Positions 1-64,000 of a DNA stretch of 64,000 nucleotides are shown piece after piece. This stretch comes from Myxococcales bacterium (GTDB taxonomy: Bacteria; Myxococcota_A; Polyangia; Polyangiales; Polyangiaceae). Each line of letters begins with the position of its first letter. The stretch's first letter is position 1. A program made the position numbers and the translations under genes. The DNA is taken from the NCBI GenBank assembly GCA_016794345.1, contig JAEUKE010000070.1:62001-126000 (forward strand). Reading direction: 5' to 3'. Under the pieces are notes generated by a model that was given only the letters and a program-made list of their open reading frames with translations, made no database searches and had not been told where the DNA came from.

Positions 1-1661
1 CAGAGCGGCGTGGGCTCGGGACGCGACGAGGTCTCTTCCTCGATGTACGGGCCGTTCTCCCCAGGCGGCAGGCGCTCGGTGTTGGGGCTGATGTCGATGT
101 CGACGGACGTGCCATCTCCGAAGCGCACGTGACGAGCACCGACCCACAGGCCCCCGCCGAACGCGGCCGCGTTGAGCGAGGTGCCGAGGACGTCCCCGTG
201 GACGGCGATGTTTTCGTAGTAGCAGTAACGCTGGCCCTGATTGGGGAAGTCAGGAAGGTTGTTCTCCGGACCGGCCCCGAAGCCGGCGACCGGGACCGAA
301 GCGCCATCCGCCCCCATCACGCAGCTGGTGATGTCGTTGTCCTCGGCGGCGTAACCGTAGAGGTAACCGCCGTCGTAGTCGCCGACACGTCCATCGTCGC
401 GCCAGGGGTCGGGCACACCTCCGTTCGCCTCGCGACACTCGCCCCCCTCGAATCGCCCGTAACCGGTGCTGGGCCCCGTGTTGCGGAAGCGACAGTGGCG
501 GAAGATCGACTGGCGCCAGCGACCGCGAAACACCTGCCCACCTCCGCCGCCATCCGACTTGTGGAAATCGACGCCGTAATAGGCAGCCTTCGTGATGCCG
601 GGCGAGAACAAGACGTAGGGTGAGCCGGAGCCGCCGCATTCGCCTGTGTTCCAGAGCAGCAGGCCAATCGGGAATCGAATGTTGTTCGCCACCTCGGCGC
701 CGAGACCATTCACGACCGCCTGCGACCACACGTAGGCCTGAGCGAACGCAGCGTCGATGCTCGACACCCGACCGTTGCCGAACGCACACCAATCGAAGCC
801 CGTCATACCCCAACGCACCGAGCCGCAGTCCACACCGTCGAAGCGAATGCCACGAGGGCGGGTGATCGTCTCTCCAAGCGCTCCCTCGGTGCGACGATCG
901 AGCGTCACCCCCGAGAGCGTCGGCGCAGCGGGGCTGTCGGGGTGCGGAATGAAGACCACGTTCACCAGGCCCGTGAGATCGAGATCGCCCCAACCGGTGA
1001 GGTCACCGCTGAGCGTGTAGACGTGGTGACTGGCCAAAGACGGCCATTGGCCCATGTCCGCAGACAGGTCCACACGCGTGAGCTCGGTCAGCGGGTCGAG
1101 CACCTCGACGGTGAGGCTCACGCTGCCCTCGCGGCCCGCGCTGTCGCGCACGCGGAGCTGCATCGTGTAAGTCCCTGGATTCGAGTAGTAGTGCGCCTCA
1201 CGCGCCGTGAAGCGGCCTCGGCCCTTCTGCACCGGGCCTCGTGGCCCGCCCCAGGACCAGTCGTTGCCATCCACCGGGTCGCCGGAGTCCCACTCGAATC
1301 CGAGGTTCAACAACGCGCCGGCTTTGTCGCTCGCGTCGGGCGCCTCGCTGCGACTCTCGCTGGCGTCGAAGTACACGTAGGCCGGCGCAACCACGGTGAT
1401 CGACGTCACGCCGCTCGAGACGGCGACTCGCTGGACCTCGCCGCTCGGGTCGAGGTGGCTCACCTGCAGGTCGATAGCCAGGCCAGGAGGCGTGCCTGTC
1501 TGGGTAGAGCCGCCCGTGGTCGTGACGCCGGTGGCCGTGGAGGTGGCCCCAGCGGTGGCCCCAGCGCCGGCACCGGATCCGTCGCTGCCAACCGTGTCGT
1601 CGCCGCATGCAGCCGAGCCGAGCAACCCGACGCCGCCGAGGAGGAATTCTTTTCGGTACAT
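1..1661 (-). CDS. PKD-domain lipoprotein, 3' end beyond window
   Basis: The frame stays open from an ATG at 1661 to the left edge (553 codons), so the C-terminus is missing. The N-terminus MYRKEFLLGGVGLLGSAAC is a lipoprotein signal with Cys19 as the likely lipidated residue, followed by a Gly/Ala/Thr-rich linker typical of myxobacterial surface lipoproteins. At about residues 65-165 there is a PKD-like Ig fold, with a DASESRSE turn and a YYSNPGTYTMQLRVRDSAG strand pair. The remainder reads like a right-handed beta-helix: short polar turns and repeated statements of strand-length segments, but no catalytic motif I can name. It starts 13 bases after the stop of the upstream binding-protein gene on the same strand, so co-transcription is likely. 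The function is unknown; a surface adhesin or polysaccharide-binding role is inference. Confidence 0.75.
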   Translation of the reverse strand, partial: MYRKEFLLGGVGLLGSAACGDDTVGSDGSGAGAGATAGATSTATGVTTTGGSTQTGTPPGLAIDLQVSHLDPSGEVQRVAVSSGVTSITVVAPAYVYFDASESRSEAPDASDKAGALLNLGFEWDSGDPVDGNDWSWGGPRGPVQKGRGRFTAREAHYYSNPGTYTMQLRVRDSAGREGSVSLTVEVLDPLTELTRVDLSADMGQWPSLASHHVYTLSGDLTGWGDLDLTGLVNVVFIPHPDSPAAPTLSGVTLDRRTEGALGETITRPRGIRFDGVDCGSVRWGMTGFDWCAFGNGRVSSIDAAFAQAYVWSQAVVNGLGAEVANNIRFPIGLLLWNTGECGGSGSPYVLFSPGITKAAYYGVDFHKSDGGGGGQVFRGRWRQSIFRHCRFRNTGPSTGYGRFEGGECREANGGVPDPWRDDGRVGDYDGGYLYGYAAEDNDITSCVMGADGASVPVAGFGAGPENNLPDFPNQGQRYCYYENIAVHGDVLGTSLNAAAFGGGLWVGARHVRFGDGTSVDIDISPNTERLPPGENGPYIEEETSSRPEPTPL

Positions 1662-1674
1662 CTCGGCGCGGAGA

Positions 1675-3417
1675 TTACTCGAACGGGCAAGCAGCCGCGG
1701 CGTCATCACCGGGGTCGAGCGCGTCGTTCACGATGTTCGCGCCGTCGTAATAGATGTTCGACGGCTCGCCGCCCGCAAGCGACTGGGGGATGCACCAGAT
1801 CTGGATCTCGGACGGCGCCTCACCGGTCTTGGTGTCGAACTGGAGCTCACCCGATGCGCCGACGAAGTCGACCGTCCCGCCCTGCTGGAGCGAAGCGTTC
1901 GCGGGGCCGATGCCGGTGGCGCCGACGTCGATGCGCTGCCCCGAGATGAGCGCACCGAAGCCCGACGCGAGCTGCCAGGACGTGAGCGGCTTGTCACCCG
2001 CGACCACCGACGAATACGCGAGGAGGAAGACGGCGTCGTACGCGCCTGCTGCGCCAAACACGTTCGGGCCGCCCGCGTCGCTGCCCGCGGGGAACTTCTG
2101 CAGGTAGTCGCCGGTGAAGGCGTTGAAGTTCGCGCTCTTGGTTCCGGGGATCGTGCCGCGCACGCGGTGCCGCGCCGGTCCAGCCGCCACCGAGGTCGCC
2201 GTCGAGAGACCGCCGTCGGCCAGGAAGTAAAACGGTCGGTCCTCCGCCGCGCCGGTCCAGCCGTCCTCGATCATTTCGAGGAAGGACCCGACCTCACCGG
2301 TGCCGATCAGGAAGACCGCGTCGGGGTTCTTCGCGAGCGCGTCGTCGATGTCCTGCTGGCGCGGCTGGACGCCGTCGACGTTCGGGTCGGCGTCCTCGTA
2401 GACCTGGCGGAAAAACGTGCTCCCCTGCTGTAGCGTCGCGTCCTGACCGTTGACCTTGAGCGTCGTTCGAATGACCTCGCTCAGGAGGTCCCCGTAGGGG
2501 TCGTTTTTGTACAGGACCACCACAGTGAGCTCGGGGCGTGCGGTCGAGACGCCGCCGCGGAGCGCGATCCTGCTCTCCATCTTCGCGAAATAGGCCGACA
2601 GCGCGCGGCCCTGGATCTCGTCGGACGGGGACGTGCGCCAGACGAGACCGGGGCAGGCCGCCTGGCACTGGGCGTCGTTGCCGCAGCTCTTCAAGCAACC
2701 GGGGCTCACGTCGTCGATGCCCGTGACGAGCGGGCTCGTGGCCGAGGTCGAGATGAGGAGCACGTCGTTGTCGACGGTGCCGGGGCGCTCCGCTCCGGTG
2801 TCGTCGGGCGTGCCGTTCGCCGTGTCCACCGTCTGCCCGCTGAACGCGGGACCAATGATGGACTGCACGCCGATGGCGGCGAGCGTACGGCCGTTCTCTT
2901 CGGCGGGACCGCGCTCACCCTGATCGTCGCAGATGATGAGCGCCAGTGGGCGCTCGCCCTCGACTCCGTTGTCCTTGTTGAACTGATCGACCGCGAGCTT
3001 GGCACCGTTCACGACGCTCACACCCGTCGCCTCGTCGGGCAGGCCGGGGAGGATGGGCGACGTGATCCCAATGAGCATGGCCTTGTCGCTGCGCCAGATC
3101 TTCTCGTCGTCCGGGTAGCGCTGCTGGCAATTGCCCTGCTTCGTGGAGACGCAGACGCGCGGCGAAAACGGCCGGCAGATCTCGTCGCCGGTGCATTCGC
3201 TGTTCGACTGGCACTCGTCGAGCGACACGCAGACCTTCTTCTCCGTGTCGCAGGCCGTGTTCGGGCGATTCACGCAGTCTTCGTCGGACTCGCAGGAATC
3301 CGAGCTCGCGTCGACGATCAGGTTGCACGAAGCCACGCCGCCCGCCCCGGAGGCGAGAGCGACGAGCATGAGCCCCCGAGCCAGGCGACCCCGATGAAGC
3401 AACGACAGGGAAAGCAC
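1675..3417 (-). CDS. Leu/Ile/Val-type ABC substrate-binding lipoprotein
   Basis: This 580-residue protein begins with a signal peptide ending in GGVASC, making Cys31 the lipidation site. Residues 31-100 form a cysteine-rich segment with eight or more cysteines (EDCVNRPNTACDTEKKVC and similar), an add-on common in myxobacterial lipoproteins. From about residue 110 it follows the periplasmic-binding-protein type I fold (GVSVVNGAKLAVDQFN, IGPAFSGQTVDTAN, VVLYKNDPYGDLLSEV, DAVFLIGTGEVGSFL). Family members bind branched-chain amino acids, amides or aromatic acids for ABC importers or act as sensors. No permease or ATPase gene is nearby, so this looks like an orphan binding protein or receptor. The ligand cannot be read from sequence. 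The PKD lipoprotein gene lies directly downstream. Confidence 0.85.
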   Translation of the reverse strand: MLSLSLLHRGRLARGLMLVALASGAGGVASCNLIVDASSDSCESDEDCVNRPNTACDTEKKVCVSLDECQSNSECTGDEICRPFSPRVCVSTKQGNCQQRYPDDEKIWRSDKAMLIGITSPILPGLPDEATGVSVVNGAKLAVDQFNKDNGVEGERPLALIICDDQGERGPAEENGRTLAAIGVQSIIGPAFSGQTVDTANGTPDDTGAERPGTVDNDVLLISTSATSPLVTGIDDVSPGCLKSCGNDAQCQAACPGLVWRTSPSDEIQGRALSAYFAKMESRIALRGGVSTARPELTVVVLYKNDPYGDLLSEVIRTTLKVNGQDATLQQGSTFFRQVYEDADPNVDGVQPRQQDIDDALAKNPDAVFLIGTGEVGSFLEMIEDGWTGAAEDRPFYFLADGGLSTATSVAAGPARHRVRGTIPGTKSANFNAFTGDYLQKFPAGSDAGGPNVFGAAGAYDAVFLLAYSSVVAGDKPLTSWQLASGFGALISGQRIDVGATGIGPANASLQQGGTVDFVGASGELQFDTKTGEAPSEIQIWCIPQSLAGGEPSNIYYDGANIVNDALDPGDDAAAACPFE

Positions 3418-3465
3418 GCCACGAGTCTAGCCCCCTCTCTCGCCCAGGGGAAATCCTCGGTGGGA

Positions 3466-3480
3466 AGGGCCGAAGGCCCT
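3466..3480 (-). terminator. Stem-loop after selA
   Basis: A perfect inverted repeat of AGGGCC and GGCCCT around a three-base loop begins at the selA stop codon. Read on the minus strand the loop is TTC, which gives a stable hairpin, but no clear U-run follows. It is a candidate terminator between selA and the binding-protein gene, which starts 62 bases further on in the same direction. Confidence 0.4.
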
Positions 3481-4868
3481 CATCCCTTCAGGCTCCCGGT
3501 GATGCGGCCCAGCAAGAGCTCGTCTTCGTCGTCCAGCACCGTTCGAGCGTCGAACAGGACGCCGCCCTCCTGGACGCGGCCGACCACGGCGGGCCGACCG
3601 CCACGAAGCCGCGCCGCAAAGGCCTCCACCCCGCATTCGGCCGGCATCACCCGAAGAGCAGCCGAACGGACCGTTCGACCCGGCAGAGCGCCTCCTCCGA
3701 GCTCGGCCTCCGTGTCGACGACCGTCGCGGTGGCGCCTGCGGCCCGCAAGACCTCCGCCCAGCGCTCGGCGCGCCGCCGGACCTCGTCGTACGTCGCGTG
3801 GGCGAGCGCCAACACGGGCACGCCTCTGCCAGCGCTGCCGTCCAGGTAGGCGGCGAGCGTGGCCTCGAGCGCTGCCATCGGCAGGCGACCCAGACGAACC
3901 GCGCGGGCGAGCGGGTGTCGCCTCGCGGCCTCGACGAGCGTTGCGCTGCCCACGATCGCGCCGGCCTGTGGACCGCCGAGCGCCTTGTCACCGCTGAACG
4001 TCACCGCCGACACGCCCGCGGCGATGGACGCGCCGACAGTCGGCTCGCCCGAGAGCCCCGCGGCCGAGAGGTCCACGAGGGCGCCGCCGCCGAGATCTTC
4101 GAGGAGCGGAAGACCGCGCGACCGCGAAAGCTCCGCCAGCTCCGCGAGCGCCGGCCGCTCGACGAAGCCCACTTGCACGAAGTTCGACTGGTGCACGCGG
4201 AGGATCGCCGCGGCGGCGGGGTGCGCCTCGAGGGCTCTTTCGTAGTCTCGCGCGCGCGTCTTGTTCGTGGTCCCCACCTCGACGAGCGTCGCCCCGCTCT
4301 CGGCCATGATCTCCGGCACCCGGAACCCGCCGCCGATCTCGACGAGCTCGCCACGCGAGACGATCACCTCGCGCCCACGCGCGACCGCCGCGAGGAGCAG
4401 CAGGACCGCGGCAGCGCAGTTGTTCACGACGAGGGCTGCCTCCGCGCCGGTGAGGGCACACAGGGCCGCTTCGACGAAGCGCGCCCGCCCGCCCCGCTTG
4501 CCGGTCGACAGATCGAGCTCGAGCGAGCAGTACCCGCTCGCGAGCTCCGCCACGGCGTCGCGCGCCTTCGCACCGAGCGGTGCCCGGCCCAGGTTCGTGT
4601 GGAGCAACACCCCCGTCGCGTTGACCACCCGGCGCATGCGGCTCGTGAGGATCGCCTCCGCGCGCGCCTGGGCGTCGCGCGCGACCTCGGCCTCGTCCGG
4701 CGGCTCCGCGCGCCCGCCGACGAGGACGGCACGCCGCACCTCCGAGATCGCGGCGCGCACGAGGTCGACGACCACCCGCTCGCCCAGCGCGGCCCGCGCG
4801 CGGTCGAGCTCGGGCCGGGCCGCGACACGGTCGACACGGGGCAGGCGGAGACGGTCGGGGCCCTGCAT
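3480..4868 (-). CDS. selA: L-seryl-tRNA(Sec) selenium transferase SelA
   Basis: SelA converts seryl-tRNA(Sec) to selenocysteinyl-tRNA(Sec) using selenophosphate; it is a PLP enzyme of the fold-type I class acting in the cytoplasm. The 462 residues match the family's usual length. Visible signatures are NATGVLLHTNLGRAPL, VVNNCAAAVLL, SRGELVEIGGGFRVPEIM, EVGTTNKT and the PLP-lysine motif TFSGDKALGGPQAG, where the lysine is residue 295, the same number as in E. coli SelA. It starts with ATG, 54 bases from the divergent start of the next gene. Neither selB, selD nor a tRNA(Sec) gene is visible here, and none of the neighbours is a recognisable selenoprotein, so its partners must lie elsewhere. 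Confidence 0.95.
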   Translation of the reverse strand: MQGPDRLRLPRVDRVAARPELDRARAALGERVVVDLVRAAISEVRRAVLVGGRAEPPDEAEVARDAQARAEAILTSRMRRVVNATGVLLHTNLGRAPLGAKARDAVAELASGYCSLELDLSTGKRGGRARFVEAALCALTGAEAALVVNNCAAAVLLLLAAVARGREVIVSRGELVEIGGGFRVPEIMAESGATLVEVGTTNKTRARDYERALEAHPAAAAILRVHQSNFVQVGFVERPALAELAELSRSRGLPLLEDLGGGALVDLSAAGLSGEPTVGASIAAGVSAVTFSGDKALGGPQAGAIVGSATLVEAARRHPLARAVRLGRLPMAALEATLAAYLDGSAGRGVPVLALAHATYDEVRRRAERWAEVLRAAGATATVVDTEAELGGGALPGRTVRSAALRVMPAECGVEAFAARLRGGRPAVVGRVQEGGVLFDARTVLDDEDELLLGRITGSLKG

Positions 4869-4922
4869 TCGATTCGCCTATCGTTACATCTTCCGGCGCG
4901 AAACCATGTATCTTCGGCGATC

Positions 4923-6437
4923 ATGGCTCGGCAGGCTTTTTCCTTCGCCTTCGCGTCCTCGCTCCTCTTCCTCGGCGCCTGTCTGCAGGACTTCGAGCAG
5001 TTCCGCGGTGGTGCTGGCGGCGGCGGCGGCGCGACCACGACCACGACCACTTCGTCGACGTCGACGGGCATGGGCGGCGAGGGCGGCCAGTGCGACCCGC
5101 TCCTGTGCCCCGGCGACGACACCGACTGCGCGACACCGGGCTGCGACGCGAGCGGTCAGTGCACGACCCTCGCCGAGCCTACGAGCGTGGCCTGCGACGA
5201 CGGTCCGATGGGCGCGAAGGTCTGCGACGGCATGGGCAACTGCGTGGAGTGCAACGTCCCGGCGGACTGTACCGACCCGACGAAGCCGCTCTGCATGGGC
5301 AACGTCTGCATCGCGGAGCACTGCCAGAACGGCGTCGCAGATCCGGGCCAGGGCGAGACCGACATCGACTGCGGCGGCGACGACTGCCCGGGCTGCATGA
5401 ACAACCAGGGCTGCCTGATGGGCGACGACTGCCAGAGCGGCTTCTGCAACGGCACCACCTGCGCCCCCTGCACGGTCGACGGCAACTGCGACGCCGCCAC
5501 GCAGTGGTGTGACACGGGCCCGGGCGTCTGCACGGTCAAGAAAGACGACGGCCTCACCTGCGGCGGCGGCAACGAGTGCACGAGCGGCAACTGCGTGGAC
5601 GGCGTCTGCTGCGGCAGCGCGAGCTGCCCGAGCTGCCAGTCCTGCAACCTCCCGGGCATGGAGGGCACGTGCAACAACGACGCAGCCGGAACCGCCTGCG
5701 ACGACGCCACGTTCTGCAACGGCACGGACACGTGTGACGGCTCGGGTAGCTGCAACGTCCACACCGGGGACCCCTGCCCCGGCGCGGACGGCGACGGCGA
5801 CTGCAGCGAGACCTGCAACGAGGGCGCTGACGACTGCAGCGGGAACGACCCCAACGGCTCCGGTTGCAACGACAACGCGTTCTGCAACGGCACCGACACC
5901 TGCAACAACGGCAGCTGCTCGAACCACTCGGGCGATCCGTGCGCGGCCAACGTGGGCGACAACGACTCGGACTGCAGCGAGAGCTGCAACGAGGGCAACG
6001 ACACCTGCACCGCGAACGACCCCAACGGGTCGAGCTGCAACGACAGCACGTTCTGCAACGGCACCGACACCTGCAACGCCGGCAACTGCTCGAACCACTC
6101 GGGCGACCCGTGCCTGGCCAACGTCGGCGACGGCGACAACGACTGCAGCGAGAGCTGCAACGAAGGCAACGACACCTGCACCGCCAACGACCCGATGGGG
6201 TCGAGCTGCAACGACGGGCTCTTCTGCACGAACACCGACGCCTGCAACAACATGGGCGCCTGCATCGGGACGGGGAACCCCTGCCCCGGCCACAACGTCG
6301 GCCCCTCGTGCGACGACTCCTGCAGCGAGATGAACGACAATTGCCTCGCCTTCGACGCGAACAACACTCCCTGCGACGAAGACGGGGACATGATGAACGG
6401 CACGTGCAACCCGACCGGCACGTGCACCGGCGACTGA
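4923..6437 (+). CDS. Cysteine-rich repeat lipoprotein
   Basis: The ATG at 4923 opens a clear lipoprotein signal (MARQAFSFAFASSLLFLGAC) with Cys20 lipidated, then a Gly block and a Thr/Ser run. The frame is open upstream over selA on the other strand, but that part has no signal and is not coding. The mature protein (504 residues in total) is full of cysteines, Asn, Asp and Gly. Its C-terminal half carries four copies of a 56-57-residue unit beginning with FCNGTDTC or a variant and containing NHSGDPC and CSESCNEGNDTC. This resembles the cysteine-rich repeats found on myxobacterial surface proteins. No catalytic motif is visible; a structural or adhesive role is inference. A TATCTT box lies only 8 bases before the start. 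Confidence 0.85.
   Translation: MARQAFSFAFASSLLFLGACLQDFEQFRGGAGGGGGATTTTTTSSTSTGMGGEGGQCDPLLCPGDDTDCATPGCDASGQCTTLAEPTSVACDDGPMGAKVCDGMGNCVECNVPADCTDPTKPLCMGNVCIAEHCQNGVADPGQGETDIDCGGDDCPGCMNNQGCLMGDDCQSGFCNGTTCAPCTVDGNCDAATQWCDTGPGVCTVKKDDGLTCGGGNECTSGNCVDGVCCGSASCPSCQSCNLPGMEGTCNNDAAGTACDDATFCNGTDTCDGSGSCNVHTGDPCPGADGDGDCSETCNEGADDCSGNDPNGSGCNDNAFCNGTDTCNNGSCSNHSGDPCAANVGDNDSDCSESCNEGNDTCTANDPNGSSCNDSTFCNGTDTCNAGNCSNHSGDPCLANVGDGDNDCSESCNEGNDTCTANDPMGSSCNDGLFCTNTDACNNMGACIGTGNPCPGHNVGPSCDDSCSEMNDNCLAFDANNTPCDEDGDMMNGTCNPTGTCTGD
5712..6390 (+). repeat. Four tandem ~170-bp coding repeats
   Basis: In-frame units start at about 5712, 5880, 6051 and 6222, so spacings are 168, 171 and 171 bases. 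Units two and three are nearly identical at the protein level (FCNGTDTCN, NHSGDPC, CSESCNEGNDTCTANDP), whereas the first and last have diverged. The pattern points to recent internal duplication within the lipoprotein gene. Confidence 0.85.
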
Positions 6438-6455
6438 CCTCGCCCTGGGGCTGCT

Positions 6456-6490
6456 CCCCCCTCGCCCGTGAGGGGGGCCGGGGGGGTGAA
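6456..6490. repeat. C/G-block palindromic repeat, copy 1
   Basis: CCCCCCTC, a six-base loop and GAGGGGGG form an 8-bp perfect stem, followed by CCGGGGGGGTGAA. The reverse complement starts TTCACCCCCCCGGCCCCCCT, which is shared with copies at 48360, 48428 (inverted) and 57099. It sits 18 bases after a stop codon and may also act as a transcriptional stem-loop. Confidence 0.7.
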
Positions 6491-6588
6491 AAGCAGCGGC
6501 ACTGGCCAAGCTTGGGAGGGCGAGTTTTCCCTCCCGCTGTTATTCTCCTCAGCGTTTCCTTCCGGTCACCCCTCCTTCACGAGGCTCT

Positions 6589-9500
6589 ATGAACCGCCGT
6601 CCGTCGCGGCGTGGGCTCGTCCCGCGCACTGCCCTCGCGCTCGCCGTCGTCCTCTCGCCCTTCGTCGTCCACCAGGCGCGCGCCGCGTGGCCGCCCGGCC
6701 CGACGGCCGACATGGCCGACTCGACCAACTGGCCCAACGACCCCGGCTACCCCTACAGCGAGGACTCGGACGGGCAGTGGAACTACTACTCGTTCATGGT
6801 GCCGAACCCGAACGTTCGGCCCGAAGAGACCGCCACGGGCATGTCGATCGACCAGGCCTGGCGCGTCACCCTCGGTGACCCCCGCGTCATCATCGCGGTC
6901 CACGACAGCGGCATCAAATGGGACGAAGACGACGTCATCGACGCGGCCTTCATCAACCACCGCGAGCTCCAGAAGGCCGAGCACCGCCCCAAGCACGCAG
7001 ATGGCTCGGCCTGCGACGGGCTGAACCCGACCTTCTACCCGGGACAAGACGCGGCCCTCCTCGCCGGCTTCGACTGCAACGGCGACGGTATCGTCAGCGT
7101 CGCCGACTACGCGGAGACGCCCACGCTCACGCCACCGGCGGACGAGATGCACCCGCTCGGCGACCGCAACAGGAACGGCAAGCTCGACGCGGGTGACCTC
7201 ATCGCCAACTTCTCGGACGGGACGGACGACGACAACAACGGCTACGTCGACGACATCTCCGGCTGGGACTTCATGAAGGACGACAACGACCCGTACGACG
7301 ACACGCGTTACGGGCACGGCACCGGGGAGGCGCGCGACTCGACCTCCCGCGCGAACAACGGGATCGGCAAGGCGGGCGGCTGCAACGAGTGCCGCCTCCT
7401 CAACATCCGCGTGGGTGACAGCTTCATCACCGACGTCAACGACTTCGCGCAGGGCATCCTCTATTCGACCGACATGGGCGCGCGCGTCATCCAGAGCGCG
7501 CTCGGCACGGTCAACAACAACGCCTTCACGCAGGCCGCGCTCGACTACGCGTGGGACCACAAGGTGCTGATGATCGCGTCGATGGCCGACGAGAACTCGC
7601 GCCACCACAACATGCCGACGGTGAGCAACCACAACCTCCCCGTCCACGCGATCCAGTTCGCGGGCGAGTCGGTCCTCGATGCGAGGACGTTCCTGCAGTA
7701 CCACCCGTGCTCGAACTACGGCGGGCAGAACTTCCTGTCAGCCTCCGGCAAGGGCTGCTCGAGCGAGGCCACCGGCCAGACATCCGGCATCCTCGGGCTG
7801 GTCTTCTCGGCCGGCATCCAGTTCGGCACGGACCTGAGCGCCGCGGAGGCGCAGCAGCTCATGATGATGTCGGCAGACGACATCAACGTGCCCGAGTCGC
7901 AGAAGCCCGACGCGGTCGACCGCTGGTCGCAGCCCGGCTTCGACCAACGCTTCGGCTACGGCCGCGTGAACGCGAACCGCGCGGTGGAGATGGTCCGCGA
8001 CGGCAAGATCCCGCCCGAGGTCGACATCGTCAGCCCGCGCTGGTTCACCGTCCTCTACAAGGATCAGCTCACCGGCCCGGTCGACATCGAAGGCACCATC
8101 AGCGCCAAGCGCGCGCTCGACTTCGACTACACGATCGAGTGGGCGCCCGGCGTGCAGCCGCTCGACGGAGAGTTCAAGGTCCTCACCTCGCAGACGAAGA
8201 TCCCGCCGGAGACGGTCATCGGCACAGGCGGCCCGCTCTACTCGTTCGACGTCCGGAACCTCGAGGGCCTGCCGATCCCCAAGGAGAAGTGGGACGTCGA
8301 CAGCCAGATGGGTGAAAACCAGTACACCATCACGGTGCGCGTCTCGGCCGTCGCACACTACGGAGGGGACATCGGGGACGTGCGCGGAGAGCTTCGGCGC
8401 ACGTATTACGTGCACGCCGACGACACGCTCGTGAAGGGCTTCCCCATCTACGCCGGCTCGAGCTTCGAGAGCAGCCCGAAGGTCGCCGACATCGACGGCG
8501 ACGGCGTGCGCGATCTCGTCTACGGCTCGGCCGGCGGGGACATGCACGTCTACAAGGTGACCGCGAGCGGCCCGCAGGCCGCCCCTGGGTTCCCCTTCCG
8601 CACGCGGAAGGCGGACGGGCTGAACGAGAGCCCCACCGACCCGGGCGAGCCGAGCTACCTCGCGGCGCCCGCCTACGCCACGACGCAGCTCGCCGACCTC
8701 GGCCGCGAGTCGATCACGAACAGCGCGCCCGCCGTCGGCGATCTCGACAACGACGGTCGGAACGAGATCGTCTTCACCACCTACGCGGGCACGGTGAACG
8801 TGATCCGCGACGACGGCACGGAGATGGAGGGCTGGCCCAAGCGCCTGCCGCGTGTCCCCTCCTGCTCGCTCGATCCCTCGAACCCGACGCCGCAGCCGTG
8901 TATGTCGACGGAGAGCCGCATCGCGCGCGGCGCCTTCGCTGCGCCCGTCCTCGAGGACATGGACAAGGACGGCGACCTCGACATCGTGCAGGCCGCCTTC
9001 GACGGCAACATCTACGTGTTCGACAAGAGCGGCGATGACGTCAGCGGCTTCCCCGTCACCGTGGTCTACGACGGCAAGTTCGGCGGCAGCACACCTCCGC
9101 CGAACCGCGTGTTCGCGACGCCCGCCGTGGCGGACCTGAACGGCGACGGCATCCCCGATCTCGTCGTCGGCTCCAACCAGCCGATCGGCGAAGGCGGCAA
9201 CTCGGGCGCCGTCTACGCGATCGACGGCCGAGGCAACAACGCCGCCAGCCCCTACCTCACGAACTGGCCGCTCACGATGACGTCGCTGAACATCTTCCCG
9301 CTCGTGGCGGAGGGCGTGACGAACTCCCCCGTCGTCGGCACCTTTCCGGCCCCGTCGGGCAACGTGCCCGCCGCCGTCGTGCACGGCAACGCGTCGCCGC
9401 CGCTCATCGTCCCCGGCGATCCGGGCGCGCAGCCCAAGCTCAACGCGTACCCGCCGAACCTGCTGCCCCAGCGAACCGACGCCGCCCAGAACGGCCTGGA

Positions 9501-10281
9501 TCCGTCGAGCGCCTTCGGTCCGCTCACGACCGCGCAGCAGCCCAACACCATGTTGCCGCTCTTCTCCAACCCCGCGCTCGGCGACATGGACCAGGACGGC
9601 GTGCCCGACGTGCTCGCCTCGGGCGGGTCGCTCAACCTCGCCATCGCGCTGCAGAGCGCGACAGCCGGCTCGGGGGAGAACCTCGTCGCGATGTGGAGCG
9701 GCAAGACGGGCGCGATGCTCCCGGCCGCGCCGGTCGTCATCGAGGACTTCACGTTCTTCAACAGCTCGGCGGTCGCCGACATCACCGGCGACGGCTACCC
9801 CGAGGCGATCATCGGTTCGGGCGGCTACTACGTGCACGCGGTCGACGCGTGCGGGCGCGAGGCGCCCGGCTTCCCCAAGTTCACCGGACAGTGGATCATC
9901 TCGACGCCCGTCGTGGCAGATCTCGACGGGGACGGGACGCTCGAGGTCGCGGTCGGCACGCGCAGCGGCTGGATCTACGCGTGGCACACGAACGCACCTG
10001 CGACGAACGTCGTCGAGTGGGAGAGCTTCCACCACGACAACCGCAACACCGGCAACTACGACGTCGCGCTCGAGCAAGGCGGCGAGCCCACCGCCAAGGA
10101 GCCGCTGACCGAGGCGCTGTGTATGGCCGTGCCGCCCGCGGGTGACGAGCCGGAGGACTTCTACGCGACGGGCGGATGCGCCTGTGCGCTCGCCGACGAA
10201 GGCCGAGCGCCGCGGCACCTCGGCTTCGCCGGGTTCTTCGCCCTCGGCCTCGCCCTCGTCGCGCGGAGGCGGCGCTCGTGA
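6589..10281 (+). CDS. S8-family peptidase with FG-GAP repeats and MYXO-CTERM tail
   Basis: A 1230-residue secreted protein. After a Sec signal (ALALAVVLSPFVVHQARA) comes a subtilisin-like domain with Asp106 in AVHDSGI and His243 in YGHGTGEARD. The serine motif is degenerate: CSSEATG at residues 390-396 aligns with the usual GTSMATP and keeps Ser392. Between Asp and His an insert has two calcium-loop-like segments, DCNGDGIVSVADY (from 162) and DRNRNGKLDAGD (from 192). Residues from about 610 to 1180 hold seven FG-GAP/VCBS repeats of the form ADIDGDGVRDLVYG, which form a beta-propeller in this family. The C-terminus has GGCAC, a hydrophobic stretch and RRRR, the MYXO-CTERM sorting signal processed by myxosortases. 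RBS-like ACGAGG precedes the ATG. Activity is uncertain because of the altered serine motif. Confidence 0.88.
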   Translation: MNRRPSRRGLVPRTALALAVVLSPFVVHQARAAWPPGPTADMADSTNWPNDPGYPYSEDSDGQWNYYSFMVPNPNVRPEETATGMSIDQAWRVTLGDPRVIIAVHDSGIKWDEDDVIDAAFINHRELQKAEHRPKHADGSACDGLNPTFYPGQDAALLAGFDCNGDGIVSVADYAETPTLTPPADEMHPLGDRNRNGKLDAGDLIANFSDGTDDDNNGYVDDISGWDFMKDDNDPYDDTRYGHGTGEARDSTSRANNGIGKAGGCNECRLLNIRVGDSFITDVNDFAQGILYSTDMGARVIQSALGTVNNNAFTQAALDYAWDHKVLMIASMADENSRHHNMPTVSNHNLPVHAIQFAGESVLDARTFLQYHPCSNYGGQNFLSASGKGCSSEATGQTSGILGLVFSAGIQFGTDLSAAEAQQLMMMSADDINVPESQKPDAVDRWSQPGFDQRFGYGRVNANRAVEMVRDGKIPPEVDIVSPRWFTVLYKDQLTGPVDIEGTISAKRALDFDYTIEWAPGVQPLDGEFKVLTSQTKIPPETVIGTGGPLYSFDVRNLEGLPIPKEKWDVDSQMGENQYTITVRVSAVAHYGGDIGDVRGELRRTYYVHADDTLVKGFPIYAGSSFESSPKVADIDGDGVRDLVYGSAGGDMHVYKVTASGPQAAPGFPFRTRKADGLNESPTDPGEPSYLAAPAYATTQLADLGRESITNSAPAVGDLDNDGRNEIVFTTYAGTVNVIRDDGTEMEGWPKRLPRVPSCSLDPSNPTPQPCMSTESRIARGAFAAPVLEDMDKDGDLDIVQAAFDGNIYVFDKSGDDVSGFPVTVVYDGKFGGSTPPPNRVFATPAVADLNGDGIPDLVVGSNQPIGEGGNSGAVYAIDGRGNNAASPYLTNWPLTMTSLNIFPLVAEGVTNSPVVGTFPAPSGNVPAAVVHGNASPPLIVPGDPGAQPKLNAYPPNLLPQRTDAAQNGLDPSSAFGPLTTAQQPNTMLPLFSNPALGDMDQDGVPDVLASGGSLNLAIALQSATAGSGENLVAMWSGKTGAMLPAAPVVIEDFTFFNSSAVADITGDGYPEAIIGSGGYYVHAVDACGREAPGFPKFTGQWIISTPVVADLDGDGTLEVAVGTRSGWIYAWHTNAPATNVVEWESFHHDNRNTGNYDVALEQGGEPTAKEPLTEALCMAVPPAGDEPEDFYATGGCACALADEGRAPRHLGFAGFFALGLALVARRRRS

Positions 10282-10895
10282 GCGCGCGTTCGCGGGCGCT
10301 CGTCGCGCTCGGTGGCCTCGCCGCGCTCGCGATCGGCTGCGGCGGGCTCGTCGTCTTCGAGGAGACCGGCAGCGGTGGCGCGGGGGGGAGCACATCGAAG
10401 GTGACGTCCGGCCCCTCCGGACCGGCGACAGTTTCGGCCACGACGAGCTCGTCACCGACGGGCACTCCGGTTCAGTGCAGCGGGCTCACGTTCGGGGAGT
10501 GCGTCTCGAACCCGGCGTGTGCGCCGATCTTCGACGACGCTTGTTGCCCGATGTGCCCGCCCGGCCCCTGCGCGGACTGCCAGAACTGGGAGTTTCTCGA
10601 GTGTCTGCCGCGCGACATCGTCTGTGAAGGGCGCTTCGAGTGTGGCTTCGCGGGCGAATACGTCTGCAAGGGGACGCTCCCGAACTGCCTGGGATTCTGC
10701 GACGGGACGATGGGCTGCGAGCCCGCCATCTGCGCGCTGGACGGCCCGCCGTGCCCGAGCTGCGCGCCCATCGTCGACGGCGTCTGCACCGCCGTGTGTG
10801 CGATGCCTCCCCCGCCCTGCCCGGACGGCTTCGTGCCGGCGAGCGACGGGACCTGCTGGACCGGTCAATGCATCGCCGCGAGCATCTGCCCGTGA
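10278..10895 (+). CDS. Cysteine-rich lipoprotein
   Basis: Starts at a GTG that overlaps the preceding stop codon as GTGA, so translation is probably coupled to the peptidase gene. The 205-residue product has a lipoprotein signal (VALGGLAALAIGC), a Ser/Thr/Gly linker, and then about 22 cysteines in short-spaced pairs such as CCPMCPPGPCADC and CPSCAP. I do not recognise the family. Its secretion, its disulfide-rich character and the coupling suggest it works on the cell surface with the peptidase and the esterase downstream. That is inference from context. Confidence 0.8.
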   Translation: MSARSRALVALGGLAALAIGCGGLVVFEETGSGGAGGSTSKVTSGPSGPATVSATTSSSPTGTPVQCSGLTFGECVSNPACAPIFDDACCPMCPPGPCADCQNWEFLECLPRDIVCEGRFECGFAGEYVCKGTLPNCLGFCDGTMGCEPAICALDGPPCPSCAPIVDGVCTAVCAMPPPPCPDGFVPASDGTCWTGQCIAASICP

Positions 10896-11953
10896 GGCGC
10901 GCCGCGGCGCTCCGCCTGGCCGCGGCGCTCGTCGCCGCCTGGTGGGGGGCCGTCGGCTGCGGGGACGACGCAGGCTCCGGCGGAGCCGGAGCGACGTCGT
11001 CGTCCACACAATCGACCGCTGCCGGCCAGCCGACGACGTCGACGACCTCGGCCACGTCGACCACCTCCGCGTCGTCCGGCTCGACCACCTCCTCGTCCGC
11101 GAGCTCGACCGGAACGGGCGGCGGCCCGATCGGATGCCTGACCGATCTGTCCGCCGGGCACCACGAGGTGACCTGTGACGGCGGCATCCAATACGACGTG
11201 GAGATCCCTGATGGGTGCACCCAAGAGGCCTGCGGCCTCGTGATGGACCTGCACGGCTACACGATGACCGGGGACGCAGAGGACGAGAACACCGGCATGC
11301 GCGCGCTCGGCCAAGCAAACGGTTATGTCATCGTCCAGCCGACCGCGCCGAGCGACAACCTCGGCTTTCCCAGCTGGGATCAGGCGACACACGCGCCCCT
11401 CGTCCACGCCTTCTTGACCGAGATCGCCGCCGGGCTGCCCATCGACTCGACCCGCGTCCACGCCATGGGCTTCTCGCAGGGCGGCGGGATGACCTTCCGT
11501 CTGCTCTGCGACCACGCAGACTTCTTCGCGTCCGGCGCGCCCATCGGGGCGCTCCAGGGCTGCCCATTCGCCGGGCAGAGCACCCCGAGCGAGGAGGTCG
11601 ACATCCTCCACGTCCACGGCCACACGGACAACATCGTCAGCTTCGGCGGCGTGGCCGTCCCCCAGCGGGACGCCGCGCTCGCGGCCTGGCCCTTCGGCCC
11701 CCCCGAGATCGTCGAGCAGGACGCCGAACACACGGCCACGCGCCGGACGACCGCGAGCGGCACCGTGTACGAGTTCTGGGAGCACGACTACGCGACGTCG
11801 GCCGTCGTCGCGTTCGTTGGCCTCGGAGGGCACTGCGTCCCGGGCGGGGAAGACTTCGACGGCTTCCCGGCCGGCTACTCCTGCGAAGACCAGGGAACCT
11901 TCGTCTTCGGTGAGCTGGCGATGGCGTTTTTCCAGGCGCATCCGAAGCGCTGA
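10892..11953 (+). CDS. Secreted alpha/beta-hydrolase, PHB depolymerase/feruloyl esterase type
   Basis: The GTG at 10892 overlaps the preceding stop as GTGA; an in-frame ATG at 10868 would add eight residues. The 353-residue protein has a lipoprotein signal ending AVGC, a long Ser/Thr linker to about residue 85, and then an alpha/beta-hydrolase domain: LVMDLHGYTMTG (oxyanion region), nucleophile elbow GFSQGGGM, DILHVHGHTDNIV (acid region) and a late GGHCVPG histidine. This matches the LpqC/esterase_phb group, which hydrolyses polyesters or feruloyl and acetyl esters of plant polysaccharides. The actual substrate is unknown. It is the third member of a translationally linked secreted trio. Confidence 0.82.
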   Translation: MRRAAALRLAAALVAAWWGAVGCGDDAGSGGAGATSSSTQSTAAGQPTTSTTSATSTTSASSGSTTSSSASSTGTGGGPIGCLTDLSAGHHEVTCDGGIQYDVEIPDGCTQEACGLVMDLHGYTMTGDAEDENTGMRALGQANGYVIVQPTAPSDNLGFPSWDQATHAPLVHAFLTEIAAGLPIDSTRVHAMGFSQGGGMTFRLLCDHADFFASGAPIGALQGCPFAGQSTPSEEVDILHVHGHTDNIVSFGGVAVPQRDAALAAWPFGPPEIVEQDAEHTATRRTTASGTVYEFWEHDYATSAVVAFVGLGGHCVPGGEDFDGFPAGYSCEDQGTFVFGELAMAFFQAHPKR

Positions 11954-12023
11954 AGATCGGCGCCGCTACCAGCAAGCAGCTTTGGCCTGAAAGAAGGTGG
12001 GGGTGTCCTCCGAAGGGAGACCG

Positions 12024-12866
12024 ATGCCCCTCGTGACCGAGATCCTCAGGCCCGTGCTCGCCTTCGTGATCGCCGCGGCGGTCTTCGGGCTCATCGAGCG
12101 GCTCGGACGGCTGGATCGCGGGGGTCCGCCCTGGAGGCGTCAGGGGTTCTTGACGGACCTCGGCTGGTGGATGCTGACGCCGATCTTCACGCGGGCCGTC
12201 ACGCGATTCGGGGTCGGGGTCGCGGTCTTCCTGATCGCGTGGGTGTCCCTCGGCCAGCCCGTGGGAAAGGAGGCGCTGCGCGGGTTCGTCGCACGGGAGA
12301 CGTGGGCGAGCGCCCTGCCGCTCCCGCTCGAGCTCCTCCTCACCCTGACCGCGGCCGACCTCCTCGGCTATTGGATCCACCGGGCCTTCCACCGCGGCTG
12401 GCTCTGGCGCTCACACGCCGTGCACCACTCCTCGGAGCGCCTCGATTGGCTCGCCGCCGTACGTGTCCACCCGCTGAACGACCTCGTGAGCGGGGTCGTA
12501 CGGGTGACCGCGCTCGTGCTCGCCGGCTTTCGTCCGACGGTGCTCGCCGGGGTGGTCCCCTTCCTGACGGGCTACGCGCTGCTCCTGCACGCCAACGTCC
12601 CCTGGAGCTTCGGGCGCGTGGGACGTGTGATCGCGAGCCCCCTGTTCCACCGCCACCATCACGCGCGCGACGTCGTCGGCGACGGCGTGAACTTCGGCGG
12701 GTTCTTCACGCTCTGGGATCGCCTCTTCGGAACGTTTCACCTGCCCGAGGGCGCGCCCGCCCCGCCGACCGGCATCCGCGAGCCCATGCCCACGTCGATG
12801 ACCGGTCAGCTCCGGTTTCCGTTTGCGAGGCGCGAGCGGCTGGCGACGAGCCCGAGGGGCACATGA
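12024..12866 (+). CDS. Sterol desaturase / fatty acid hydroxylase family protein
   Basis: The ATG at 12024 is preceded by GAAGGGAGA at suitable spacing; an upstream GTG at 11997 is weaker. The 280-residue integral membrane protein has the diiron histidine clusters of the family: HRAFH at 119-123, HAVHH at 131-135 and HRHHH near 211-215, set among several hydrophobic helices. Members hydroxylate or desaturate sterols, fatty acids or carotenoids with O2 at the cytoplasmic membrane. Myxobacteria make sterols and unusual lipids, so such a role fits, but the substrate cannot be told. The gene converges with the acyl-CoA dehydrogenase gene 19 bases away. Confidence 0.88.
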   Translation: MPLVTEILRPVLAFVIAAAVFGLIERLGRLDRGGPPWRRQGFLTDLGWWMLTPIFTRAVTRFGVGVAVFLIAWVSLGQPVGKEALRGFVARETWASALPLPLELLLTLTAADLLGYWIHRAFHRGWLWRSHAVHHSSERLDWLAAVRVHPLNDLVSGVVRVTALVLAGFRPTVLAGVVPFLTGYALLLHANVPWSFGRVGRVIASPLFHRHHHARDVVGDGVNFGGFFTLWDRLFGTFHLPEGAPAPPTGIREPMPTSMTGQLRFPFARRERLATSPRGT

Positions 12867-12885
12867 GCCGCCTGCCCCGCGATGC

Positions 12886-14025
<1,140 letters not shown>

Positions 14026-14029
14026 GGGA

Positions 14030-14173
14030 CTACTCCTTCATGTTGCGACGGCGGCGCTGGATCTCGGCGCGAACGGCACGCGCGCCGAGGACGTAGCCGG
14101 TGATCACCCCGACGAGCAGGACCGACGGGATGTAAATCGCGTGTTGTGGCGTCATCATGCCGAAGTCGGGCAT
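14030..14173 (-). CDS. Small single-span membrane protein (47 aa)
   Basis: ATG at 14173 overlaps the stop of the ccmD-like gene as TGATG, and the stop lies four bases before the acyl-CoA dehydrogenase start. The 47 residues contain one hydrophobic span ([20 protein letters not shown]) and a basic tail with four consecutive arginines. The same frame is open upstream but antiparallel logic and the tight coupling favour this short gene. No family was recognised. Its position suggests a role with cytochrome c maturation, which is inference. Confidence 0.6.
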
Positions 14174-14466
14174 CAGGGCGGCTCCGACGCGCTTCGCTTC
14201 GTGGACGGCACCTCCGCGGCGCGGGTCTTCTCGAGGGCGCGCTCGAGCGTGTCGAGCCGGCCTTCGAGGCCCCGGGTGCGGCGCCAGGCCGCAGCCACGA
14301 AGGCGAGGACGGCGATCCAGACGAGCATGTAAGCGATGACCAGCAGGGTCTCGCCGCTCTGCGACTCGGGCGGGCTCGCGGTGGGCGCGGCGCCCTCGAA
14401 CGAGGTGGCGGTGCCGGCCGAGCCCGAGGGCGCGGGAGGAGGGGCTTCGTATTTGTCCTGGGCCAT
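14173..14466 (-). CDS. CcmD-family haem exporter accessory protein
   Basis: A 97-residue protein with an Ala/Pro-rich N-terminus, a single membrane span (LLVIAYMLVWIAVLAFVAAA) and a cytoplasmic helix RRTRGLEGRLDTLERALEK. This span-plus-coil arrangement is that of CcmD-family proteins, which help release haem-loaded CcmE from CcmC during cytochrome c maturation. It starts six bases after the ccmC stop and ends overlapping the 47-residue gene, so all three are probably made together. The N-terminus is longer than in classical CcmD. Confidence 0.7.
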   Translation of the reverse strand: MAQDKYEAPPPAPSGSAGTATSFEGAAPTASPPESQSGETLLVIAYMLVWIAVLAFVAAAWRRTRGLEGRLDTLERALEKTRAAEVPSTKRSASEPP

Positions 14467-14472
14467 CGTGGG

Positions 14473-15174
14473 TCACTCTTCGAGGAGGCCGAGCATGGTT
14501 GCTTCTTCTTCCGCTTCGTCCACCCGGGCGCGGATGGCGTCTTGCCGGAGGCGCAGCCAGACGAGGACGGCGGTCAGGAAGCTGAACGCGAGGAGCCCCA
14601 GGAGGAGCGCGTTGATCATCTCCGGGTGCTTCAGGCCGCCGCCCTTGTTGTAGACGACGCTCGGGTGGGTGCCGCCCCACTTCTTGACCGCCAGGTGGAT
14701 GATCGGGAGGTTGGCCGCGCCCAGCACCCCGAGCGCCGCCGCGAACTTCTTCTCGCCGTCGCCGCCGCCTGCGAAGGCCCGCAAGACGACGTAGGCCACG
14801 TAGACGAGGACGCTGAGGAGCGCGGTGGTGAGGCGCGGATCCCACGTCCACCAGACGCCCCAGGCCTTGCGGGCCCAGAGCGAGCCGGTCACGAGCATCA
14901 TGAAGCCCATGACCACGGCGACCTCCCCGCCGGCGCGGGCCAGCGAGTCCCACCGCTGGGTGCCGCGCCAGAGGTACCCGGCGGAACCCACCAGGCACAC
15001 GGCCGCCCCGACGTACATCGAGTAGATGCACGGCATGTGGAAGTAGAAGACCTTCTGGACGATCCCCATCGTGGCTTCGATGGGGGCGCGGAAGAAGATG
15101 GCATAGACCGACACGCAGAGCGCGGCGGCCGCTACCGCCGAGAGGGTGAAGAAGATTCGGTCGGAGGTCTTCAT
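14473..15174 (-). CDS. ccmC: Haem exporter protein CcmC
   Basis: CcmC presents haem to the chaperone CcmE at the periplasmic face of the inner membrane in system I cytochrome c maturation. The 233 residues span the membrane about six times and show the tryptophan-rich haem-handling motif WGVWWTWDPRLT at 105-116, with candidate haem-ligand histidines in FHMP (His46) and GGTHPS (His170). It begins an operon reading leftward with the ccmD-like and small membrane protein genes. No ccmA, ccmB, ccmE or ccmF is in the window. A five-haem cytochrome lies 34 kb away. Confidence 0.93.
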   Translation of the reverse strand: MKTSDRIFFTLSAVAAAALCVSVYAIFFRAPIEATMGIVQKVFYFHMPCIYSMYVGAAVCLVGSAGYLWRGTQRWDSLARAGGEVAVVMGFMMLVTGSLWARKAWGVWWTWDPRLTTALLSVLVYVAYVVLRAFAGGGDGEKKFAAALGVLGAANLPIIHLAVKKWGGTHPSVVYNKGGGLKHPEMINALLLGLLAFSFLTAVLVWLRLRQDAIRARVDEAEEEATMLGLLEE

Positions 15175-15264
15175 GATTCCGGCGGGCCCGAGGTTGCACG
15201 GTAGTCACAAGCCCGAGGGTGTTCAAGCCGAACGCCTTCGCGTTATCCTGCCGTCGAACCCTTG

Positions 15265-17193
15265 GTGACCTCAGCCAACCCGGCAGCCCAGAGCCCGACC
15301 GAGGCGCCCGAGCTCGCTCCCGGCACGGTCGTCGAGGGGCGATACCGTGTCATCCGCCTCATCGGCGTCGGGGGAACCGGCGTGGTGTACGAGGTGGAGC
15401 ACACGCTCACGTCGCAGCGCCTCGCCTTGAAGACGCTCCTCGACCGAGCCCAGGCGCCGCGCCTCGAGCAGGAGGGCCGCGCGCTCGCCAGGCTGCGCTC
15501 GCCCCACGTGGTCAAGGTGGTGGACCTGGGGACGGGCAACACCGAGGTCGGCCCCTTCCTGGTCATGACCCTGCTCGAGGGGCGGAACCTCCGCGACGTC
15601 CTCGAGGGGCGACAGAAGCTCTCGCTCGCCTTCGTGGCGAACGTGGCCGTGCAGGTCTGCGCCGGGCTCGACGAGGCCCACCGCGCCGGGCTCGTCCACC
15701 GCGATCTCAAGCCGGACAACATCCACCTCGCAGATCCGAGCGGCGGCGCAGCCAAGTCCCAGGCACCCCACGAGCTCGCGCACGCGACCGTGTTCGACTT
15801 CGGCGTCGTGAAGGTCGCGGCGACCGAGGCGACGAGCCAGCTGACGCGAACGGGCTCGACCGTCGGGACTCCTTATTACATGAGCCTCGAGCAGCTCCGC
15901 GGCTCGGGCACGGTCGACGCGCTCTCCGACGTCTACGCGTTCTGCGTCGTGCTCTACGAGTGCCTCGCAGGCGCGCGGCCGTTCGAGGCCGGGACGCTCG
16001 GCGATCTGATCTACGCGATCTGCTCGACGACCCCGGCTCACCTCTCCACGCTCAGGCCGGATCTCCCGAAGGACGTGGTCGACATCGTCATGAGCGGCCT
16101 CTCCCGTGTCAAAGAGGAGCGGCCGAAGAGCATGCGGGCGCTCGCCCTCGCGCTCGAGCCCTACGCCGACAAGGGCTTCACGGTCTGGCTGCGCGTCCCC
16201 GACGGCGCGGGCGCGACCGGCGCGACGCCGGGCGCGCCACCTGCCGCGACGCCGGCGCCGGCTGCCGTCGCGAAGATCAAATCGAGCAACACCGACACGG
16301 GCTCGATCCCCGGGACTGCGACGGCCACCGGAACGGTGACGACGCCCCAGCCGCGATTGCCGCGGCCGACCGAGCGGCTCCAGCGCCCGCCGCCCAAGAA
16401 GCCGGAGGGCCCGCTCGCTCCCCCGCGCCGCCCCGCCGCGCCGGAGCCCCCTGCCCCCGTCGTCGCGGCCCAGCCCGCCGCCGCGCTGCCCGCCGGTGGC
16501 GCGCTTCCCGATCCGTCCCTCCTGGCGCGACCGCAGATCGTTTCGGATCCAACGACCTCCTCGCTCGACGGCACGACGCCCGTGGAGGAGCTCGAAGCGC
16601 CTGCGCGCGACCGCGAGACGCCGACCGAGATGTTCGTCCGGGAGATCCACGGCGATCCCGAGCCGGGACCGCCGCCCCAGGTCCCGACGATGTCGCTCCC
16701 CGCCACGGGGCCCGCGCCGACGTTCGGCGCGCCGTTCGCAAACGAGCCGTCCTCGCTCGACTCGGGGGACAAGACGGCGGTGCTCGATCTCGAGGCGGTG
16801 CAGCAGGCGCGTATGCCGCCTTCCGCGCCGTCGTTCGGCGCCGCGCCGCCCCAACCGCCCATGGCACCGGCACCGCCCTCGTTCGGCCAGCCGCCGCCGC
16901 ACAGCACCAGCTCTCCGCCGAACGGCATGCCCGCCTACCCGGCGCCCGGGAACCTCGGCCGCGCGCCGATGCACTCGGGCTTCAGCGCAGCGGAGCTCGG
17001 CGTCGCGCCGTCGTGGGCCAAGCGCCTCGACGACGCCCTCTCCGCGCTCGGCCGCGGCGGCAACGATCTCGGCGTGAAGGCGCTCGCGCGCTTCCGCGCC
17101 GCCTCGCAGGAGCAACAGATCGTCATCGTGGTCGTCGTCACGGCGACCGTCGCGGTCCTCCTCGTCGGCTTCACGTACCTCGTCGCGTTCTGA
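15265..17193 (+). CDS. Ser/Thr protein kinase with C-terminal membrane anchor
   Basis: A Hanks-type kinase of about 642 residues. Kinase domain, roughly residues 25-300: glycine loop GVGGTGVVYEVEH, ATP-lysine in LALKTLL, catalytic loop HRDLKPDN, VFDFGVVK, and GTPYYMSLEQL in place of the usual SPEQ. The rest is a long Pro/Ala-rich linker and a final transmembrane helix (IVIVVVVTATVAVLLVGF) at the C-terminus. GTG at 15265 or TTG at 15262 can serve as start; the first glycine strand needs only this N-terminus. A TATCCT box is 12-15 bases upstream, so the leader may be very short. Substrate unknown. Confidence 0.88.
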   Translation: MTSANPAAQSPTEAPELAPGTVVEGRYRVIRLIGVGGTGVVYEVEHTLTSQRLALKTLLDRAQAPRLEQEGRALARLRSPHVVKVVDLGTGNTEVGPFLVMTLLEGRNLRDVLEGRQKLSLAFVANVAVQVCAGLDEAHRAGLVHRDLKPDNIHLADPSGGAAKSQAPHELAHATVFDFGVVKVAATEATSQLTRTGSTVGTPYYMSLEQLRGSGTVDALSDVYAFCVVLYECLAGARPFEAGTLGDLIYAICSTTPAHLSTLRPDLPKDVVDIVMSGLSRVKEERPKSMRALALALEPYADKGFTVWLRVPDGAGATGATPGAPPAATPAPAAVAKIKSSNTDTGSIPGTATATGTVTTPQPRLPRPTERLQRPPPKKPEGPLAPPRRPAAPEPPAPVVAAQPAAALPAGGALPDPSLLARPQIVSDPTTSSLDGTTPVEELEAPARDRETPTEMFVREIHGDPEPGPPPQVPTMSLPATGPAPTFGAPFANEPSSLDSGDKTAVLDLEAVQQARMPPSAPSFGAAPPQPPMAPAPPSFGQPPPHSTSSPPNGMPAYPAPGNLGRAPMHSGFSAAELGVAPSWAKRLDDALSALGRGGNDLGVKALARFRAASQEQQIVIVVVVTATVAVLLVGFTYLVAF

Positions 17194-17214
17194 GCGTCGC
17201 GTTCCGACCTCGCG

Positions 17215-17967
17215 TCACTCCACGACCCGCGCGTCGAGGATGATGTCGAGCTCGGGGAAGTCCCGTCGGACGAGCTCGTTGCCCTCGTCCTGGAACCGGC
17301 CCTGCTGGCGGCTGACCTGCTCCCCGTAGTCGTCGAAGAACAGGCCGACCACGTCGAGCCCGGGCGGGACGATCTCGCAGACCGGCGCAAAGCCCATCTC
17401 GTCGAGCCGCTCGTTGTCGACCAGGTTGAAGAAGAGCTGCGTGGTGCGGGAGGTCGGTCGGCCGGCCATGGCGAAGGTCAGGGAGCCGGCGACGTTCGAC
17501 CGCTTCACCTCGTCTGCCGGGATCTCCGCGTCTCGCCACGCGCGGCTCACCGCCGGATCCCCGTGGATGCCGAACTGCGCGACGAACCCACGGACGACTC
17601 GGAAGACCGCGACGTCGCGGAAGAAGCCGATGCGCACGAGCTGATGGAACCGGTCCACCCCGTTCGGCGCCCACGCGCGCTCGCACCGGACGTCGAACGC
17701 GCCCTTCGTCGTCTCGAATCGAACGCGGAACGACTCCGGAGCGGGACCGGCCGAGCTCGACGGATCGAGCAGGAGCGCGCGCGGGTCCGGCGCGGGCTCG
17801 ACCGCCCGCCCCCGAGCGCCCGTCTCCTCGGCGCCGGGAGGCGGGACGGTAACCGTCGAGGCGCGCCCGAGGACCAGCGGGTCTGCTGCCGGCGGCGCGC
17901 CACAGGCGAGGGTAGAAGCCGTCGCGGAGAGGACCATGGCGCGGCGAAGACTGGTCGCGGTGGGCAC
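17215..17967 (-). CDS. Cyclophilin-type peptidyl-prolyl isomerase lipoprotein
   Basis: GTG at 17967 gives a proper lipoprotein signal (SLRRAMVLSATASTLAC) ahead of a linker; an upstream TTG and an inner ATG at 17937 are alternatives. From about residue 75 the cyclophilin fold is visible: FETTKGAFDVRCERAWAPNG, FFRDVAVFRVVRGFVAQFG and SLTFAMAGRPTSRTTQLFFN. It would speed proline isomerisation during folding of exported proteins, on the periplasmic side. About 250 residues. Two typical active-site positions are altered compared with strong enzymes, so catalytic strength is uncertain. It is convergent with the kinase gene. Confidence 0.85.
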   Translation of the reverse strand: MPTATSLRRAMVLSATASTLACGAPPAADPLVLGRASTVTVPPPGAEETGARGRAVEPAPDPRALLLDPSSSAGPAPESFRVRFETTKGAFDVRCERAWAPNGVDRFHQLVRIGFFRDVAVFRVVRGFVAQFGIHGDPAVSRAWRDAEIPADEVKRSNVAGSLTFAMAGRPTSRTTQLFFNLVDNERLDEMGFAPVCEIVPPGLDVVGLFFDDYGEQVSRQQGRFQDEGNELVRRDFPELDIILDARVVE

Positions 17968-18064
17968 GCGCCCATCTCGACTCGACCTCGGTCGGAGCGT
18001 CAAGCAAGTCTCGGACAGGCGCCGAGGTCGACTCAGGCGGGCTTTGGGTCTAGCTTCGCGTGCC

Positions 18065-19492
18065 GTGAACGGTCCTCGCGCGTGGCTGACCGCCGGGTTC
18101 GCGGCGGCGCTCTGGCTCGTCTGCCAGCCCGAGCGCGACGCGCGCGCGGACGACGCCGCGCCCGCGACCGCCGGGCCGCTCGCCTCCGCCGCGCCGGCGC
18201 GCGCCGCGGCGCGCCTCTACGATCTCCCGAAGATCCTCGCGCTGGCCGACAAAAATCACCCGAACATCATGGCCGCGCGCGCCCGCCTGACGAAGTCGCG
18301 CAACCAGCTCGACGAAGCCCACTCGGCGCCGTTCAGCCAGTTCAAGATGGACGGCGGCGTGACCGTCATCCCCGAGCTGCGCGGCACCGCGTCGTACAGC
18401 CCGGACAACGAGGTGCAGATCGCGACCTCGGCCGGCGTCGCGCTCGGCTGGCGTGTCGGGCTGCAGGGTGTCTTGCCGGTGTGGACCTTCGGGAAGATCG
18501 GCCACCTGTGGGACGCCGCCGAGGAGAACGTGAAGCTCCACGCAGCCAGCGTGGAGAAGGAGCGCGATCTCGTCCGGCTCGAGGTGAGGCGCGCCTACTA
18601 CGGCCTGCAGCTCGCGCGAGACGCGAAGCTCCTCCTCGCCGATGTGAAGAAGCAGCTGAGCGACGCCGAGAAGGCGCTCGACGAGAAGGTAAAGAAGGAC
18701 GAGGCCGACCCGATCGATCTATTGAAGCTCCAAACGTTTGCCACCGAGATCGAGGTGCGCGAGTCGGAGGCCGACCGCTACGCCGAAGCGGCGCTCGCCG
18801 GGCTGCGCTTCTACGCGGGGGAGCCGCGCCTCGACATCCCCGACGTGCCGCTCTCCCCCCCGAGACATGCCTTGCTCGGCGTCGAGCGCTACGTCGCGGC
18901 CGCCCAAGCCCATCGGCCCGAGGTCGCGGAGGCACGCCACGGCCTCGCCGCGCGGGAGGCGCAGGTTCGCCTCGCGGAATCCGACTTCTATCCGGACATC
19001 GGCCTCGGCCTCGCCGTCGGCGTCGGCGTCGCCCCCGACGTGGACGACCAGCTCGACCCGTTTGCGTACGACCCGGCGAACTATTTCCGTTACGGCGTCG
19101 GCCTCGTCTTCCAGTGGAACCTCGACTTCGTGCCGAAGGCCGCCAGGCTAAGGCAGGCGAAGAGCGATCTCGCGGAGGTGGGCGCGCTCCGCCGGCTCGC
19201 CTCCAGCGGGGTCGGCGCCGAGGTCGAGGCGACCTACGCGGAGGTCCGCGACTGGCAGAGGCGTCGCGCGGCCTACGTGAAGTCGGTGGGGTTCGCGAAG
19301 AAGTGGCTCATCCGCGTGCAGCAAGGGATCGACGTCGGGACCATCGAGGACAAGGAGCTGCTCGAGCCCGCCAAGGCTTACGCGCTCGGTCGCTTCAACG
19401 TGCTGAACGCCACGATGGAGCTCGACCTCGCCATGGCGAAGCTCGCGCGCGCGACGGGCTGGGACGCGATCGCGCCGGACGGCAAGCCGTAA
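18065..19492 (+). CDS. TolC-family outer membrane efflux protein
   Basis: GTG at 18065 opens a Sec signal peptide (AWLTAGFAAALWLVCQPERDARA). The 475-residue protein has the duplicated, long-helix layout of outer membrane efflux proteins: an N-terminal helix pair starting at ALADKNHPNIMAARARLTKSRNQLDEA and a second beginning at AAQAHRPEVAEARHGLAAREAQVRLAESDFYP, with beta strands such as YFRYGVGLVFQWNLDF. TolC homologues form the trimeric outer-membrane duct of type I export or RND pumps. No pump or membrane-fusion partner is adjacent, so its partner must be encoded elsewhere. A TAGCTT box lies 8 bases before the start. Confidence 0.85.
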   Translation: MNGPRAWLTAGFAAALWLVCQPERDARADDAAPATAGPLASAAPARAAARLYDLPKILALADKNHPNIMAARARLTKSRNQLDEAHSAPFSQFKMDGGVTVIPELRGTASYSPDNEVQIATSAGVALGWRVGLQGVLPVWTFGKIGHLWDAAEENVKLHAASVEKERDLVRLEVRRAYYGLQLARDAKLLLADVKKQLSDAEKALDEKVKKDEADPIDLLKLQTFATEIEVRESEADRYAEAALAGLRFYAGEPRLDIPDVPLSPPRHALLGVERYVAAAQAHRPEVAEARHGLAAREAQVRLAESDFYPDIGLGLAVGVGVAPDVDDQLDPFAYDPANYFRYGVGLVFQWNLDFVPKAARLRQAKSDLAEVGALRRLASSGVGAEVEATYAEVRDWQRRRAAYVKSVGFAKKWLIRVQQGIDVGTIEDKELLEPAKAYALGRFNVLNATMELDLAMAKLARATGWDAIAPDGKP

Positions 19493-19544
19493 GAAGGGAT
19501 TTGCGCCCCCGGTGGGCGCGGCCTGAAGCATAATCGCGCGCCGC

Positions 19545-22133
19545 ATGGCCAAGACCGACGAGCGCCCCGAGAAGCCGGCCGAGCGGACCGGAACGCTCCG
19601 AGGGGTCGGCACGGAGCTCGAGAAGCTCGGCATCCTCCCGAGGCCGCTCGCCGCGCCGCCGCCCGCAGCGTCGCCGCCTCCGCCGGAGGAGCCCGTCGAG
19701 CCGACCGCCGCCCTCGCGCCGGGCATGATCGTCGCGGGCAAGTTCGCGCTCGTGAAGCTCGTCGCCGAAGGCGGGCTGTCGCAGGTCTTCGAGGCGGAGG
19801 ACACGCTCGTCGGGCGGCGCGTCGCCATCAAGGTGCTCATGCCCGAGCACGCCAAGAGCGCGGACATCGTGAGGCGCTTCCGGCTCGAGGCCCACGCGAC
19901 GGCGCTGGTCGGCCACCCAAACGTCGTCACCATCTACGAGGTCGGCCGGCGCAGCGACGGCTCGCTCTACATCGTGCAGGAGCTGCTCTCGGGACCGACC
20001 CTCCACGCGTACCGGCAGACCTGGGGCCGCCTGACGGAGGACGAGGCCCTCCGCATCGTGGGGCCGATCTCGGGCGCGCTCGCCACCGCACACGCCCAGG
20101 GCGTCGTCCATCGCGACGTGAAGTCGGCGAACATCATCCTCGCCAAGGTTCCCTTCGCCGACGTCGTGCCGAAGCTCATCGACTTCGGCGTCGCCCGCGT
20201 GCAGACGCCGCGCGGCGGCTCCAAGACCACCGTGCGGACGCTGCTCGGGACCGCGCACTACATGTCGCCCGAGCAAGCGCTGGGCGAGTCCTGGGTGGAC
20301 GGCCGCACGGACGTGTGGGCCATGGGCGTCGTGCTCTACGAGATGCTGACGGGGACGTATCCCTTCGACGGCACGAACGAGCACGCCATCCTGGCGAAGG
20401 TCCTCGAGGCGCCCGTCCCGCGTATCGAAGAGCGCTGCCCTGGCTTGCGACCCGGCCTCGCCGCGCTCGTGCACGGGGCGCTCGAGCGCGACGCGGAGAA
20501 GCGGCCCACCATGCGTGCGCTCCATGATGAGGCCCTGCGGCTCGCCGCGACGACGTCGACCGTGATGGCCACGCCGACGCCCCCACCTCGCGTCATCGAG
20601 CAGAAGCCCGCCGAGATCGCGGAGTCGCTCCGCAGCATGCCGCCGCCTGGGCGGCGGCTCGCGCTCGAGCTCACCGATCCCGAGACCGACGGGCACGCCG
20701 ACGAGGAGCCGGAGGAGCTGGCCGAAGGCGACTACGAAGAGGTCGAGGAGATCTCGCTCGATCCCGACGTCGAGGCGCCCCTCGACAGCGGCCGAGCCCC
20801 GAGCCCCGATTGGCTGCGAGGCACCTCACAGGTCGCCAGCGATTTCGCGCGGCACCGGGGCGCGAACGCAAACGATCTGCTCCATCGGTTCACCGACGCC
20901 GCGCTCCGCGCGCTCTCGCTGAACGCCCTGGAGGACGCGGTGTCACACGCCGAGACCGCGCTCGCTTGTGGGCCCGATTCGGAGGACGCCGCGCAGCTCC
21001 ACCAGGTGCAGGCGATCGCCCGGCTCTGGCTCGGCTCGTTCGCCCGCGCGGAGGCGAGCGCCTACGCCGCCCTCCGTATCCTCCCGGTCGGCAGCACCGG
21101 CTGGTACGCGGCTTTTGGGCACGTCGCGCTCGCGCGCGCCGCGCTCGGCGAGCTCGACGCCGTGCCCGACATGATCTCGGCCCTCGCCTCGCAGGCCACG
21201 CTGCGCTTCAACGCGGCGCACGTGATCGCCGTCGCGCGGCTGTCGATCGCGATGATCCGGGCGGGCCTGCTCAACGAGGCGAGGCAGCTCGTGCGCAGCA
21301 TGCGCGACCGGATGGACAGGGATGCGCAGAGCCAGCCCGTCGTCTACGCCTGGCTCGACTGCGCCTTCGCCGAGCGCGCCGCCTTCGTCGGCGATCCTTC
21401 GCGCGAGCTCTCCCGGCGGGCCTCGGCGCTCGAGCGCTTCACGGCCGCGGGCGACGTGCGCAACGCCTGCCAGGAGCGAGCCAACCTCGGCGCGGTCTTC
21501 CTGGCGCTCGGCGAGCTCGAGGAGGCCGAGCGGCTCCTGCGCGAGTCGCTCCGCGTGGCCATCCCCATGAAGCTCCACGTCGCGCACGTCATCGAGACGC
21601 ACCTCGCCCTCGCCGCGCACCGCGCCGGCGACACAGATCGCGCGCTGAGCCTGATCTCGACGGCCCTCGACGGGATCGCGGGCTCCGGCGACCGCCGCGC
21701 GGACGCACACGCGCGCATCGTGCTCGCGCTCGTCCACGAGCGGCGGTCCGATCTCGAAGCGGCCTTCGAGGCCGCGAGCCACGCCGTCAGCGGCGCCGAG
21801 CCTTACCCCGAGCTGCTCGCGCACGCGCTCGGCACACGGGCGAGCGTCTACTTGCGCTGCGATCAGCCCGCCGAGGCGCTCGACGACTGCACGCGGGCCT
21901 TCGCGCTCTTGACCCAATACGGCGGAGCCGGCCCCGGCGAGGCCCGCATCCGGCTCAGCCACGCGCTCGCCCTGCGCCACTCGGGGGACGCCGAGTCCGC
22001 CCACCGCCGCGCGCTCGACGCGCGCGATCGGATCCTGGCGCTCGGACAACGCCTCGTCGATCCGCACCACCGCCGGAGCTTCTTCGAGCGCGTGCCGGAG
22101 AACGTGCAGATCCTCGCGCTCTCGCGCGGCTGA
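19545..22133 (+). CDS. Ser/Thr protein kinase with TPR region
   Basis: An 862-residue cytoplasmic kinase. After a Pro-rich N-terminus the kinase domain (about 60-330) has VAEGGLSQVFEAED, AIKVLM, HRDVKSANIIL, LIDFGVARV and GTAHYMSPEQA. Residues from about 440 onward are all-helical, with repeated TPR-like pairs (ALNALEDAVSHAETALACGP, NLGAVFLALGELEEAERLLR, AHALGTRASVYLRCDQPAEALDDCTRAFAL). No membrane span is seen. This kinase-plus-TPR architecture is common in Polyangiales, where TPRs probably recruit targets. CATAAT lies 10 bases before the ATG. It converges with the degenerate NtrC gene. Confidence 0.9.
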   Translation: MAKTDERPEKPAERTGTLRGVGTELEKLGILPRPLAAPPPAASPPPPEEPVEPTAALAPGMIVAGKFALVKLVAEGGLSQVFEAEDTLVGRRVAIKVLMPEHAKSADIVRRFRLEAHATALVGHPNVVTIYEVGRRSDGSLYIVQELLSGPTLHAYRQTWGRLTEDEALRIVGPISGALATAHAQGVVHRDVKSANIILAKVPFADVVPKLIDFGVARVQTPRGGSKTTVRTLLGTAHYMSPEQALGESWVDGRTDVWAMGVVLYEMLTGTYPFDGTNEHAILAKVLEAPVPRIEERCPGLRPGLAALVHGALERDAEKRPTMRALHDEALRLAATTSTVMATPTPPPRVIEQKPAEIAESLRSMPPPGRRLALELTDPETDGHADEEPEELAEGDYEEVEEISLDPDVEAPLDSGRAPSPDWLRGTSQVASDFARHRGANANDLLHRFTDAALRALSLNALEDAVSHAETALACGPDSEDAAQLHQVQAIARLWLGSFARAEASAYAALRILPVGSTGWYAAFGHVALARAALGELDAVPDMISALASQATLRFNAAHVIAVARLSIAMIRAGLLNEARQLVRSMRDRMDRDAQSQPVVYAWLDCAFAERAAFVGDPSRELSRRASALERFTAAGDVRNACQERANLGAVFLALGELEEAERLLRESLRVAIPMKLHVAHVIETHLALAAHRAGDTDRALSLISTALDGIAGSGDRRADAHARIVLALVHERRSDLEAAFEAASHAVSGAEPYPELLAHALGTRASVYLRCDQPAEALDDCTRAFALLTQYGGAGPGEARIRLSHALALRHSGDAESAHRRALDARDRILALGQRLVDPHHRRSFFERVPENVQILALSRG

Positions 22134-22143
22134 CCGGACCGGC

Positions 22144-23490
22144 TCAGCCGCGGCGCACGCGCCGCAGGAGCCTGCGCATGTTGGCCGGGTCCATGCCGGC
22201 GACGCGAGCGGCTTGTGAGACGTTGCCGCCCGCGTGGGCCAAGACGCGCTCCACGTACGCCTTCTCGAACGCGCGGAGCACACGCTCGCGCTCGCTCGCG
22301 TAGGTGAGCGGCTCCGGCGCGGGCCCCGCGTCGCCGCCAGCGGGCAGGCCGAGGTCGCCGGGACGGATCACCCCGTCGGACGAGGAGGTGACGGCGCGCA
22401 CGACAGCCGCCTCCAGATCCCAGGCGTTCGCCGCGAACGGGAAGCTCTTGATGGCGCGGATGGCCTCGCGGGAGAAACGCGCCGGCGAAAGACCGAAGCG
22501 CTCCGAGGCGCTCTTGGCGAAGAGCTGCGCCAGGAGCGCGGTGTCGTCTTGGCGAACGGACAGCGGCGGCAGATCGACGAGGTGCGCCGCGAGCCGGAAG
22601 AACAGCTCGCGGGAGAAGCGGCCCCTCGCGACGTCCTCGCGGAGGCTCGGCGCCGCCGTCGAGATCACGCGGGCTTGCGCGCGCTCCACCCACTCGCGGA
22701 GGGCGGACTGGGCCTCTGCTGACGCGGACTCGACCCTCACGAGAATGACGGTAGTGTCTTCGTTTGCGTGCGCCAGCCGAGCCGAGAGATCGTCGGGCTC
22801 GAGCCCTTCGAGCTCCACCTCGACGAGCCCGCGCCGAGATCCGCGCGCGTGAACCGACCGCGCGAGCGTGCGTTTGCCGGTGCCGGTCTCGCCCAGGATG
22901 GCGAGCGGCGCGCGCGACGACGCCACCGACAACGCCTTGCGGAGCGCGGCGCGCCCCAGCGGCGAGGTCGCCGCAAACGGGACGGGCTCGACGCCAGCCC
23001 CCCGCGGGATGGCGGCCGACCGACCGCCGACGGCGCTCGCCGCCAGGAGGGCGAGCCCCAGCGGCGGCCGCTCGGATCGCTCCACCGCGGCGAACGCGCG
23101 CTCGAGGAGGGCCTCCGCGCTCGCCGGCTGGTCGCGCGCCACGATCGCCACGAACGGCGGCGGATCGACCAGGTCCGAGAGCAGCTCGTCCGCCGCCTCG
23201 GGGGACGCGAGGACGAGATCCGCCTCCGCCGGCAACAGGGCGCGCGCGGCGCCAGCGCCCTCCGCCGTGAGCACCTCGAAATGCGCCTCCAGGAGCGCGC
23301 GCGCCCAAGCTCGCCGCAACGACGCGTCGGGGTCGACGAGGAGCACCCGACCGAGCTTTTTTTCGCTCGGGCTACGGAACGCTGTCAACGTCCGGCGCGT
23401 CCCACACCTCGTCCTTCGCGTCAATCCGCAGGGCTCGCTCGCGCCGCGCGCAGCGTCGGCGGTGCCGTCTCCTTTTGCTCCGTCCGGCAT
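22144..23490 (-). CDS. Degenerate NtrC-family regulator
   Basis: The 448-residue product has a receiver-like domain (VLLVDPDASLRRAWARALLEAHFEVL) whose usual phospho-acceptor position reads ADLVLASP, with no aspartate; an AAA+ core with an intact Walker A (GETGTGK) but no GAFTGA loop and no DE Walker B (VILVRVESAS); and a C-terminal Fis-type helix-turn-helix (GGNVSQAARVAGMDPANMRRLLRR). It can probably bind DNA, but should neither be phosphorylated nor activate sigma-54 in the standard way. The ATG at 23490 is only 20 bases from the divergent bactofilin start; a later start such as TTG at 23388 would leave room for promoters. Target genes are unknown. Confidence 0.8.
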   Translation of the reverse strand: MPDGAKGDGTADAARGASEPCGLTRRTRCGTRRTLTAFRSPSEKKLGRVLLVDPDASLRRAWARALLEAHFEVLTAEGAGAARALLPAEADLVLASPEAADELLSDLVDPPPFVAIVARDQPASAEALLERAFAAVERSERPPLGLALLAASAVGGRSAAIPRGAGVEPVPFAATSPLGRAALRKALSVASSRAPLAILGETGTGKRTLARSVHARGSRRGLVEVELEGLEPDDLSARLAHANEDTTVILVRVESASAEAQSALREWVERAQARVISTAAPSLREDVARGRFSRELFFRLAAHLVDLPPLSVRQDDTALLAQLFAKSASERFGLSPARFSREAIRAIKSFPFAANAWDLEAAVVRAVTSSSDGVIRPGDLGLPAGGDAGPAPEPLTYASERERVLRAFEKAYVERVLAHAGGNVSQAARVAGMDPANMRRLLRRVRRG

Positions 23491-23510
23491 CTTGTGCGAA
23501 AGGCAGACAC

Positions 23511-23975
23511 ATGGAGAGCTACGGCGGTCCGGGCGACACGGCGCGCGCGGGTGCCGTTCGACCCACCGAGATCACGGCGCTCCTCGGCCGCGGCACCGCG
23601 TTCGAAGGCAAGCTCCATTTCGTGGGGCGCGTGCGCATCGACGGGCACTTCGTGGGCGACATCCGCGGCGAAGACGTGCTCGTGATCGGCGAGGGCGCGA
23701 AGGTCGAAGGGACGATCGAGGTCCACACCTGCATCGTCACGGCGGGCGAGGTCTACGCCGACATCCGCGCCCGCGACGCGATCGAGCTCTACCCGCCCGC
23801 GAAGGTGGTCGGCTCGCTCCACGCGCCCGCCGTGTTCATCGATCGCGGCGTCCAGTTCGAGGGCAGCTGCACGATGGCCCCGCTGCCCGAGCGGACGACG
23901 CCGACCGGGCCCCCGCCGGACGAACGCCCGCCGGAGCCGGCGCCGCGAACCGACCCCGACCCGAGCACGGCGTGA
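23511..23975 (+). CDS. Bactofilin
   Basis: A 154-residue polymer-forming cytoskeletal protein. The core (about 20-125) is the DUF583 beta-helix: short Gly-turn strands such as GKLHFVGRVRIDGHFVGDIRGED, VLVIGEGAKVEGTIEVHT and AIELYPPAKVVGSLHA; disordered Pro-rich ends flank it. In myxobacteria bactofilins such as BacM and BacP form fibres that shape cells or place polarity and chromosome-segregation proteins. AAAGG lies 8 bases before the ATG. Its stop overlaps the start of addB as GTGA, so it heads a bactofilin-addB-addA operon. Confidence 0.9.
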   Translation: MESYGGPGDTARAGAVRPTEITALLGRGTAFEGKLHFVGRVRIDGHFVGDIRGEDVLVIGEGAKVEGTIEVHTCIVTAGEVYADIRARDAIELYPPAKVVGSLHAPAVFIDRGVQFEGSCTMAPLPERTTPTGPPPDERPPEPAPRTDPDPSTA

Positions 23976-26920
23976 GCTCCGGGCGGCGCGAGACGACCTC
24001 GTCCGAGCCGTTCGTCCTCGTGCCCACCGAGCGGCACGTCGAGCGCGCACGCGCCGAAGGTGTGGTGAGCCGGAGACGATTTTTCGGCCGGCTCGCCGCC
24101 GAGCTCCACCCCGAGGTCACCCCGGCGACCGGCGCCCTCGTGCGGCTCGCGTGTCGCGCGGCGCTCGGCGCCGCGTCGACGTCGCCTGCGCTCTCGCGTC
24201 TCTTCGACGCGAGCAGCGCGGAGCGAACGGCGCTCGTCTCCGCCCTCGACGCGACGATCGGCGCGCTGCGCGAGGCCGGCGCGACGCCGGGCGACCTCGG
24301 GCAGACGCGGACCACACGCGGGGCCGAGCTGGGCGAGCTGCTCGCGAGCGTGGACGACAAGCTCGCCTCCCTCCGCCGCGCGGACGAGCGCGCGCTGCTC
24401 GCTCCAGCGGACGTCGAGCGCGCCTGGTCGGTCGGCGATCGTGGCCCCGTGATCGTGGAAGGCACGGCCCATCTCGGCGGAGCGCTCCTGGATCTCCTGC
24501 TCGCGATCCATCGCGGCCACCTGAACGCGCAAGGCCTCGGCGTGAGGGTCCGGCTGCCTCGCTTCGACGACCCCGAGCACCCGATGTCGCTCCTCGCCGC
24601 GTCGCTCGAGCGCCGGCTCGCCTCCGAGCCGGACGCGCTCGAGATCGAGTGGCTCGACCCTCCGGAGCAGACTTGCCATGTCGTCGAGGCGCACAGCCCG
24701 GCGGCCGAGGCGCGCGCCGCGGTCGCTCGCGTGCTCGCCGCGCTGGACGACGGCGCCGCGCCGGAGGCCATCGCCATCTGCGTGCCGCCCGGGGACGAGG
24801 CGATCCTCTCGCCGCTCCGCGCCGCGCTCGCCGAGGCCCGCGTCCCCTTCTCCGAAGATACGGGCCGCCCGGCGACCTCCATCCCCGAGGTGCGCGCTGC
24901 GCTGTCGCTCCTCAACATGGCCTCGCGCACAATCACGCGCGACGGGCTGGTCGAGCTCCTGCGCCTGCCGGGCCTGCACGCCGGCGCGTTCGTCGGCGCG
25001 CCGGGCGAGGTCGAAGCAGCCGGCCAGGCCGCGCGGCTGGCGCACGAGCTCCGACAGATCTCCATCGTGCGCGACACGACGGGCGACGGCTTCGTCGAGG
25101 CGCTCCGCGCGGCCAAGCAGGATCACCAGCTCGACTGGGCCGCGGACGCCACCGCGCGCCTCTGCCACGCGATCACCTCGCTCCGCGATCGAGGTGGGCT
25201 CGCGCCGGTCGCGCGCGCCTGGCTCGATCTGATCTCGCGGATGCGGCTCGGCGACCCGTCGGCGCGGGAGATCGCCTACGCCCTGCGCTCGAGCTCGACC
25301 TCGCCCCTGGCCGCGCTCGGCGAGGGCGCCGTCGGCCTGCGCCTGCTCCGGCGGGTGACGGAGGAGCTCGTCGCGGCAGGCGAGGCGCTCGGCGGCGAGG
25401 GGCTCGATCGTTTCAGCACCGAGGACCTGCTCTCCGAGGTGGAGCGCGCCGCGCTGGGCGCGCGCACCACGGCCCCGGGCGCGTCGGCGCGCGCGGGCGC
25501 CGTGCGCGTGGGCCGCCCGAGAGAGATCGCAGGCTCCGACAACGACCTCGTCGTCGTGACGCGCCTCGCGACCGGCGGCTACCGGCCGAGCCGCGGCTCG
25601 CTCCTCCTGGACGAGGCGACCCGCCGAGCGCTGCCGCCGAGCCGCCGGCCCCCTTCTTACGCCGAGCGTGCGCTCGCTGCCGAAGCCGAGCTCGAGTGGG
25701 TCGTCCGGTCGGCCGGCCGCGTCGTCCTCACCTACGCGACCCATGACGCAGACGGCCGCGAGGCGGAGCCGGCCCACGCTTCGGTCGGGCGTCACCTCGC
25801 CGCCGGCGCGACGCGCTCGGTCGAGCCCGCGTCGCGGCTCTCGCTCGCGGCGAGCATCCTCTCTCCACGCGGCAGGGAGCTCGTGGAGCTCGCAAACGGC
25901 GCGCCGCCGGCCAGCGACCTCGTCTCGCGCGTCGCGATCGAGAGATCGCGCCTCCAGTTCTTCCTCGACCCGCGCAGCGCGCCCGGCCCCCACTCGGGCC
26001 GCGTCGAGCCCTCCGAGACGGACGACCTGAGGCGGCGCTTCGGCGGCAGCTCACCTGACAATGCTGTCACGGTCGTCGCGATCGAGGCCGCGGCGGCTTG
26101 CCCGTTCAAGGCCTTTGCAGGCCGCGCGCTCATGGCGCGCCAGCTGGAGGAGGTGTCGGACCCGCTCGGTCCGCGCGAGCGGGGCGACCTCGTCCACCGA
26201 GCCCTCTTCGCCGCTTACGAGGCCGACGCGGCGCTCCCGCCGAGCGCCGACCGCGCGACGCGCCTGCGCGAGGCGCGGCAGGCCGCCGAGCGCGCCGTCG
26301 AGCTCGACAAGCCGAGCGGCCCGCTGCGCTTCGAGGGCAAGCGACGGATCGTGGAGGAGGTCGTGGAGCTCCTGGCCGACGAGCTCGAGCACGGCTCCGA
26401 CCTACGCTACCGCTACGGCGAACGCCGCTTCGGGCTGGGCGAGGCGGAGCCCTGGGGCGCGCTCGCCATCCCGCACGAGCGCGCGGCGGACCCTGTCTGG
26501 GTGGAAGGGCGCATCGATCGCGTGGATCTGTCCCCGGACGGACGGCGCGCCCGCGTCGTCGACTACAAGACGGCCAAGACGCTCCCGTCGATGAAGGCGC
26601 TGGGCGAGAGCGCGTTCCAGCTTCCGCTCTACGCCAGGGTCGTCGCGCGCCAGAGGCCCGCCGAGCTCACCGTCGCGTACGTGTCGGCCGCGGCCATCCT
26701 CGCGGGGCAACGCAAGCGCGACGCGGCGACGCCGCTCCCGACCGAGGCCCTCGACAACGCCGCGGAGCGAGCCGCGGCGGTCGTCCGGAGCGTCTGGTCG
26801 GGGCGCGTCCCGCCTCGCCCAGCGCACCCCTCGGCCTGTCGGAAGTGTGCGGCGCGCGACCTATGCCGCAAGCCCGCGGTGGTTCCGGCCTCCGACGACG
26901 ACGACGGAGCGGGCGCGTGA
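23972..26920 (+). CDS. addB: AddB-like nuclease subunit (PD-(D/E)XK, Fe-S)
   Basis: The GTG at 23972 overlaps the bactofilin stop; the frame is open far upstream but those codons lie over other genes. The 982-residue protein resembles AddB/RexB: a helicase-like N-terminal part without a Walker A motif, then a C-terminal RecB-type nuclease with GRIDRVDLSPDG and VVDYKTAKT (catalytic Asp and Glu/Lys positions). The iron-sulfur cysteines are placed as in AddB: one in AAACPFKAFAG and three in SACRKCAARDLCRKP near the end. With AddA it would process double-strand DNA ends for recombination. It overlaps addA by GTGA, as expected for a stoichiometric complex. Confidence 0.85.
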   Translation: MSSGRRETTSSEPFVLVPTERHVERARAEGVVSRRRFFGRLAAELHPEVTPATGALVRLACRAALGAASTSPALSRLFDASSAERTALVSALDATIGALREAGATPGDLGQTRTTRGAELGELLASVDDKLASLRRADERALLAPADVERAWSVGDRGPVIVEGTAHLGGALLDLLLAIHRGHLNAQGLGVRVRLPRFDDPEHPMSLLAASLERRLASEPDALEIEWLDPPEQTCHVVEAHSPAAEARAAVARVLAALDDGAAPEAIAICVPPGDEAILSPLRAALAEARVPFSEDTGRPATSIPEVRAALSLLNMASRTITRDGLVELLRLPGLHAGAFVGAPGEVEAAGQAARLAHELRQISIVRDTTGDGFVEALRAAKQDHQLDWAADATARLCHAITSLRDRGGLAPVARAWLDLISRMRLGDPSAREIAYALRSSSTSPLAALGEGAVGLRLLRRVTEELVAAGEALGGEGLDRFSTEDLLSEVERAALGARTTAPGASARAGAVRVGRPREIAGSDNDLVVVTRLATGGYRPSRGSLLLDEATRRALPPSRRPPSYAERALAAEAELEWVVRSAGRVVLTYATHDADGREAEPAHASVGRHLAAGATRSVEPASRLSLAASILSPRGRELVELANGAPPASDLVSRVAIERSRLQFFLDPRSAPGPHSGRVEPSETDDLRRRFGGSSPDNAVTVVAIEAAAACPFKAFAGRALMARQLEEVSDPLGPRERGDLVHRALFAAYEADAALPPSADRATRLREARQAAERAVELDKPSGPLRFEGKRRIVEEVVELLADELEHGSDLRYRYGERRFGLGEAEPWGALAIPHERAADPVWVEGRIDRVDLSPDGRRARVVDYKTAKTLPSMKALGESAFQLPLYARVVARQRPAELTVAYVSAAAILAGQRKRDAATPLPTEALDNAAERAAAVVRSVWSGRVPPRPAHPSACRKCAARDLCRKPAVVPASDDDDGAGA

Positions 26921-29900
26921 CGGAAGGACCTCACGCGGTCGTTCGCGCCTTTCGGCGAAACGTCGTGGTCGCGGCCAGCGCCGGGACCGGCAAGACCTAC
27001 CTGCTCACGTCGCTCTACGTGCTGTCCACCCTGGGCCTCACCGCGATGGGACAGCGCGACCGCCGCGAAGCCCACCCGCCGGTCTCGCCCGATCAGATCG
27101 TGGCGACGACGTTCTCCCGCGCCGCCGCGCTCGAGATCCGCACCCGCGTCGAGCGCGCGCTGCGCGCCATCGCCGCCGAGGCCCCCGACGCGCCGTTTGC
27201 GCCCGACATCCAGGCGCGGCTCGCCGAGCTCGCCGATCCGCCCAGCCCCGCGGAGATCACGGCGCGCGCGCGGCGCGCCGTCGACGCGTGGAGCGAGTCA
27301 CGGATCGACACGCTCCACGGGCTCGCGGGTGATCTCCTCCGGCGCTTCGCGCTGCCGCTCGGACTGACGCCGGGGCTGCGCGTCGGCGAGCAGGACGAGC
27401 TCGCAGAGCTCGCGCGCGCCGCGGTCGACGACGTGCTCGGGGCCGCGCTCTCCGGCTCGGCCGACGAGGTCGCCGCGGCGCGTGCGCTCGTCGACGCGTG
27501 TGGCGGCATCGGGCGAACGAACGACATCGTCATGCCCTTCTTCGACCGCCTCGACGAGGAAGGGCTGGACGTCGACGACCTGACGACCACCGATCACCTC
27601 GCGGTCGCCCGGAGCCTGCGCGACCGGCTCGCGCGGGTGGCCCGCGCGTGCGCCGCGACGGCGCGCAAGGAGATCGCCGACGCCGCCGCCGCGCTCGTCC
27701 CCGAGCTCGCGTCGCCCGGCCCGGCGATCCCGGCCGCGGCGCAGCCCCTCCTCGATCGGCTCTTCGAGTTCCGCAAGCCGAAGACGCCCAACGACGCCGA
27801 GATCGAGCTCTTCGCGCTGCGGAGCGAAGTCCAGGGCACGACCCACCTCGCGCGCGCGAGAGCCCTCGCCGCCACGCTCGCCGAGTCGCCGGACCTCCAG
27901 GCGCGCGAGCGCGGCGTCCTCGCGCTCCTCGGCCGCATGGCGCGCGCCATGCGGGCGGAGCGCACGAGGCGCGGCGTGCTTGGCTTCGGCGACCTCTTGC
28001 GACTCGCCCGCGCGCGTCTCTGCGACAACCCCGCCGTCTTGCGCGAGGTCCGCGGCGAGATCGACGTCCTGCTCGTCGACGAGTTCCAGGACTCCAGCCG
28101 CTCGCAGCGCGACCTCATCTACCTGCTCCGCGCCGAGCGCACCGAGGCGGGCCGCATTCCGGCCGCGCGCGACATCACACCTCACGGGCTCTTCCTCGTG
28201 GGCGACAGGAAGCAGTCCATCTACGGGTTCCGCGGCGCGGACGTCTCGGTGTTCACCGCGATGTGCGCGGAGCTCGCGGGAGAGTCGGCAGGCAGCGCGC
28301 TCGACATCCCGAGAGGGCTCTGGGGGGACGCGCCGAGCGCGGACTTCGTGGCCCTCCGCGAGAGCCGCCGGTCGGGCCTCGCCATCGTGGACTTCGTGAA
28401 CTCCTTCTCCTCGGCGGACTTCGCGGCGCTCGCGCAGGAAGGGTCCGAGGTCCCGATGACGTACGCCGAGGCCGAGCACCTCGTGCCCACGAGCTCGGCG
28501 CCGCCTTCCCGAGTCGTCCGCGTGGTCGACGACGGCGAGCCCATCGACGACCCGCTGCTCGCGAGCGAGGGCGGTCTCCGCGAGGCCCTCGTCGCCGCCG
28601 CCGCGGCGCGCGCCCTCCTCCGGGAGGACGGCCTCCGCGCGAAGGACGTCGCGATCCTGGCGAGGAGGCGCGCCACGATCCCGCTGGTCGAGCTCGCGCT
28701 CACGCGGCTCGGCCTGCCTTACGTGGTCGCCGGTCGCGCGCTCTACGACACCCTCGAGGTGCGCGATCTCGCGTCGCTCGTCCGGCTCGTGCTCGACCCC
28801 CGCGACCGGCACGCGCTGGTCCAGATCCTCCGCGGCCCGCTGGTCGCCCTCTCGGACAGCGCCCTCGTCGCACTCTGCGACGCTCGCGGCCTCTCTCCCG
28901 CGGTGCTCGAGAGGGGCGGGCCCGACCTCGACCGGACGCGCTTCGCCGAGGAGGCCGGGAGGCTGCGAGACTTCCGGCGGCGCTTCCTCGACTCGCGGCC
29001 TTCACTCGTGCGCCTCGGCCCCGAAGAAGCCCTCACCGGGATGTTCGTCGCCTTCGACCTCGACCGGATCGTCGCGGCCCTTCCCCGGGCCGACGCCAGG
29101 CTCGCCAACCTCGACCGGCTGGTGACGATCGCCCGCGCGCGAGGCGGCTCGCTCCTCGGCTTCTCCCGCTGGCTCGATCGTCAGATTGCCGACGAGACCG
29201 ACGAGGCCGAGGCGGTGGTCTTCTCACCCGACGACGACGCGGTCCGCGTCACGACGATCCACGCGAGCAAAGGCCTCGACTTCGACGCCGCCATCGTCCT
29301 CGACCTGGCGGCCCAGCCGAAGCCGGAGGGCACCGCGCTCGGCATCGTTCGTCAGGGTGGAGGCGCGCCGGCGCTCGTGCTCTCGCACCGCGGTCGCCTC
29401 GGGGCGAGCCTCCAGAACCGCGCGCGCGAGGAGGCGAAGCGCCAGGCCCGCGAGCGAGCGGCCGCGGAGCGCCGGCGCATCACGTACGTCGCGCTCACGC
29501 GCGCCAAGCGCCACCTCGTCCTCGTGGGCACGCCCGGCAAGCCTCCGAACGACTCGGCGCTCTCGGTGCTCGAGTCCCACGCCGAAGGCGCGCTCGCCGG
29601 CAAGGTCGAGACGTGGGAGTCGGGGCACCTGCTCCAGCGCGCCCTCGAGGAGGCCCAGCGGCCCCTCGAGCGGATCGCACCCGCGGTCGACGTCCCGCCG
29701 GTCAGGCTCCGGCTGGCGCGAGAGATCTCCCTCGCCACCACCCCACTCGGCGTGTTCCGCGAGTGCCCGCGGCGGTTCTCGCTCCGGTTCCTCGTCGGCC
29801 TCGACGAGCCGGTCGCGAGCGGCCAGCTCGAGCTCTTCGAGATGGTGCCTAGCGACGAGCGCGAGACGGCGCCCGACGACGAAGGCAACGGCGACCCGCG

Positions 29901-30585
29901 CGCGCTCGGCCGCGCCGCCCATCGCCTGCTCGAGCGTTGGCCTCGCGAACGATTCGGCGAGGACGTACCGAACGAGGAGCTCGCCGCTCGGCTCGTCAGC
30001 GAGGGCCTCGCCGAGGCGGAGGCGCACCGCCTCGCGCCGGATCTCGCGACGTTCCTCCGGAGCGCCTACGCCAAGCGGCTCGCCTCCCCGCACCTCGAGC
30101 TCCACCGCGAGAGCGAGGTCCTCTTGCGCCTCGGCGGCGCCGACGAGGCGGGCCTGGTCCTGCGCGGCACGGTGGACGCGTACGCCCTCGACCCCGTGGA
30201 GGGCGCGATCGACGTATTCGACTACAAGCTCGCGCGCCGGCGCCCCTCGCTCGAGGCCTATGCCTTCCAGCTCCGCGCGTACGCGCTCGCCCTCGCTCGA
30301 CGCCACCCCGGCGCCGCCGTTCGGGCGGGCGTGGTCTTCCTCCTCGGGGGCGAGATCGCCTGGCTCGACGCCGAAGAGCGCCCCCTCTCGCCGGCGGAGC
30401 TCACGCGGATCGAGGCCGATCTCCTTGCCTCCGCGCACGCGTTCGCGAAGGCGCGCGCGACCGGCGACTACCCGGGCGTCGAAGAGGCGCGATGCCGCAA
30501 GCTCTCGTGTGGCTTCCTCACCGCCTGTCACCGCACCGCCGGCGCCCGCCCGAGAGGGCCGGCCGGGCGGCGCGCCTCGCGATGA
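26917..30585 (+). CDS. addA: AddA-like UvrD-family helicase/nuclease
   Basis: A 1222-residue helicase-nuclease starting at the GTG overlapping the addB stop. Helicase motifs in order: Walker A ASAGTGKT at 20-27, TTFSRAAALEIRTRV, Walker B VDEFQDSS, motif III GDRKQSIYGFRGAD, TIHASKGLDFDAAIVLDLA and ALTRAKRHLVLVG. The C-terminal nuclease domain shows LGRAAHRLLERWP, LRGTVDAYALDP and VFDYKLARR. In AddAB this subunit provides the motor and one nuclease, digesting ends until a Chi-like sequence is met, then loading RecA. No recBCD genes are present. Gene naming follows the adjacent partner and domain order. Confidence 0.88.
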   Translation: MTEGPHAVVRAFRRNVVVAASAGTGKTYLLTSLYVLSTLGLTAMGQRDRREAHPPVSPDQIVATTFSRAAALEIRTRVERALRAIAAEAPDAPFAPDIQARLAELADPPSPAEITARARRAVDAWSESRIDTLHGLAGDLLRRFALPLGLTPGLRVGEQDELAELARAAVDDVLGAALSGSADEVAAARALVDACGGIGRTNDIVMPFFDRLDEEGLDVDDLTTTDHLAVARSLRDRLARVARACAATARKEIADAAAALVPELASPGPAIPAAAQPLLDRLFEFRKPKTPNDAEIELFALRSEVQGTTHLARARALAATLAESPDLQARERGVLALLGRMARAMRAERTRRGVLGFGDLLRLARARLCDNPAVLREVRGEIDVLLVDEFQDSSRSQRDLIYLLRAERTEAGRIPAARDITPHGLFLVGDRKQSIYGFRGADVSVFTAMCAELAGESAGSALDIPRGLWGDAPSADFVALRESRRSGLAIVDFVNSFSSADFAALAQEGSEVPMTYAEAEHLVPTSSAPPSRVVRVVDDGEPIDDPLLASEGGLREALVAAAAARALLREDGLRAKDVAILARRRATIPLVELALTRLGLPYVVAGRALYDTLEVRDLASLVRLVLDPRDRHALVQILRGPLVALSDSALVALCDARGLSPAVLERGGPDLDRTRFAEEAGRLRDFRRRFLDSRPSLVRLGPEEALTGMFVAFDLDRIVAALPRADARLANLDRLVTIARARGGSLLGFSRWLDRQIADETDEAEAVVFSPDDDAVRVTTIHASKGLDFDAAIVLDLAAQPKPEGTALGIVRQGGGAPALVLSHRGRLGASLQNRAREEAKRQARERAAAERRRITYVALTRAKRHLVLVGTPGKPPNDSALSVLESHAEGALAGKVETWESGHLLQRALEEAQRPLERIAPAVDVPPVRLRLAREISLATTPLGVFRECPRRFSLRFLVGLDEPVASGQLELFEMVPSDERETAPDDEGNGDPRALGRAAHRLLERWPRERFGEDVPNEELAARLVSEGLAEAEAHRLAPDLATFLRSAYAKRLASPHLELHRESEVLLRLGGADEAGLVLRGTVDAYALDPVEGAIDVFDYKLARRRPSLEAYAFQLRAYALALARRHPGAAVRAGVVFLLGGEIAWLDAEERPLSPAELTRIEADLLASAHAFAKARATGDYPGVEEARCRKLSCGFLTACHRTAGARPRGPAGRRASR

Positions 30586-30653
30586 TCGTGGCACGCGTCC
30601 CCGAGCGCGGGTAGAAGCAGCCTGCCCGCCCCCAATCCCCGCCGCTCTCGCCC

Positions 30654-32267
30654 GTGTCTCCGCGATCGAAGAACCTCAGCCGCCTCGCCTCCTCCTCCAG
30701 GGCGGAGCCGTTCGACGTATTGGTCGTCGGCGGCGGGATCAACGGCGCAGTCTCGGCCGCTTGCCTCGCCGGTCGTGGCCTCAAGGTCGCCCTCGTCGAC
30801 CGCGGCGACTTCGCCGGGTTCACGAGCCAGGAGTCATCGAACCTCGCCTGGGGTGGGATCAAATACATGGAGTCGCTCGAGCTCGGGCTCGTCCGGAAGC
30901 TCTGCGTCTCGCGCAACCACCTCATCCGGAGCTACCCCTCCACCGTCCGCGAGATCCGCTTCCTCGCCGTGCATCCGCGCGGCTTCCGGCACGGTCTCTG
31001 GAAGCTCGTCCTCGGCGCGTTTCTCTATTGGCTGCTGGGGAGCTTCTTCACCAAGCGCCCGCGCCACCACGGTGTCGCGTCGCTCGCCGCCACCGAGCCC
31101 GTCCTCGATCTATCGGCCAGCGACGGCGGCTTCGAGTACTCCGACGCCTACCTCCACGACAACGACGCCCGCTTCGTCTGGGGGTTCATCCGGCGCGCCC
31201 TGGATCAGGGCTGCGCCGGCGCCAACTACGTCGAGGTGACGGGCGCGACGCGTGAGGGCGGCGTCTGGCGCGTCAGCGCCCGCGACGTCGAGACCTCGGA
31301 GGCGCTCACGATCCACGCGCGTGTCCTCGTCAACGCCTGCGGTCCCTTCGTGGACGCGCTCAACGAGAAGCTCGGCACCAAGACGCGCTTTCGGCACGTC
31401 TTCTCGAAGGGCATCCACCTGCTGGTGCCCCGGATCACCCCACACGAGCGCGTGCTCACGTTCTTCGCCGACGATGGGCGCCCGTTCTTCGTCATCCCCA
31501 TGGGCGCGCGCTCCTGCATCGGCACCACGGACACGCCGGTCGATCAGCCGATCACGACCCCCACGGACGACGACCGCCGATTCGTGCTCGACAACGTCAA
31601 CAAGCGGCTCACGCTCGAGCGGCCGCTCGACATGTCCGACGTCGTGGCCGAGCGGTGCGGCGTCAGGCCGCTCGCCGTCGCGGTCGGCAGCGGCGAGAGC
31701 ACCGATTGGATGCAGCTCTCCCGCAAACACGTTGTCGAGGTGGACGCCGAGCGAAAGCAGGTGAGCATCTTCGGCGGCAAGCTGACAGATTGCCTCAACG
31801 TCGGCGAGGAGGTCGCCCAGGCGATCACCGATCTCGGCGTCGCGATTCCTCGACCGACGGCGACCTGGTATGGCGAGCCCGCCCCTGCTCTCCACGACGA
31901 GCTCCTGCAGAAGGCGGCCCAATACGGTCTCGCGGAGGCGAAATCGCCCAAGACCGGCGAGCTTCTCACGACTCGCCTCTGGCGGCGTTATGGCGCCGAG
32001 GCGCTCCGAATGGTGGACGACATCCACGCCGATCCCAGGATGGGCGAGGCGGTCATCGACGGCGCCGACTACCTCCGCTGTGAGCTCGAGCTCGCGGCAG
32101 AGCGAGAGATGATCGTCGAGCTCGACGACTTCCTGCGGCGGCGGTCCAAGATCGCGCTCGTCATGCCACGCGAGGAGCTCGAGCTCGCCGAGGGCCTCAA
32201 GGAGGCTTGCCACATCCTCTTCGGCGACCGCGCGGAGCAGAAGCTCAACCGCTATTTCTCGCGCTGA
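30654..32267 (+). CDS. glpD: Glycerol-3-phosphate dehydrogenase (FAD), GlpD
   Basis: GlpD oxidises glycerol-3-phosphate to dihydroxyacetone phosphate at the inner face of the membrane and reduces quinone. The 537 residues show the FAD-binding VVGGGINGAVSAACLAGRG, SSNLAWGGIKYMES, RVLVNACGPFVDALN, IGTTDTPVDQP and the C-terminal DAO region IFGGKLTDCLNVGEEV. GTG start at 30654, 68 bases after addA; it may be read from the same transcript. Its last 23 bases overlap the end of the convergent molybdopterin oxidoreductase gene. No glpK or glpF is adjacent. Confidence 0.92.
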   Translation: MSPRSKNLSRLASSSRAEPFDVLVVGGGINGAVSAACLAGRGLKVALVDRGDFAGFTSQESSNLAWGGIKYMESLELGLVRKLCVSRNHLIRSYPSTVREIRFLAVHPRGFRHGLWKLVLGAFLYWLLGSFFTKRPRHHGVASLAATEPVLDLSASDGGFEYSDAYLHDNDARFVWGFIRRALDQGCAGANYVEVTGATREGGVWRVSARDVETSEALTIHARVLVNACGPFVDALNEKLGTKTRFRHVFSKGIHLLVPRITPHERVLTFFADDGRPFFVIPMGARSCIGTTDTPVDQPITTPTDDDRRFVLDNVNKRLTLERPLDMSDVVAERCGVRPLAVAVGSGESTDWMQLSRKHVVEVDAERKQVSIFGGKLTDCLNVGEEVAQAITDLGVAIPRPTATWYGEPAPALHDELLQKAAQYGLAEAKSPKTGELLTTRLWRRYGAEALRMVDDIHADPRMGEAVIDGADYLRCELELAAEREMIVELDDFLRRRSKIALVMPREELELAEGLKEACHILFGDRAEQKLNRYFSR

Positions 32268-34455
32268 CCGGCGCCGGGTCCAGCCCCACGCGGCGCACCG
32301 CCTCCACCGTCACGTCGAGCCCGCTGAACGCAGCGTTGCCGCTGAGCTTGTCGAGCGCCATCTCGTCCGTCACGTCGTTCAGGCTCACCCCGGCGTGTGC
32401 GGTCGCGACGCCCATCTTCACGCCGGGCCTGTCGTGCCCCCAGCCGTGCGGGAGGCTCACGACGCCCTCCATCATCTCCTCCGAGACCTCGACCGGGACG
32501 ACGATGGAACCGACACGCGAGCGGAGCGTCACCTCGGCGCCGGTCGCGATCCCGCGCGCGCGTGCGTCCGCGGGGCTCATGAGCAGCGTGCAGCGAACGG
32601 GGCCCTTCACGAGCGCGCGGCTGTTGTGGAGCCAGGAGTTGTTGCTGCGGAGGTGCCGCCGCCCGACGAGGACCAGCTGCCCCCGCTCCTTCCGCCGCGC
32701 GGCGCGCTCGAGCAGCTCCTCGAGCGACGAAGCCTCCGCCACGAAGCGCTGTGGCGCGGCCTGGACGGCGCGCCCTGTTTTCTCGCAGAGCGCGCCGAGC
32801 CGCGGCTCGAGCGGGCCGAGGTCGATTCCGTGGGGGGCGTGCCGCAGCCTCGAGAGCGTGAGGCCGTGCGGGCGCTGCCCGAGGACACCCGCGCCGTGTG
32901 GCCCGAGGCGCAGGAACAGATCGAGGAATCCGTCGGTCCCGAACCGCTTTGTCGCGGCCACGAGCGCCCTGCGGGCGAGCGGCCGGAGCGCCCGCCCGTC
33001 GAGGTGGATGCGCGCCGCGAGGTCCACGAGGATCTCCCAATCGTGCCGGCCCGTCTCGGGGCGAGCAATGGGCGCCTCCACATATTTGGCGCCATTTCGC
33101 ACCGAAAACGCGGCGAGCGCGACATCGTAATGGGGACGCTCGAGCGGCGAGACCGGCGGCAGGATCACGTGGGCGTGCCGGGTGGTCTCGTTGACGTACG
33201 AGTCCACGCAGACCATGAAATCGAGCTTGGCGAGCGCCTGCTCGAGGCGCCGCCCATTGGGTGACGACAGGACGGGGTTGCCCGCGCTGGTCAGGAGCGC
33301 CCGGACCTGACCGGGCCCTTCGGTCTCGATCTCCTCCGACAGCGTCGCCACCGGGACCTCCCCCGCCATCTCCCGCGCGCCGCGCACCCGGCTCGCAAAG
33401 CGGCCCTCCCCGACGAAGCCGAGCATCTTCGTGAGGAGGAGCACGTCGATCGCCGGCGTCGGGAACATGGCGCCCCCGGGCCGATCGAGGTTCCCGGTGA
33501 CGAGGTTCAGCGCGTACACGAGCCACGCCGCGAGCGTGCCTTGCTCTTGATGACAGATGCCGACACGCCCGTAGACCGCCGCGCGATCCGACGACGCGAG
33601 CTCGAACGCGATCCGCCGCACGACCTCGGCCGGCACACCCGTCGCCGCGGCGCATCGCTCCGGCGCAAACCGCGAGGCGAGGAGCTGCAGCTCCGCGAGC
33701 CCCTCGACGGGCAAGGGCGACCGCTTCGGACGATCGAGGTGCCTCTCGAAGACGACGTGCACGATCGAGAGCAAGAGGAGCGGATCCGTCCCGGGCGCGA
33801 CGAAGACGTGCTCGTCGGCCGCCTCGGCCGTCTCCGTCCGCCGCGGGTCGAGCACCACGACCTTCCCGCCGCGCGCGCGGATCTCGGCGAGGCGACGCTT
33901 CATGTCCGGCGCGGTCATCAGGCTGCCGTTGGAGACCAGGGGGTTCGCGCCGACGATGAGCAGGTACCGGGTCCGCTCGAGATCGGGCACGGGCATGAGG
34001 ATGGGGTGACCGAACATCTCGTACGCCGCGACCATGTGGGGGACCTGGTCCGTCGACGAGGCGCTCGAAATGTTCTTCGTGCCGAACGAACGCAGCGCGA
34101 CCTGGCCGAACGTGAGGAGGCCCAGGTTGTGGGCGGTCGGGTTGCCCTGGTAGACGGCGAGCGCGTCCCTGCCGTGCTCACGGCGAACGCGCGCGATGCC
34201 ACGAGCGGCGACGTCGAGCGCCTGCTCCCACGAGACCTCGCGGAACGCCGAGCCCTCGCGGATGACGGGCGCGCGCAGCCGGTCGGGGTCCTCGTGCAGA
34301 TCGCGCATGCCGATCACCTTGGGACAGACGTACCCGCGGCTCATCGGATCGTCGGCGTCTCCGCGGATCGAGACGACGCGCCCGCCCTCGACCTGGACCG
34401 CGATCCCACAAGCGGCCTCACACAGCGTGCACGTGGCGAGCCTCGTCTCCGACAT
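32245..34455 (-). CDS. Molybdopterin-dependent oxidoreductase, FdhA-like
   Basis: The ATG at 34455, preceded by AAGG, begins directly at the 4Fe-4S motif: Cys9, Cys12, Cys16 and Cys44. An in-frame ATG 69 bases upstream would overlap the neighbour. The 736 residues follow the DMSO-reductase family: GNPTAHNLG, LLIVGANPLVSNGS, VVVLDPRRTETA and a C-terminal MopB dinucleotide-binding domain with ARGIATGAEVTLRSRVGSI. The active-site loop reads SASSTDQ, so a serine is the likely metal ligand instead of the Cys or Sec of formate dehydrogenases. No partner Fe-S or membrane subunit is nearby and no Tat signal is seen. The substrate is unknown. Confidence 0.87.
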   Translation of the reverse strand: MSETRLATCTLCEAACGIAVQVEGGRVVSIRGDADDPMSRGYVCPKVIGMRDLHEDPDRLRAPVIREGSAFREVSWEQALDVAARGIARVRREHGRDALAVYQGNPTAHNLGLLTFGQVALRSFGTKNISSASSTDQVPHMVAAYEMFGHPILMPVPDLERTRYLLIVGANPLVSNGSLMTAPDMKRRLAEIRARGGKVVVLDPRRTETAEAADEHVFVAPGTDPLLLLSIVHVVFERHLDRPKRSPLPVEGLAELQLLASRFAPERCAAATGVPAEVVRRIAFELASSDRAAVYGRVGICHQEQGTLAAWLVYALNLVTGNLDRPGGAMFPTPAIDVLLLTKMLGFVGEGRFASRVRGAREMAGEVPVATLSEEIETEGPGQVRALLTSAGNPVLSSPNGRRLEQALAKLDFMVCVDSYVNETTRHAHVILPPVSPLERPHYDVALAAFSVRNGAKYVEAPIARPETGRHDWEILVDLAARIHLDGRALRPLARRALVAATKRFGTDGFLDLFLRLGPHGAGVLGQRPHGLTLSRLRHAPHGIDLGPLEPRLGALCEKTGRAVQAAPQRFVAEASSLEELLERAARRKERGQLVLVGRRHLRSNNSWLHNSRALVKGPVRCTLLMSPADARARGIATGAEVTLRSRVGSIVVPVEVSEEMMEGVVSLPHGWGHDRPGVKMGVATAHAGVSLNDVTDEMALDKLSGNAAFSGLDVTVEAVRRVGLDPAPVSARNSG

Positions 34456-34505
34456 GCCTTCAAAGGACACGATCTGGAGGCAGGTTGAAAGAGAGAACGC
34501 GCTCC

Positions 34506-35591
34506 TCAGCGAGACCTCGGCCACGCGCCGAACAGGTCCAGCTGCGCACCTTTCGCGAGCGGGCGCTCGAAGGTGTGGCGCTCCGGCGGGGGTGGTCCCA
34601 TCGCGAAGGTCTGCAGGCCGAGGCGGCGCGTCGTCGCCTCGAAGAGCGCGAGCGCGGCCTCCGCGTAGTGCCCCTCTCCTTTCTGCCGCGCGCCGAAGCG
34701 GCCGTCGTAGAGCTTGCCGACGCGCGCCTCGCGGACGCGTGCGAGCACCCGCTCCGCGCGAAGCGGCAGGGACTTGCGCAGGCGCTCTTCGAACACCACC
34801 GCGACGGGCCCCGGCAGGCGAAGGAAGACGAACCCCGCCCGCACGGCGCCCGCGTCCCGCGCCGCCTCCAGGATCGTCGGCATGTCCTCGTCACCCAGGC
34901 CGGGGATGAGCGGCGCGATGTTCACGCCGACGCGCAGCCCCGCCTTCGCCAGCCGCTCGATCGTCTTGATGCGCCGCTGCGGCGTGGCGACGAAGGGCTC
35001 CATCGCGCGGGCGCGCTCGGGGTCCCAGAACGGAATGCTGATCGTCAAGCTCAGGTCCGCGACGCGCGCGAGCTCCACCAGGAGGTCCACGTCGCGCTCG
35101 ATGAGCGGAGACTTCGTGATGACCCCACAGGGGTTCTTGTATTCGGCCATGACCTCCAGGCAGCCTCGCGTCAGCCCATAGCTCGCCTCGAGCGGCTGAT
35201 AACAGTCCGTGTCGCCGCTGAAGAGCACGAGCTCCCCGCGCCACGAAGGCCTCTCGAATGCTTCGCGCAAGAGCTCCGGCGCCCGCGGTTTCACCACGAG
35301 CTTCCGCTCGAAATCCGTCCCCGCGCCGAGGCTCAGGTATTCGTGGCGAGGGCGCGCGTAGCAGTAGGAGCACGCATGCCAGCAACCCCGGTAGGGGTTC
35401 ACGCTCCAGCGGAAGCCGAGGTCGGGGCTGTCGTTGTGCGACAAGATCCCCTTCGTCGAGTCCTCGATCACCTCGAGACGCGCAATGGGCGGCTCCTCCA
35501 GGTACTCCACGGCGGTGGAGAGCCAAGGATTGGGCGGGTTCGCCACCGGACGCATTCCGGGCGGGAGGGGCACACCCAACGTATACTGCAC
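34506..35591 (-). CDS. Radical SAM protein (PA0069/Rv2578c type)
   Basis: A 361-residue protein with the radical SAM cluster motif in YRGCWHACSYC (Cys70, Cys74, Cys77) and DYxR-like neighbours SVNPYRG and YARPRHEYL, as in the PA0069/Rv2578c group, which is related to spore photoproduct lyase. These proteins are thought to act on DNA or RNA, but no reaction is established to my knowledge. The C-terminus holds AQLDLFG (residues 349-355), which fits the sliding-clamp binding consensus QL(S/D)LF. GTG start at 35591; ATG at 35555 is possible. It is 50 bases upstream of the molybdopterin gene, same strand. Confidence 0.85.
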   Translation of the reverse strand: MQYTLGVPLPPGMRPVANPPNPWLSTAVEYLEEPPIARLEVIEDSTKGILSHNDSPDLGFRWSVNPYRGCWHACSYCYARPRHEYLSLGAGTDFERKLVVKPRAPELLREAFERPSWRGELVLFSGDTDCYQPLEASYGLTRGCLEVMAEYKNPCGVITKSPLIERDVDLLVELARVADLSLTISIPFWDPERARAMEPFVATPQRRIKTIERLAKAGLRVGVNIAPLIPGLGDEDMPTILEAARDAGAVRAGFVFLRLPGPVAVVFEERLRKSLPLRAERVLARVREARVGKLYDGRFGARQKGEGHYAEAALALFEATTRRLGLQTFAMGPPPPERHTFERPLAKGAQLDLFGAWPRSR

Positions 35592-35678
35592 ATTTGTTCA
35601 GCACACCAGGCACCCTTTTCACCTGCGCCGGCCCAGGTACCGTTGCCCTGTCCCCTTTCTTTTCGCTTCGGAGGTCGT

Positions 35679-37058
35679 ATGAGCATCAAACGTTGGCCCG
35701 TCCTCGCGGCGGCGGCCTTGTCCGTCGGCATCGGCTTGCTCCCTGTGCGGTCGGCGCGTGCATGCGGCGGGTGTTTTCCCGTCGGGGGTCAGTCCCGGAA
35801 CCCGACGCAGGTCACGTCTCACCGCATGGCCCTCAGCTTGTCGAAGGACCAGACGACGCTCTGGGACCAGATCCAATACGTCGGCGAGCCCGAAGAGTTC
35901 GCGTGGGTGCTGCCCATCAAAGGCACGGTCGACGTCGGGCTCTCGTCGGATCTCCTCTTTGCGCAGCTCGAAGCGCTGACCGCCATCACGGTCACGTCGC
36001 CAGTCGTGTACTGCCCGTCCCCGAGCAGTGGGGTCGGCGGCAGCTCCGGGCCTTGCGGAACGACGTCTTCCTCGACCAAGGCCGCCACCGGCGGCGGCGG
36101 GATGAGCGTCCAGCAAGGCGAAGAGAACCCGGTCGACGTGCTCGCGCAGGAGGTGGTGGGCCCTTACGAGACGGTGCAGCTCGCATCCGATGATCCGGTC
36201 GCGCTGCGCACCTGGCTCGACGCGCACGGGTACGCCATACCGATGGAGGTCGAGCCGGTCGTCGACGCCTACGTGAACGAGGGCTTCGGGTTCCTCGCCC
36301 TCCGCCTGGTCCCCGGAACGGGCATCGACTCGATGCGCCCGGTGCGCGTGACGACGGCGGGCGCGTCGCCCACGCTTCCTCTGCGGATGGTCGCCGCCGG
36401 GACCGGAGCCATGACAGCCGTGTCACTCTTCGTAGTTTCGGAGGGGAGCTACGTGCCCCAGAACATGCCGTTCGCGAGGATCGATCCGCTGAACCTCGTC
36501 TGGAACTTCGACACGCAGCGGAGCAACTATTCGGAGCTGCGCGCGGACTACTTCGAGCAGCAGGACGGCCGCGGCTGGCTCGTCGAGGCGGCGTTCGACA
36601 TCGGCGTGTGGGCAGTCGATCCGGTGCTCGCAAAGGCCGATGACGCCCCTGCCGAGAGCGGCTACGGCGGCGTCGACGGAGAGGGCGCCCTCGAGGAGGC
36701 GACCGTCGACGTGGCGACGTTGTTCGCCGGCCTCGACCCGGCTTCGCTCGCGCTGACCCGGCTCAACGCCGAGCTCTCCCGCGAGGGGCTCGCGAGCGAT
36801 CTCGTCCTCGGGCCGACCAACGCGGTCGTGCAGACGAGCCTGCAAGCGCCCCTCCACGTCGGCGACCCCTGCAAGACCGCCTTCGCGGCTTGCTCCGATA
36901 GCTGGGACGGCGAGGGTGGCGGCTACGCCTTCGGGGAGGACGGATCGAAGTCGGGTTGCGACTGCAGCGCGACGGCATCGACCGGCCCCGGCAGCCTCGC
37001 GCTCGGGCTCGGCGGGCTGGCGTTCGGCGCCGCGCTGCTTCGAAGGCGGCGCCGCTGA
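35679..37058 (+). CDS. DUF2330 surface protein with MYXO-CTERM tail
   Basis: GGAGG lies six bases before the ATG. The 459-residue protein has a Sec signal (VLAAAALSVGIGLLPVRSARA) with the mature start CGGCFPVGG, typical of DUF2330 proteins. The repeated-fold core includes WVLPIKGTVDVGLSSD, GFGFLALRLVPG and LPLRMVAAGTGAMTAVSLFVVSEG. At the C-terminus, GCDCSA, a hydrophobic stretch and five arginines make a MYXO-CTERM sorting signal, so the protein is probably cleaved and lipid-anchored by a myxosortase. The function of DUF2330 is not known. The frame is open upstream over the radical SAM gene but that part has no start or signal of its own. Confidence 0.88.
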   Translation: MSIKRWPVLAAAALSVGIGLLPVRSARACGGCFPVGGQSRNPTQVTSHRMALSLSKDQTTLWDQIQYVGEPEEFAWVLPIKGTVDVGLSSDLLFAQLEALTAITVTSPVVYCPSPSSGVGGSSGPCGTTSSSTKAATGGGGMSVQQGEENPVDVLAQEVVGPYETVQLASDDPVALRTWLDAHGYAIPMEVEPVVDAYVNEGFGFLALRLVPGTGIDSMRPVRVTTAGASPTLPLRMVAAGTGAMTAVSLFVVSEGSYVPQNMPFARIDPLNLVWNFDTQRSNYSELRADYFEQQDGRGWLVEAAFDIGVWAVDPVLAKADDAPAESGYGGVDGEGALEEATVDVATLFAGLDPASLALTRLNAELSREGLASDLVLGPTNAVVQTSLQAPLHVGDPCKTAFAACSDSWDGEGGGYAFGEDGSKSGCDCSATASTGPGSLALGLGGLAFGAALLRRRRR

Positions 37059-37089
37059 CGGCGACGGGGAGCTGCGCTACGACCAGCGC

Positions 37090-37857
37090 GTGCCCTACGA
37101 GCTCCTCTTGCTGCAGCCCCTCGTGTTCGGGCCACCGCTCGCAGCCCCGCCGCCGCAGCCTGCCGCGAGCGCAGCGCTCACCTGCCCCGCCGACATGAAG
37201 CTCGTCGTAGGGACGCACTACGAGCAAGTGCAGCGCTACTGCCTCCGGTTCGAGCAGAGCCAATGCTGGGACTACCACGACGGACTCGTCGCCCTCGAGT
37301 CGACCGCCACACCGGTCGCCGCGTGCATGGATCGATTCGAGTGGCCGAACCGCGAGGGCGCGCTGCCGCCGGTCATGATGCGCTTCGGCGAGGCGCAGGA
37401 CGAGTGCAGGGCCGTGGGCAAGCGCCTCTGCACCGAGTTCGAGTGGGAGCTCGCCTGCGAGGGCCCCGAGACGCGTCCGTTCCCTTATGGCTGGAAACAC
37501 GAACCGGCCGCGTGCACGAACGACAAGCCGTACAAGCCATACAGCCAGCGCGCGCTCTCCAGCGCCGACCCGGACGTGCGTGAGAAGGAGACGAAGCGCC
37601 TCTACCAGGCCGAGCCTTCGGGGACGCGGCAGCGTTGCGAGAGCCCCTTCGGGGTGCGCGACCTCGTCGGCAACGTCGAGGAATGGGTGACGACGTCGCG
37701 CCCGCAATGGCCCTACGAGTCCTCGCTCAAGGGTGGCTATTGGTCCAAGCCCTGGAGCGGCTGCCGTGGGACAAACGACTCCCACGGTCCGATGTTTCGT
37801 TTCTACGAGATCGGCTTCCGCTGCTGCGTCGACCCGACCGTGGCACCGAAGCCCTGA
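37090..37857 (+). CDS. Formylglycine-generating-enzyme-like (SUMF1 fold) protein
   Basis: The likely start is GTG at 37090, 31 bases after the DUF2330 gene; a longer reading would overlap that gene. The 255 residues include an N-terminal hydrophobic stretch (possible signal) and a SUMF1/FGE domain: CMDRFEWPNREGALPPVMM, AQDECRAVGKRLCTEFEWELACEG, FGVRDLVGNVEEWV, GGYWSKPWSGCRG and EIGFRCC. Family enzymes oxidise a cysteine of sulfatases to formylglycine, but many relatives act elsewhere. No sulfatase is nearby and the FGE copper cysteines cannot be confirmed. A paralogue lies at 55353-56243. Confidence 0.8.
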   Translation: MPYELLLLQPLVFGPPLAAPPPQPAASAALTCPADMKLVVGTHYEQVQRYCLRFEQSQCWDYHDGLVALESTATPVAACMDRFEWPNREGALPPVMMRFGEAQDECRAVGKRLCTEFEWELACEGPETRPFPYGWKHEPAACTNDKPYKPYSQRALSSADPDVREKETKRLYQAEPSGTRQRCESPFGVRDLVGNVEEWVTTSRPQWPYESSLKGGYWSKPWSGCRGTNDSHGPMFRFYEIGFRCCVDPTVAPKP

Positions 37858-38797
37858 CTACCGGCCCAGCCAGACGCTCTCGCCCACGGCGGGGATTCGC
37901 AGCCGCTCTGCCTCCAAGGTGTGCCGCCGAAACTCCGCGCGCGTGAAGAGAGGCGGTTCACCGACGGGCTCGTCGGTCAGGCGGAACGTCCCCCAATGCA
38001 TGGCGACGAACGTGTCTGCCCGCAGATCCAGGAAGGCCTGGACGGCGTCCTCGGGGTTCATGTGCTGCGGGCGCATGAACCACCGAGGCTCGTAGGCGCC
38101 GATGGGGAGCATGGCAGCGTGGAGCTTCCCCAACCGCCGACCGATATCGCCAAACCCCTCGAAGTATGCGGTGTCGCCCGAATGGTAGACGCGGTGCGTA
38201 CCATCCTCGATCACGTAGCCCCCCCACAGGCTCTCGTTTCGGTCGAGGGGCCCGCGCTGCGACCAATGCTGCGACGGAACGAAGGTGATCCGCGCGTCGC
38301 GCAGATCGACGTGGTCCCACCAGCCGAGCTCGTGCACCCGGGAGAAGCCGCGCCGCGCGAACCATCCGCCGAGGCCCTTGGGGACGACTATCTCCGCATC
38401 CCGAGGCTGCGCGAGGAGGCGACGGCGCGTCCATGTGGTCACGGTGGTTGTGCGTGACGAGCACCGCGTCGATCTTCGGCATCGCGCCAGGGGCGACGCC
38501 GGGCGGGGCGAGCCGCTTGATCAAGAAGAGACGGTCCGAGAGCACCGGGTCGATGAGCAGCGAGAGGCCGCCGAGCTGCACAAGGAACGTCGCGTGGCCG
38601 ATCCACGTGAGCCCCGACCGCTCGGCGCCGCGGAGCAGCGCGCCGTCGTTGGGCACGACCGGCGCCGCGTCGACCGCGTTTGCCTCTTCCAGCAGCTCCT
38701 CGCGAACCTCACCAGGCGCCGCGAGGCCGAGCTTCCATTTGAGGACGTCGCCGAGCCCTTTGTTGACCGCGCTGCCGTCGAGGTTTCGAAACGTCAC
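37858..38797 (-). pseudogene. Frameshifted metallo-beta-lactamase-fold hydrolase
   Basis: Two frames together encode one UlaG/NAPE-PLD-like protein. The first (ATG at 38797) runs through GLTWIGHATFLVQLGGLS, IDAVLVTHNHRDHMDAP and then loses sense. The second, one base out of phase, continues with AQPRDAEIVVPKGLGGWF, SQHWSQRGPLDRNESLWGG, VYHSGDTAYFEGFGDIG and LPIGAYEPRWFM to the stop at 37858. The span of 940 bases is one more than a multiple of three, so one extra base near 38414-38440 explains it. All zinc ligands (HNHRDH and later His/Asp) survive when joined. The break may be genuine or a sequencing error. Confidence 0.8.
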
Positions 38798-38865
38798 CGG
38801 GACGGCTTACCACAAACGCGCGGCGCCGCTCGCGGCGCCGGCGCGCTCGCACCGCACACGCGCCA

Positions 38866-40287
38866 TCACATCGTCGTGATGTCGCCGTCGTACACCGCGT
38901 CTCGCTCGGCGAGGCGGCCCTCGACGCCCTTGGCGTGCTCGGGGAGCGGAGGGAGCTCGTTTTCGTCGAAGCCCGGCGCGACCCAGAACACCTCGGGCTT
39001 GGGACGATAGCCGGTGAAGTACGTGCGCTGCTCCGTCCGACCGTCTCGCCATTTGATCGTGACGACGCTGGTCACGTCGTAGCCGCGACCTCCCTTCTGG
39101 CGGCGAATCCGCGTGCCCGGCTTCAGGTTCGATTTGACCGTGATGCGCCGAACGAAGTCCGAAGCGCGCCCGACGCCGTAGGCATAGGTCACGTCCGCCA
39201 CCGGATCGCCACCGAGGATCTCCACGAGGATCGTGTTCGGCTTGGGGAACGAGGTGTGGAGCATCACGGGGAACGTGAAGGGGTTCTTGATCTTGAGATC
39301 GACGAGCGGAAAGCTCACCGTCGCGTCCATCCCCATCTTTGCGTAGGCCGAGACCTGCGAGTGCCCTTGTCGCTCGACGATCTCCATGGCGCCGAGGAGC
39401 GACGCGGCGAAGAGCGTGCTGGAGACCTGGCAGGTGCCGCCGCCGACCCCGGTCGTCATCTCGTCGCCCTGGATCTCCGGCGCGTAGTGGAAGCCTCTTT
39501 CGATGGTGCGCGGGCCCACGGTCTCGTTGAAGCTCATCGTGTACCCCGGCGGGAGGATGACGCCGTCGAGCAGGGCGGCCGCGCGATGCACGTTCGCGGC
39601 GCGCCCGGTGATGTAGGGCGAGAACACGGTCTCGAAGCGCGACATGACCTTCGTCACGTCGACGCTCGCGAGCGTCTCTTCGGTCACGCTCGCCTTGATG
39701 GTTCGCGTCGGCAGGTCGACGACCACGAGCCCGCCTTTGCCGTAGTCCGCCTCGGCGATGGCGCGGAACGCGCCTTCGACGTCCAGCTCCTGCCCGTCTT
39801 CGTCCGGGATGCGCCGCTTGTTCGCGATGTCGATCTTCGCGTCCTTGGGGGCCTTCCTCGAGAGCTCGGTCGCGCGCTCGACCACTCGCTCCATCTTGGG
39901 GCGGCTCACGCGGTAGACGATCGGCACGTCCACCTCGCCTCGCGCGGCGGCCAGGTTCTCGGCCATGCGCTCGGCCATGCTGCCGCGGTGACCGATCTCC
40001 CCGGCCTTGGCGAGCGTCGCCTCGATATCGATGTCGACGCCGAGCTCGCCGAACGTCATCTCCTCGATGCGGTCGCCGTACCGGACGTACACCGTCTCGT
40101 CCGCGACGATCGGTCGTCGGGCCGCGAGCCACTCGCCGGCCGCGATGCCCCCGGGCAGCTGCCGCCCCCCGATGAAGAGACCGCCCACGTAGGGGGACTC
40201 GGGGACGAGGTGGTGCGCGGCGACACCGACGCCGGTGCCGACGCCAATCCCGAGGAGGACGAGGCCGAGAACGGAGGCAAGACGCAC
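38866..40287 (-). CDS. VanW family protein
   Basis: The 473-residue protein starts with a membrane anchor or signal (MRLASVLGLVLLGIGVGTGVGVAA). A putative peptidoglycan-binding domain (PF12229 type, about 60-240) precedes the VanW domain, recognised by MSFNETVGPRTIERGF, the family signature TGVGGGTCQVSSTLFAAS and YAKMGMDATVSFPLVDLKIKNP. VanW accompanies some vancomycin-resistance clusters, but most homologues are chromosomal envelope proteins of unknown function. There are no other resistance genes here. It lies 70 bases downstream of thiS on the same strand and may be the tail of that operon. Confidence 0.9.
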   Translation of the reverse strand: MRLASVLGLVLLGIGVGTGVGVAAHHLVPESPYVGGLFIGGRQLPGGIAAGEWLAARRPIVADETVYVRYGDRIEEMTFGELGVDIDIEATLAKAGEIGHRGSMAERMAENLAAARGEVDVPIVYRVSRPKMERVVERATELSRKAPKDAKIDIANKRRIPDEDGQELDVEGAFRAIAEADYGKGGLVVVDLPTRTIKASVTEETLASVDVTKVMSRFETVFSPYITGRAANVHRAAALLDGVILPPGYTMSFNETVGPRTIERGFHYAPEIQGDEMTTGVGGGTCQVSSTLFAASLLGAMEIVERQGHSQVSAYAKMGMDATVSFPLVDLKIKNPFTFPVMLHTSFPKPNTILVEILGGDPVADVTYAYGVGRASDFVRRITVKSNLKPGTRIRRQKGGRGYDVTSVVTIKWRDGRTEQRTYFTGYRPKPEVFWVAPGFDENELPPLPEHAKGVEGRLAERDAVYDGDITTM

Positions 40288-40357
40288 GGCAGGTGGGATC
40301 CTACCTACGCTCGGGGCCGGTGCGAAACTTCCCTGCGCTGGGCGCGACGGAGGAAGC

Positions 40358-40555
40358 TCAGCCGCCGCCGACGAAGTGGACGACCTCGACCTTGTCGCCT
40401 TCGGCCAGCACCGTCGTGGGGTGCTCGGCGCGCGGCACGACGTCCCCGTTCCGCTCGACGGCGACCGGACCGCCCAGCGCCAGACGCGCGAGGAGCGCCG
40501 CGACGGTCAGCCCTTCCTCGGCGACGAAGTCTTCGCCGTTCACGACGAGTCGCAT
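40358..40555 (-). CDS. thiS: ThiS-like sulfur carrier protein
   Basis: A 65-residue ubiquitin-fold protein: [46 protein letters not shown]. The C-terminal di-glycine (here GGG) is the site that is adenylated and thiocarboxylated to deliver sulfur for the thiazole ring of thiamine. It begins two bases after the gamma-carbonic-anhydrase stop, so it is co-translated. No thiG, thiF or thiO is adjacent, so another sulfur-transfer role cannot be excluded. Confidence 0.85.
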
Positions 40556-40557
40556 GG

Positions 40558-41094
40558 TCAGGTCCCTCCGAAGTCGATGCGCGCGAAGCGCTGTGCGTTC
40601 GCCACGTAGTGCCGGGCGCCTTCGAGCCCCAAGGCGCGCTCCTCTTCGCTCGCCTCACGCAAGACCTTCGCGGGCGACCCACGGACCATCGACCCTGGCG
40701 GGATCACCACGCGCGGGGTGACGAGCGAGCCAGCCGCGACCACCGACTCCTCCCCGATGACGGCGTTGTCGAGGATTGTGGAGCCCATGCCGATCAGCGC
40801 GCGGTCCTTCACGATGCACCCGTGCAGGATGACGCCGTGCCCGACGGTCACGTCGTCCCCGATGACGGTCTGCGAGATGCCGTCGGTCAGGTGGATGCAG
40901 GAAAGATCTTGGATGTTCGTGCGCTTGCCGATGCGGATGGGGCCGATGTCGCCGCGCAGCACGCAGCCGAACCAGACGCTCGACCCTTCGCCGATTTCGA
41001 CGTCCCCGATGACGAAGGCGTTCGGCGCGACGAACACGCCTTCGGCGATGCGCGGCGCCTTGCCGCCGACGGACACGATGTTCTTCACGGTCAC
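40558..41094 (-). CDS. Gamma-class carbonic anhydrase family protein
   Basis: A 178-residue left-handed beta-helix built of hexapeptide turns: [60 protein letters not shown] and [17 protein letters not shown]. The three zinc histidines of the Cam/YrdA/PaaY family are in IHLTD and VGHGVILHG. The GTG start overlaps the miaB stop (GTGA). Members are metal-binding; some hydrate CO2, while others are thioesterases or unassigned. Confidence 0.9.
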
Positions 41095-42542
41095 CTCACG
41101 AGCGGGAGCGAGCGGGCCTTGGGCTGGTGGGGGGCGCGCTCGGAAGCGCGGGCGCGGAGCGCCGGCTCGAGCTCGGCGACGAGCGAGTGCTTGAGCGAGC
41201 GAACGATCGGCACGGTGACGACCTCACCGACGAGGCCGCGCGCGGCCGGATCGTCGATGTGGACGATCTCGTTTCGCGCCGTGCGCCCCGTGAATGTCGC
41301 TCGCTCGCCGCCCGCTTCGAGCGGGCGCTTGGCCGGTCCCTCCACGAGCACGTCTTGCCTCGTGCCGACGAGGGACTCGAGGTGCCTGGCCAGCAGCGAC
41401 TCCGAGAGCGCGAAGACGCGCGCGAGCCGCGCCGACTTCTCCGCCTCCGGCACGTCGTCGCCGAGCTTGAGCGCGGGCGTGTGTGGGCGCGGCGAGTACT
41501 TGAAGCCGAAGACGCCGAGGAAGCCCACCTCCTCGACGAGCGAGAGCGTCGCCTCGAGATCCGCCTCGGTCTCCCCGGGGAAGCCGACGATGAGATCGGT
41601 CGAGAGCGTGACGCCCGGGACGGCCTCGCGGAGACGCGCCACGCGCGCCACGTAGTCCGCGCGGGTGTAGCGGCGGATCATGCGCTTGAGCATCCGGTCG
41701 CTGCCGGACTGCACAGGCAGGTGCACGTGTCTGGCGAGGATTCCGATCTCCGCGTGCGCGCGGATGAGCGAAGGCGTGAGGTGGCGCGGATGCGGGCTCG
41801 TGTAGCGGAGGCGCAGCAGCGCAGGAACGCGCGCGGCGATGGCCCGGAGGAGGGCAGCGAACTCGCTCTCGTCGGGGTCCGACGCGTCCGCGTCGGGCGC
41901 GCGAGGCAGGAGGCCCGATGGGTCCTTGTAGCTGTTGACCGTCTGTCCCAGGAGCGTGATCTCGCGCACGCCTCGATCACAGAGCCCGGCGATCTCGGCG
42001 ACGATCTCGTCGCTCGATCGGTAACGCTCCGGCCCGCGCGTGTACGGCACGATGCAGAAGGAGCAGCGCTCGTCGCAGCCCTTCATGGTCGTCACGAACG
42101 AGGTCACCGTGCCCGACGCGAGGCTCGTCGCGGTGAGAAAGCGCGGCGCCTCGAGATCGAAGACCGTGCGCGACAGCGGCGGCGAGCCGTGCCCGAGCTC
42201 CTCGAGCAGCGCAGGCAGCTCGGCGATGTTGTCCGGGCCCACCACCAGGTCGACCCCACGCGAGGCCTTGAGGAGCTTCTCGCCCTCTTGTTGGGCCACG
42301 CAGCCCGCGACCACGACCAGCATCTCCGGCTTGTCGCGCTTGAGCTTGGCCAGCCGCCCGAGCTCGCTCCGGAGCTTCTGCTCGGCCTTCTCGCGGACGC
42401 TGCAGGTATTCAGAACTACCACATCCGCCTCGGCCACCCCCTCAACCGGGCTCAGCCCGGCGCCGCGCAAGACCCCGTGCATGCGCTCGGAGTCGTGCAC
42501 GTTCATCTGGCAGCCGAAGGTCGTGATGGCGTAGCGAAGCAT
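41091..42542 (-). CDS. miaB: tRNA 2-methylthio-N6-isopentenyladenosine synthase MiaB
   Basis: MiaB inserts the methylthio group at C2 of i6A37 in tRNAs reading UNN codons, using two Fe-S clusters and SAM. The 483 residues have the N-terminal cluster cysteines Cys11, Cys47 and Cys81, the radical SAM motif CDERCSFC (156, 160, 163), RGPERYRS, LLGQTVNSY, HLPVQSGSDRMLKRMIRRY, DLIVGFPGET and a C-terminal TRAM domain (EGPAKRPLEAGGERATFTGRTARNEIVHI). It heads the operon with the carbonic-anhydrase-like and thiS genes. A 181-base gap separates it from the divergent lipoprotein gene; no clear promoter was recognised there. Confidence 0.95.
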   Translation of the reverse strand: MLRYAITTFGCQMNVHDSERMHGVLRGAGLSPVEGVAEADVVVLNTCSVREKAEQKLRSELGRLAKLKRDKPEMLVVVAGCVAQQEGEKLLKASRGVDLVVGPDNIAELPALLEELGHGSPPLSRTVFDLEAPRFLTATSLASGTVTSFVTTMKGCDERCSFCIVPYTRGPERYRSSDEIVAEIAGLCDRGVREITLLGQTVNSYKDPSGLLPRAPDADASDPDESEFAALLRAIAARVPALLRLRYTSPHPRHLTPSLIRAHAEIGILARHVHLPVQSGSDRMLKRMIRRYTRADYVARVARLREAVPGVTLSTDLIVGFPGETEADLEATLSLVEEVGFLGVFGFKYSPRPHTPALKLGDDVPEAEKSARLARVFALSESLLARHLESLVGTRQDVLVEGPAKRPLEAGGERATFTGRTARNEIVHIDDPAARGLVGEVVTVPIVRSLKHSLVAELEPALRARASERAPHQPKARSLPLVR

Positions 42543-42723
42543 CTTTCTGCGCGGAAAAACCGGGTGCTACGTTCTGGCCGGAAACCGGGAGAGCGGCAAT
42601 ACTTGATTCTTCTCGCGAACGGGAAAGGCCGGTCACGAATTCGCGTAAGAAGTCTACGTCTAACGGGCCGAACGCCAGACGGCCGGCACCCCTCATCTTC
42701 CCCGGCACTCCCAAGGAGTTTCC

Positions 42724-43362
42724 ATGCTTATCGACAAGACAAAGTTCCTCGCACTCGTCGCCGCCATCTCCACCGCGTCCGCTGCCTGCATCATCGTCGA
42801 CGACGATGACGGCGACGGCATCGGCGGCGAGAACACAGGCGCGGGCAACGAGGGCGCCGGAGCCCAAGGAGCGGGCAACCAGGGCGGCGACGGCGGCGGC
42901 GGCAACGGCACGGGCGGCGACGGCACCGGCGGCGGCACCAACTGCCTCGGCGACGACGGCAACCCGCCGGCCTGCGACAGCACGTGTGAGGGCTTCACGA
43001 ACTGCAACGGCGTCGCCAACCTGAAGGACGGCGTCGAAGAAGACATGGTCACGTGCATGAACGCGCTCGACCCGGTCACCTGCAGCTTCAACGACGACGT
43101 CCTCAACGGCTGTTACATCGAGGCCGCTGGCAAGGCCTGCGTCGACCCGGCCTCGGACACGGCGTGCACGGAGGCGGCGCCCGCCTGTGCGGCCGAGGCG
43201 AACACCGAGTGGCTCGGCGCCTGCGCCGCCTACATGGACGGCATGAACGCCTCGGGCCAGGCCCTCTACCAGGCCTGCATCGAGGACGCGTGCGGTCAGG
43301 GCACCACGGCCGACGACGCGATCACGTTCTGCATCTACGACGTGCTCTTCCCGACCGGCTGA
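42724..43362 (+). CDS. Gly-rich lipoprotein
   Basis: AAGGAG lies six bases before the ATG. The 212-residue product has the signal KFLALVAAISTASAAC with Cys22 lipidated, an acidic and Gly/Asn/Ala-rich low-complexity linker to about residue 75, and a cysteine-containing helical domain of 135 residues (CDSTCEGFTNCNG, CMNALDPVTC, CIEDACGQGTTADDAITFC). I do not recognise a family. It has its own strong terminator downstream, so it is probably a single, well-expressed gene. Confidence 0.8.
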   Translation: MLIDKTKFLALVAAISTASAACIIVDDDDGDGIGGENTGAGNEGAGAQGAGNQGGDGGGGNGTGGDGTGGGTNCLGDDGNPPACDSTCEGFTNCNGVANLKDGVEEDMVTCMNALDPVTCSFNDDVLNGCYIEAAGKACVDPASDTACTEAAPACAAEANTEWLGACAAYMDGMNASGQALYQACIEDACGQGTTADDAITFCIYDVLFPTG

Positions 43363-43394
43363 GCCGGCCCGCCTTCCTCCTCCAAGAGACCGTC

Positions 43395-43428
43395 CGAGCG
43401 GGGCCCCAACCCCGCTCGTTTTTCTTTT
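43395..43428 (+). terminator. Rho-independent terminator
   Basis: A perfect 9-bp stem, CGAGCGGGG with CCCCGCTCG, encloses a six-base loop and is followed by TTTTTCTTTT. It is a textbook intrinsic terminator 33 bases after the lipoprotein stop codon. Confidence 0.93.
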
Positions 43429-43442
43429 GTACTCTCGCCTTC

Positions 43443-44660
43443 GTGAAGCGCGTCGCCCCTTCTCCGCCCCCCTGGCACACGAACCTGACGACGGTCGGGG
43501 TGACGGGCACGAACGGCAAGACGACGACGACGACGTTCGTCGCCGCCGCGCTGCGCGCGCTCGGCCATCCCGTACCGCGCGTCACGACGGTCGGCCGCTT
43601 CCTCGACGAAGAGCCGCTCTCCGTCGCAGAAGGCTACGCCGGCTTCCTGGAGACCATGCGGCGCGGGATCGCCGCGGGCGCGACACACGCGGCAGCCGAA
43701 TACACGAGCGAGGCGCTCGGGGTCGGCGGGCTCGCGCTCGCGTGGCCCTGCAAGGTGGCCGTCTTCACGAACCTCACGCGGGACCACTTCGACGCGCACG
43801 GCAGCGCGGAGCACTACCTCGCGAGCAAGGCCCAGCTCTTCGCGCACCTCCTCCCGGGCGGAGCCGCCGTGCTCAACGCCTCGGATCCGGCCGGCGAGCT
43901 CCTCGGGCAGGTGCTGCCCGAAGGCACGCGCCTCCTCACCTACGGCTCACCCGCACGCGGCGAGCCCTGGTGCGCGCCGACCGTGACGATCGAGCGCGCC
44001 GAGCCGACCGCTCTCGGGACCGAGATCACCCTCCGGTGGAGCGGCGCGCTCGCGGCGCGGCCGGCGTCCCTGAGGATCCGAGCCGTGGGCGCCATCTTCG
44101 CCGAGAACGCGGTCGCCGCCCTGCTCGCAGCGGAAGCCGCAGGCGCCCCCTTCGACGAGGCCGCGCAATGCCTGGCCACCTGTCCGGCCCCGCCGGGGCG
44201 CTTCGAGGTCGTCGCCGAGCAGCCCTGCGTGGTGGTCGACTACGCGCACACCCCGGACGCGCTCGCGCGCACCCTGCAAACGGCGCGCACGCTCGCGACG
44301 GCCACGGGCGGGAAGCTGACGGTGGTGTTCGGGGCCGGCGGGGACCGGGACAAGGGGAAGAGGCCCCAGATGGGCGCGGCCGCGACGGCCGCAGACCGGG
44401 TGCTCCTCACCTCCGACAACCCGCGCAGCGAGAAGCCCGCCGACATCGCCCGCGCAATCCGCGCGGGCATCGGACGTGGCCCCGAGGTGATCGTCGAGCT
44501 CGACCGCCGGCGCGCGATCGAGACCGCCGTCGCCCGAGCCGCCCCGGAGGACGTCGTGGTCATCGCCGGCAAGGGTCACGAGGAGGGCCAGATCGTCGCC
44601 GGCCGGGTGAGCCCGTTCTCGGACGTCGAGGTCGTGAGGACGTCCGTTCGGCTCCGTTGA
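43443..44660 (+). CDS. MurE-like Mur ligase lacking the N-terminal domain
   Basis: GTG at 43443 lies 15 bases after the terminator, with a TACTCT box 7 bases upstream. The 405 residues contain the Mur ligase central and C-terminal domains: GTNGKTTTT (P-loop at residues 22-30), FTNLTRDHFDAHGS, YLASKAQLF with the carbamylated-lysine position, VDYAHTPDAL, FGAGGDRDKGKRPQMG, the meso-diaminopimelate-type motif SDNPRSE and KGHEEGQ. The P-loop is about 95 residues closer to the start than in usual MurE, so the UDP-sugar-binding N-terminal domain is missing. It stands alone, away from any division/cell-wall cluster, and is probably a MurE paralogue with a different acceptor. Confidence 0.83.
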   Translation: MKRVAPSPPPWHTNLTTVGVTGTNGKTTTTTFVAAALRALGHPVPRVTTVGRFLDEEPLSVAEGYAGFLETMRRGIAAGATHAAAEYTSEALGVGGLALAWPCKVAVFTNLTRDHFDAHGSAEHYLASKAQLFAHLLPGGAAVLNASDPAGELLGQVLPEGTRLLTYGSPARGEPWCAPTVTIERAEPTALGTEITLRWSGALAARPASLRIRAVGAIFAENAVAALLAAEAAGAPFDEAAQCLATCPAPPGRFEVVAEQPCVVVDYAHTPDALARTLQTARTLATATGGKLTVVFGAGGDRDKGKRPQMGAAATAADRVLLTSDNPRSEKPADIARAIRAGIGRGPEVIVELDRRRAIETAVARAAPEDVVVIAGKGHEEGQIVAGRVSPFSDVEVVRTSVRLR

Positions 44661-44714
44661 CTGCCTGAGAGCCACCTTCTACCGTCGCCTGCCAGCGCCG
44701 GAGGACCCAGAAAA

Positions 44715-46499
44715 ATGGCCGACCCGTTCAAGAACCTCGTCGACATGTTCGAGAAGTCCGTGAAGAAGCACGCCTCGCAGGAGCTCTTCGGGACCAAACG
44801 CGGCGGGGCCTGGCAGTGGTCGACCTACCAGGAGATCGGCGACAAGGTGACCGCGCTGCGCGGCGGCCTCGCGGCGATCGGCATCAAGAAAGGCGACTGT
44901 GTCGCGGTCGTCTCGAACAACCGGGAGGAGTGGGCGATCCTCGCGTACGCCTGCTACGGCCTCGGCGCGGCGCTCGTCCCGATGTACGAGGCGCAGAACC
45001 CGAAGGAGTGGGCGTTCATCGCAAACGACTGCTCCGCGGTCGCGCTCGTCGCGGGCTCGGGCAAGGTCCTCGAGACCGCCAAGAAGCTCCCCGAGAAAGT
45101 CCCCAGCCTCAAACACGTCATCGGAATGGAGCTCCCGAAGGACGACCCGGACTCCTTCGCGAGCCTGATCGAGAAGGGCAAGTCCAGCCCGGTCGACGCG
45201 CTCGACCCGGAGCCGAAGGACACGGCCTGCCTCATCTACACGTCGGGCACGACCGGCAACCCCAAAGGCGTCATCCTCAGCCACGGCAACATCGTCTCGA
45301 ACGTGAACGCCGTGCAGCACATGTTGCCGATCGGCGTGGACGACCGCAGCTTGTCGTTCTTGCCCTGGGCACACTCGTTCGGGCACACGTGTGAGCTGCA
45401 CGTGATGATCTCGCGCGGCGCGAGCATCGCCCTCGCGGAGGCAGTCGACAAGATCGTCAGCAACCTGGCGGAGGTGCACCCCACGCTCCTCTTCAGCGTG
45501 CCGCGCATCTTCAACCGCATCTACGACGGCGTGAACAAGCAGATGACGGAGAAGCCGGCCATCATCAAGAGCCTGTTCGCGACGGGGATCCGCGCGGCCA
45601 CCAAGAAACGCAAGGGCGAGAGCCTGACCTTCGGTGAGTCGATCGCCCTGCCCCTCGCCAGGAAGATCATCTTCACCAAGATCGTCGACAAGTTCGGCGG
45701 GCGCCTGAAATACGCGTTCTCGGGCGGCGCCGCCCTCTCGCGCGAGGTGGCGGAGTTCATCGACGGCCTGGGGATCACCGTCTACGAGGGTTACGGCCTG
45801 ACGGAGACGAGCCCCATCGCGACCGCGAACCGCCCCGGCGCCCACAAGATCGGCAGCGTCGGCAAGCCCATCGAGGACGTGAAGATCGTCATCGACAAGA
45901 CGCAGACCGCGCCCGACGCCAAAGATGGCGAAATCGTCATTTACGGCCCGAACATCATGCAGGGCTACTTCAACCGCGACGAGGAGAACAAGGCCGTCTT
46001 CACGGAGGACCGCGGCTTCCGCACCGGCGACCTCGGCTTCGTCGACGACGAGGGCTTCCTCTACATCACGGGCCGGCTGAAGGAGCTCTACAAGCTCCAG
46101 AACGGCAAATACGTCGCGCCGGCTCCGCTGGAGGAGAAGCTCAAGCTCTCGCCCCTGATCGCGAACTGCATGGTCTACGGCGACAACCAGCTCTTCAACG
46201 TGGCGCTCGTCGTCCCCGACTTCGCCAACCTGAAGGACTGGGCGAAGGAGCAAGGCATCGACGCGTCCAGCGACGCGAAGCTCATCGAGGAGCCCAAGGT
46301 CAAGGAGAAGCTCCAGGCGGAGGTCGACCACTTCGCGGCGGAGTTCAAGGGCTTCGAGGAGATCAAGAAGGTCGGCCTCCTGCCGGAGGACTTCACCACG
46401 GAGAACGGCATGATGACGCCGAGCATGAAGGTGAAGCGCCGCGTCGTGGTCGAGCGCTACAAGGACAAGATCGACTCCCTCTACGCCGGCGCGAAGTAG
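44715..46499 (+). CDS. Long-chain fatty-acid-CoA ligase
   Basis: A 594-residue AMP-forming acyl-CoA synthetase that activates fatty acids with ATP and CoA. Signatures: P-loop YTSGTTGNPKGV, FLPWAHSFGHTCELH, SGGAALSREVAEFI, EGYGLTETSPI, TGDLGFVDDEGFLYITGR and the late catalytic-lysine region LQNGKYVAP. The AMP-binding domain covers about 25-440 and the C-terminal lid the remainder, as in FadD15-type enzymes. GGAGG lies 10 bases before the ATG. With the acyl-CoA dehydrogenase it belongs to lipid turnover, but the two genes are 30 kb apart. Confidence 0.93.
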   Translation: MADPFKNLVDMFEKSVKKHASQELFGTKRGGAWQWSTYQEIGDKVTALRGGLAAIGIKKGDCVAVVSNNREEWAILAYACYGLGAALVPMYEAQNPKEWAFIANDCSAVALVAGSGKVLETAKKLPEKVPSLKHVIGMELPKDDPDSFASLIEKGKSSPVDALDPEPKDTACLIYTSGTTGNPKGVILSHGNIVSNVNAVQHMLPIGVDDRSLSFLPWAHSFGHTCELHVMISRGASIALAEAVDKIVSNLAEVHPTLLFSVPRIFNRIYDGVNKQMTEKPAIIKSLFATGIRAATKKRKGESLTFGESIALPLARKIIFTKIVDKFGGRLKYAFSGGAALSREVAEFIDGLGITVYEGYGLTETSPIATANRPGAHKIGSVGKPIEDVKIVIDKTQTAPDAKDGEIVIYGPNIMQGYFNRDEENKAVFTEDRGFRTGDLGFVDDEGFLYITGRLKELYKLQNGKYVAPAPLEEKLKLSPLIANCMVYGDNQLFNVALVVPDFANLKDWAKEQGIDASSDAKLIEEPKVKEKLQAEVDHFAAEFKGFEEIKKVGLLPEDFTTENGMMTPSMKVKRRVVVERYKDKIDSLYAGAK

Positions 46500-46527
46500 T
46501 CGCGCTCGAGGCCACCATCGGGGGGGC

Positions 46528-48306
46528 GTGAGCGGCAAGCCTCAAGCGGAGGAAAAAGCGTGGCAAGGGGAGCGCGGAGCGTTCCCCGCCGCCGCGCTCC
46601 CCGGCGCTGCGCTCCCCGATGAGAGGGACGACGCTCCCGAGAGCATCGTCCACTTGAAGCTCGGGGCGGCGCCGCCCAGCGCACCACCTCCGCCGCCCGC
46701 CCCGGGCGCCGCGGAGGCGCGTGTCGCCGAGAGCGACGCACGCGCCGCGGAGATCGTGCAGTCTCTCGAGGCCGAGCGCGCCCGCGTCTTCTTCCAGGCG
46801 GCCGGAATCGTCGCGGTGCTCGTCGTGCTCGCGTTGCCCATCCTCCCGGGGCCTCTCTGGCTCCGCGGCGTCACGGCGGCGACTTGCGCGGCGACCGCGA
46901 TCGTCTGCGCCAGCTTCTACGCGCGGAGCCGCACCCCCGCGAGGTACACCCCACGCGCGGCCCTCACCTCGGCGCTCCTCCTGTCGCCGCTCGCCACGGG
47001 CATCATCTATTACCTGGGGCTCTACTCGGCCTCGATGACCTTCCTGACGGTCGGCATCTATTTCTACGGGACGAGCCAGTCGCGCAAGGTCGCGTGGGGC
47101 GCCTACCTGACAATCGCCGCGATCTACTTCGTGGGCACGCTCGCGATCGCGATCGATCTCTTGCCGGACCTCGCCGTCTTCAGCGTGAGCCACGTGCCCA
47201 AGGCCTCGCGGCTCTACCGCGTGGTGATGCAGCAGGCGATCTTCGGGCTCATCTTCTACCTCGCGCGGCAGAGCCGCCGCGCCATGCAGGTGGCGCTCGA
47301 GCGGGCGAAGCAGAGCGACCTCGCGGCTGCCCAGAAGGAGGCCCAGCTGCTCGAGGCGCGCGGTGAGCTCGACCGCGCGTTGCGCCCGACCGACGGCCGC
47401 ATGACCGGGCAGGTCGTCGGCGAGTTCCGCATCGGGGATCTGCTCGGGCGCGGCGGCATGGGGGAGGTCTACGTCGGGACACACGTCGAGGCGGGCGACG
47501 AGGTCGCGATCAAGATCCTCCACCCTGCCCTCCTCGCGGACTCGAACAACGTCGACCGGTTCCTCCGCGAGGCGCGGGCGACCGCGGCCATCCCGAACGA
47601 GCACGCGCCGAAGCTGCTCGACGTGGGGTCTCTGCCGGACGGCAGCCCGTACCTCGTCCTCGAGCTCCTCGAGGGCCACGATCTCGCCTGGCACCTGCGT
47701 CGCTCGCCCGCGCTGCCGCTCGTCCAGGTCGTCGAGATGGTCGAGCACACGGCGCGGGCGCTCTCCGCCGTTCGCGAGGCCGGCGTCGTGCACCGCGACC
47801 TGAAGCCCGCCAACCTGTTCCTCACCGACACGTTGCCGCGCCGCTGGAAGGTCCTCGACTTCGGCCTCTCCAAGCTGCTCGGCGACGCGTCGCTGACGAA
47901 GGAGCACGCCGTCGGCACGCCGGCGTACATGTCTCCCGAGCAGATCCACGGCAAGAACGTCGACCACCTCGCGGACCTCTATGCGCTCGCGGCCATCGCC
48001 TACCGGACGGTCACCGGGCGCCCACCCTTCGTGGGTGACGAGATCCCCAAGGTGCTGATGGACGTGCTGACACGCATGCCGGAGTCGCCGAGCGCGTTCG
48101 TGAAGATCCCGGTGGAGGTCGAGCTGGTGCTCGCCATCGGCCTGGCGAAGCACAAGAAGAACCGCTTCGCGCGCGTGGAGGACCTCGCCAGCGCGCTCCG
48201 CCTGGCGTCGACCGGCGAGCTGGATCACGAGACCCGCGCGAAGGGCTGGGCGCTCTTGAAGCAGCACCCCTGGGGCAGCGCGGTCCGCGTGAGGATGGAT
48301 GACTAG
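46528..48306 (+). CDS. Ser/Thr kinase with N-terminal membrane domain
   Basis: GTG at 46528 follows a G-run. The 592-residue protein begins with a Pro/Ala-rich tail and six predicted membrane spans at about 87-245 (FFQAAGIVAVLVVLALPILP, ALLLSPLATGIIYYLGLY, MTFLTVGIYFYG, LTIAAIYFVGTLAIAI and others), then a short coiled segment and a C-terminal kinase domain (about 295-560): GRGGMGEVYVGTHVEAG, AIKILHP, HRDLKPANLFL, LDFGLSK and GTPAYMSPEQ. The usual bacterial order is kinase first, then membrane span; here it is reversed, with the membrane block possibly a sensor. Substrate unknown. Confidence 0.88.
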   Translation: MSGKPQAEEKAWQGERGAFPAAALPGAALPDERDDAPESIVHLKLGAAPPSAPPPPPAPGAAEARVAESDARAAEIVQSLEAERARVFFQAAGIVAVLVVLALPILPGPLWLRGVTAATCAATAIVCASFYARSRTPARYTPRAALTSALLLSPLATGIIYYLGLYSASMTFLTVGIYFYGTSQSRKVAWGAYLTIAAIYFVGTLAIAIDLLPDLAVFSVSHVPKASRLYRVVMQQAIFGLIFYLARQSRRAMQVALERAKQSDLAAAQKEAQLLEARGELDRALRPTDGRMTGQVVGEFRIGDLLGRGGMGEVYVGTHVEAGDEVAIKILHPALLADSNNVDRFLREARATAAIPNEHAPKLLDVGSLPDGSPYLVLELLEGHDLAWHLRRSPALPLVQVVEMVEHTARALSAVREAGVVHRDLKPANLFLTDTLPRRWKVLDFGLSKLLGDASLTKEHAVGTPAYMSPEQIHGKNVDHLADLYALAAIAYRTVTGRPPFVGDEIPKVLMDVLTRMPESPSAFVKIPVEVELVLAIGLAKHKKNRFARVEDLASALRLASTGELDHETRAKGWALLKQHPWGSAVRVRMDD

Positions 48307-48359
48307 GCGTTTGCTGAAGAAGGCGGCGTCGTTGTGCTGGATGAGGGAGGTGCTGCTCT

Positions 48360-48395
48360 TTCACCCCCCCGGCCCCCCTCGCTTCGCGAGGGGGG
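48360..48395. repeat. C/G-block palindromic repeat, copy 2
   Basis: TTCACCCCCCCGGCCCCCCT followed by a 10-bp perfect hairpin (CCCCCCTCGC, loop TTC, GCGAGGGGGG). It lies 53 bases after the kinase stop codon, and forms a pair with the inverted copy 32 bases further on. Confidence 0.7.
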
Positions 48396-48427
48396 TGCCA
48401 TCGAGAACAGATGCAAAATTCAACGGT

Positions 48428-48465
48428 CTCCCCCCACACGCAGGAGGGGGGCTTGGGGGGGTGAA
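48428..48465. repeat. C/G-block palindromic repeat, copy 3 (inverted)
   Basis: Reverse-oriented relative to copy 2: it ends CTTGGGGGGGTGAA, the complement of the family's TTCACCCCCCC start. The two together make an inverted doublet comparable in layout to paired REP units. Confidence 0.65.
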
Positions 48466-48516
48466 ATGGCGGCATATTCGATTCAGATCGGGAGGCGGCG
48501 ACTTTTTCAGCACCGG

Positions 48517-48663
48517 GCTAGTCCCGTGGAAACGGAGTTTCCACGCTGGAAGAAACGAGTCCCCTCCGGAACAAACCGCCACTTCGCCCGAGAATTCGGG
48601 CCGCCTTCGCCCCGTCAGGGGCGGCCCGAGTTCTTCAAGAAATGATGGTTCCAGGGGACTAGC
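48517..48663. ncRNA. Structured element, possible ncRNA or small palindromic mobile unit
   Basis: GCTAGTCCCGTGGAA (48517-48531) and TTCCAGGGGACTAGC (48649-48663) are inverted with 14 of 15 matches. Inside lie a perfect 8-bp hairpin GTGGAAAC/GTTTCCAC with a three-base loop (48526-48544), and a 14-bp stem with one mismatch at 48592-48605 and 48620-48633. The arms can also fold on themselves (CGGG...CCCG on the left, GGGAC...GTCCC on the right), so alternative folds are possible. No coding potential. Whether it is transcribed, is an enhancer region for the sigma-54 promoter 127 bases downstream, or is a transposon remnant cannot be decided here. Confidence 0.45.
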
Positions 48664-48789
48664 GTCCCGAGGCCTCCTGAAACAAGCAAGGAAACATCGC
48701 GAAACGTCGGCGTCTCGGCCCGATTCACCCGAGCAGCCCGCGCCGTCCCGTTCGCGAGCGTTTCAGGCCGCCGGCTGGAGCGCCGGAGA

Positions 48790-48806
48790 TGGCACGCGCC
48801 TTGCGG
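48790..48806 (+). promoter_or_regulatory. Sigma-54 (-24/-12) promoter
   Basis: TGGCACG, four bases, TTGC: an exact fit to the RpoN consensus TGGCACG-N4-TTGC. Initiation would fall near 48816, leaving a leader of about 24 bases with AAGGA before the UspA start at 48840. Confidence 0.8.
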
Positions 48807-48839
48807 ACATCGGCTCCGCCCCCCGAGAAGGACGCGACC

Positions 48840-49613
48840 ATGCAAACAATCGCCTTCGCCACAGGCCTCGGCTCGGACGAGCAGCCCGCCGTCGCCACCG
48901 CGGCAGCCCTCGCGGCTGCCACCGGCGCCAAGCTGTTCACCGTGCACGCGTCGACAGGCGCCCCGCCGGGCGCGATGCCTCGCGCGGACGAGACAGCGGC
49001 GAAGTGGGGACACCGGATCGACAACGAGCTCATGGTCCACTCCTGTTGCGACGATCCCGCGGACACGCTGCTCGACGCGCTCAGGCGCATCGCGCCGCAG
49101 CTCGTGGTGATGGGCACACACGGGCGGAGCGGGCTCGCGCAGATCTTCAACGAGAGCGTCGCGGAGTCGGTCGCTCGAAACGTGAAGGTCCCCACCCTCT
49201 TCGTTCCGCTCCACGGAGACGGCCTCGCCTCCGAGACTGGCGCGGTCAACCTGCAGCGCCTCGTCGTCCCCGCAGGGGACGCGGTGGCGACCAAGGCGGG
49301 GCTCGAGGCGGCGGCCTGGCTCGCGCGCACCTCCGGCTCCACCGACGTGGAGGTCGTGCTCCTCCACGTGGAGGACGGGACACCGATGCCTGCGCTCGAC
49401 GCCTTGCCGGAAGGGCTGCGCGTCACGCGCCGCACCGCGAAGGGGAAGGTCGAGGACGCCATCGTGGACCTAGCGGTCGGCTACGACGCGTGCGCAGTCG
49501 TCATGGCGACGCGCGGCCACAACGGCCTCGTCGACGCGCTGACCGGCTCCCACACCGAGCACGTGGTGCGCAAAGTCCGTTGCCCCGTGCTGAGCGTGCC
49601 CCTACCGGACTGA
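48840..49613 (+). CDS. Universal stress protein with two Usp domains
   Basis: The start at 48840 has AAGGA eight bases upstream and lies behind the sigma-54 promoter; an in-frame ATG at 48789 lies within that promoter and is unlikely. The 257 residues form two Usp domains. The first ends with VVMGTHGRSGLAQIFNESVAESV...VPTLFVP; the second with MATRGHNGLVDALTGSHTEHVV...CPVLSVP, whose GHNGLVDALTGS fits the ATP-binding motif G-2x-G-9x-G(S/T), whereas the first lacks the last glycine. Such proteins aid survival of starvation, oxygen limitation or redox stress. Sigma-54 control suggests regulation by an enhancer-binding protein, a common theme in myxobacterial development. Confidence 0.88.
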   Translation: MQTIAFATGLGSDEQPAVATAAALAAATGAKLFTVHASTGAPPGAMPRADETAAKWGHRIDNELMVHSCCDDPADTLLDALRRIAPQLVVMGTHGRSGLAQIFNESVAESVARNVKVPTLFVPLHGDGLASETGAVNLQRLVVPAGDAVATKAGLEAAAWLARTSGSTDVEVVLLHVEDGTPMPALDALPEGLRVTRRTAKGKVEDAIVDLAVGYDACAVVMATRGHNGLVDALTGSHTEHVVRKVRCPVLSVPLPD

Positions 49614-49644
49614 CGCCCCCGGGGCGCTATTGTCCCGGCCGCGG

Positions 49645-50922
49645 ATGACGATGGTGAACGACTCGATGAAGGTGCCCACCTGGCTGCTGGTTGCGCTCGT
49701 CCTGGGCGCCGCATCCGCCGCCGCCTGCGGCGATGCCTCGAAGGGTCCTCTGCCCGCAAGCTCCTCCCCAGCGAGCTCCTCCGCGGCGGGGCCTTCCGCC
49801 TCGACGGCCGTGAACGAGGTCGCCAAGACGCTCGCGGCGGGCGTGAAGCTCGACGCGGACGATCCCACGACGTGCGAAGCTTGCCACAGCGCCGTCGTGG
49901 CCGAGTGGCGAGAGAGCCAACATGCCCGCGCAAACCACGCGAGCGACGGCGTGTACGCCGCGTTGCGCGCGCTCCGCATCGAGAAGCAGGGCCCCGGCAT
50001 CCCCGAGAAATGCGCGACGTGCCACAACCCGCGCGACACGAAGGACCACGACTCGGCCCCCGCAAAGACAGGCGTCAGCTGCGCGACCTGCCACCAGATC
50101 GACGGCGTGCACCTCGAAGACGGCAAGAAGGGAGTCGCCGCGCTCACCACCACGAAGGACGTTCGTTTCCGCGGCCCACACGACATCGCCGACGGAACGA
50201 GCCCGGTCCACGCGAGCGGGCCGAGCTTGCCCGAGCTCAAAGACGGCAAGACGCTCTGCCTCGCGTGCCACGGGGAGGAGAAGAACCCGGCCGGGGTGAC
50301 GACGTGCTCGACGGGCACCGAACACGCCTCCTCGGGCGAGACAAGGTCCTGCACGTCGTGCCACATGGACGAGGTGCAGGGCCCCTCGGGCCCGGTCTCG
50401 TCGCGAACGACCCACAGGAGCCATCGCTTCCGCGGCTCGCTCCTCGCCCTGCGCACGGGCCAGCCCGGCATCCTGGCCGAGGCGGTCGAGCTCTCCGGAA
50501 CGTTCGACGGCAAGCGCTTCGTCGCCAAGCTCGAGAACCGCACGGGTCACGCGTATCCAACCGGCTTCCCCGGGCGAACGGCGATGCTGGAGATCCGAGG
50601 CCTCGACGCGAAAGGCGAGGAGGTCTACAAGAACCTGGCGAGCGACCCCATGAAAGATCACCCCGAGGCGGTGCTCAACATGGCCTTCGTCGACGCCGAG
50701 GGGAAGCCCGCGCTCGCTGCGTTCGCGACGAAACAGGTGCGCGACAACCGCCTGAAGCCGGCCGAGACGCGCTCGATCGGGGTCGACATCCCCGACACCG
50801 TGGCCAAGGTCGAGCTGAGGCTGCGGTTCGTGCTCGTCCCTGGCCCGCTCGCCAAGGCCATTTCCTACGAGGGTCCCGAGACCAAGCCCATCGTGCTTCC
50901 AGCCGTCACCGTGGCGCGCTGA
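49645..50922 (+). CDS. Five-haem c-type cytochrome lipoprotein
   Basis: Starts: ATG at 49645, with ATGs at 49651 and 49666 (GGTGA upstream of the last) as alternatives. A lipoprotein signal (KVPTWLLVALVLGAASAAAC) and Ser/Ala linker precede five CxxCH haem sites: CEACH (from residue 77), CATCH, CATCH, CLACH and CTSCH. An opposed-partner motif SQHARANHASDGVY follows the first. The C-terminal third has a beta-rich domain (FVAKLENRTGHAYPTGFPGRTAMLEI). The layout recalls the cytochrome c554/multihaem family used in periplasmic electron transfer or nitrogen-oxide reduction. The substrate is unknown. It follows uspA by 31 bases and may share its transcript. Confidence 0.87.
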   Translation: MTMVNDSMKVPTWLLVALVLGAASAAACGDASKGPLPASSSPASSSAAGPSASTAVNEVAKTLAAGVKLDADDPTTCEACHSAVVAEWRESQHARANHASDGVYAALRALRIEKQGPGIPEKCATCHNPRDTKDHDSAPAKTGVSCATCHQIDGVHLEDGKKGVAALTTTKDVRFRGPHDIADGTSPVHASGPSLPELKDGKTLCLACHGEEKNPAGVTTCSTGTEHASSGETRSCTSCHMDEVQGPSGPVSSRTTHRSHRFRGSLLALRTGQPGILAEAVELSGTFDGKRFVAKLENRTGHAYPTGFPGRTAMLEIRGLDAKGEEVYKNLASDPMKDHPEAVLNMAFVDAEGKPALAAFATKQVRDNRLKPAETRSIGVDIPDTVAKVELRLRFVLVPGPLAKAISYEGPETKPIVLPAVTVAR

Positions 50923-51032
50923 CGCACCTTCGCCGAGGAGCGACGAGCGCGGGGAGTTGGGCTTCCTCTCGCGGGTCACTGGCGTACAATCAGCTCCTTC
51001 ATGCTTGCGCCTTGCGAGCGGAGATCGAGCCG

Positions 51033-53741
51033 ATGAGCTTCGCGATGTCCCGGGTCTCCCCGATCCTTCTTTGTCTCTTCGTTCCCTTCCTCGGCTGCGG
51101 CGACGACGCCGACGGGGCGGGAGGTGGTGACGACACCACCACGACCTCCACCGGGGTCACCACGGGCACCTCCACACCTTCCGCCGGAGGCGGAGGCGAC
51201 GGCGGTGGTGGCGGCATCGCCCCGCCGACGTGTGGAGACGGCACCGTCAGCGCCGAAGAAGGGTGTGACGACGGAAACACGGCGCCGGGGGACGGCTGCG
51301 ACGAGGCGTGCGCCGTCGAGGACGGCTGGACGTGTGCGGGGTCGCCATCGGTCTGCGCGCGCCTCTGCGGCGACGGCGTGCTCGACGCCGGGGAGACGTG
51401 CGACGACGAGAACGACCAAGCCGGCGACGGCTGCAGCAAGACATGCGACGTCGAGCCCGGTTGGAGCTGCGACGGCGCGCCGAGCGTCTGCGCCGAGATC
51501 TGCGGCGACGGCATCGTCACGAGCGGCGAGGGCTGCGACGACGACGGCACCACCCCCGGCGACGGCTGCGACGCGACGTGCTCCGTGGAGACCGGCTACG
51601 CGTGTGAGGACGAGCCGAGCGTCTGCAGCGTCTTCTGCGGGGACGGGATCATCTTGCCGGGAGAAGAGTGCGACGACGCGAACAGCTTCGCCGGGGACGG
51701 CTGCTATTTCACGTGTGAGATCGAGCCCGGGTTCGTCTGCAGCGGGGAGCCGAGCGTCTGCACGAGCGTGCTCGGTGACACCTGCGCGTACCCGGCGATC
51801 CTGACCACGGGCGCGAACACGGTGTACTGGGGCGGGACGGGGCGGGAGTACATCACCGAGGCGCCCGCGTGCAGCACCTCGGCCCCCGACGGGCCCGACG
51901 TGGTGATGCAATACACCGCCGGCTTCACGGGGGAGGTCGCCTTCACGCTCGACAAGCCAGCGGGGCAACGCTGGCACCTGATCGTCGACGACGGCGCGTG
52001 TGGGGCGATCGACTCCGAGCTCGTCTGCGCGTCCAGCTACACGAGCACCTCGCTGACGGGGACGTTCGACGTGACGGCGGGGCAGACCTATTATTTCTAC
52101 CTCGTCGACACCGCCTCCGGCGCGCTCCCGCTCAGCAGCGCGCTCAGCGTGACGATCACCGGGACCTCCCAGGCGTGCGGCGACGGCGTGCTCGTCGGCA
52201 CCGAGGCGTGTGACGACGGCAACGGCGTCTCCGGCGACGGGTGCTCGAACACGTGCCAGCCGGAAGCCGGCTACTCGTGCGCCGGGCAGCCGAGCATCTG
52301 CGTCCCCGCCGCCGGGGAGGACTGCTCCACCCCGATCGCGTTGAGCGCCGGGCCAAACCTGGTTGCGTGGACCGCGACGTTGCAGAATCACTTCACGTCG
52401 CCCCCGTCGTGCAGCGCGCAGTCACTGGCTGGGCCCGACGTCGTGATGCACTACACGGCGACGGTGACCGGCGAGCTCACCTTCTCCGTCACGAAGCCTT
52501 CGAGCCAGCGGTGGCACCTGCTCGTCAACGACGACACGTGCGGGACGACCACGCCGGCGCTCGCCTGCGCCTCCGACTTCTCCAACACGGCGCTGACCGC
52601 GACGGTCCCCGTGAACGCCGGCGCCACGTATTGGTTCTACCTCGTCGACACGACGTCGGGCGCGCTGCCGCTGTCCAATCCGCTGAGCGTGTCGATCACC
52701 GAGACGGCCGGGGTCTGCGGGGACGGAGTGCTGTTCGGCACGGAGGCCTGTGACGACGGCAACACGATCTCCGGAGACGGCTGCTCGAGCGCTTGTGTCA
52801 CCGAGCCGGGCTACCTGTGCCAGGGCCAGCCGAGCGTCTGCTTCGTCCCGCCGTGTGCGCCCGGCACGGGCGGCATGATCGGCGACACCGTCAACACGCT
52901 CGACACCGACCTGCCATCGGCGCTCGTCGAGAGCTACATCGCGGTCGACGACGCGCCCGACGGGTGGATCTACGTCGGCGGGCTTTCGGCGCTCCACCGC
53001 GTCCCCAAGGCGGGCGGCCCCAACCAGAACGTCACCACCCTCGCCGGGTTGACGACGACGAACCTCGGCTACGCGATGGTCGTCGACGGCCTCGACATCT
53101 TCACGGTCGACGCAAAGGCCACGGACACCACGGGCCACGTCTGGCGCATCTCGGACGACGGCGGGGCGAGCTGGGCCCCGACCGACTACGCGCTCCTCCC
53201 GGCCGTTCCGAACCGCACGCTGCAGTCGGCCGTGGCCCACGACGGTCAGCTCTTCACGCTCACCAACCAGACAGTGACGACCGTCCCGACCCAGCTCTTC
53301 GCGGCGCCGCTCGGAGGCTCGGCACCCGTCGCCGCCACGGTCGCGCTCACCTTCCTCGACGAAGCACGCTGCTCGGGCTTCGCGCTCGACGACAACTACC
53401 TCTTCGCCGCCTGCGGCGCCGGTGACAGGCTGGTGCGCGTCGACAGGACGACCGGCGCGGTGACCCTCCTCTCGACCGCGTTCAACCTCGACCTCAACGC
53501 CAACACCGTCGTCGCGCACGACGTCGACGCAAACGGCACGGCCGACTACCTCTACGTGAAGGGACCGGAGAAGCGGGTCGGCTTCGTCTGCGATCCGGGC
53601 GGAGCAACGCCTTACGCGGGCCAGCTCACGACCTACGGCACCACGACGTCGGCGAACACATTCGGCATGGCGTTCGATCCGACGACGGCCACGCTCTACG
53701 CCTTCGACGACGCGACCGAGGAGATCGTGCTCATTCACTGA
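51033..53741 (+). CDS. DUF4215 cysteine-rich repeat lipoprotein
   Basis: ATG at 51033 (GGAG nine bases upstream) starts a lipoprotein signal RVSPILLCLFVPFLGC. In the 902 residues, after a Thr/Gly linker, are six DUF4215-type units (CGDGxxxxxExCDDGNxxxGDGCxxxC), four in tandem, then two copies of a 130-residue beta domain (GPDVVMxYTAxxTGE, SQRWHLxVxD, TYxFYLVDTxSGALPLS) each followed by another unit. The last 290 residues look like a beta-propeller (ITLDDNYLF-type strands, VRVDRTTGAVTLLS). Cys-rich repeats of this kind are especially frequent in myxobacteria and probably form surface structures. No enzyme motif is seen. Confidence 0.86.
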   Translation: MSFAMSRVSPILLCLFVPFLGCGDDADGAGGGDDTTTTSTGVTTGTSTPSAGGGGDGGGGGIAPPTCGDGTVSAEEGCDDGNTAPGDGCDEACAVEDGWTCAGSPSVCARLCGDGVLDAGETCDDENDQAGDGCSKTCDVEPGWSCDGAPSVCAEICGDGIVTSGEGCDDDGTTPGDGCDATCSVETGYACEDEPSVCSVFCGDGIILPGEECDDANSFAGDGCYFTCEIEPGFVCSGEPSVCTSVLGDTCAYPAILTTGANTVYWGGTGREYITEAPACSTSAPDGPDVVMQYTAGFTGEVAFTLDKPAGQRWHLIVDDGACGAIDSELVCASSYTSTSLTGTFDVTAGQTYYFYLVDTASGALPLSSALSVTITGTSQACGDGVLVGTEACDDGNGVSGDGCSNTCQPEAGYSCAGQPSICVPAAGEDCSTPIALSAGPNLVAWTATLQNHFTSPPSCSAQSLAGPDVVMHYTATVTGELTFSVTKPSSQRWHLLVNDDTCGTTTPALACASDFSNTALTATVPVNAGATYWFYLVDTTSGALPLSNPLSVSITETAGVCGDGVLFGTEACDDGNTISGDGCSSACVTEPGYLCQGQPSVCFVPPCAPGTGGMIGDTVNTLDTDLPSALVESYIAVDDAPDGWIYVGGLSALHRVPKAGGPNQNVTTLAGLTTTNLGYAMVVDGLDIFTVDAKATDTTGHVWRISDDGGASWAPTDYALLPAVPNRTLQSAVAHDGQLFTLTNQTVTTVPTQLFAAPLGGSAPVAATVALTFLDEARCSGFALDDNYLFAACGAGDRLVRVDRTTGAVTLLSTAFNLDLNANTVVAHDVDANGTADYLYVKGPEKRVGFVCDPGGATPYAGQLTTYGTTTSANTFGMAFDPTTATLYAFDDATEEIVLIH

Positions 53742-53756
53742 GCGGCGGGCCCGTCG

Positions 53757-55058
53757 TCATGCCGGCCACATGGCCAGTGCCTGAGCGGGGGGCTTCTCTG
53801 CGTCTTCGGTCCCCGCGATGGCGGGGCTCTTCTTCTCCGGCTCGTTCTCCCAACCTTCCAGCTTGTCCACCAGGCCGGCGGACATGACGCAGAAGTCTCC
53901 GCCCGGCTCGATGGCCTTGCGCGCATCGGTCACCTTCCCCGCGTAGATCTCGGAGAGCATGCCGGCGACCCGCTTGTGGAAGGTCGCGTGGAGCCGGCGG
54001 ACCTCCTCGTAGTGCTCGTCGTCGCTCCATTTCTTGCCTTCGCCGTAGAGCCATTGCCCCAGGGCGCAGCGGTCGTCACAAGCGACGGTCTTGATGTCGA
54101 AGCTCCGGTCCCCTGCGTGCACCGCGCGGACGAGCTTCACCTTCCACGCCCCATGCGCCTTCACGGCCGCCCGGAGCGCGGCGCGCTTCGGGTCGAGCCC
54201 CTCGTCGGGGCGAGCGCCACCATACGCCGCGAGGATGGCGTGGTCGGCGCGCCTGCTGGCCAGGCCGATCCGCTGGGTCATCGCGACGACCTTCTCGTGC
54301 GCGAGCTCGACCTGATCCGCGCTGTTTTTCACGCTGCCGATGGCCCCGTCTAGCTCCGCGGTGGCGCGCGCCGCGCGGTGCATGTTCCCCGCGATCGCGG
54401 AGGTGGCTGCAGACTGCTCGTGCATCGCCACCGCCACGGAGGCCGTCGAGCTTCGAACTTGATCCACGAGCTCCGTCGCATCCGAGACGACGCCGCTCAC
54501 GACCGCGACGCTCGTGCGCAGCTCTTCGAGGAGGCAGCTGATGGTCGTGGCCGCGCCGGCCGCCTGGTGGGCGAGCTCCTTCACCGCCTGGGCGACGACG
54601 GAGAAGCCCTTGCCGTGAGCACCGGCGTGAGCGGCCTCGATGGTCGCGTTCAGCGCGAGCATCCGCGTCTGGCTCGAGACGCCCTCGATCACGGCCAGCA
54701 TCTTGAAGATCGCGGACGTGGCGGCCTCGAGCTTGACCGCAGCATCCTGGGTCCGCGCCATCGCTCCGGCGACGCCGTCCGTCGCGCGGCGCACGGACGC
54801 CATCTGCCCGGAGACGTCGCTGATCGATCGCGAGAGCTGCTCCGTCGCCCCCGCCACGTCCTGCACGATCGCGGTCGTCCCGCGTGACGCGGCGCTCGCG
54901 GCCTCGAGCGAGGCGCGCGTCTCGAGCACCGCGCTCGTCGTCATCCCACCAGCCTCGGTCAGCCCGGTCACCGCGGCCGCGAGGCTGGCCACGATCCCGG
55001 CAAAGTCCCCGAGGAGCGCCTCTTGCTGAGCCGAAGGCTCCAATCCGTTCGCCGCCAT
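53757..55058 (-). CDS. Soluble chemoreceptor with CZB zinc-binding domain
   Basis: ATG at 55058 is preceded by a GGGAG site; the frame continues upstream but with low-complexity, unlikely sequence. The 433-residue protein has no membrane span. Residues about 30-260 form the methyl-accepting coiled hairpin, with the tip VIEGVSSQTRMLALNATIEAAHAGAHGKGFSVVAQAVKELA. Residues about 300-380 form a CZB domain with its zinc ligands HGAWKVKL, CALGQWLYGEGKKW and RLHATFHKR. Related cytoplasmic receptors such as TlpD sense hypochlorous acid, zinc or redox state. No cheA/cheW genes are nearby, so it must signal through a distant cluster. Confidence 0.88.
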   Translation of the reverse strand: MAANGLEPSAQQEALLGDFAGIVASLAAAVTGLTEAGGMTTSAVLETRASLEAASAASRGTTAIVQDVAGATEQLSRSISDVSGQMASVRRATDGVAGAMARTQDAAVKLEAATSAIFKMLAVIEGVSSQTRMLALNATIEAAHAGAHGKGFSVVAQAVKELAHQAAGAATTISCLLEELRTSVAVVSGVVSDATELVDQVRSSTASVAVAMHEQSAATSAIAGNMHRAARATAELDGAIGSVKNSADQVELAHEKVVAMTQRIGLASRRADHAILAAYGGARPDEGLDPKRAALRAAVKAHGAWKVKLVRAVHAGDRSFDIKTVACDDRCALGQWLYGEGKKWSDDEHYEEVRRLHATFHKRVAGMLSEIYAGKVTDARKAIEPGGDFCVMSAGLVDKLEGWENEPEKKSPAIAGTEDAEKPPAQALAMWPA

Positions 55059-55352
55059 GGTTCCCAACTCCCGCGGATGAATGCGGATCGTCGAGCACAA
55101 AGGATTAGGGCGTCCGTGCAATTGAGTCGCGGGGTGCCGCTTCACCGCCAACCCCGCCCGTGCGGCCCCGCTACTAGCCAGGGGGTCTGATGCAGCCCCC
55201 CTCGGCCGCTTCGCGGCCTCACCCCCGCCTCCGGGCTCCGGGCCTTGCGGTCCTCGCCCGTGAGGATGGCGACCCAGGCCCACCCGATGCACCGGGTGCT
55301 CCGGGCGCAGCGCGCTGCAAAATGCTTCGCCGCTCGCAAGAGGTCGGGCAAG
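55059..55352 (+). other. Intergenic region with a GC hairpin
   Basis: This 294-base gap separates the divergent chemoreceptor and FGE-like genes. A perfect hairpin GGCCGC-TTC-GCGGCC lies at 55204-55218, flanked by C runs, and may be a diverged relative of the C/G-block repeats. I recognise no gene or clear promoter. Confidence 0.5.
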
Positions 55353-56243
55353 GTGCGCGCGTTGCTCGGTCGGTGTTTCCTCCTCGGCGCGGCGTTCGCC
55401 TGCCTCACGACGGCGTGCAGCGACGGCTCGCGCCCCGCGCCGAGCTCCAGCGTGTCGGCTCCCGCCTCGCCCGCGCCTGCTCCGAGCGCCTCGCCTTCAT
55501 CCTCCGCGACCAGCCCCGAGGGAGCTCCGCAGGCGAGCGTGGGTCCCTGCCCCGCAGACATGCGGCTCGTCGACGGAGATTGGTGCAAGAACGCGAGCCT
55601 CACCTGCCTCGCGTGGAACGAGGTGAACGTGGCCGGGAAGGCCGAGCGCAACCAGTGCCGGCTCTACCGGGAGCCCGCGACGTGTCTGGACAAGGCGCGT
55701 GTCCCGATGCGCTTCTGCATGGATACGTTCGAGTGGCCGAACGAAAAAGGAGAGGTGCCCCGAAACCTCACGAGCTGGCAGGAGGCGAAGGACCTCTGCG
55801 AGGGGCTCGGCAAGCGCCTGTGCACGGACGAGGAGTTCACCTTCGCGTGCGAGGGGGAGGCCATGCGTCCCCACGTGCACGGCTTCACGCGGGATCCCCA
55901 GATCTGCAGCTACGATCGCGAATACAGGCCGCGGACCTTCAACTTCCTCAAACACGACGCCTGCCTGGCGGACGAGCCTTGCCGAGCCGCGCTCGCGGTC
56001 ATCGACCAGCGCCTCCCGAGCGGCTCGATGCCGCGGTGCGTGTCGGACCACGGGGTCTACGACCTCAACGGCAACGTCAACGAGTGGGTGGAGCTCCCGG
56101 GGCGCGGCTTCTCCAAGCGCGCCGGCCTGAAAGGTGGCTGGTGGGGGCCCGTCCGCGATCGGTGCCGGCCCATCACGACGTTCCACGGCGAGAGCGACTT
56201 CGGCTACGAGGTCGGCTTCCGCTGCTGCAAGGCCGCGGGCTGA
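55353..56243 (+). CDS. FGE-like (SUMF1 fold) lipoprotein
   Basis: GTG at 55353 with GAGGT eight bases upstream gives a compact lipoprotein signal (VRALLGRCFLLGAAFACLTTAC, Cys22); earlier ATGs at 55266 and 55287 are possible but add a poor N-terminus. A Ser/Pro/Ala linker precedes a SUMF1 domain like that at 37090: CPADMRLVDGDWC, CMDTFEWPNEKGEVPRNL, AKDLCEGLGKRLCTDEEFTFACEG, GVYDLNGNVNEWVELPG and EVGFRCC. The two are clear paralogues. A surface-anchored FGE-like protein is more likely a binding or structural protein than a sulfatase activator, but this is inference. Confidence 0.82.
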   Translation: MRALLGRCFLLGAAFACLTTACSDGSRPAPSSSVSAPASPAPAPSASPSSSATSPEGAPQASVGPCPADMRLVDGDWCKNASLTCLAWNEVNVAGKAERNQCRLYREPATCLDKARVPMRFCMDTFEWPNEKGEVPRNLTSWQEAKDLCEGLGKRLCTDEEFTFACEGEAMRPHVHGFTRDPQICSYDREYRPRTFNFLKHDACLADEPCRAALAVIDQRLPSGSMPRCVSDHGVYDLNGNVNEWVELPGRGFSKRAGLKGGWWGPVRDRCRPITTFHGESDFGYEVGFRCCKAAG

Positions 56244-56267
56244 GCGGCGTGCACGGCCCCGCGCGCG

Positions 56268-57023
56268 TCAGCGCTTGCGGCGTCGCCCCCGTCGCTCCTC
56301 TTCGTCCTCTTCCTCGGCCTCGGCCTCGGCTTGCTCCGCGAAGGGGTCCTCGGAGTCGAAGTCGATCCGCTGCCGATCCCCGTCTTGCCCCGCGACGCGG
56401 ACGCCCCCGCGCTTGCGCCGCTCTTTGCTCGTCTCCTCGCGGATCTCGTCCGCGAGGCGGGACAGGAGCAGCCCGACCCCCTCTTGCACGGCGGAGCCGA
56501 GCTCCGCGGCGCCCCGCTCCAGTTTGCCCACCTTGCTGCTCTGCTTCTCGGCGCGCCGGCGCTCCTCCTCCTCGAGCTTGCGTTGTTTCTTGCGCGCCTT
56601 GACCCGGCGCTCCACCTCGCGGCGCACGGCGCCCTCGCTCACTTCCTTCGAGAGCGCGGCGCGGGCGTGGAAGAAGAGGCCGAGGCCCCAGCCGAGCAGC
56701 GGGAACGCGGCCCAGAGAATGGCTGGCGTCGTCAGGAGGTTGATGGCGAGCAGGAAGACGTTCACCCCGAGGAAGGCCCAGAGGTGAGACGAGAAGCCGC
56801 GCTTTCGTCGAGCAAGGATGTGCGCCCGTGCCTCGCGCTCGTCGCGGCCCTCCGAGACCTCGACCGCCGCGCGCTCGATGTCCTCCCGCGCGATGCCGAC
56901 CTCCGAGGCCGCGGCGAGCAGATCGTCGTGGCTCACACCCGAGGATGAGGACTGCGAGCGCGTGAGGGCGCGCTCGAGGATCGCGCGGACCTCCTCTTCG
57001 CTGTAGCGTCGGCCTTGTGCCAT
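56268..57023 (-). CDS. 2TM-domain protein with charged coiled tail
   Basis: The 251-residue protein has an N-terminal helical segment rich in charged residues with a YSEEEVRAILERAL start, then two membrane spans near 85-118 (HLWAFLGVNVFLLAINLL and ILWAAFPLLGWGLGLFFHA), matching the 2TM domain family. The C-terminal half is Lys/Arg/Glu-rich, with RREVERRVKARKKQRKLEEE and a highly acidic then basic end, probably a cytoplasmic coiled region. Function unknown. Confidence 0.8.
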   Translation of the reverse strand: MAQGRRYSEEEVRAILERALTRSQSSSSGVSHDDLLAAASEVGIAREDIERAAVEVSEGRDEREARAHILARRKRGFSSHLWAFLGVNVFLLAINLLTTPAILWAAFPLLGWGLGLFFHARAALSKEVSEGAVRREVERRVKARKKQRKLEEEERRRAEKQSSKVGKLERGAAELGSAVQEGVGLLLSRLADEIREETSKERRKRGGVRVAGQDGDRQRIDFDSEDPFAEQAEAEAEEEDEEERRGRRRKR

Positions 57024-57098
57024 ACCGGACGGTCGGAGCTTAGACAGTGTGCTGAAAATGGCGAGGTGGGATTGCTCGATGACCTCCGTTCCGACGGG

Positions 57099-57137
57099 TT
57101 CACCCCCCAGCCCCCCTCCCTTCTGCGAGGGGGGAGG
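57099..57137. repeat. C/G-block palindromic repeat, copy 4
   Basis: TTCACCCCCCAGCCCCCCTC followed by CTTCTGCGAGGGGGGAGG. It lies between two divergent genes, 42 bases before the methyltransferase start, so it cannot be just a terminator. Confidence 0.65.
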
Positions 57138-57178
57138 TCGGTAGCGCGGCCGGCGGGCTTTCGAGGTAAGAGCGGACC

Positions 57179-58294
57179 GTGATCTTCTTCGCCACTGCGG
57201 CCAAAGGCACGGAGGGCGCCGTGCGCGACGAGCTTCGCGAGCACCGCTTCCGCGGGGTCCGGGCGACGCGCGGCGGCGTCGCGTTCGAGGGCCCGCTCGG
57301 TGAGGGCTACCGCGCTTGCCTCGTCCTCCGAACGCCCGTGCGTGTCCTCCTCGAGCTGTCGACGTTCGAGGCGCCGACCGGCGACGCGCTCTACGCCGGC
57401 GTCCGCGCCATCGAGTGGGAGCACGCGGTCTCGACGCAGACGACGATCGCCGTCCGCGCGACCTGCCGGTCGAGCGCGCTCACCCACTCGCAGTTCATCG
57501 CCCTGAAGACAAAGGACGCCATCGTCGACAGGCTCCGAGACCGGTTCGGCGAAAGGCCAAACGTGGATCCGGAGGATCCTGACGTCGCTGTCTTCCTCCA
57601 CCTCGTCAAAGACGAGGCGACAGTCTACGTGGATCTCGGCGGACGCCCGCTCCACCTGCGCGGCTATCGAAAGGAGGCCGGGCCGGCCCCGCTCAAGGAG
57701 ACGCTCGCCGCCTGCCTCGTCGCGCTCTCGGGGTGGGACCGGCGCGCCGACTTCCTCGACCCCATGTGTGGGTCCGGCACGATCGCGATCGAGGCGGCCG
57801 CGCGCGCGGCCCGCCTCGCCCCCGGCCTCTCGGCCCCACCATTCGGCTTCACGCGGTGGGCGAGCTTCGACGAGGAGAGCCGGCGCGAGTGGGACGCGCA
57901 GGTCGAGCGAGCGCGTGCTTCGGTGGTGCCCCCCGCCGAGCGGCCGATCGTGCGCGCGAGCGATCGCGACCCGCTGGTGCTCGCCGCAGCGAAGGTGAAC
58001 GCCGCCCGCGCCGGGGTGGACGTCGTCCTCGCGCGCCAGAGCATCGACAAGGTCCCCGATCCGGGAGATGCGTGGGTGGTGCTCAACCCGCCTTACGGCG
58101 AGAGGCTCGAGCTCGATCGGGACGACGCCGCCCGCGCCGGACGCGCGCTCGCGTCGATGAGGCGAGCGCATCGAGCCGTGCTCGCGGGGTCACCGGCCGT
58201 GCTCGAGTCGATTCCCCTGCGGCCTTCGAAGCTTCTCACGATCATGAACGGCGATCTGGAGTGCCGCTTCGCGCTGTACGCTCCTGCGCGATGA
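57179..58294 (+). CDS. THUMP-domain RNA methyltransferase (RlmL/Trm14 type)
   Basis: The 371 residues comprise an N-terminal THUMP domain (about 45-160, VRATCRSSALTHSQFIALKTKDAIVDRLRDR) and a Rossmann methyltransferase: LDPMCGSGTIAIEAA (SAM-binding), ASDRDPLVLAAAKVNAARAG and the N2-guanine-type catalytic motif NPPYGERL. Such enzymes methylate guanosine N2 in 23S rRNA or tRNA. It lacks the second RlmK domain of the E. coli RlmKL fusion. GTG start. It overlaps the next gene by ATGA. Confidence 0.9.
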   Translation: MIFFATAAKGTEGAVRDELREHRFRGVRATRGGVAFEGPLGEGYRACLVLRTPVRVLLELSTFEAPTGDALYAGVRAIEWEHAVSTQTTIAVRATCRSSALTHSQFIALKTKDAIVDRLRDRFGERPNVDPEDPDVAVFLHLVKDEATVYVDLGGRPLHLRGYRKEAGPAPLKETLAACLVALSGWDRRADFLDPMCGSGTIAIEAAARAARLAPGLSAPPFGFTRWASFDEESRREWDAQVERARASVVPPAERPIVRASDRDPLVLAAAKVNAARAGVDVVLARQSIDKVPDPGDAWVVLNPPYGERLELDRDDAARAGRALASMRRAHRAVLAGSPAVLESIPLRPSKLLTIMNGDLECRFALYAPAR

Positions 58295-58914
58295 TCCGAG
58301 CCAAGTCACCGGCCGCCGAGCGCAACAAGGGCCCCATCCTCGAGGTGCTGCGGCGCGTCCTGCCGGCCGAGGGGCTGGTGCTCGAGATCGCGTCCGGCTC
58401 CGGACAACACGTCGTCCACTTCGCCGACGGCCTGCCCCACCTGCGGTTTCTTCCGAGCGATCCCTCCGCGGAGGCGCGCGAGAGCATCGCCGCTCACCTG
58501 GCGCACGCGGCGCTCTCCAACGTCCTCTTGCCCCGCGCGCTCGACGTCACGAGCTCGGGCTGGGAGGCGAGCATCGACGAGGCGCTCGCGGCGATCGTCT
58601 GCATCAACATGATCCACATCGCGCCGCTCGAGGCGATGTACGGCCTGTTCCGCGGGGCGGCGGCCCGGCTCGGCCCGGGCGCGCCGCTCGTCTTGTATGG
58701 CCCCTACCGCTTCCACGGCGCCTTCCTCGCGCCGAGCAACGAGGCATTCAGCCGAGACCTCGCGAGCCGGAACCCGGCGTGGGGCGTGCGCGACATCGAC
58801 GAGGTCGCGGAGGCGGCAGGCTCCGCCGGCTTCACCATGGAGGAGCCCGTCGCGATGCCCGCGAACAACCACGTGGTCGTGCTCCGACGGGCGGAAAGAC
58901 ACGGTGCGGCTTGA
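58291..58914 (+). CDS. DUF938 SAM-dependent methyltransferase-like protein
   Basis: ATG at 58291 overlaps the preceding stop (ATGA). The 207 residues match the DUF938 group: N-terminal SPAAERNKGPILEVLRRVLP, SAM-binding VLEIASGSGQHVVHFADG, LPSDPSAEARESI, INMIHIAPLEAMYGLFRGAA and LVLYGPYRFHGAFLAPSNEAF. These are class I methyltransferases of unknown substrate. Coupling to the rRNA/tRNA methyltransferase suggests related substrates, as inference. Confidence 0.88.
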   Translation: MIRAKSPAAERNKGPILEVLRRVLPAEGLVLEIASGSGQHVVHFADGLPHLRFLPSDPSAEARESIAAHLAHAALSNVLLPRALDVTSSGWEASIDEALAAIVCINMIHIAPLEAMYGLFRGAAARLGPGAPLVLYGPYRFHGAFLAPSNEAFSRDLASRNPAWGVRDIDEVAEAAGSAGFTMEEPVAMPANNHVVVLRRAERHGAA

Positions 58915-58915
58915 C

Positions 58916-58935
58916 TTGTCCGCTATAACGGACAA
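58916..58935 (+). promoter_or_regulatory. Palindromic operator over a -10-like box upstream of peroxiredoxin
   Basis: TTGTCCG, six bases (CTATAA), CGGACAA: a perfect 7-bp inverted repeat 29 bases before the peroxiredoxin start. The centre forms the -10-like TATAAC. A dimeric redox repressor binding here would block transcription; the regulator family is not identifiable from sequence. Confidence 0.65.
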
Positions 58936-58964
58936 ACCTCCAGCCTCAACCAGGAGGTCCCACA

Positions 58965-59603
58965 ATGAGCCTGCACCTCGGCAGCATCGCCCCCGACTTC
59001 GAGCAAGACTCCACCCATGGCCGGCTGAGCTACCACACCTGGCTCGGCTCCTCGTGGGGCGTGCTCTTCTCCCACCCGAAAGACTTCACCCCGGTCTGCA
59101 CGACGGAGCTCGGCGCCGCGGCGAAGCTCAAGGGTGAGTTCGACAAGCGCAACGTGAAGATCGCGGCGCTCTCCGTCGACCCGCTCGACTCCCACGAGAA
59201 GTGGATCGCCGACATCGAGGAGACGCAGTCGACGAAGCTGAACTACCCGATCTTCGCCGACGCGGACCGGACCATCTCGAACAAGTACGACATGATCCAT
59301 CCGGAGGCGAACGACACGCTCACGGTCCGCTCCGTCTTCGTCGTCGACCCGAACAAGAAGATCCGCGCGATCATCACCTACCCCGCGAGCACCGGCCGCA
59401 ACTTCGACGAGATCTTGCGCCTCATCGACTCGCTGCAGCTCACCGACTCCCACAAGGTGGCGACGCCGGTGAACTGGAAAGACGGAGACGATGTCGTCAT
59501 CGTCCCCGCCCTGCAGGACCCGGCTGAGCTCGCCCAGCGCTTCCCGAAGGGCTACAAGGTGGTGCGCCCGTACCTGCGCGTCACCCCGCAGCCCAATCGC
59601 TGA
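58965..59603 (+). CDS. 1-Cys peroxiredoxin (Prx6 type)
   Basis: This 212-residue enzyme reduces hydrogen peroxide and organic peroxides. The peroxidatic cysteine is Cys45 in SHPKDFTPVCTTE. The long C-terminal extension DILRLIDSLQLTDSHKVATP, NWKDGDDVVI and YKVVRPYLR places it in the Prx6/AhpC-1-Cys group. AGGAGG precedes the ATG at 58965. It stands behind a palindromic operator, so it is probably induced by oxidative stress. A hairpin follows at 59619-59633. Confidence 0.93.
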   Translation: MSLHLGSIAPDFEQDSTHGRLSYHTWLGSSWGVLFSHPKDFTPVCTTELGAAAKLKGEFDKRNVKIAALSVDPLDSHEKWIADIEETQSTKLNYPIFADADRTISNKYDMIHPEANDTLTVRSVFVVDPNKKIRAIITYPASTGRNFDEILRLIDSLQLTDSHKVATPVNWKDGDDVVIVPALQDPAELAQRFPKGYKVVRPYLRVTPQPNR

Positions 59604-59618
59604 GCAGAGGCAGAGGCT

Positions 59619-59633
59619 CGGCTCGAGGAGCCG
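59619..59633 (+). terminator. GC hairpin after peroxiredoxin gene
   Basis: CGGCTC-GAG-GAGCCG, a perfect 6-bp stem 16 bases after the peroxiredoxin stop, without a clear U-run. It may aid termination or protect the transcript 3' end. Confidence 0.35.
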
Positions 59634-59723
59634 CCCAGCGTCGCGGCTCGGGGCTCCCCCGGGACATCCGCGCTTCGCGGGCGGGTGGCCTCCCGAGGCG
59701 CTCGGTGATAGGCACCCGGCGCC

Positions 59724-60737
59724 ATGTCCACGCGCCTGCCCATCCTCGAGCTCGTCGTCCGCAACTACAAGAACTTCAACGCCCGCGCCACGAAAGACGC
59801 CCTCGTCGCGTACATCCGCCACATCGAGGCGGGCGGGAAGATGTTCTGGGCCATGGCGGGCGCGATGTCGTCGGCGCAGCTCGGGATCACGCTGGCCCCG
59901 GCCATCCGCGCCGGGCTCATCCACGGCCTGAGCGTGACGGGCGCCAACCTGGAAGAGTCGCTCTTCCGCCTGGTCGCGCACCACTCCTACAAGGACTTTC
60001 CGAACTACCGCTACCTCACCAAGGAGGACGACACGAAGATCCTCGAGCAGGGGATGCGCCGCGTGACCGACACGAGCATCCCGGAGGACGAGGCGTTCCG
60101 GGCCGTGGAGAAGGTCATCGTCCCCATGTGGACCGGCGCCACCGAGAAGGGTGAGCGGCGGTTCTGGCACGAGTACTTCTACGAGCTGGTGACGAGCCTC
60201 GGCCCCGAGCTCTACGAGGGCAACCCCGAAGAGTGCTGGCTCCTCGCCGCGGCCAAGGCCAAGCTCCCGATCGTCGTCCCCGGCTACGAGGACTCGACGT
60301 TCGGCAACATCTTCGCCTCCCACGTGAAGCTCGGCGAGTGCAGCGCGAGCATCGCGAAGAGCGGCATCGAGTACATGGCGAGCTTCTACGACCACTACCG
60401 GGAGCTCTCGTCTGGTGCTGGTTGCGGCTTCTTCCAGATCGGCGGCGGCATCGCCGGGGACTTCCCCATCTGCGTCGTGCCTTCCATCAAGTACGACCTG
60501 CAGCAGCCCGTGAAGCCGTGGGCCTACTTCTGCCAGATCTCGGACTCCACGACCTCCTATGGGTCGTATTCGGGCGCGACGCCGAACGAGAAGATCACCT
60601 GGGACAAGCTGACCGAGACGACGCCCATGTTCGTCATCGAGTCGGACGCGACGATCGTCGTCCCGCTCCTGCTCAGCGCGCTGCTCGAGTACAAGGCCAG
60701 CCCCGACGAGGCGAAGGCGCTCATCGCGTCGCTCTGA
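59724..60737 (+). CDS. Deoxyhypusine synthase-like protein
   Basis: The 337 residues follow the deoxyhypusine synthase fold: WAMAGAMSSAQLGITLAPAIRAGLIHG, TGANLEESLF, the NAD region, GYEDSTFGNIFASHV, QIGGGIAGDFPICVVPS and YGSYSGATPNEKITWDKL. TWDKL aligns with the SWGKI of eukaryotic enzymes, so the catalytic lysine (Lys295) is kept, although GGGxxKHH is altered. Bacteria lack eIF5A; such homologues can make homospermidine or, as shown for some, guanidino-polyamines from spermidine/agmatine-type substrates. Which applies here is unknown. No polyamine genes are adjacent. Confidence 0.85.
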   Translation: MSTRLPILELVVRNYKNFNARATKDALVAYIRHIEAGGKMFWAMAGAMSSAQLGITLAPAIRAGLIHGLSVTGANLEESLFRLVAHHSYKDFPNYRYLTKEDDTKILEQGMRRVTDTSIPEDEAFRAVEKVIVPMWTGATEKGERRFWHEYFYELVTSLGPELYEGNPEECWLLAAAKAKLPIVVPGYEDSTFGNIFASHVKLGECSASIAKSGIEYMASFYDHYRELSSGAGCGFFQIGGGIAGDFPICVVPSIKYDLQQPVKPWAYFCQISDSTTSYGSYSGATPNEKITWDKLTETTPMFVIESDATIVVPLLLSALLEYKASPDEAKALIASL

Positions 60738-60767
60738 TCCGGCTACCCCGCCCGGGGGAGCGCCGGC

Positions 60768-63700
60768 TCAGGCGTTCTTCATGATCTCGACGCGCCGGAG
60801 GATGTCGTCGGTCCGGAAGGGCTTGTCGACGATCGGCGCATCCCCGAGCTCGCGCAGCACCTCCTCCGGGAGGTGCCCGGACATGTAGATGACCTTTCGC
60901 GGGACCTCGAGCTGCCAGAGCTTCTCGACGAGCTGTGGTCCGGTGCTGTCCGCGAGGCGAACGTCCACCAGCGCGAGCGCGATGTCGGGCTCGTTCTTGC
61001 GCGCGACGTCGAGCGCGTCCCGCGCGTTGAGCGCCACGAGCACGTGGTGCCCCGCGCCTTCGAGGATCCGGCGGAGCGAGTTCGCCACGAGCTCCTCGTC
61101 GTCGACGACGAGGACCGCCCCTCGACGCGGGACAGGCTTCGGCTCGAACGCGCGGGCGGGCGCCGTCACCGGCAGCCACAGCTTGAACGTGGTCCCTACC
61201 CCGGGCTTGCTCTGCACCTCGACGTAGCCGCCCACGCTCTCGATGAGCCCGTACACCGTCGCGAGGCCCAGCCCCGTCCCGCGGCCCTCGGACTTGGTCG
61301 TGAAGAACGGCTCGAACACACGCGCGGCCACGTCCTCCGTCATCCCGTGCCCGGTGTCGGTGATGCTGAGCACGACGTGGTGGCCCGGCGGAGCGCGCCC
61401 GGGTGACGGGACCTGGATCGAGACATTTTCGGTCGCGAAGGTGAGCGTCCCGCCGGCGTCGCCCATCGCGTCGCGTGCGTTCGTGACCAGGTTGAAGAGC
61501 GACTGCTCGAGCAGCGCAGGCTCCGCGACGATCATCGCCGACGCGGCGAGGAGCTTCAGCTCGAGCACGACCGACTTTCCAGCGAGCGTCCGGATGAGCG
61601 CCTGGTTCCTGAGGATGATCTCGTGCAGGTGCAGGCGCGTCTTCGCGCCGCCACGCGCCTTCGAGAACGTGAGCAGCTGCTGGACGAGGTGCTTCGCCCG
61701 CTCGGTGCCCTCGACGAGCACGCCGACCTCCTCTTCCGCGTTGTCGCTCAGGCTCGACGCGCGAAGTCGGTCGAGCGCGAGCTGCGTCACCGAGAGCATG
61801 TTGTTGATGTCGTGTGCGACGCCGCCCGCGAGCCGACCGACGGCCTCCATCTTCTGGGCGTTCATGAGCGAGCGCTGCAACCGGTCGCGCTCCTCGAGCA
61901 GCCGCGCGAGCTCGAGCGAGATCGCGATCGTCTCCGCGAGCGCGGCGACGAGGCGCCGGACGGCAGGCGAGATCGCCGGGCGCTCCGGCGCTCGCTCGAC
62001 GAAGAGCGCGCCGATGACCTTGTTCGCGAACGGGAGCGGCAGCGCGATCGACCGGCGCGGATCGAGGTCCGGGATCCAGGGGACGGCCGCGCGCACCGAA
62101 GCCGAGGCGTCGGCGGGCTCGGGCCAAGGACAAACCGTCCGCGTGACAGCGGCGAGCACCCCGCCCAGCCGGTCCTCGATGGAGTCGAGATCACCGCCCT
62201 GCCGCGTGCGCCCGACCACCGTCGGCGGCAGATCGGGTGACTCACCCGCCAGCCAGAACACGCCGCGCGTTCCGTCCACGTCGCGCAGCAGCTCGTCCAG
62301 GATGGCCCTGGCCCGCGGCACGAGCGAGACCTGCTTGTTGCTCGCGCGCGCCACGTCGACGAGCGCCGTCAGATAACGCGAGCCGCCCGTCGAGCTGCGG
62401 CTCGAGAGCTCGTGCTCGGCCGGCGTCGCAGCAGGCGCAGGCAACGAGAGCTCCTCTCGGATCCACCGGGCGCGTGTAACGGCCCCGTGCTCGACCGCGA
62501 GCGCCTCGGCGATCCGCGCCTCGTCGCGAGCGGCGTCGGGGCGTCCCTCGTCGAGCGCCATGTGCGCGCGCAAGCGAGCAGCACCGTAGAGGACCCAGGG
62601 ACAGGTCTCCTCGCGGGCGGTCGTCTCCGCCTTGGCGAGGAGCTTCCTCGCCTCGCCCTTCTTGGCCGAGAAGAAGGCGACGTGAGCTTCCAGGAGGTGG
62701 ACGTGAGCGCGGAAGAGCGGCGCCTTCGCCACGTGCCCCACGTCTTCGACCGCGCGTCGGAGCAGGGCAACGCATGACGCGCGCTGGTTGGGGTCGGCCC
62801 GCAAACATTGGTGCGCGCGGGCGTGGGCGATGGTGATGTAGTACTCCGCCAGAACTGGGTGCGCGCCGCGAGCCCGGATTCCCTCTTCCTCGAACTCGCG
62901 CACAAAAGCCTCGAAGGAGGGGCCCAGCTGGTCGTTCTCCAGGAACACCCGGGCCCTTGCGCCCCAGGAGACCAGCCGGAAGAACCCACGCGGCGGCGCG
63001 GGCTCGGGCAGATCGGTGGTGGGCAGCCCGGCGGCCGCGCGCGACGCGCGCACGCGGTAGAGCAGCATCTGATCGAACACGGCCGTCCTCTGCTCGCTCC
63101 GCATGAGGCGGCTCATCGCCCGGTCGATCCACTTCGTGCTCTCCCGGGCGCGCCCGCGGATCGACTCGATGACGTCCGCGTTCCCGATGTTGAGGCAATA
63201 CTCGTTCAGCTCGAGCCAATGGCCCCAGTCGCCGATGAGATCCTCCAGGTCGCGGATCATGGCGTCGAACGCGCCGGAGAAGCCCGCCGCCGTAGCCCGG
63301 AGCTGGAGAGCGAACACTCGAGAAACGGGGTCGCCGATGCGCTCGGCGATCTCCAGAGCCTCCCCGAGCGCGCGCGCGCCCGCGTCTTTGCGGCCGAGCG
63401 CCGTCAGGACGAAGCCCTTCATGGCCCGCGTCCTCGACTGCGCCCGCGACGGCCCGAGGCGCGCGCTCAGCTCGAGCGCCTGGAGCGTGCTCTGCACGAG
63501 GCGCGCGGGCTTGCCGTACTCGAGCCCGAGGCGCGCGTTCTGGTAGTGCAGATCGCAGAGCACCGCGATCGACTCGGGTGGAACGCCCGCTGCGGCCCTC
63601 GTGGATGCCGTGCCCGATATCGCCATCCGGGCGAGCTGGGCGAGCGTGTTGCCCGCGCTTCGCGCGTCCTCGACCGGCATCGTCTGCCCCAGGGCGGCGA

Positions 63701-64000
63701 ACGCCTCCCCCAATCGACGCCAGGACTCGTCCGGCTCGGCGGCCGTCTGGTGCACCCACGCGATGCGTCCCAGGATCTCGGCGCGCGCGCGCGCGCTGCT
63801 CGCGATGAGCAGCGCCGACTCGAACCCGGCCCGGCTCGGCTCGAGGCTCCCCATCCGGAGATCGGCCTCGCCTCTCGAGCGATAAAACGTCTCGTCCAGG
63901 CCGATCTTGGCGCGGAGCGCCGCCTTCTCGGCGAGCTCGAGGAAGCGGAGCGCACCCTTGTTGTCGAAGCTGTCGATCGCGGCCTGCGCCGCGCGGCGGT
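60768..64000 (-). CDS. Giant hybrid sensor histidine kinase, N-terminus beyond window
   Basis: The frame stays open to the right edge (no stop above 63854), so 1076 visible residues are the C-terminal part of a larger protein. In order: a long TPR-like helical region (about 1-500), a GAF-like segment (about 540-690, ALPLPFANKVIGALFVER), HisKA with the phospho-histidine in GRLAGGVAHDINNMLS, HATPase (NLVTNARDAM, DTGHGMTEDV, GRGTGLGLATVYG) and a final receiver (VLVVDDEELV, ALVDVRL, VDKPF). Myxobacteria have such proteins with an N-terminal Ser/Thr kinase and AAA ATPase; that missing part is inferred. It may sense small molecules via the GAF domain. Confidence 0.85.
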   Translation of the reverse strand, partial: RRAAQAAIDSFDNKGALRFLELAEKAALRAKIGLDETFYRSRGEADLRMGSLEPSRAGFESALLIASSARARAEILGRIAWVHQTAAEPDESWRRLGEAFAALGQTMPVEDARSAGNTLAQLARMAISGTASTRAAAGVPPESIAVLCDLHYQNARLGLEYGKPARLVQSTLQALELSARLGPSRAQSRTRAMKGFVLTALGRKDAGARALGEALEIAERIGDPVSRVFALQLRATAAGFSGAFDAMIRDLEDLIGDWGHWLELNEYCLNIGNADVIESIRGRARESTKWIDRAMSRLMRSEQRTAVFDQMLLYRVRASRAAAGLPTTDLPEPAPPRGFFRLVSWGARARVFLENDQLGPSFEAFVREFEEEGIRARGAHPVLAEYYITIAHARAHQCLRADPNQRASCVALLRRAVEDVGHVAKAPLFRAHVHLLEAHVAFFSAKKGEARKLLAKAETTAREETCPWVLYGAARLRAHMALDEGRPDAARDEARIAEALAVEHGAVTRARWIREELSLPAPAATPAEHELSSRSSTGGSRYLTALVDVARASNKQVSLVPRARAILDELLRDVDGTRGVFWLAGESPDLPPTVVGRTRQGGDLDSIEDRLGGVLAAVTRTVCPWPEPADASASVRAAVPWIPDLDPRRSIALPLPFANKVIGALFVERAPERPAISPAVRRLVAALAETIAISLELARLLEERDRLQRSLMNAQKMEAVGRLAGGVAHDINNMLSVTQLALDRLRASSLSDNAEEEVGVLVEGTERAKHLVQQLLTFSKARGGAKTRLHLHEIILRNQALIRTLAGKSVVLELKLLAASAMIVAEPALLEQSLFNLVTNARDAMGDAGGTLTFATENVSIQVPSPGRAPPGHHVVLSITDTGHGMTEDVAARVFEPFFTTKSEGRGTGLGLATVYGLIESVGGYVEVQSKPGVGTTFKLWLPVTAPARAFEPKPVPRRGAVLVVDDEELVANSLRRILEGAGHHVLVALNARDALDVARKNEPDIALALVDVRLADSTGPQLVEKLWQLEVPRKVIYMSGHLPEEVLRELGDAPIVDKPFRTDDILRRVEIMKNA

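Follow-up and report, generated by a model that had tools for sequence, protein, structure and literature searches.

A CTAG-bounded repeat with a conserved two-hairpin fold upstream of a universal stress protein gene in Polyangiaceae

Architecture of the element and its neighborhood

The window is a 64,000-nucleotide stretch of a Polyangiaceae MAG (9.66 Mb, 321 contigs; hereafter G000). The element lies between two genes on the + strand, a serine/threonine protein kinase gene at 46528-48306 (Pfam PF00069; stop codon TAG at 48304-48306) and uspA, a universal stress protein (Usp) gene at 48840-49613 (Pfam PF00582). A perfect sigma-54-like site, TGGCACGCGCCTTGC, stands ahead of uspA at 48790-48804 (+ strand), outside the element, and is the sole such site in the window. 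Directly upstream of the element is a second CTAG-bounded repeat of another family (48303-48521), which matches the genome at about 20 other places. It is about 210 bp long, its ends read CTAGCAGkkTGCTGAAAAAG, and its inner arms are C-rich and G-rich. The left CTAG of this repeat contains the stop codon of the kinase gene, and its right CTAG is also the left CTAG of the element (48518-48521). Adjacent copies of the element also have one CTAG in common.

When 14 full-length copies, whose flanks are unrelated, were aligned, the element was placed at 48518-48662, a length of 145 bp with both boundary CTAGs counted (right boundary, 48659-48662). The first-pass annotation had described inverted terminal arms, a perfect 8-bp hairpin and a 14-bp stem with one mismatch, and all three were recovered. 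The arms (48517-48531 and 48649-48663) are complementary at 14 of 15 positions (93%), the outermost G/C pair being flank rather than element in the aligned copies. The hairpin, GTGGAAAC-GGA-GTTTCCAC, occupies 48526-48544, and the stem pairs 48591-48605 with 48620-48634 at 14 of 15 positions. The surmise that such structure exceeds chance also held. The folding energy of the + strand was -72.3 kcal/mol, where dinucleotide shuffles gave -50.1 +/- 4.0 (z -5.5, 0 of 200), and the fold of the - strand was likewise below the shuffled expectation (z -5.2).

On the + strand, the strand that appears to fold, the element consists of two hairpins joined by a linker. Hairpin 1 is the 8-bp hairpin at 48526-48544. 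The A-rich linker (48545-48558) varies in sequence in alignments A1 and A4. Hairpin 2 (48559-48659) corresponds to helices 2-4 of alignment A4 and shows compensatory changes in other genera. Its outer stem pairs GTCCCCT with AGGGGAC and then GGAA-bulge-CC with GGTTCC, and encloses a long inner stem (48590-48635) whose apical CTTCGCCCCGTCAGGGG region recurs across genera. A short motif near the hairpins is common to both ends within a genome; it reads GGAAC in G000, and other genera have GTTTC or GGATC.

Across genera, conservation lies in the two inner hairpin arms, whereas pairing between the distant terminal arms is largely particular to the G000 copies. Elsewhere only about 5-7 bp of it are left (CTAGT.../...ACTAG), except in one G100 subfamily. 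The terminal inverted repeats expected of a MITE are present in the window copy, at 14 of 15 positions, and weaker in other genera, where mostly the short motif alone is found.

Copies and conservation of the fold

The first-pass annotation had suggested searching the genome for further copies and the relatives for covarying stems, and both checks came out in its favor. The element is not unique, and its stems do show compensatory changes in relatives. A sequence search of G000 returned 22 matches, which comprised the 14 full-length copies (84-100% identical) and fragments. The full-length copies align over 145 bp and end abruptly at CTAG or a decayed CTAG. The element is short, non-coding, multicopy and dispersed, as bacterial MITEs are. 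Two congener genomes gave no match to it, and none was found in viral contigs, plasmids or phages. Its orientation relative to neighboring genes followed no clear rule.

A genome of another genus, G100, holds about 20 copies of about 143-145 bp with the same architecture and a different sequence, and a second subfamily too. We built a covariance model (R2) from these two genera, G000 and G100, and ran it on 183 genomes of the order. The window copy matched model positions 1-145 with 175 bits. Full-length matches occurred in 11 of the 183 genomes, spread over eight genera that all belong to one family, with up to 16 copies per genome. G000 and G100 had 16 matches each, G031 had 14, G041 nine and G095 five; G099 and G101 had one each. 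Three matches in G054, two in G053 and single matches in G034 and G075 had divergent ends, so their membership is less certain. In the multicopy genomes, the ends of the matches were mostly CTAG...CTAG.

Conservation of the fold was examined in two alignments, A4, with its structure fixed from G000 and G100, and A5, which covers genera outside that structure definition. In neither are the copies of one genome independent of each other. Both were fitted by a covariance model that favors its own structure, so the pairing and covariation figures are upper estimates: 95.5% of cells were paired in A4, with two-sided changes at 17 pairs (5-9 in slid controls), and 88.8% in A5, with two-sided changes at 41 of 42 pairs and a score of 0.67 (0.06-0.13 when slid); even so, the margin over the controls was wide. 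Read in the same way, as upper estimates, paired cells reached 96.1% (A4) and 95.2% (A5) in hairpin 1, which also had two-sided changes, and 96.8% and 94.3% in the inner stem of hairpin 2, where 15 of 16 pairs had two-sided changes in A5. A two-hairpin fold has been kept on one strand although most letters have changed.

The departures from pairing were asymmetric. Among pairs with a Watson-Crick majority in each genome, the + strand carried G·T wobbles in 59 cells and A·C mismatches in 13. Counted by pair position, the numbers were 38 and 11, with the same direction in five of five genomes; the sign test gave p = 1.4e-4, a value that is approximate since the copies are related and not independent. 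Double-stranded DNA would be expected to show the two in equal numbers, and the excess of G·T therefore indicates that one strand folds. This is the + strand of the window, in the form of RNA or of single-stranded DNA, which the wobble test does not tell apart.

CTAG boundaries and neighboring stop codons

CTAG is scarce in the window, with nine occurrences observed against 173 expected from base composition, about 20-fold rarer. Among 48 copies from five genomes, it formed the left boundary in 32, the right boundary in 35 and both in 25. The 8 bp outside the boundaries of these copies gave no consensus. By a rough gene call, the TAG stop codon of a neighboring gene lay exactly inside the boundary CTAG at six left and five right edges. 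At one locus (L251), both convergent neighbors, a PEGA-like gene and a DnaJ gene, terminate in the two boundary CTAGs. CTAG is known as a 4-bp overlap of convergent stop codons (PMC2174442), and a single CTAG of this kind would be duplicated on insertion, which would place both stop codons in CTAGs. A duplicated 4-bp CTAG target is the simplest reading of the boundaries and the stop codons. An empty site for comparison was sought in the congeners and none was found; synteny is lost after the kinase gene, and the uspA neighborhood is not conserved.

Short tandem runs of CTAG were also seen at element boundaries at three loci (L278, upstream of 1217; L168; L285). They may be traces left by repeated insertion or excision.

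Mobilization and comparison with known systems

Multiple copies, sharp CTAG boundaries, unrelated flanks and absence from congeners support a small non-autonomous mobile unit, one of three identities offered by the first-pass annotation, and the mobile behavior of the element is well supported. We consider that the element is probably a member of a MITE-like family of non-autonomous mobile repeats, about 145 bp long, that rely on a transposase encoded elsewhere and directed at CTAG. This enzyme, acting in trans, would insert the element into the rare tetranucleotide CTAG and presumably duplicate these 4 bp, and genes ending in ...CTAG would thereby keep their TAG stop codons. Such insertion beside stop codons would explain how the element enters compact genomes without breaking genes. 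The mobilizing agent may be a DDE enzyme with IS1182-like targeting, and the folded strand would act as RNA or as single-stranded DNA. A DDE enzyme working on double-stranded DNA needs no strand-specific fold, which counts against this explanation.

An enzyme of this kind does exist in the same bacterial family, as judged from two IS1182-family elements (L189:502-2125 in G100 and L194:112-1914 in G060) that sit between CTAGs placed directly outside both inverted repeats. The inverted repeats match at 16 of 18 and 18 of 18 positions, respectively. The L189 transposase scores as IS1182, and that of L194 is 51% identical to it. At L194, an SDR-like gene appears, as read from the sequence, to have its stop codon in the left CTAG. 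These elements share CTAG insertion with the element; they differ in encoding a transposase and in their ends, GAGCGTGTAG / GAGCCTGTAG, which are unlike those of the element. Direct descent from IS1182 copies was rejected for the same dissimilarity between inverted repeats and element ends (GAGCsTGTAG vs TCCCsTGGAA). A search of G000 for a PF01609 or IS1182 transposase gave no match, no autonomous element with these paired ends was found in G000 or G100, and the end-only copies examined had no transposase domain alongside. MAGs often lose IS copies, and an autonomous partner may have dropped out of these fragmented assemblies.

The strand-specific wobble, the covarying stems with bulges and the motif common to the two hairpins would also fit a single-strand route. 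The element would then move as a folded DNA strand, and a Y1 HUH transposase of the IS200/IS605 or REP (RAYT) type would recognize one hairpin at the left end and the other at the right, cut the strand and target CTAG. Bulged hairpins are recognized by single-strand transposases, and GTAG is a feature of REPs (PMC8266576). G000 does have a single RAYT-like Y1 transposase gene (L133:5118-5948, contig C250), but this gene is flanked by another tandem repeat, of about 120 bp and with about 40 occurrences in the genome, and not by the element; mobilization by it was rejected on this ground. The presence of stop codons in CTAGs on the right as well as on the left is also more in keeping with symmetrical duplication than with targeting on one side, and we regard this route as unlikely. 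A combination of hairpin-recognizing and DDE-type features, in which a folded single strand of RNA or DNA is required for movement and the 4-bp CTAG duplication is nonetheless symmetrical, is conceivable but doubtful. Constraint on one strand only makes it testable whether bacterial MITE-like repeats are kept for an RNA function or for single-strand steps of transposition.

The same asymmetry of the G·U type, the strong covariation and the apical sequence recurring across genera could instead reflect a structured non-coding RNA, a 3'-UTR element or small RNA with a cellular function that spread as a repeat, mobility being secondary. The small RNA put forward by the first-pass annotation gained covarying stems and strand-specific wobble, but no Rfam family was matched at the gathering score and no T-tract follows the copies in G000. 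The copies also lie beside unrelated genes in both orientations and are absent from the congeners, and this reading seems improbable. The remaining proposal, an upstream enhancer with NtrC-type activator sites for the uspA sigma-54 promoter, draws on the sigma-54-like site 128 bp downstream of the element. It did not survive comparison of the copies: only three of 43 had a sigma-54-like site within 500 bp, the flanking genes vary by copy, and the repeat is dispersed and the same in kind beside unrelated genes. We consider an enhancer extremely improbable.

The element would give myxobacteria a family of small, structured repeats that are mobile, insert at a defined sequence, CTAG, which is scarce in G000, and have a fold that survives deep sequence change. 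Several known families resemble it in part. GTAG REPs, REPINs and BIMEs with RAYT (PMC3733652, PMC8266576) are likewise palindromic repeats with strand-specific hairpins and a tetranucleotide ending in TAG, often the stop codon of a neighbor. However, a REP measures 20-40 bp and has its GTAG at a single end of the hairpin, whereas the element measures 145 bp and has two arms and CTAG on both sides; it lacks a 20-40-nt hairpin based on GTAG, and the RAYT gene of G000 is flanked by a different repeat. The CerM-associated intergenic repeats (CIR) of Caulobacter and Brucella (PMC2229807) are small dispersed repeats with two hairpin arms and a linker in the proposed transcript, and are conserved across genera, as is the element. 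CIR differ in having GANTC in the terminal loop and no described CTAG target, which the element has at both ends. The MITEs ERIC, Correia (NEMIS) and RUP (PMC2229807) share with the element a length of about 100-200 bp, terminal repeats, dispersal, a general lack of protein genes and highly base-paired transcripts. Their termini are TA and they mostly form a stem from end pairing, in contrast to the CTAG and two separate arms of the element. IS630-Spn1 is the presumed mobilizer of RUP, acting in trans (PMC2229807).
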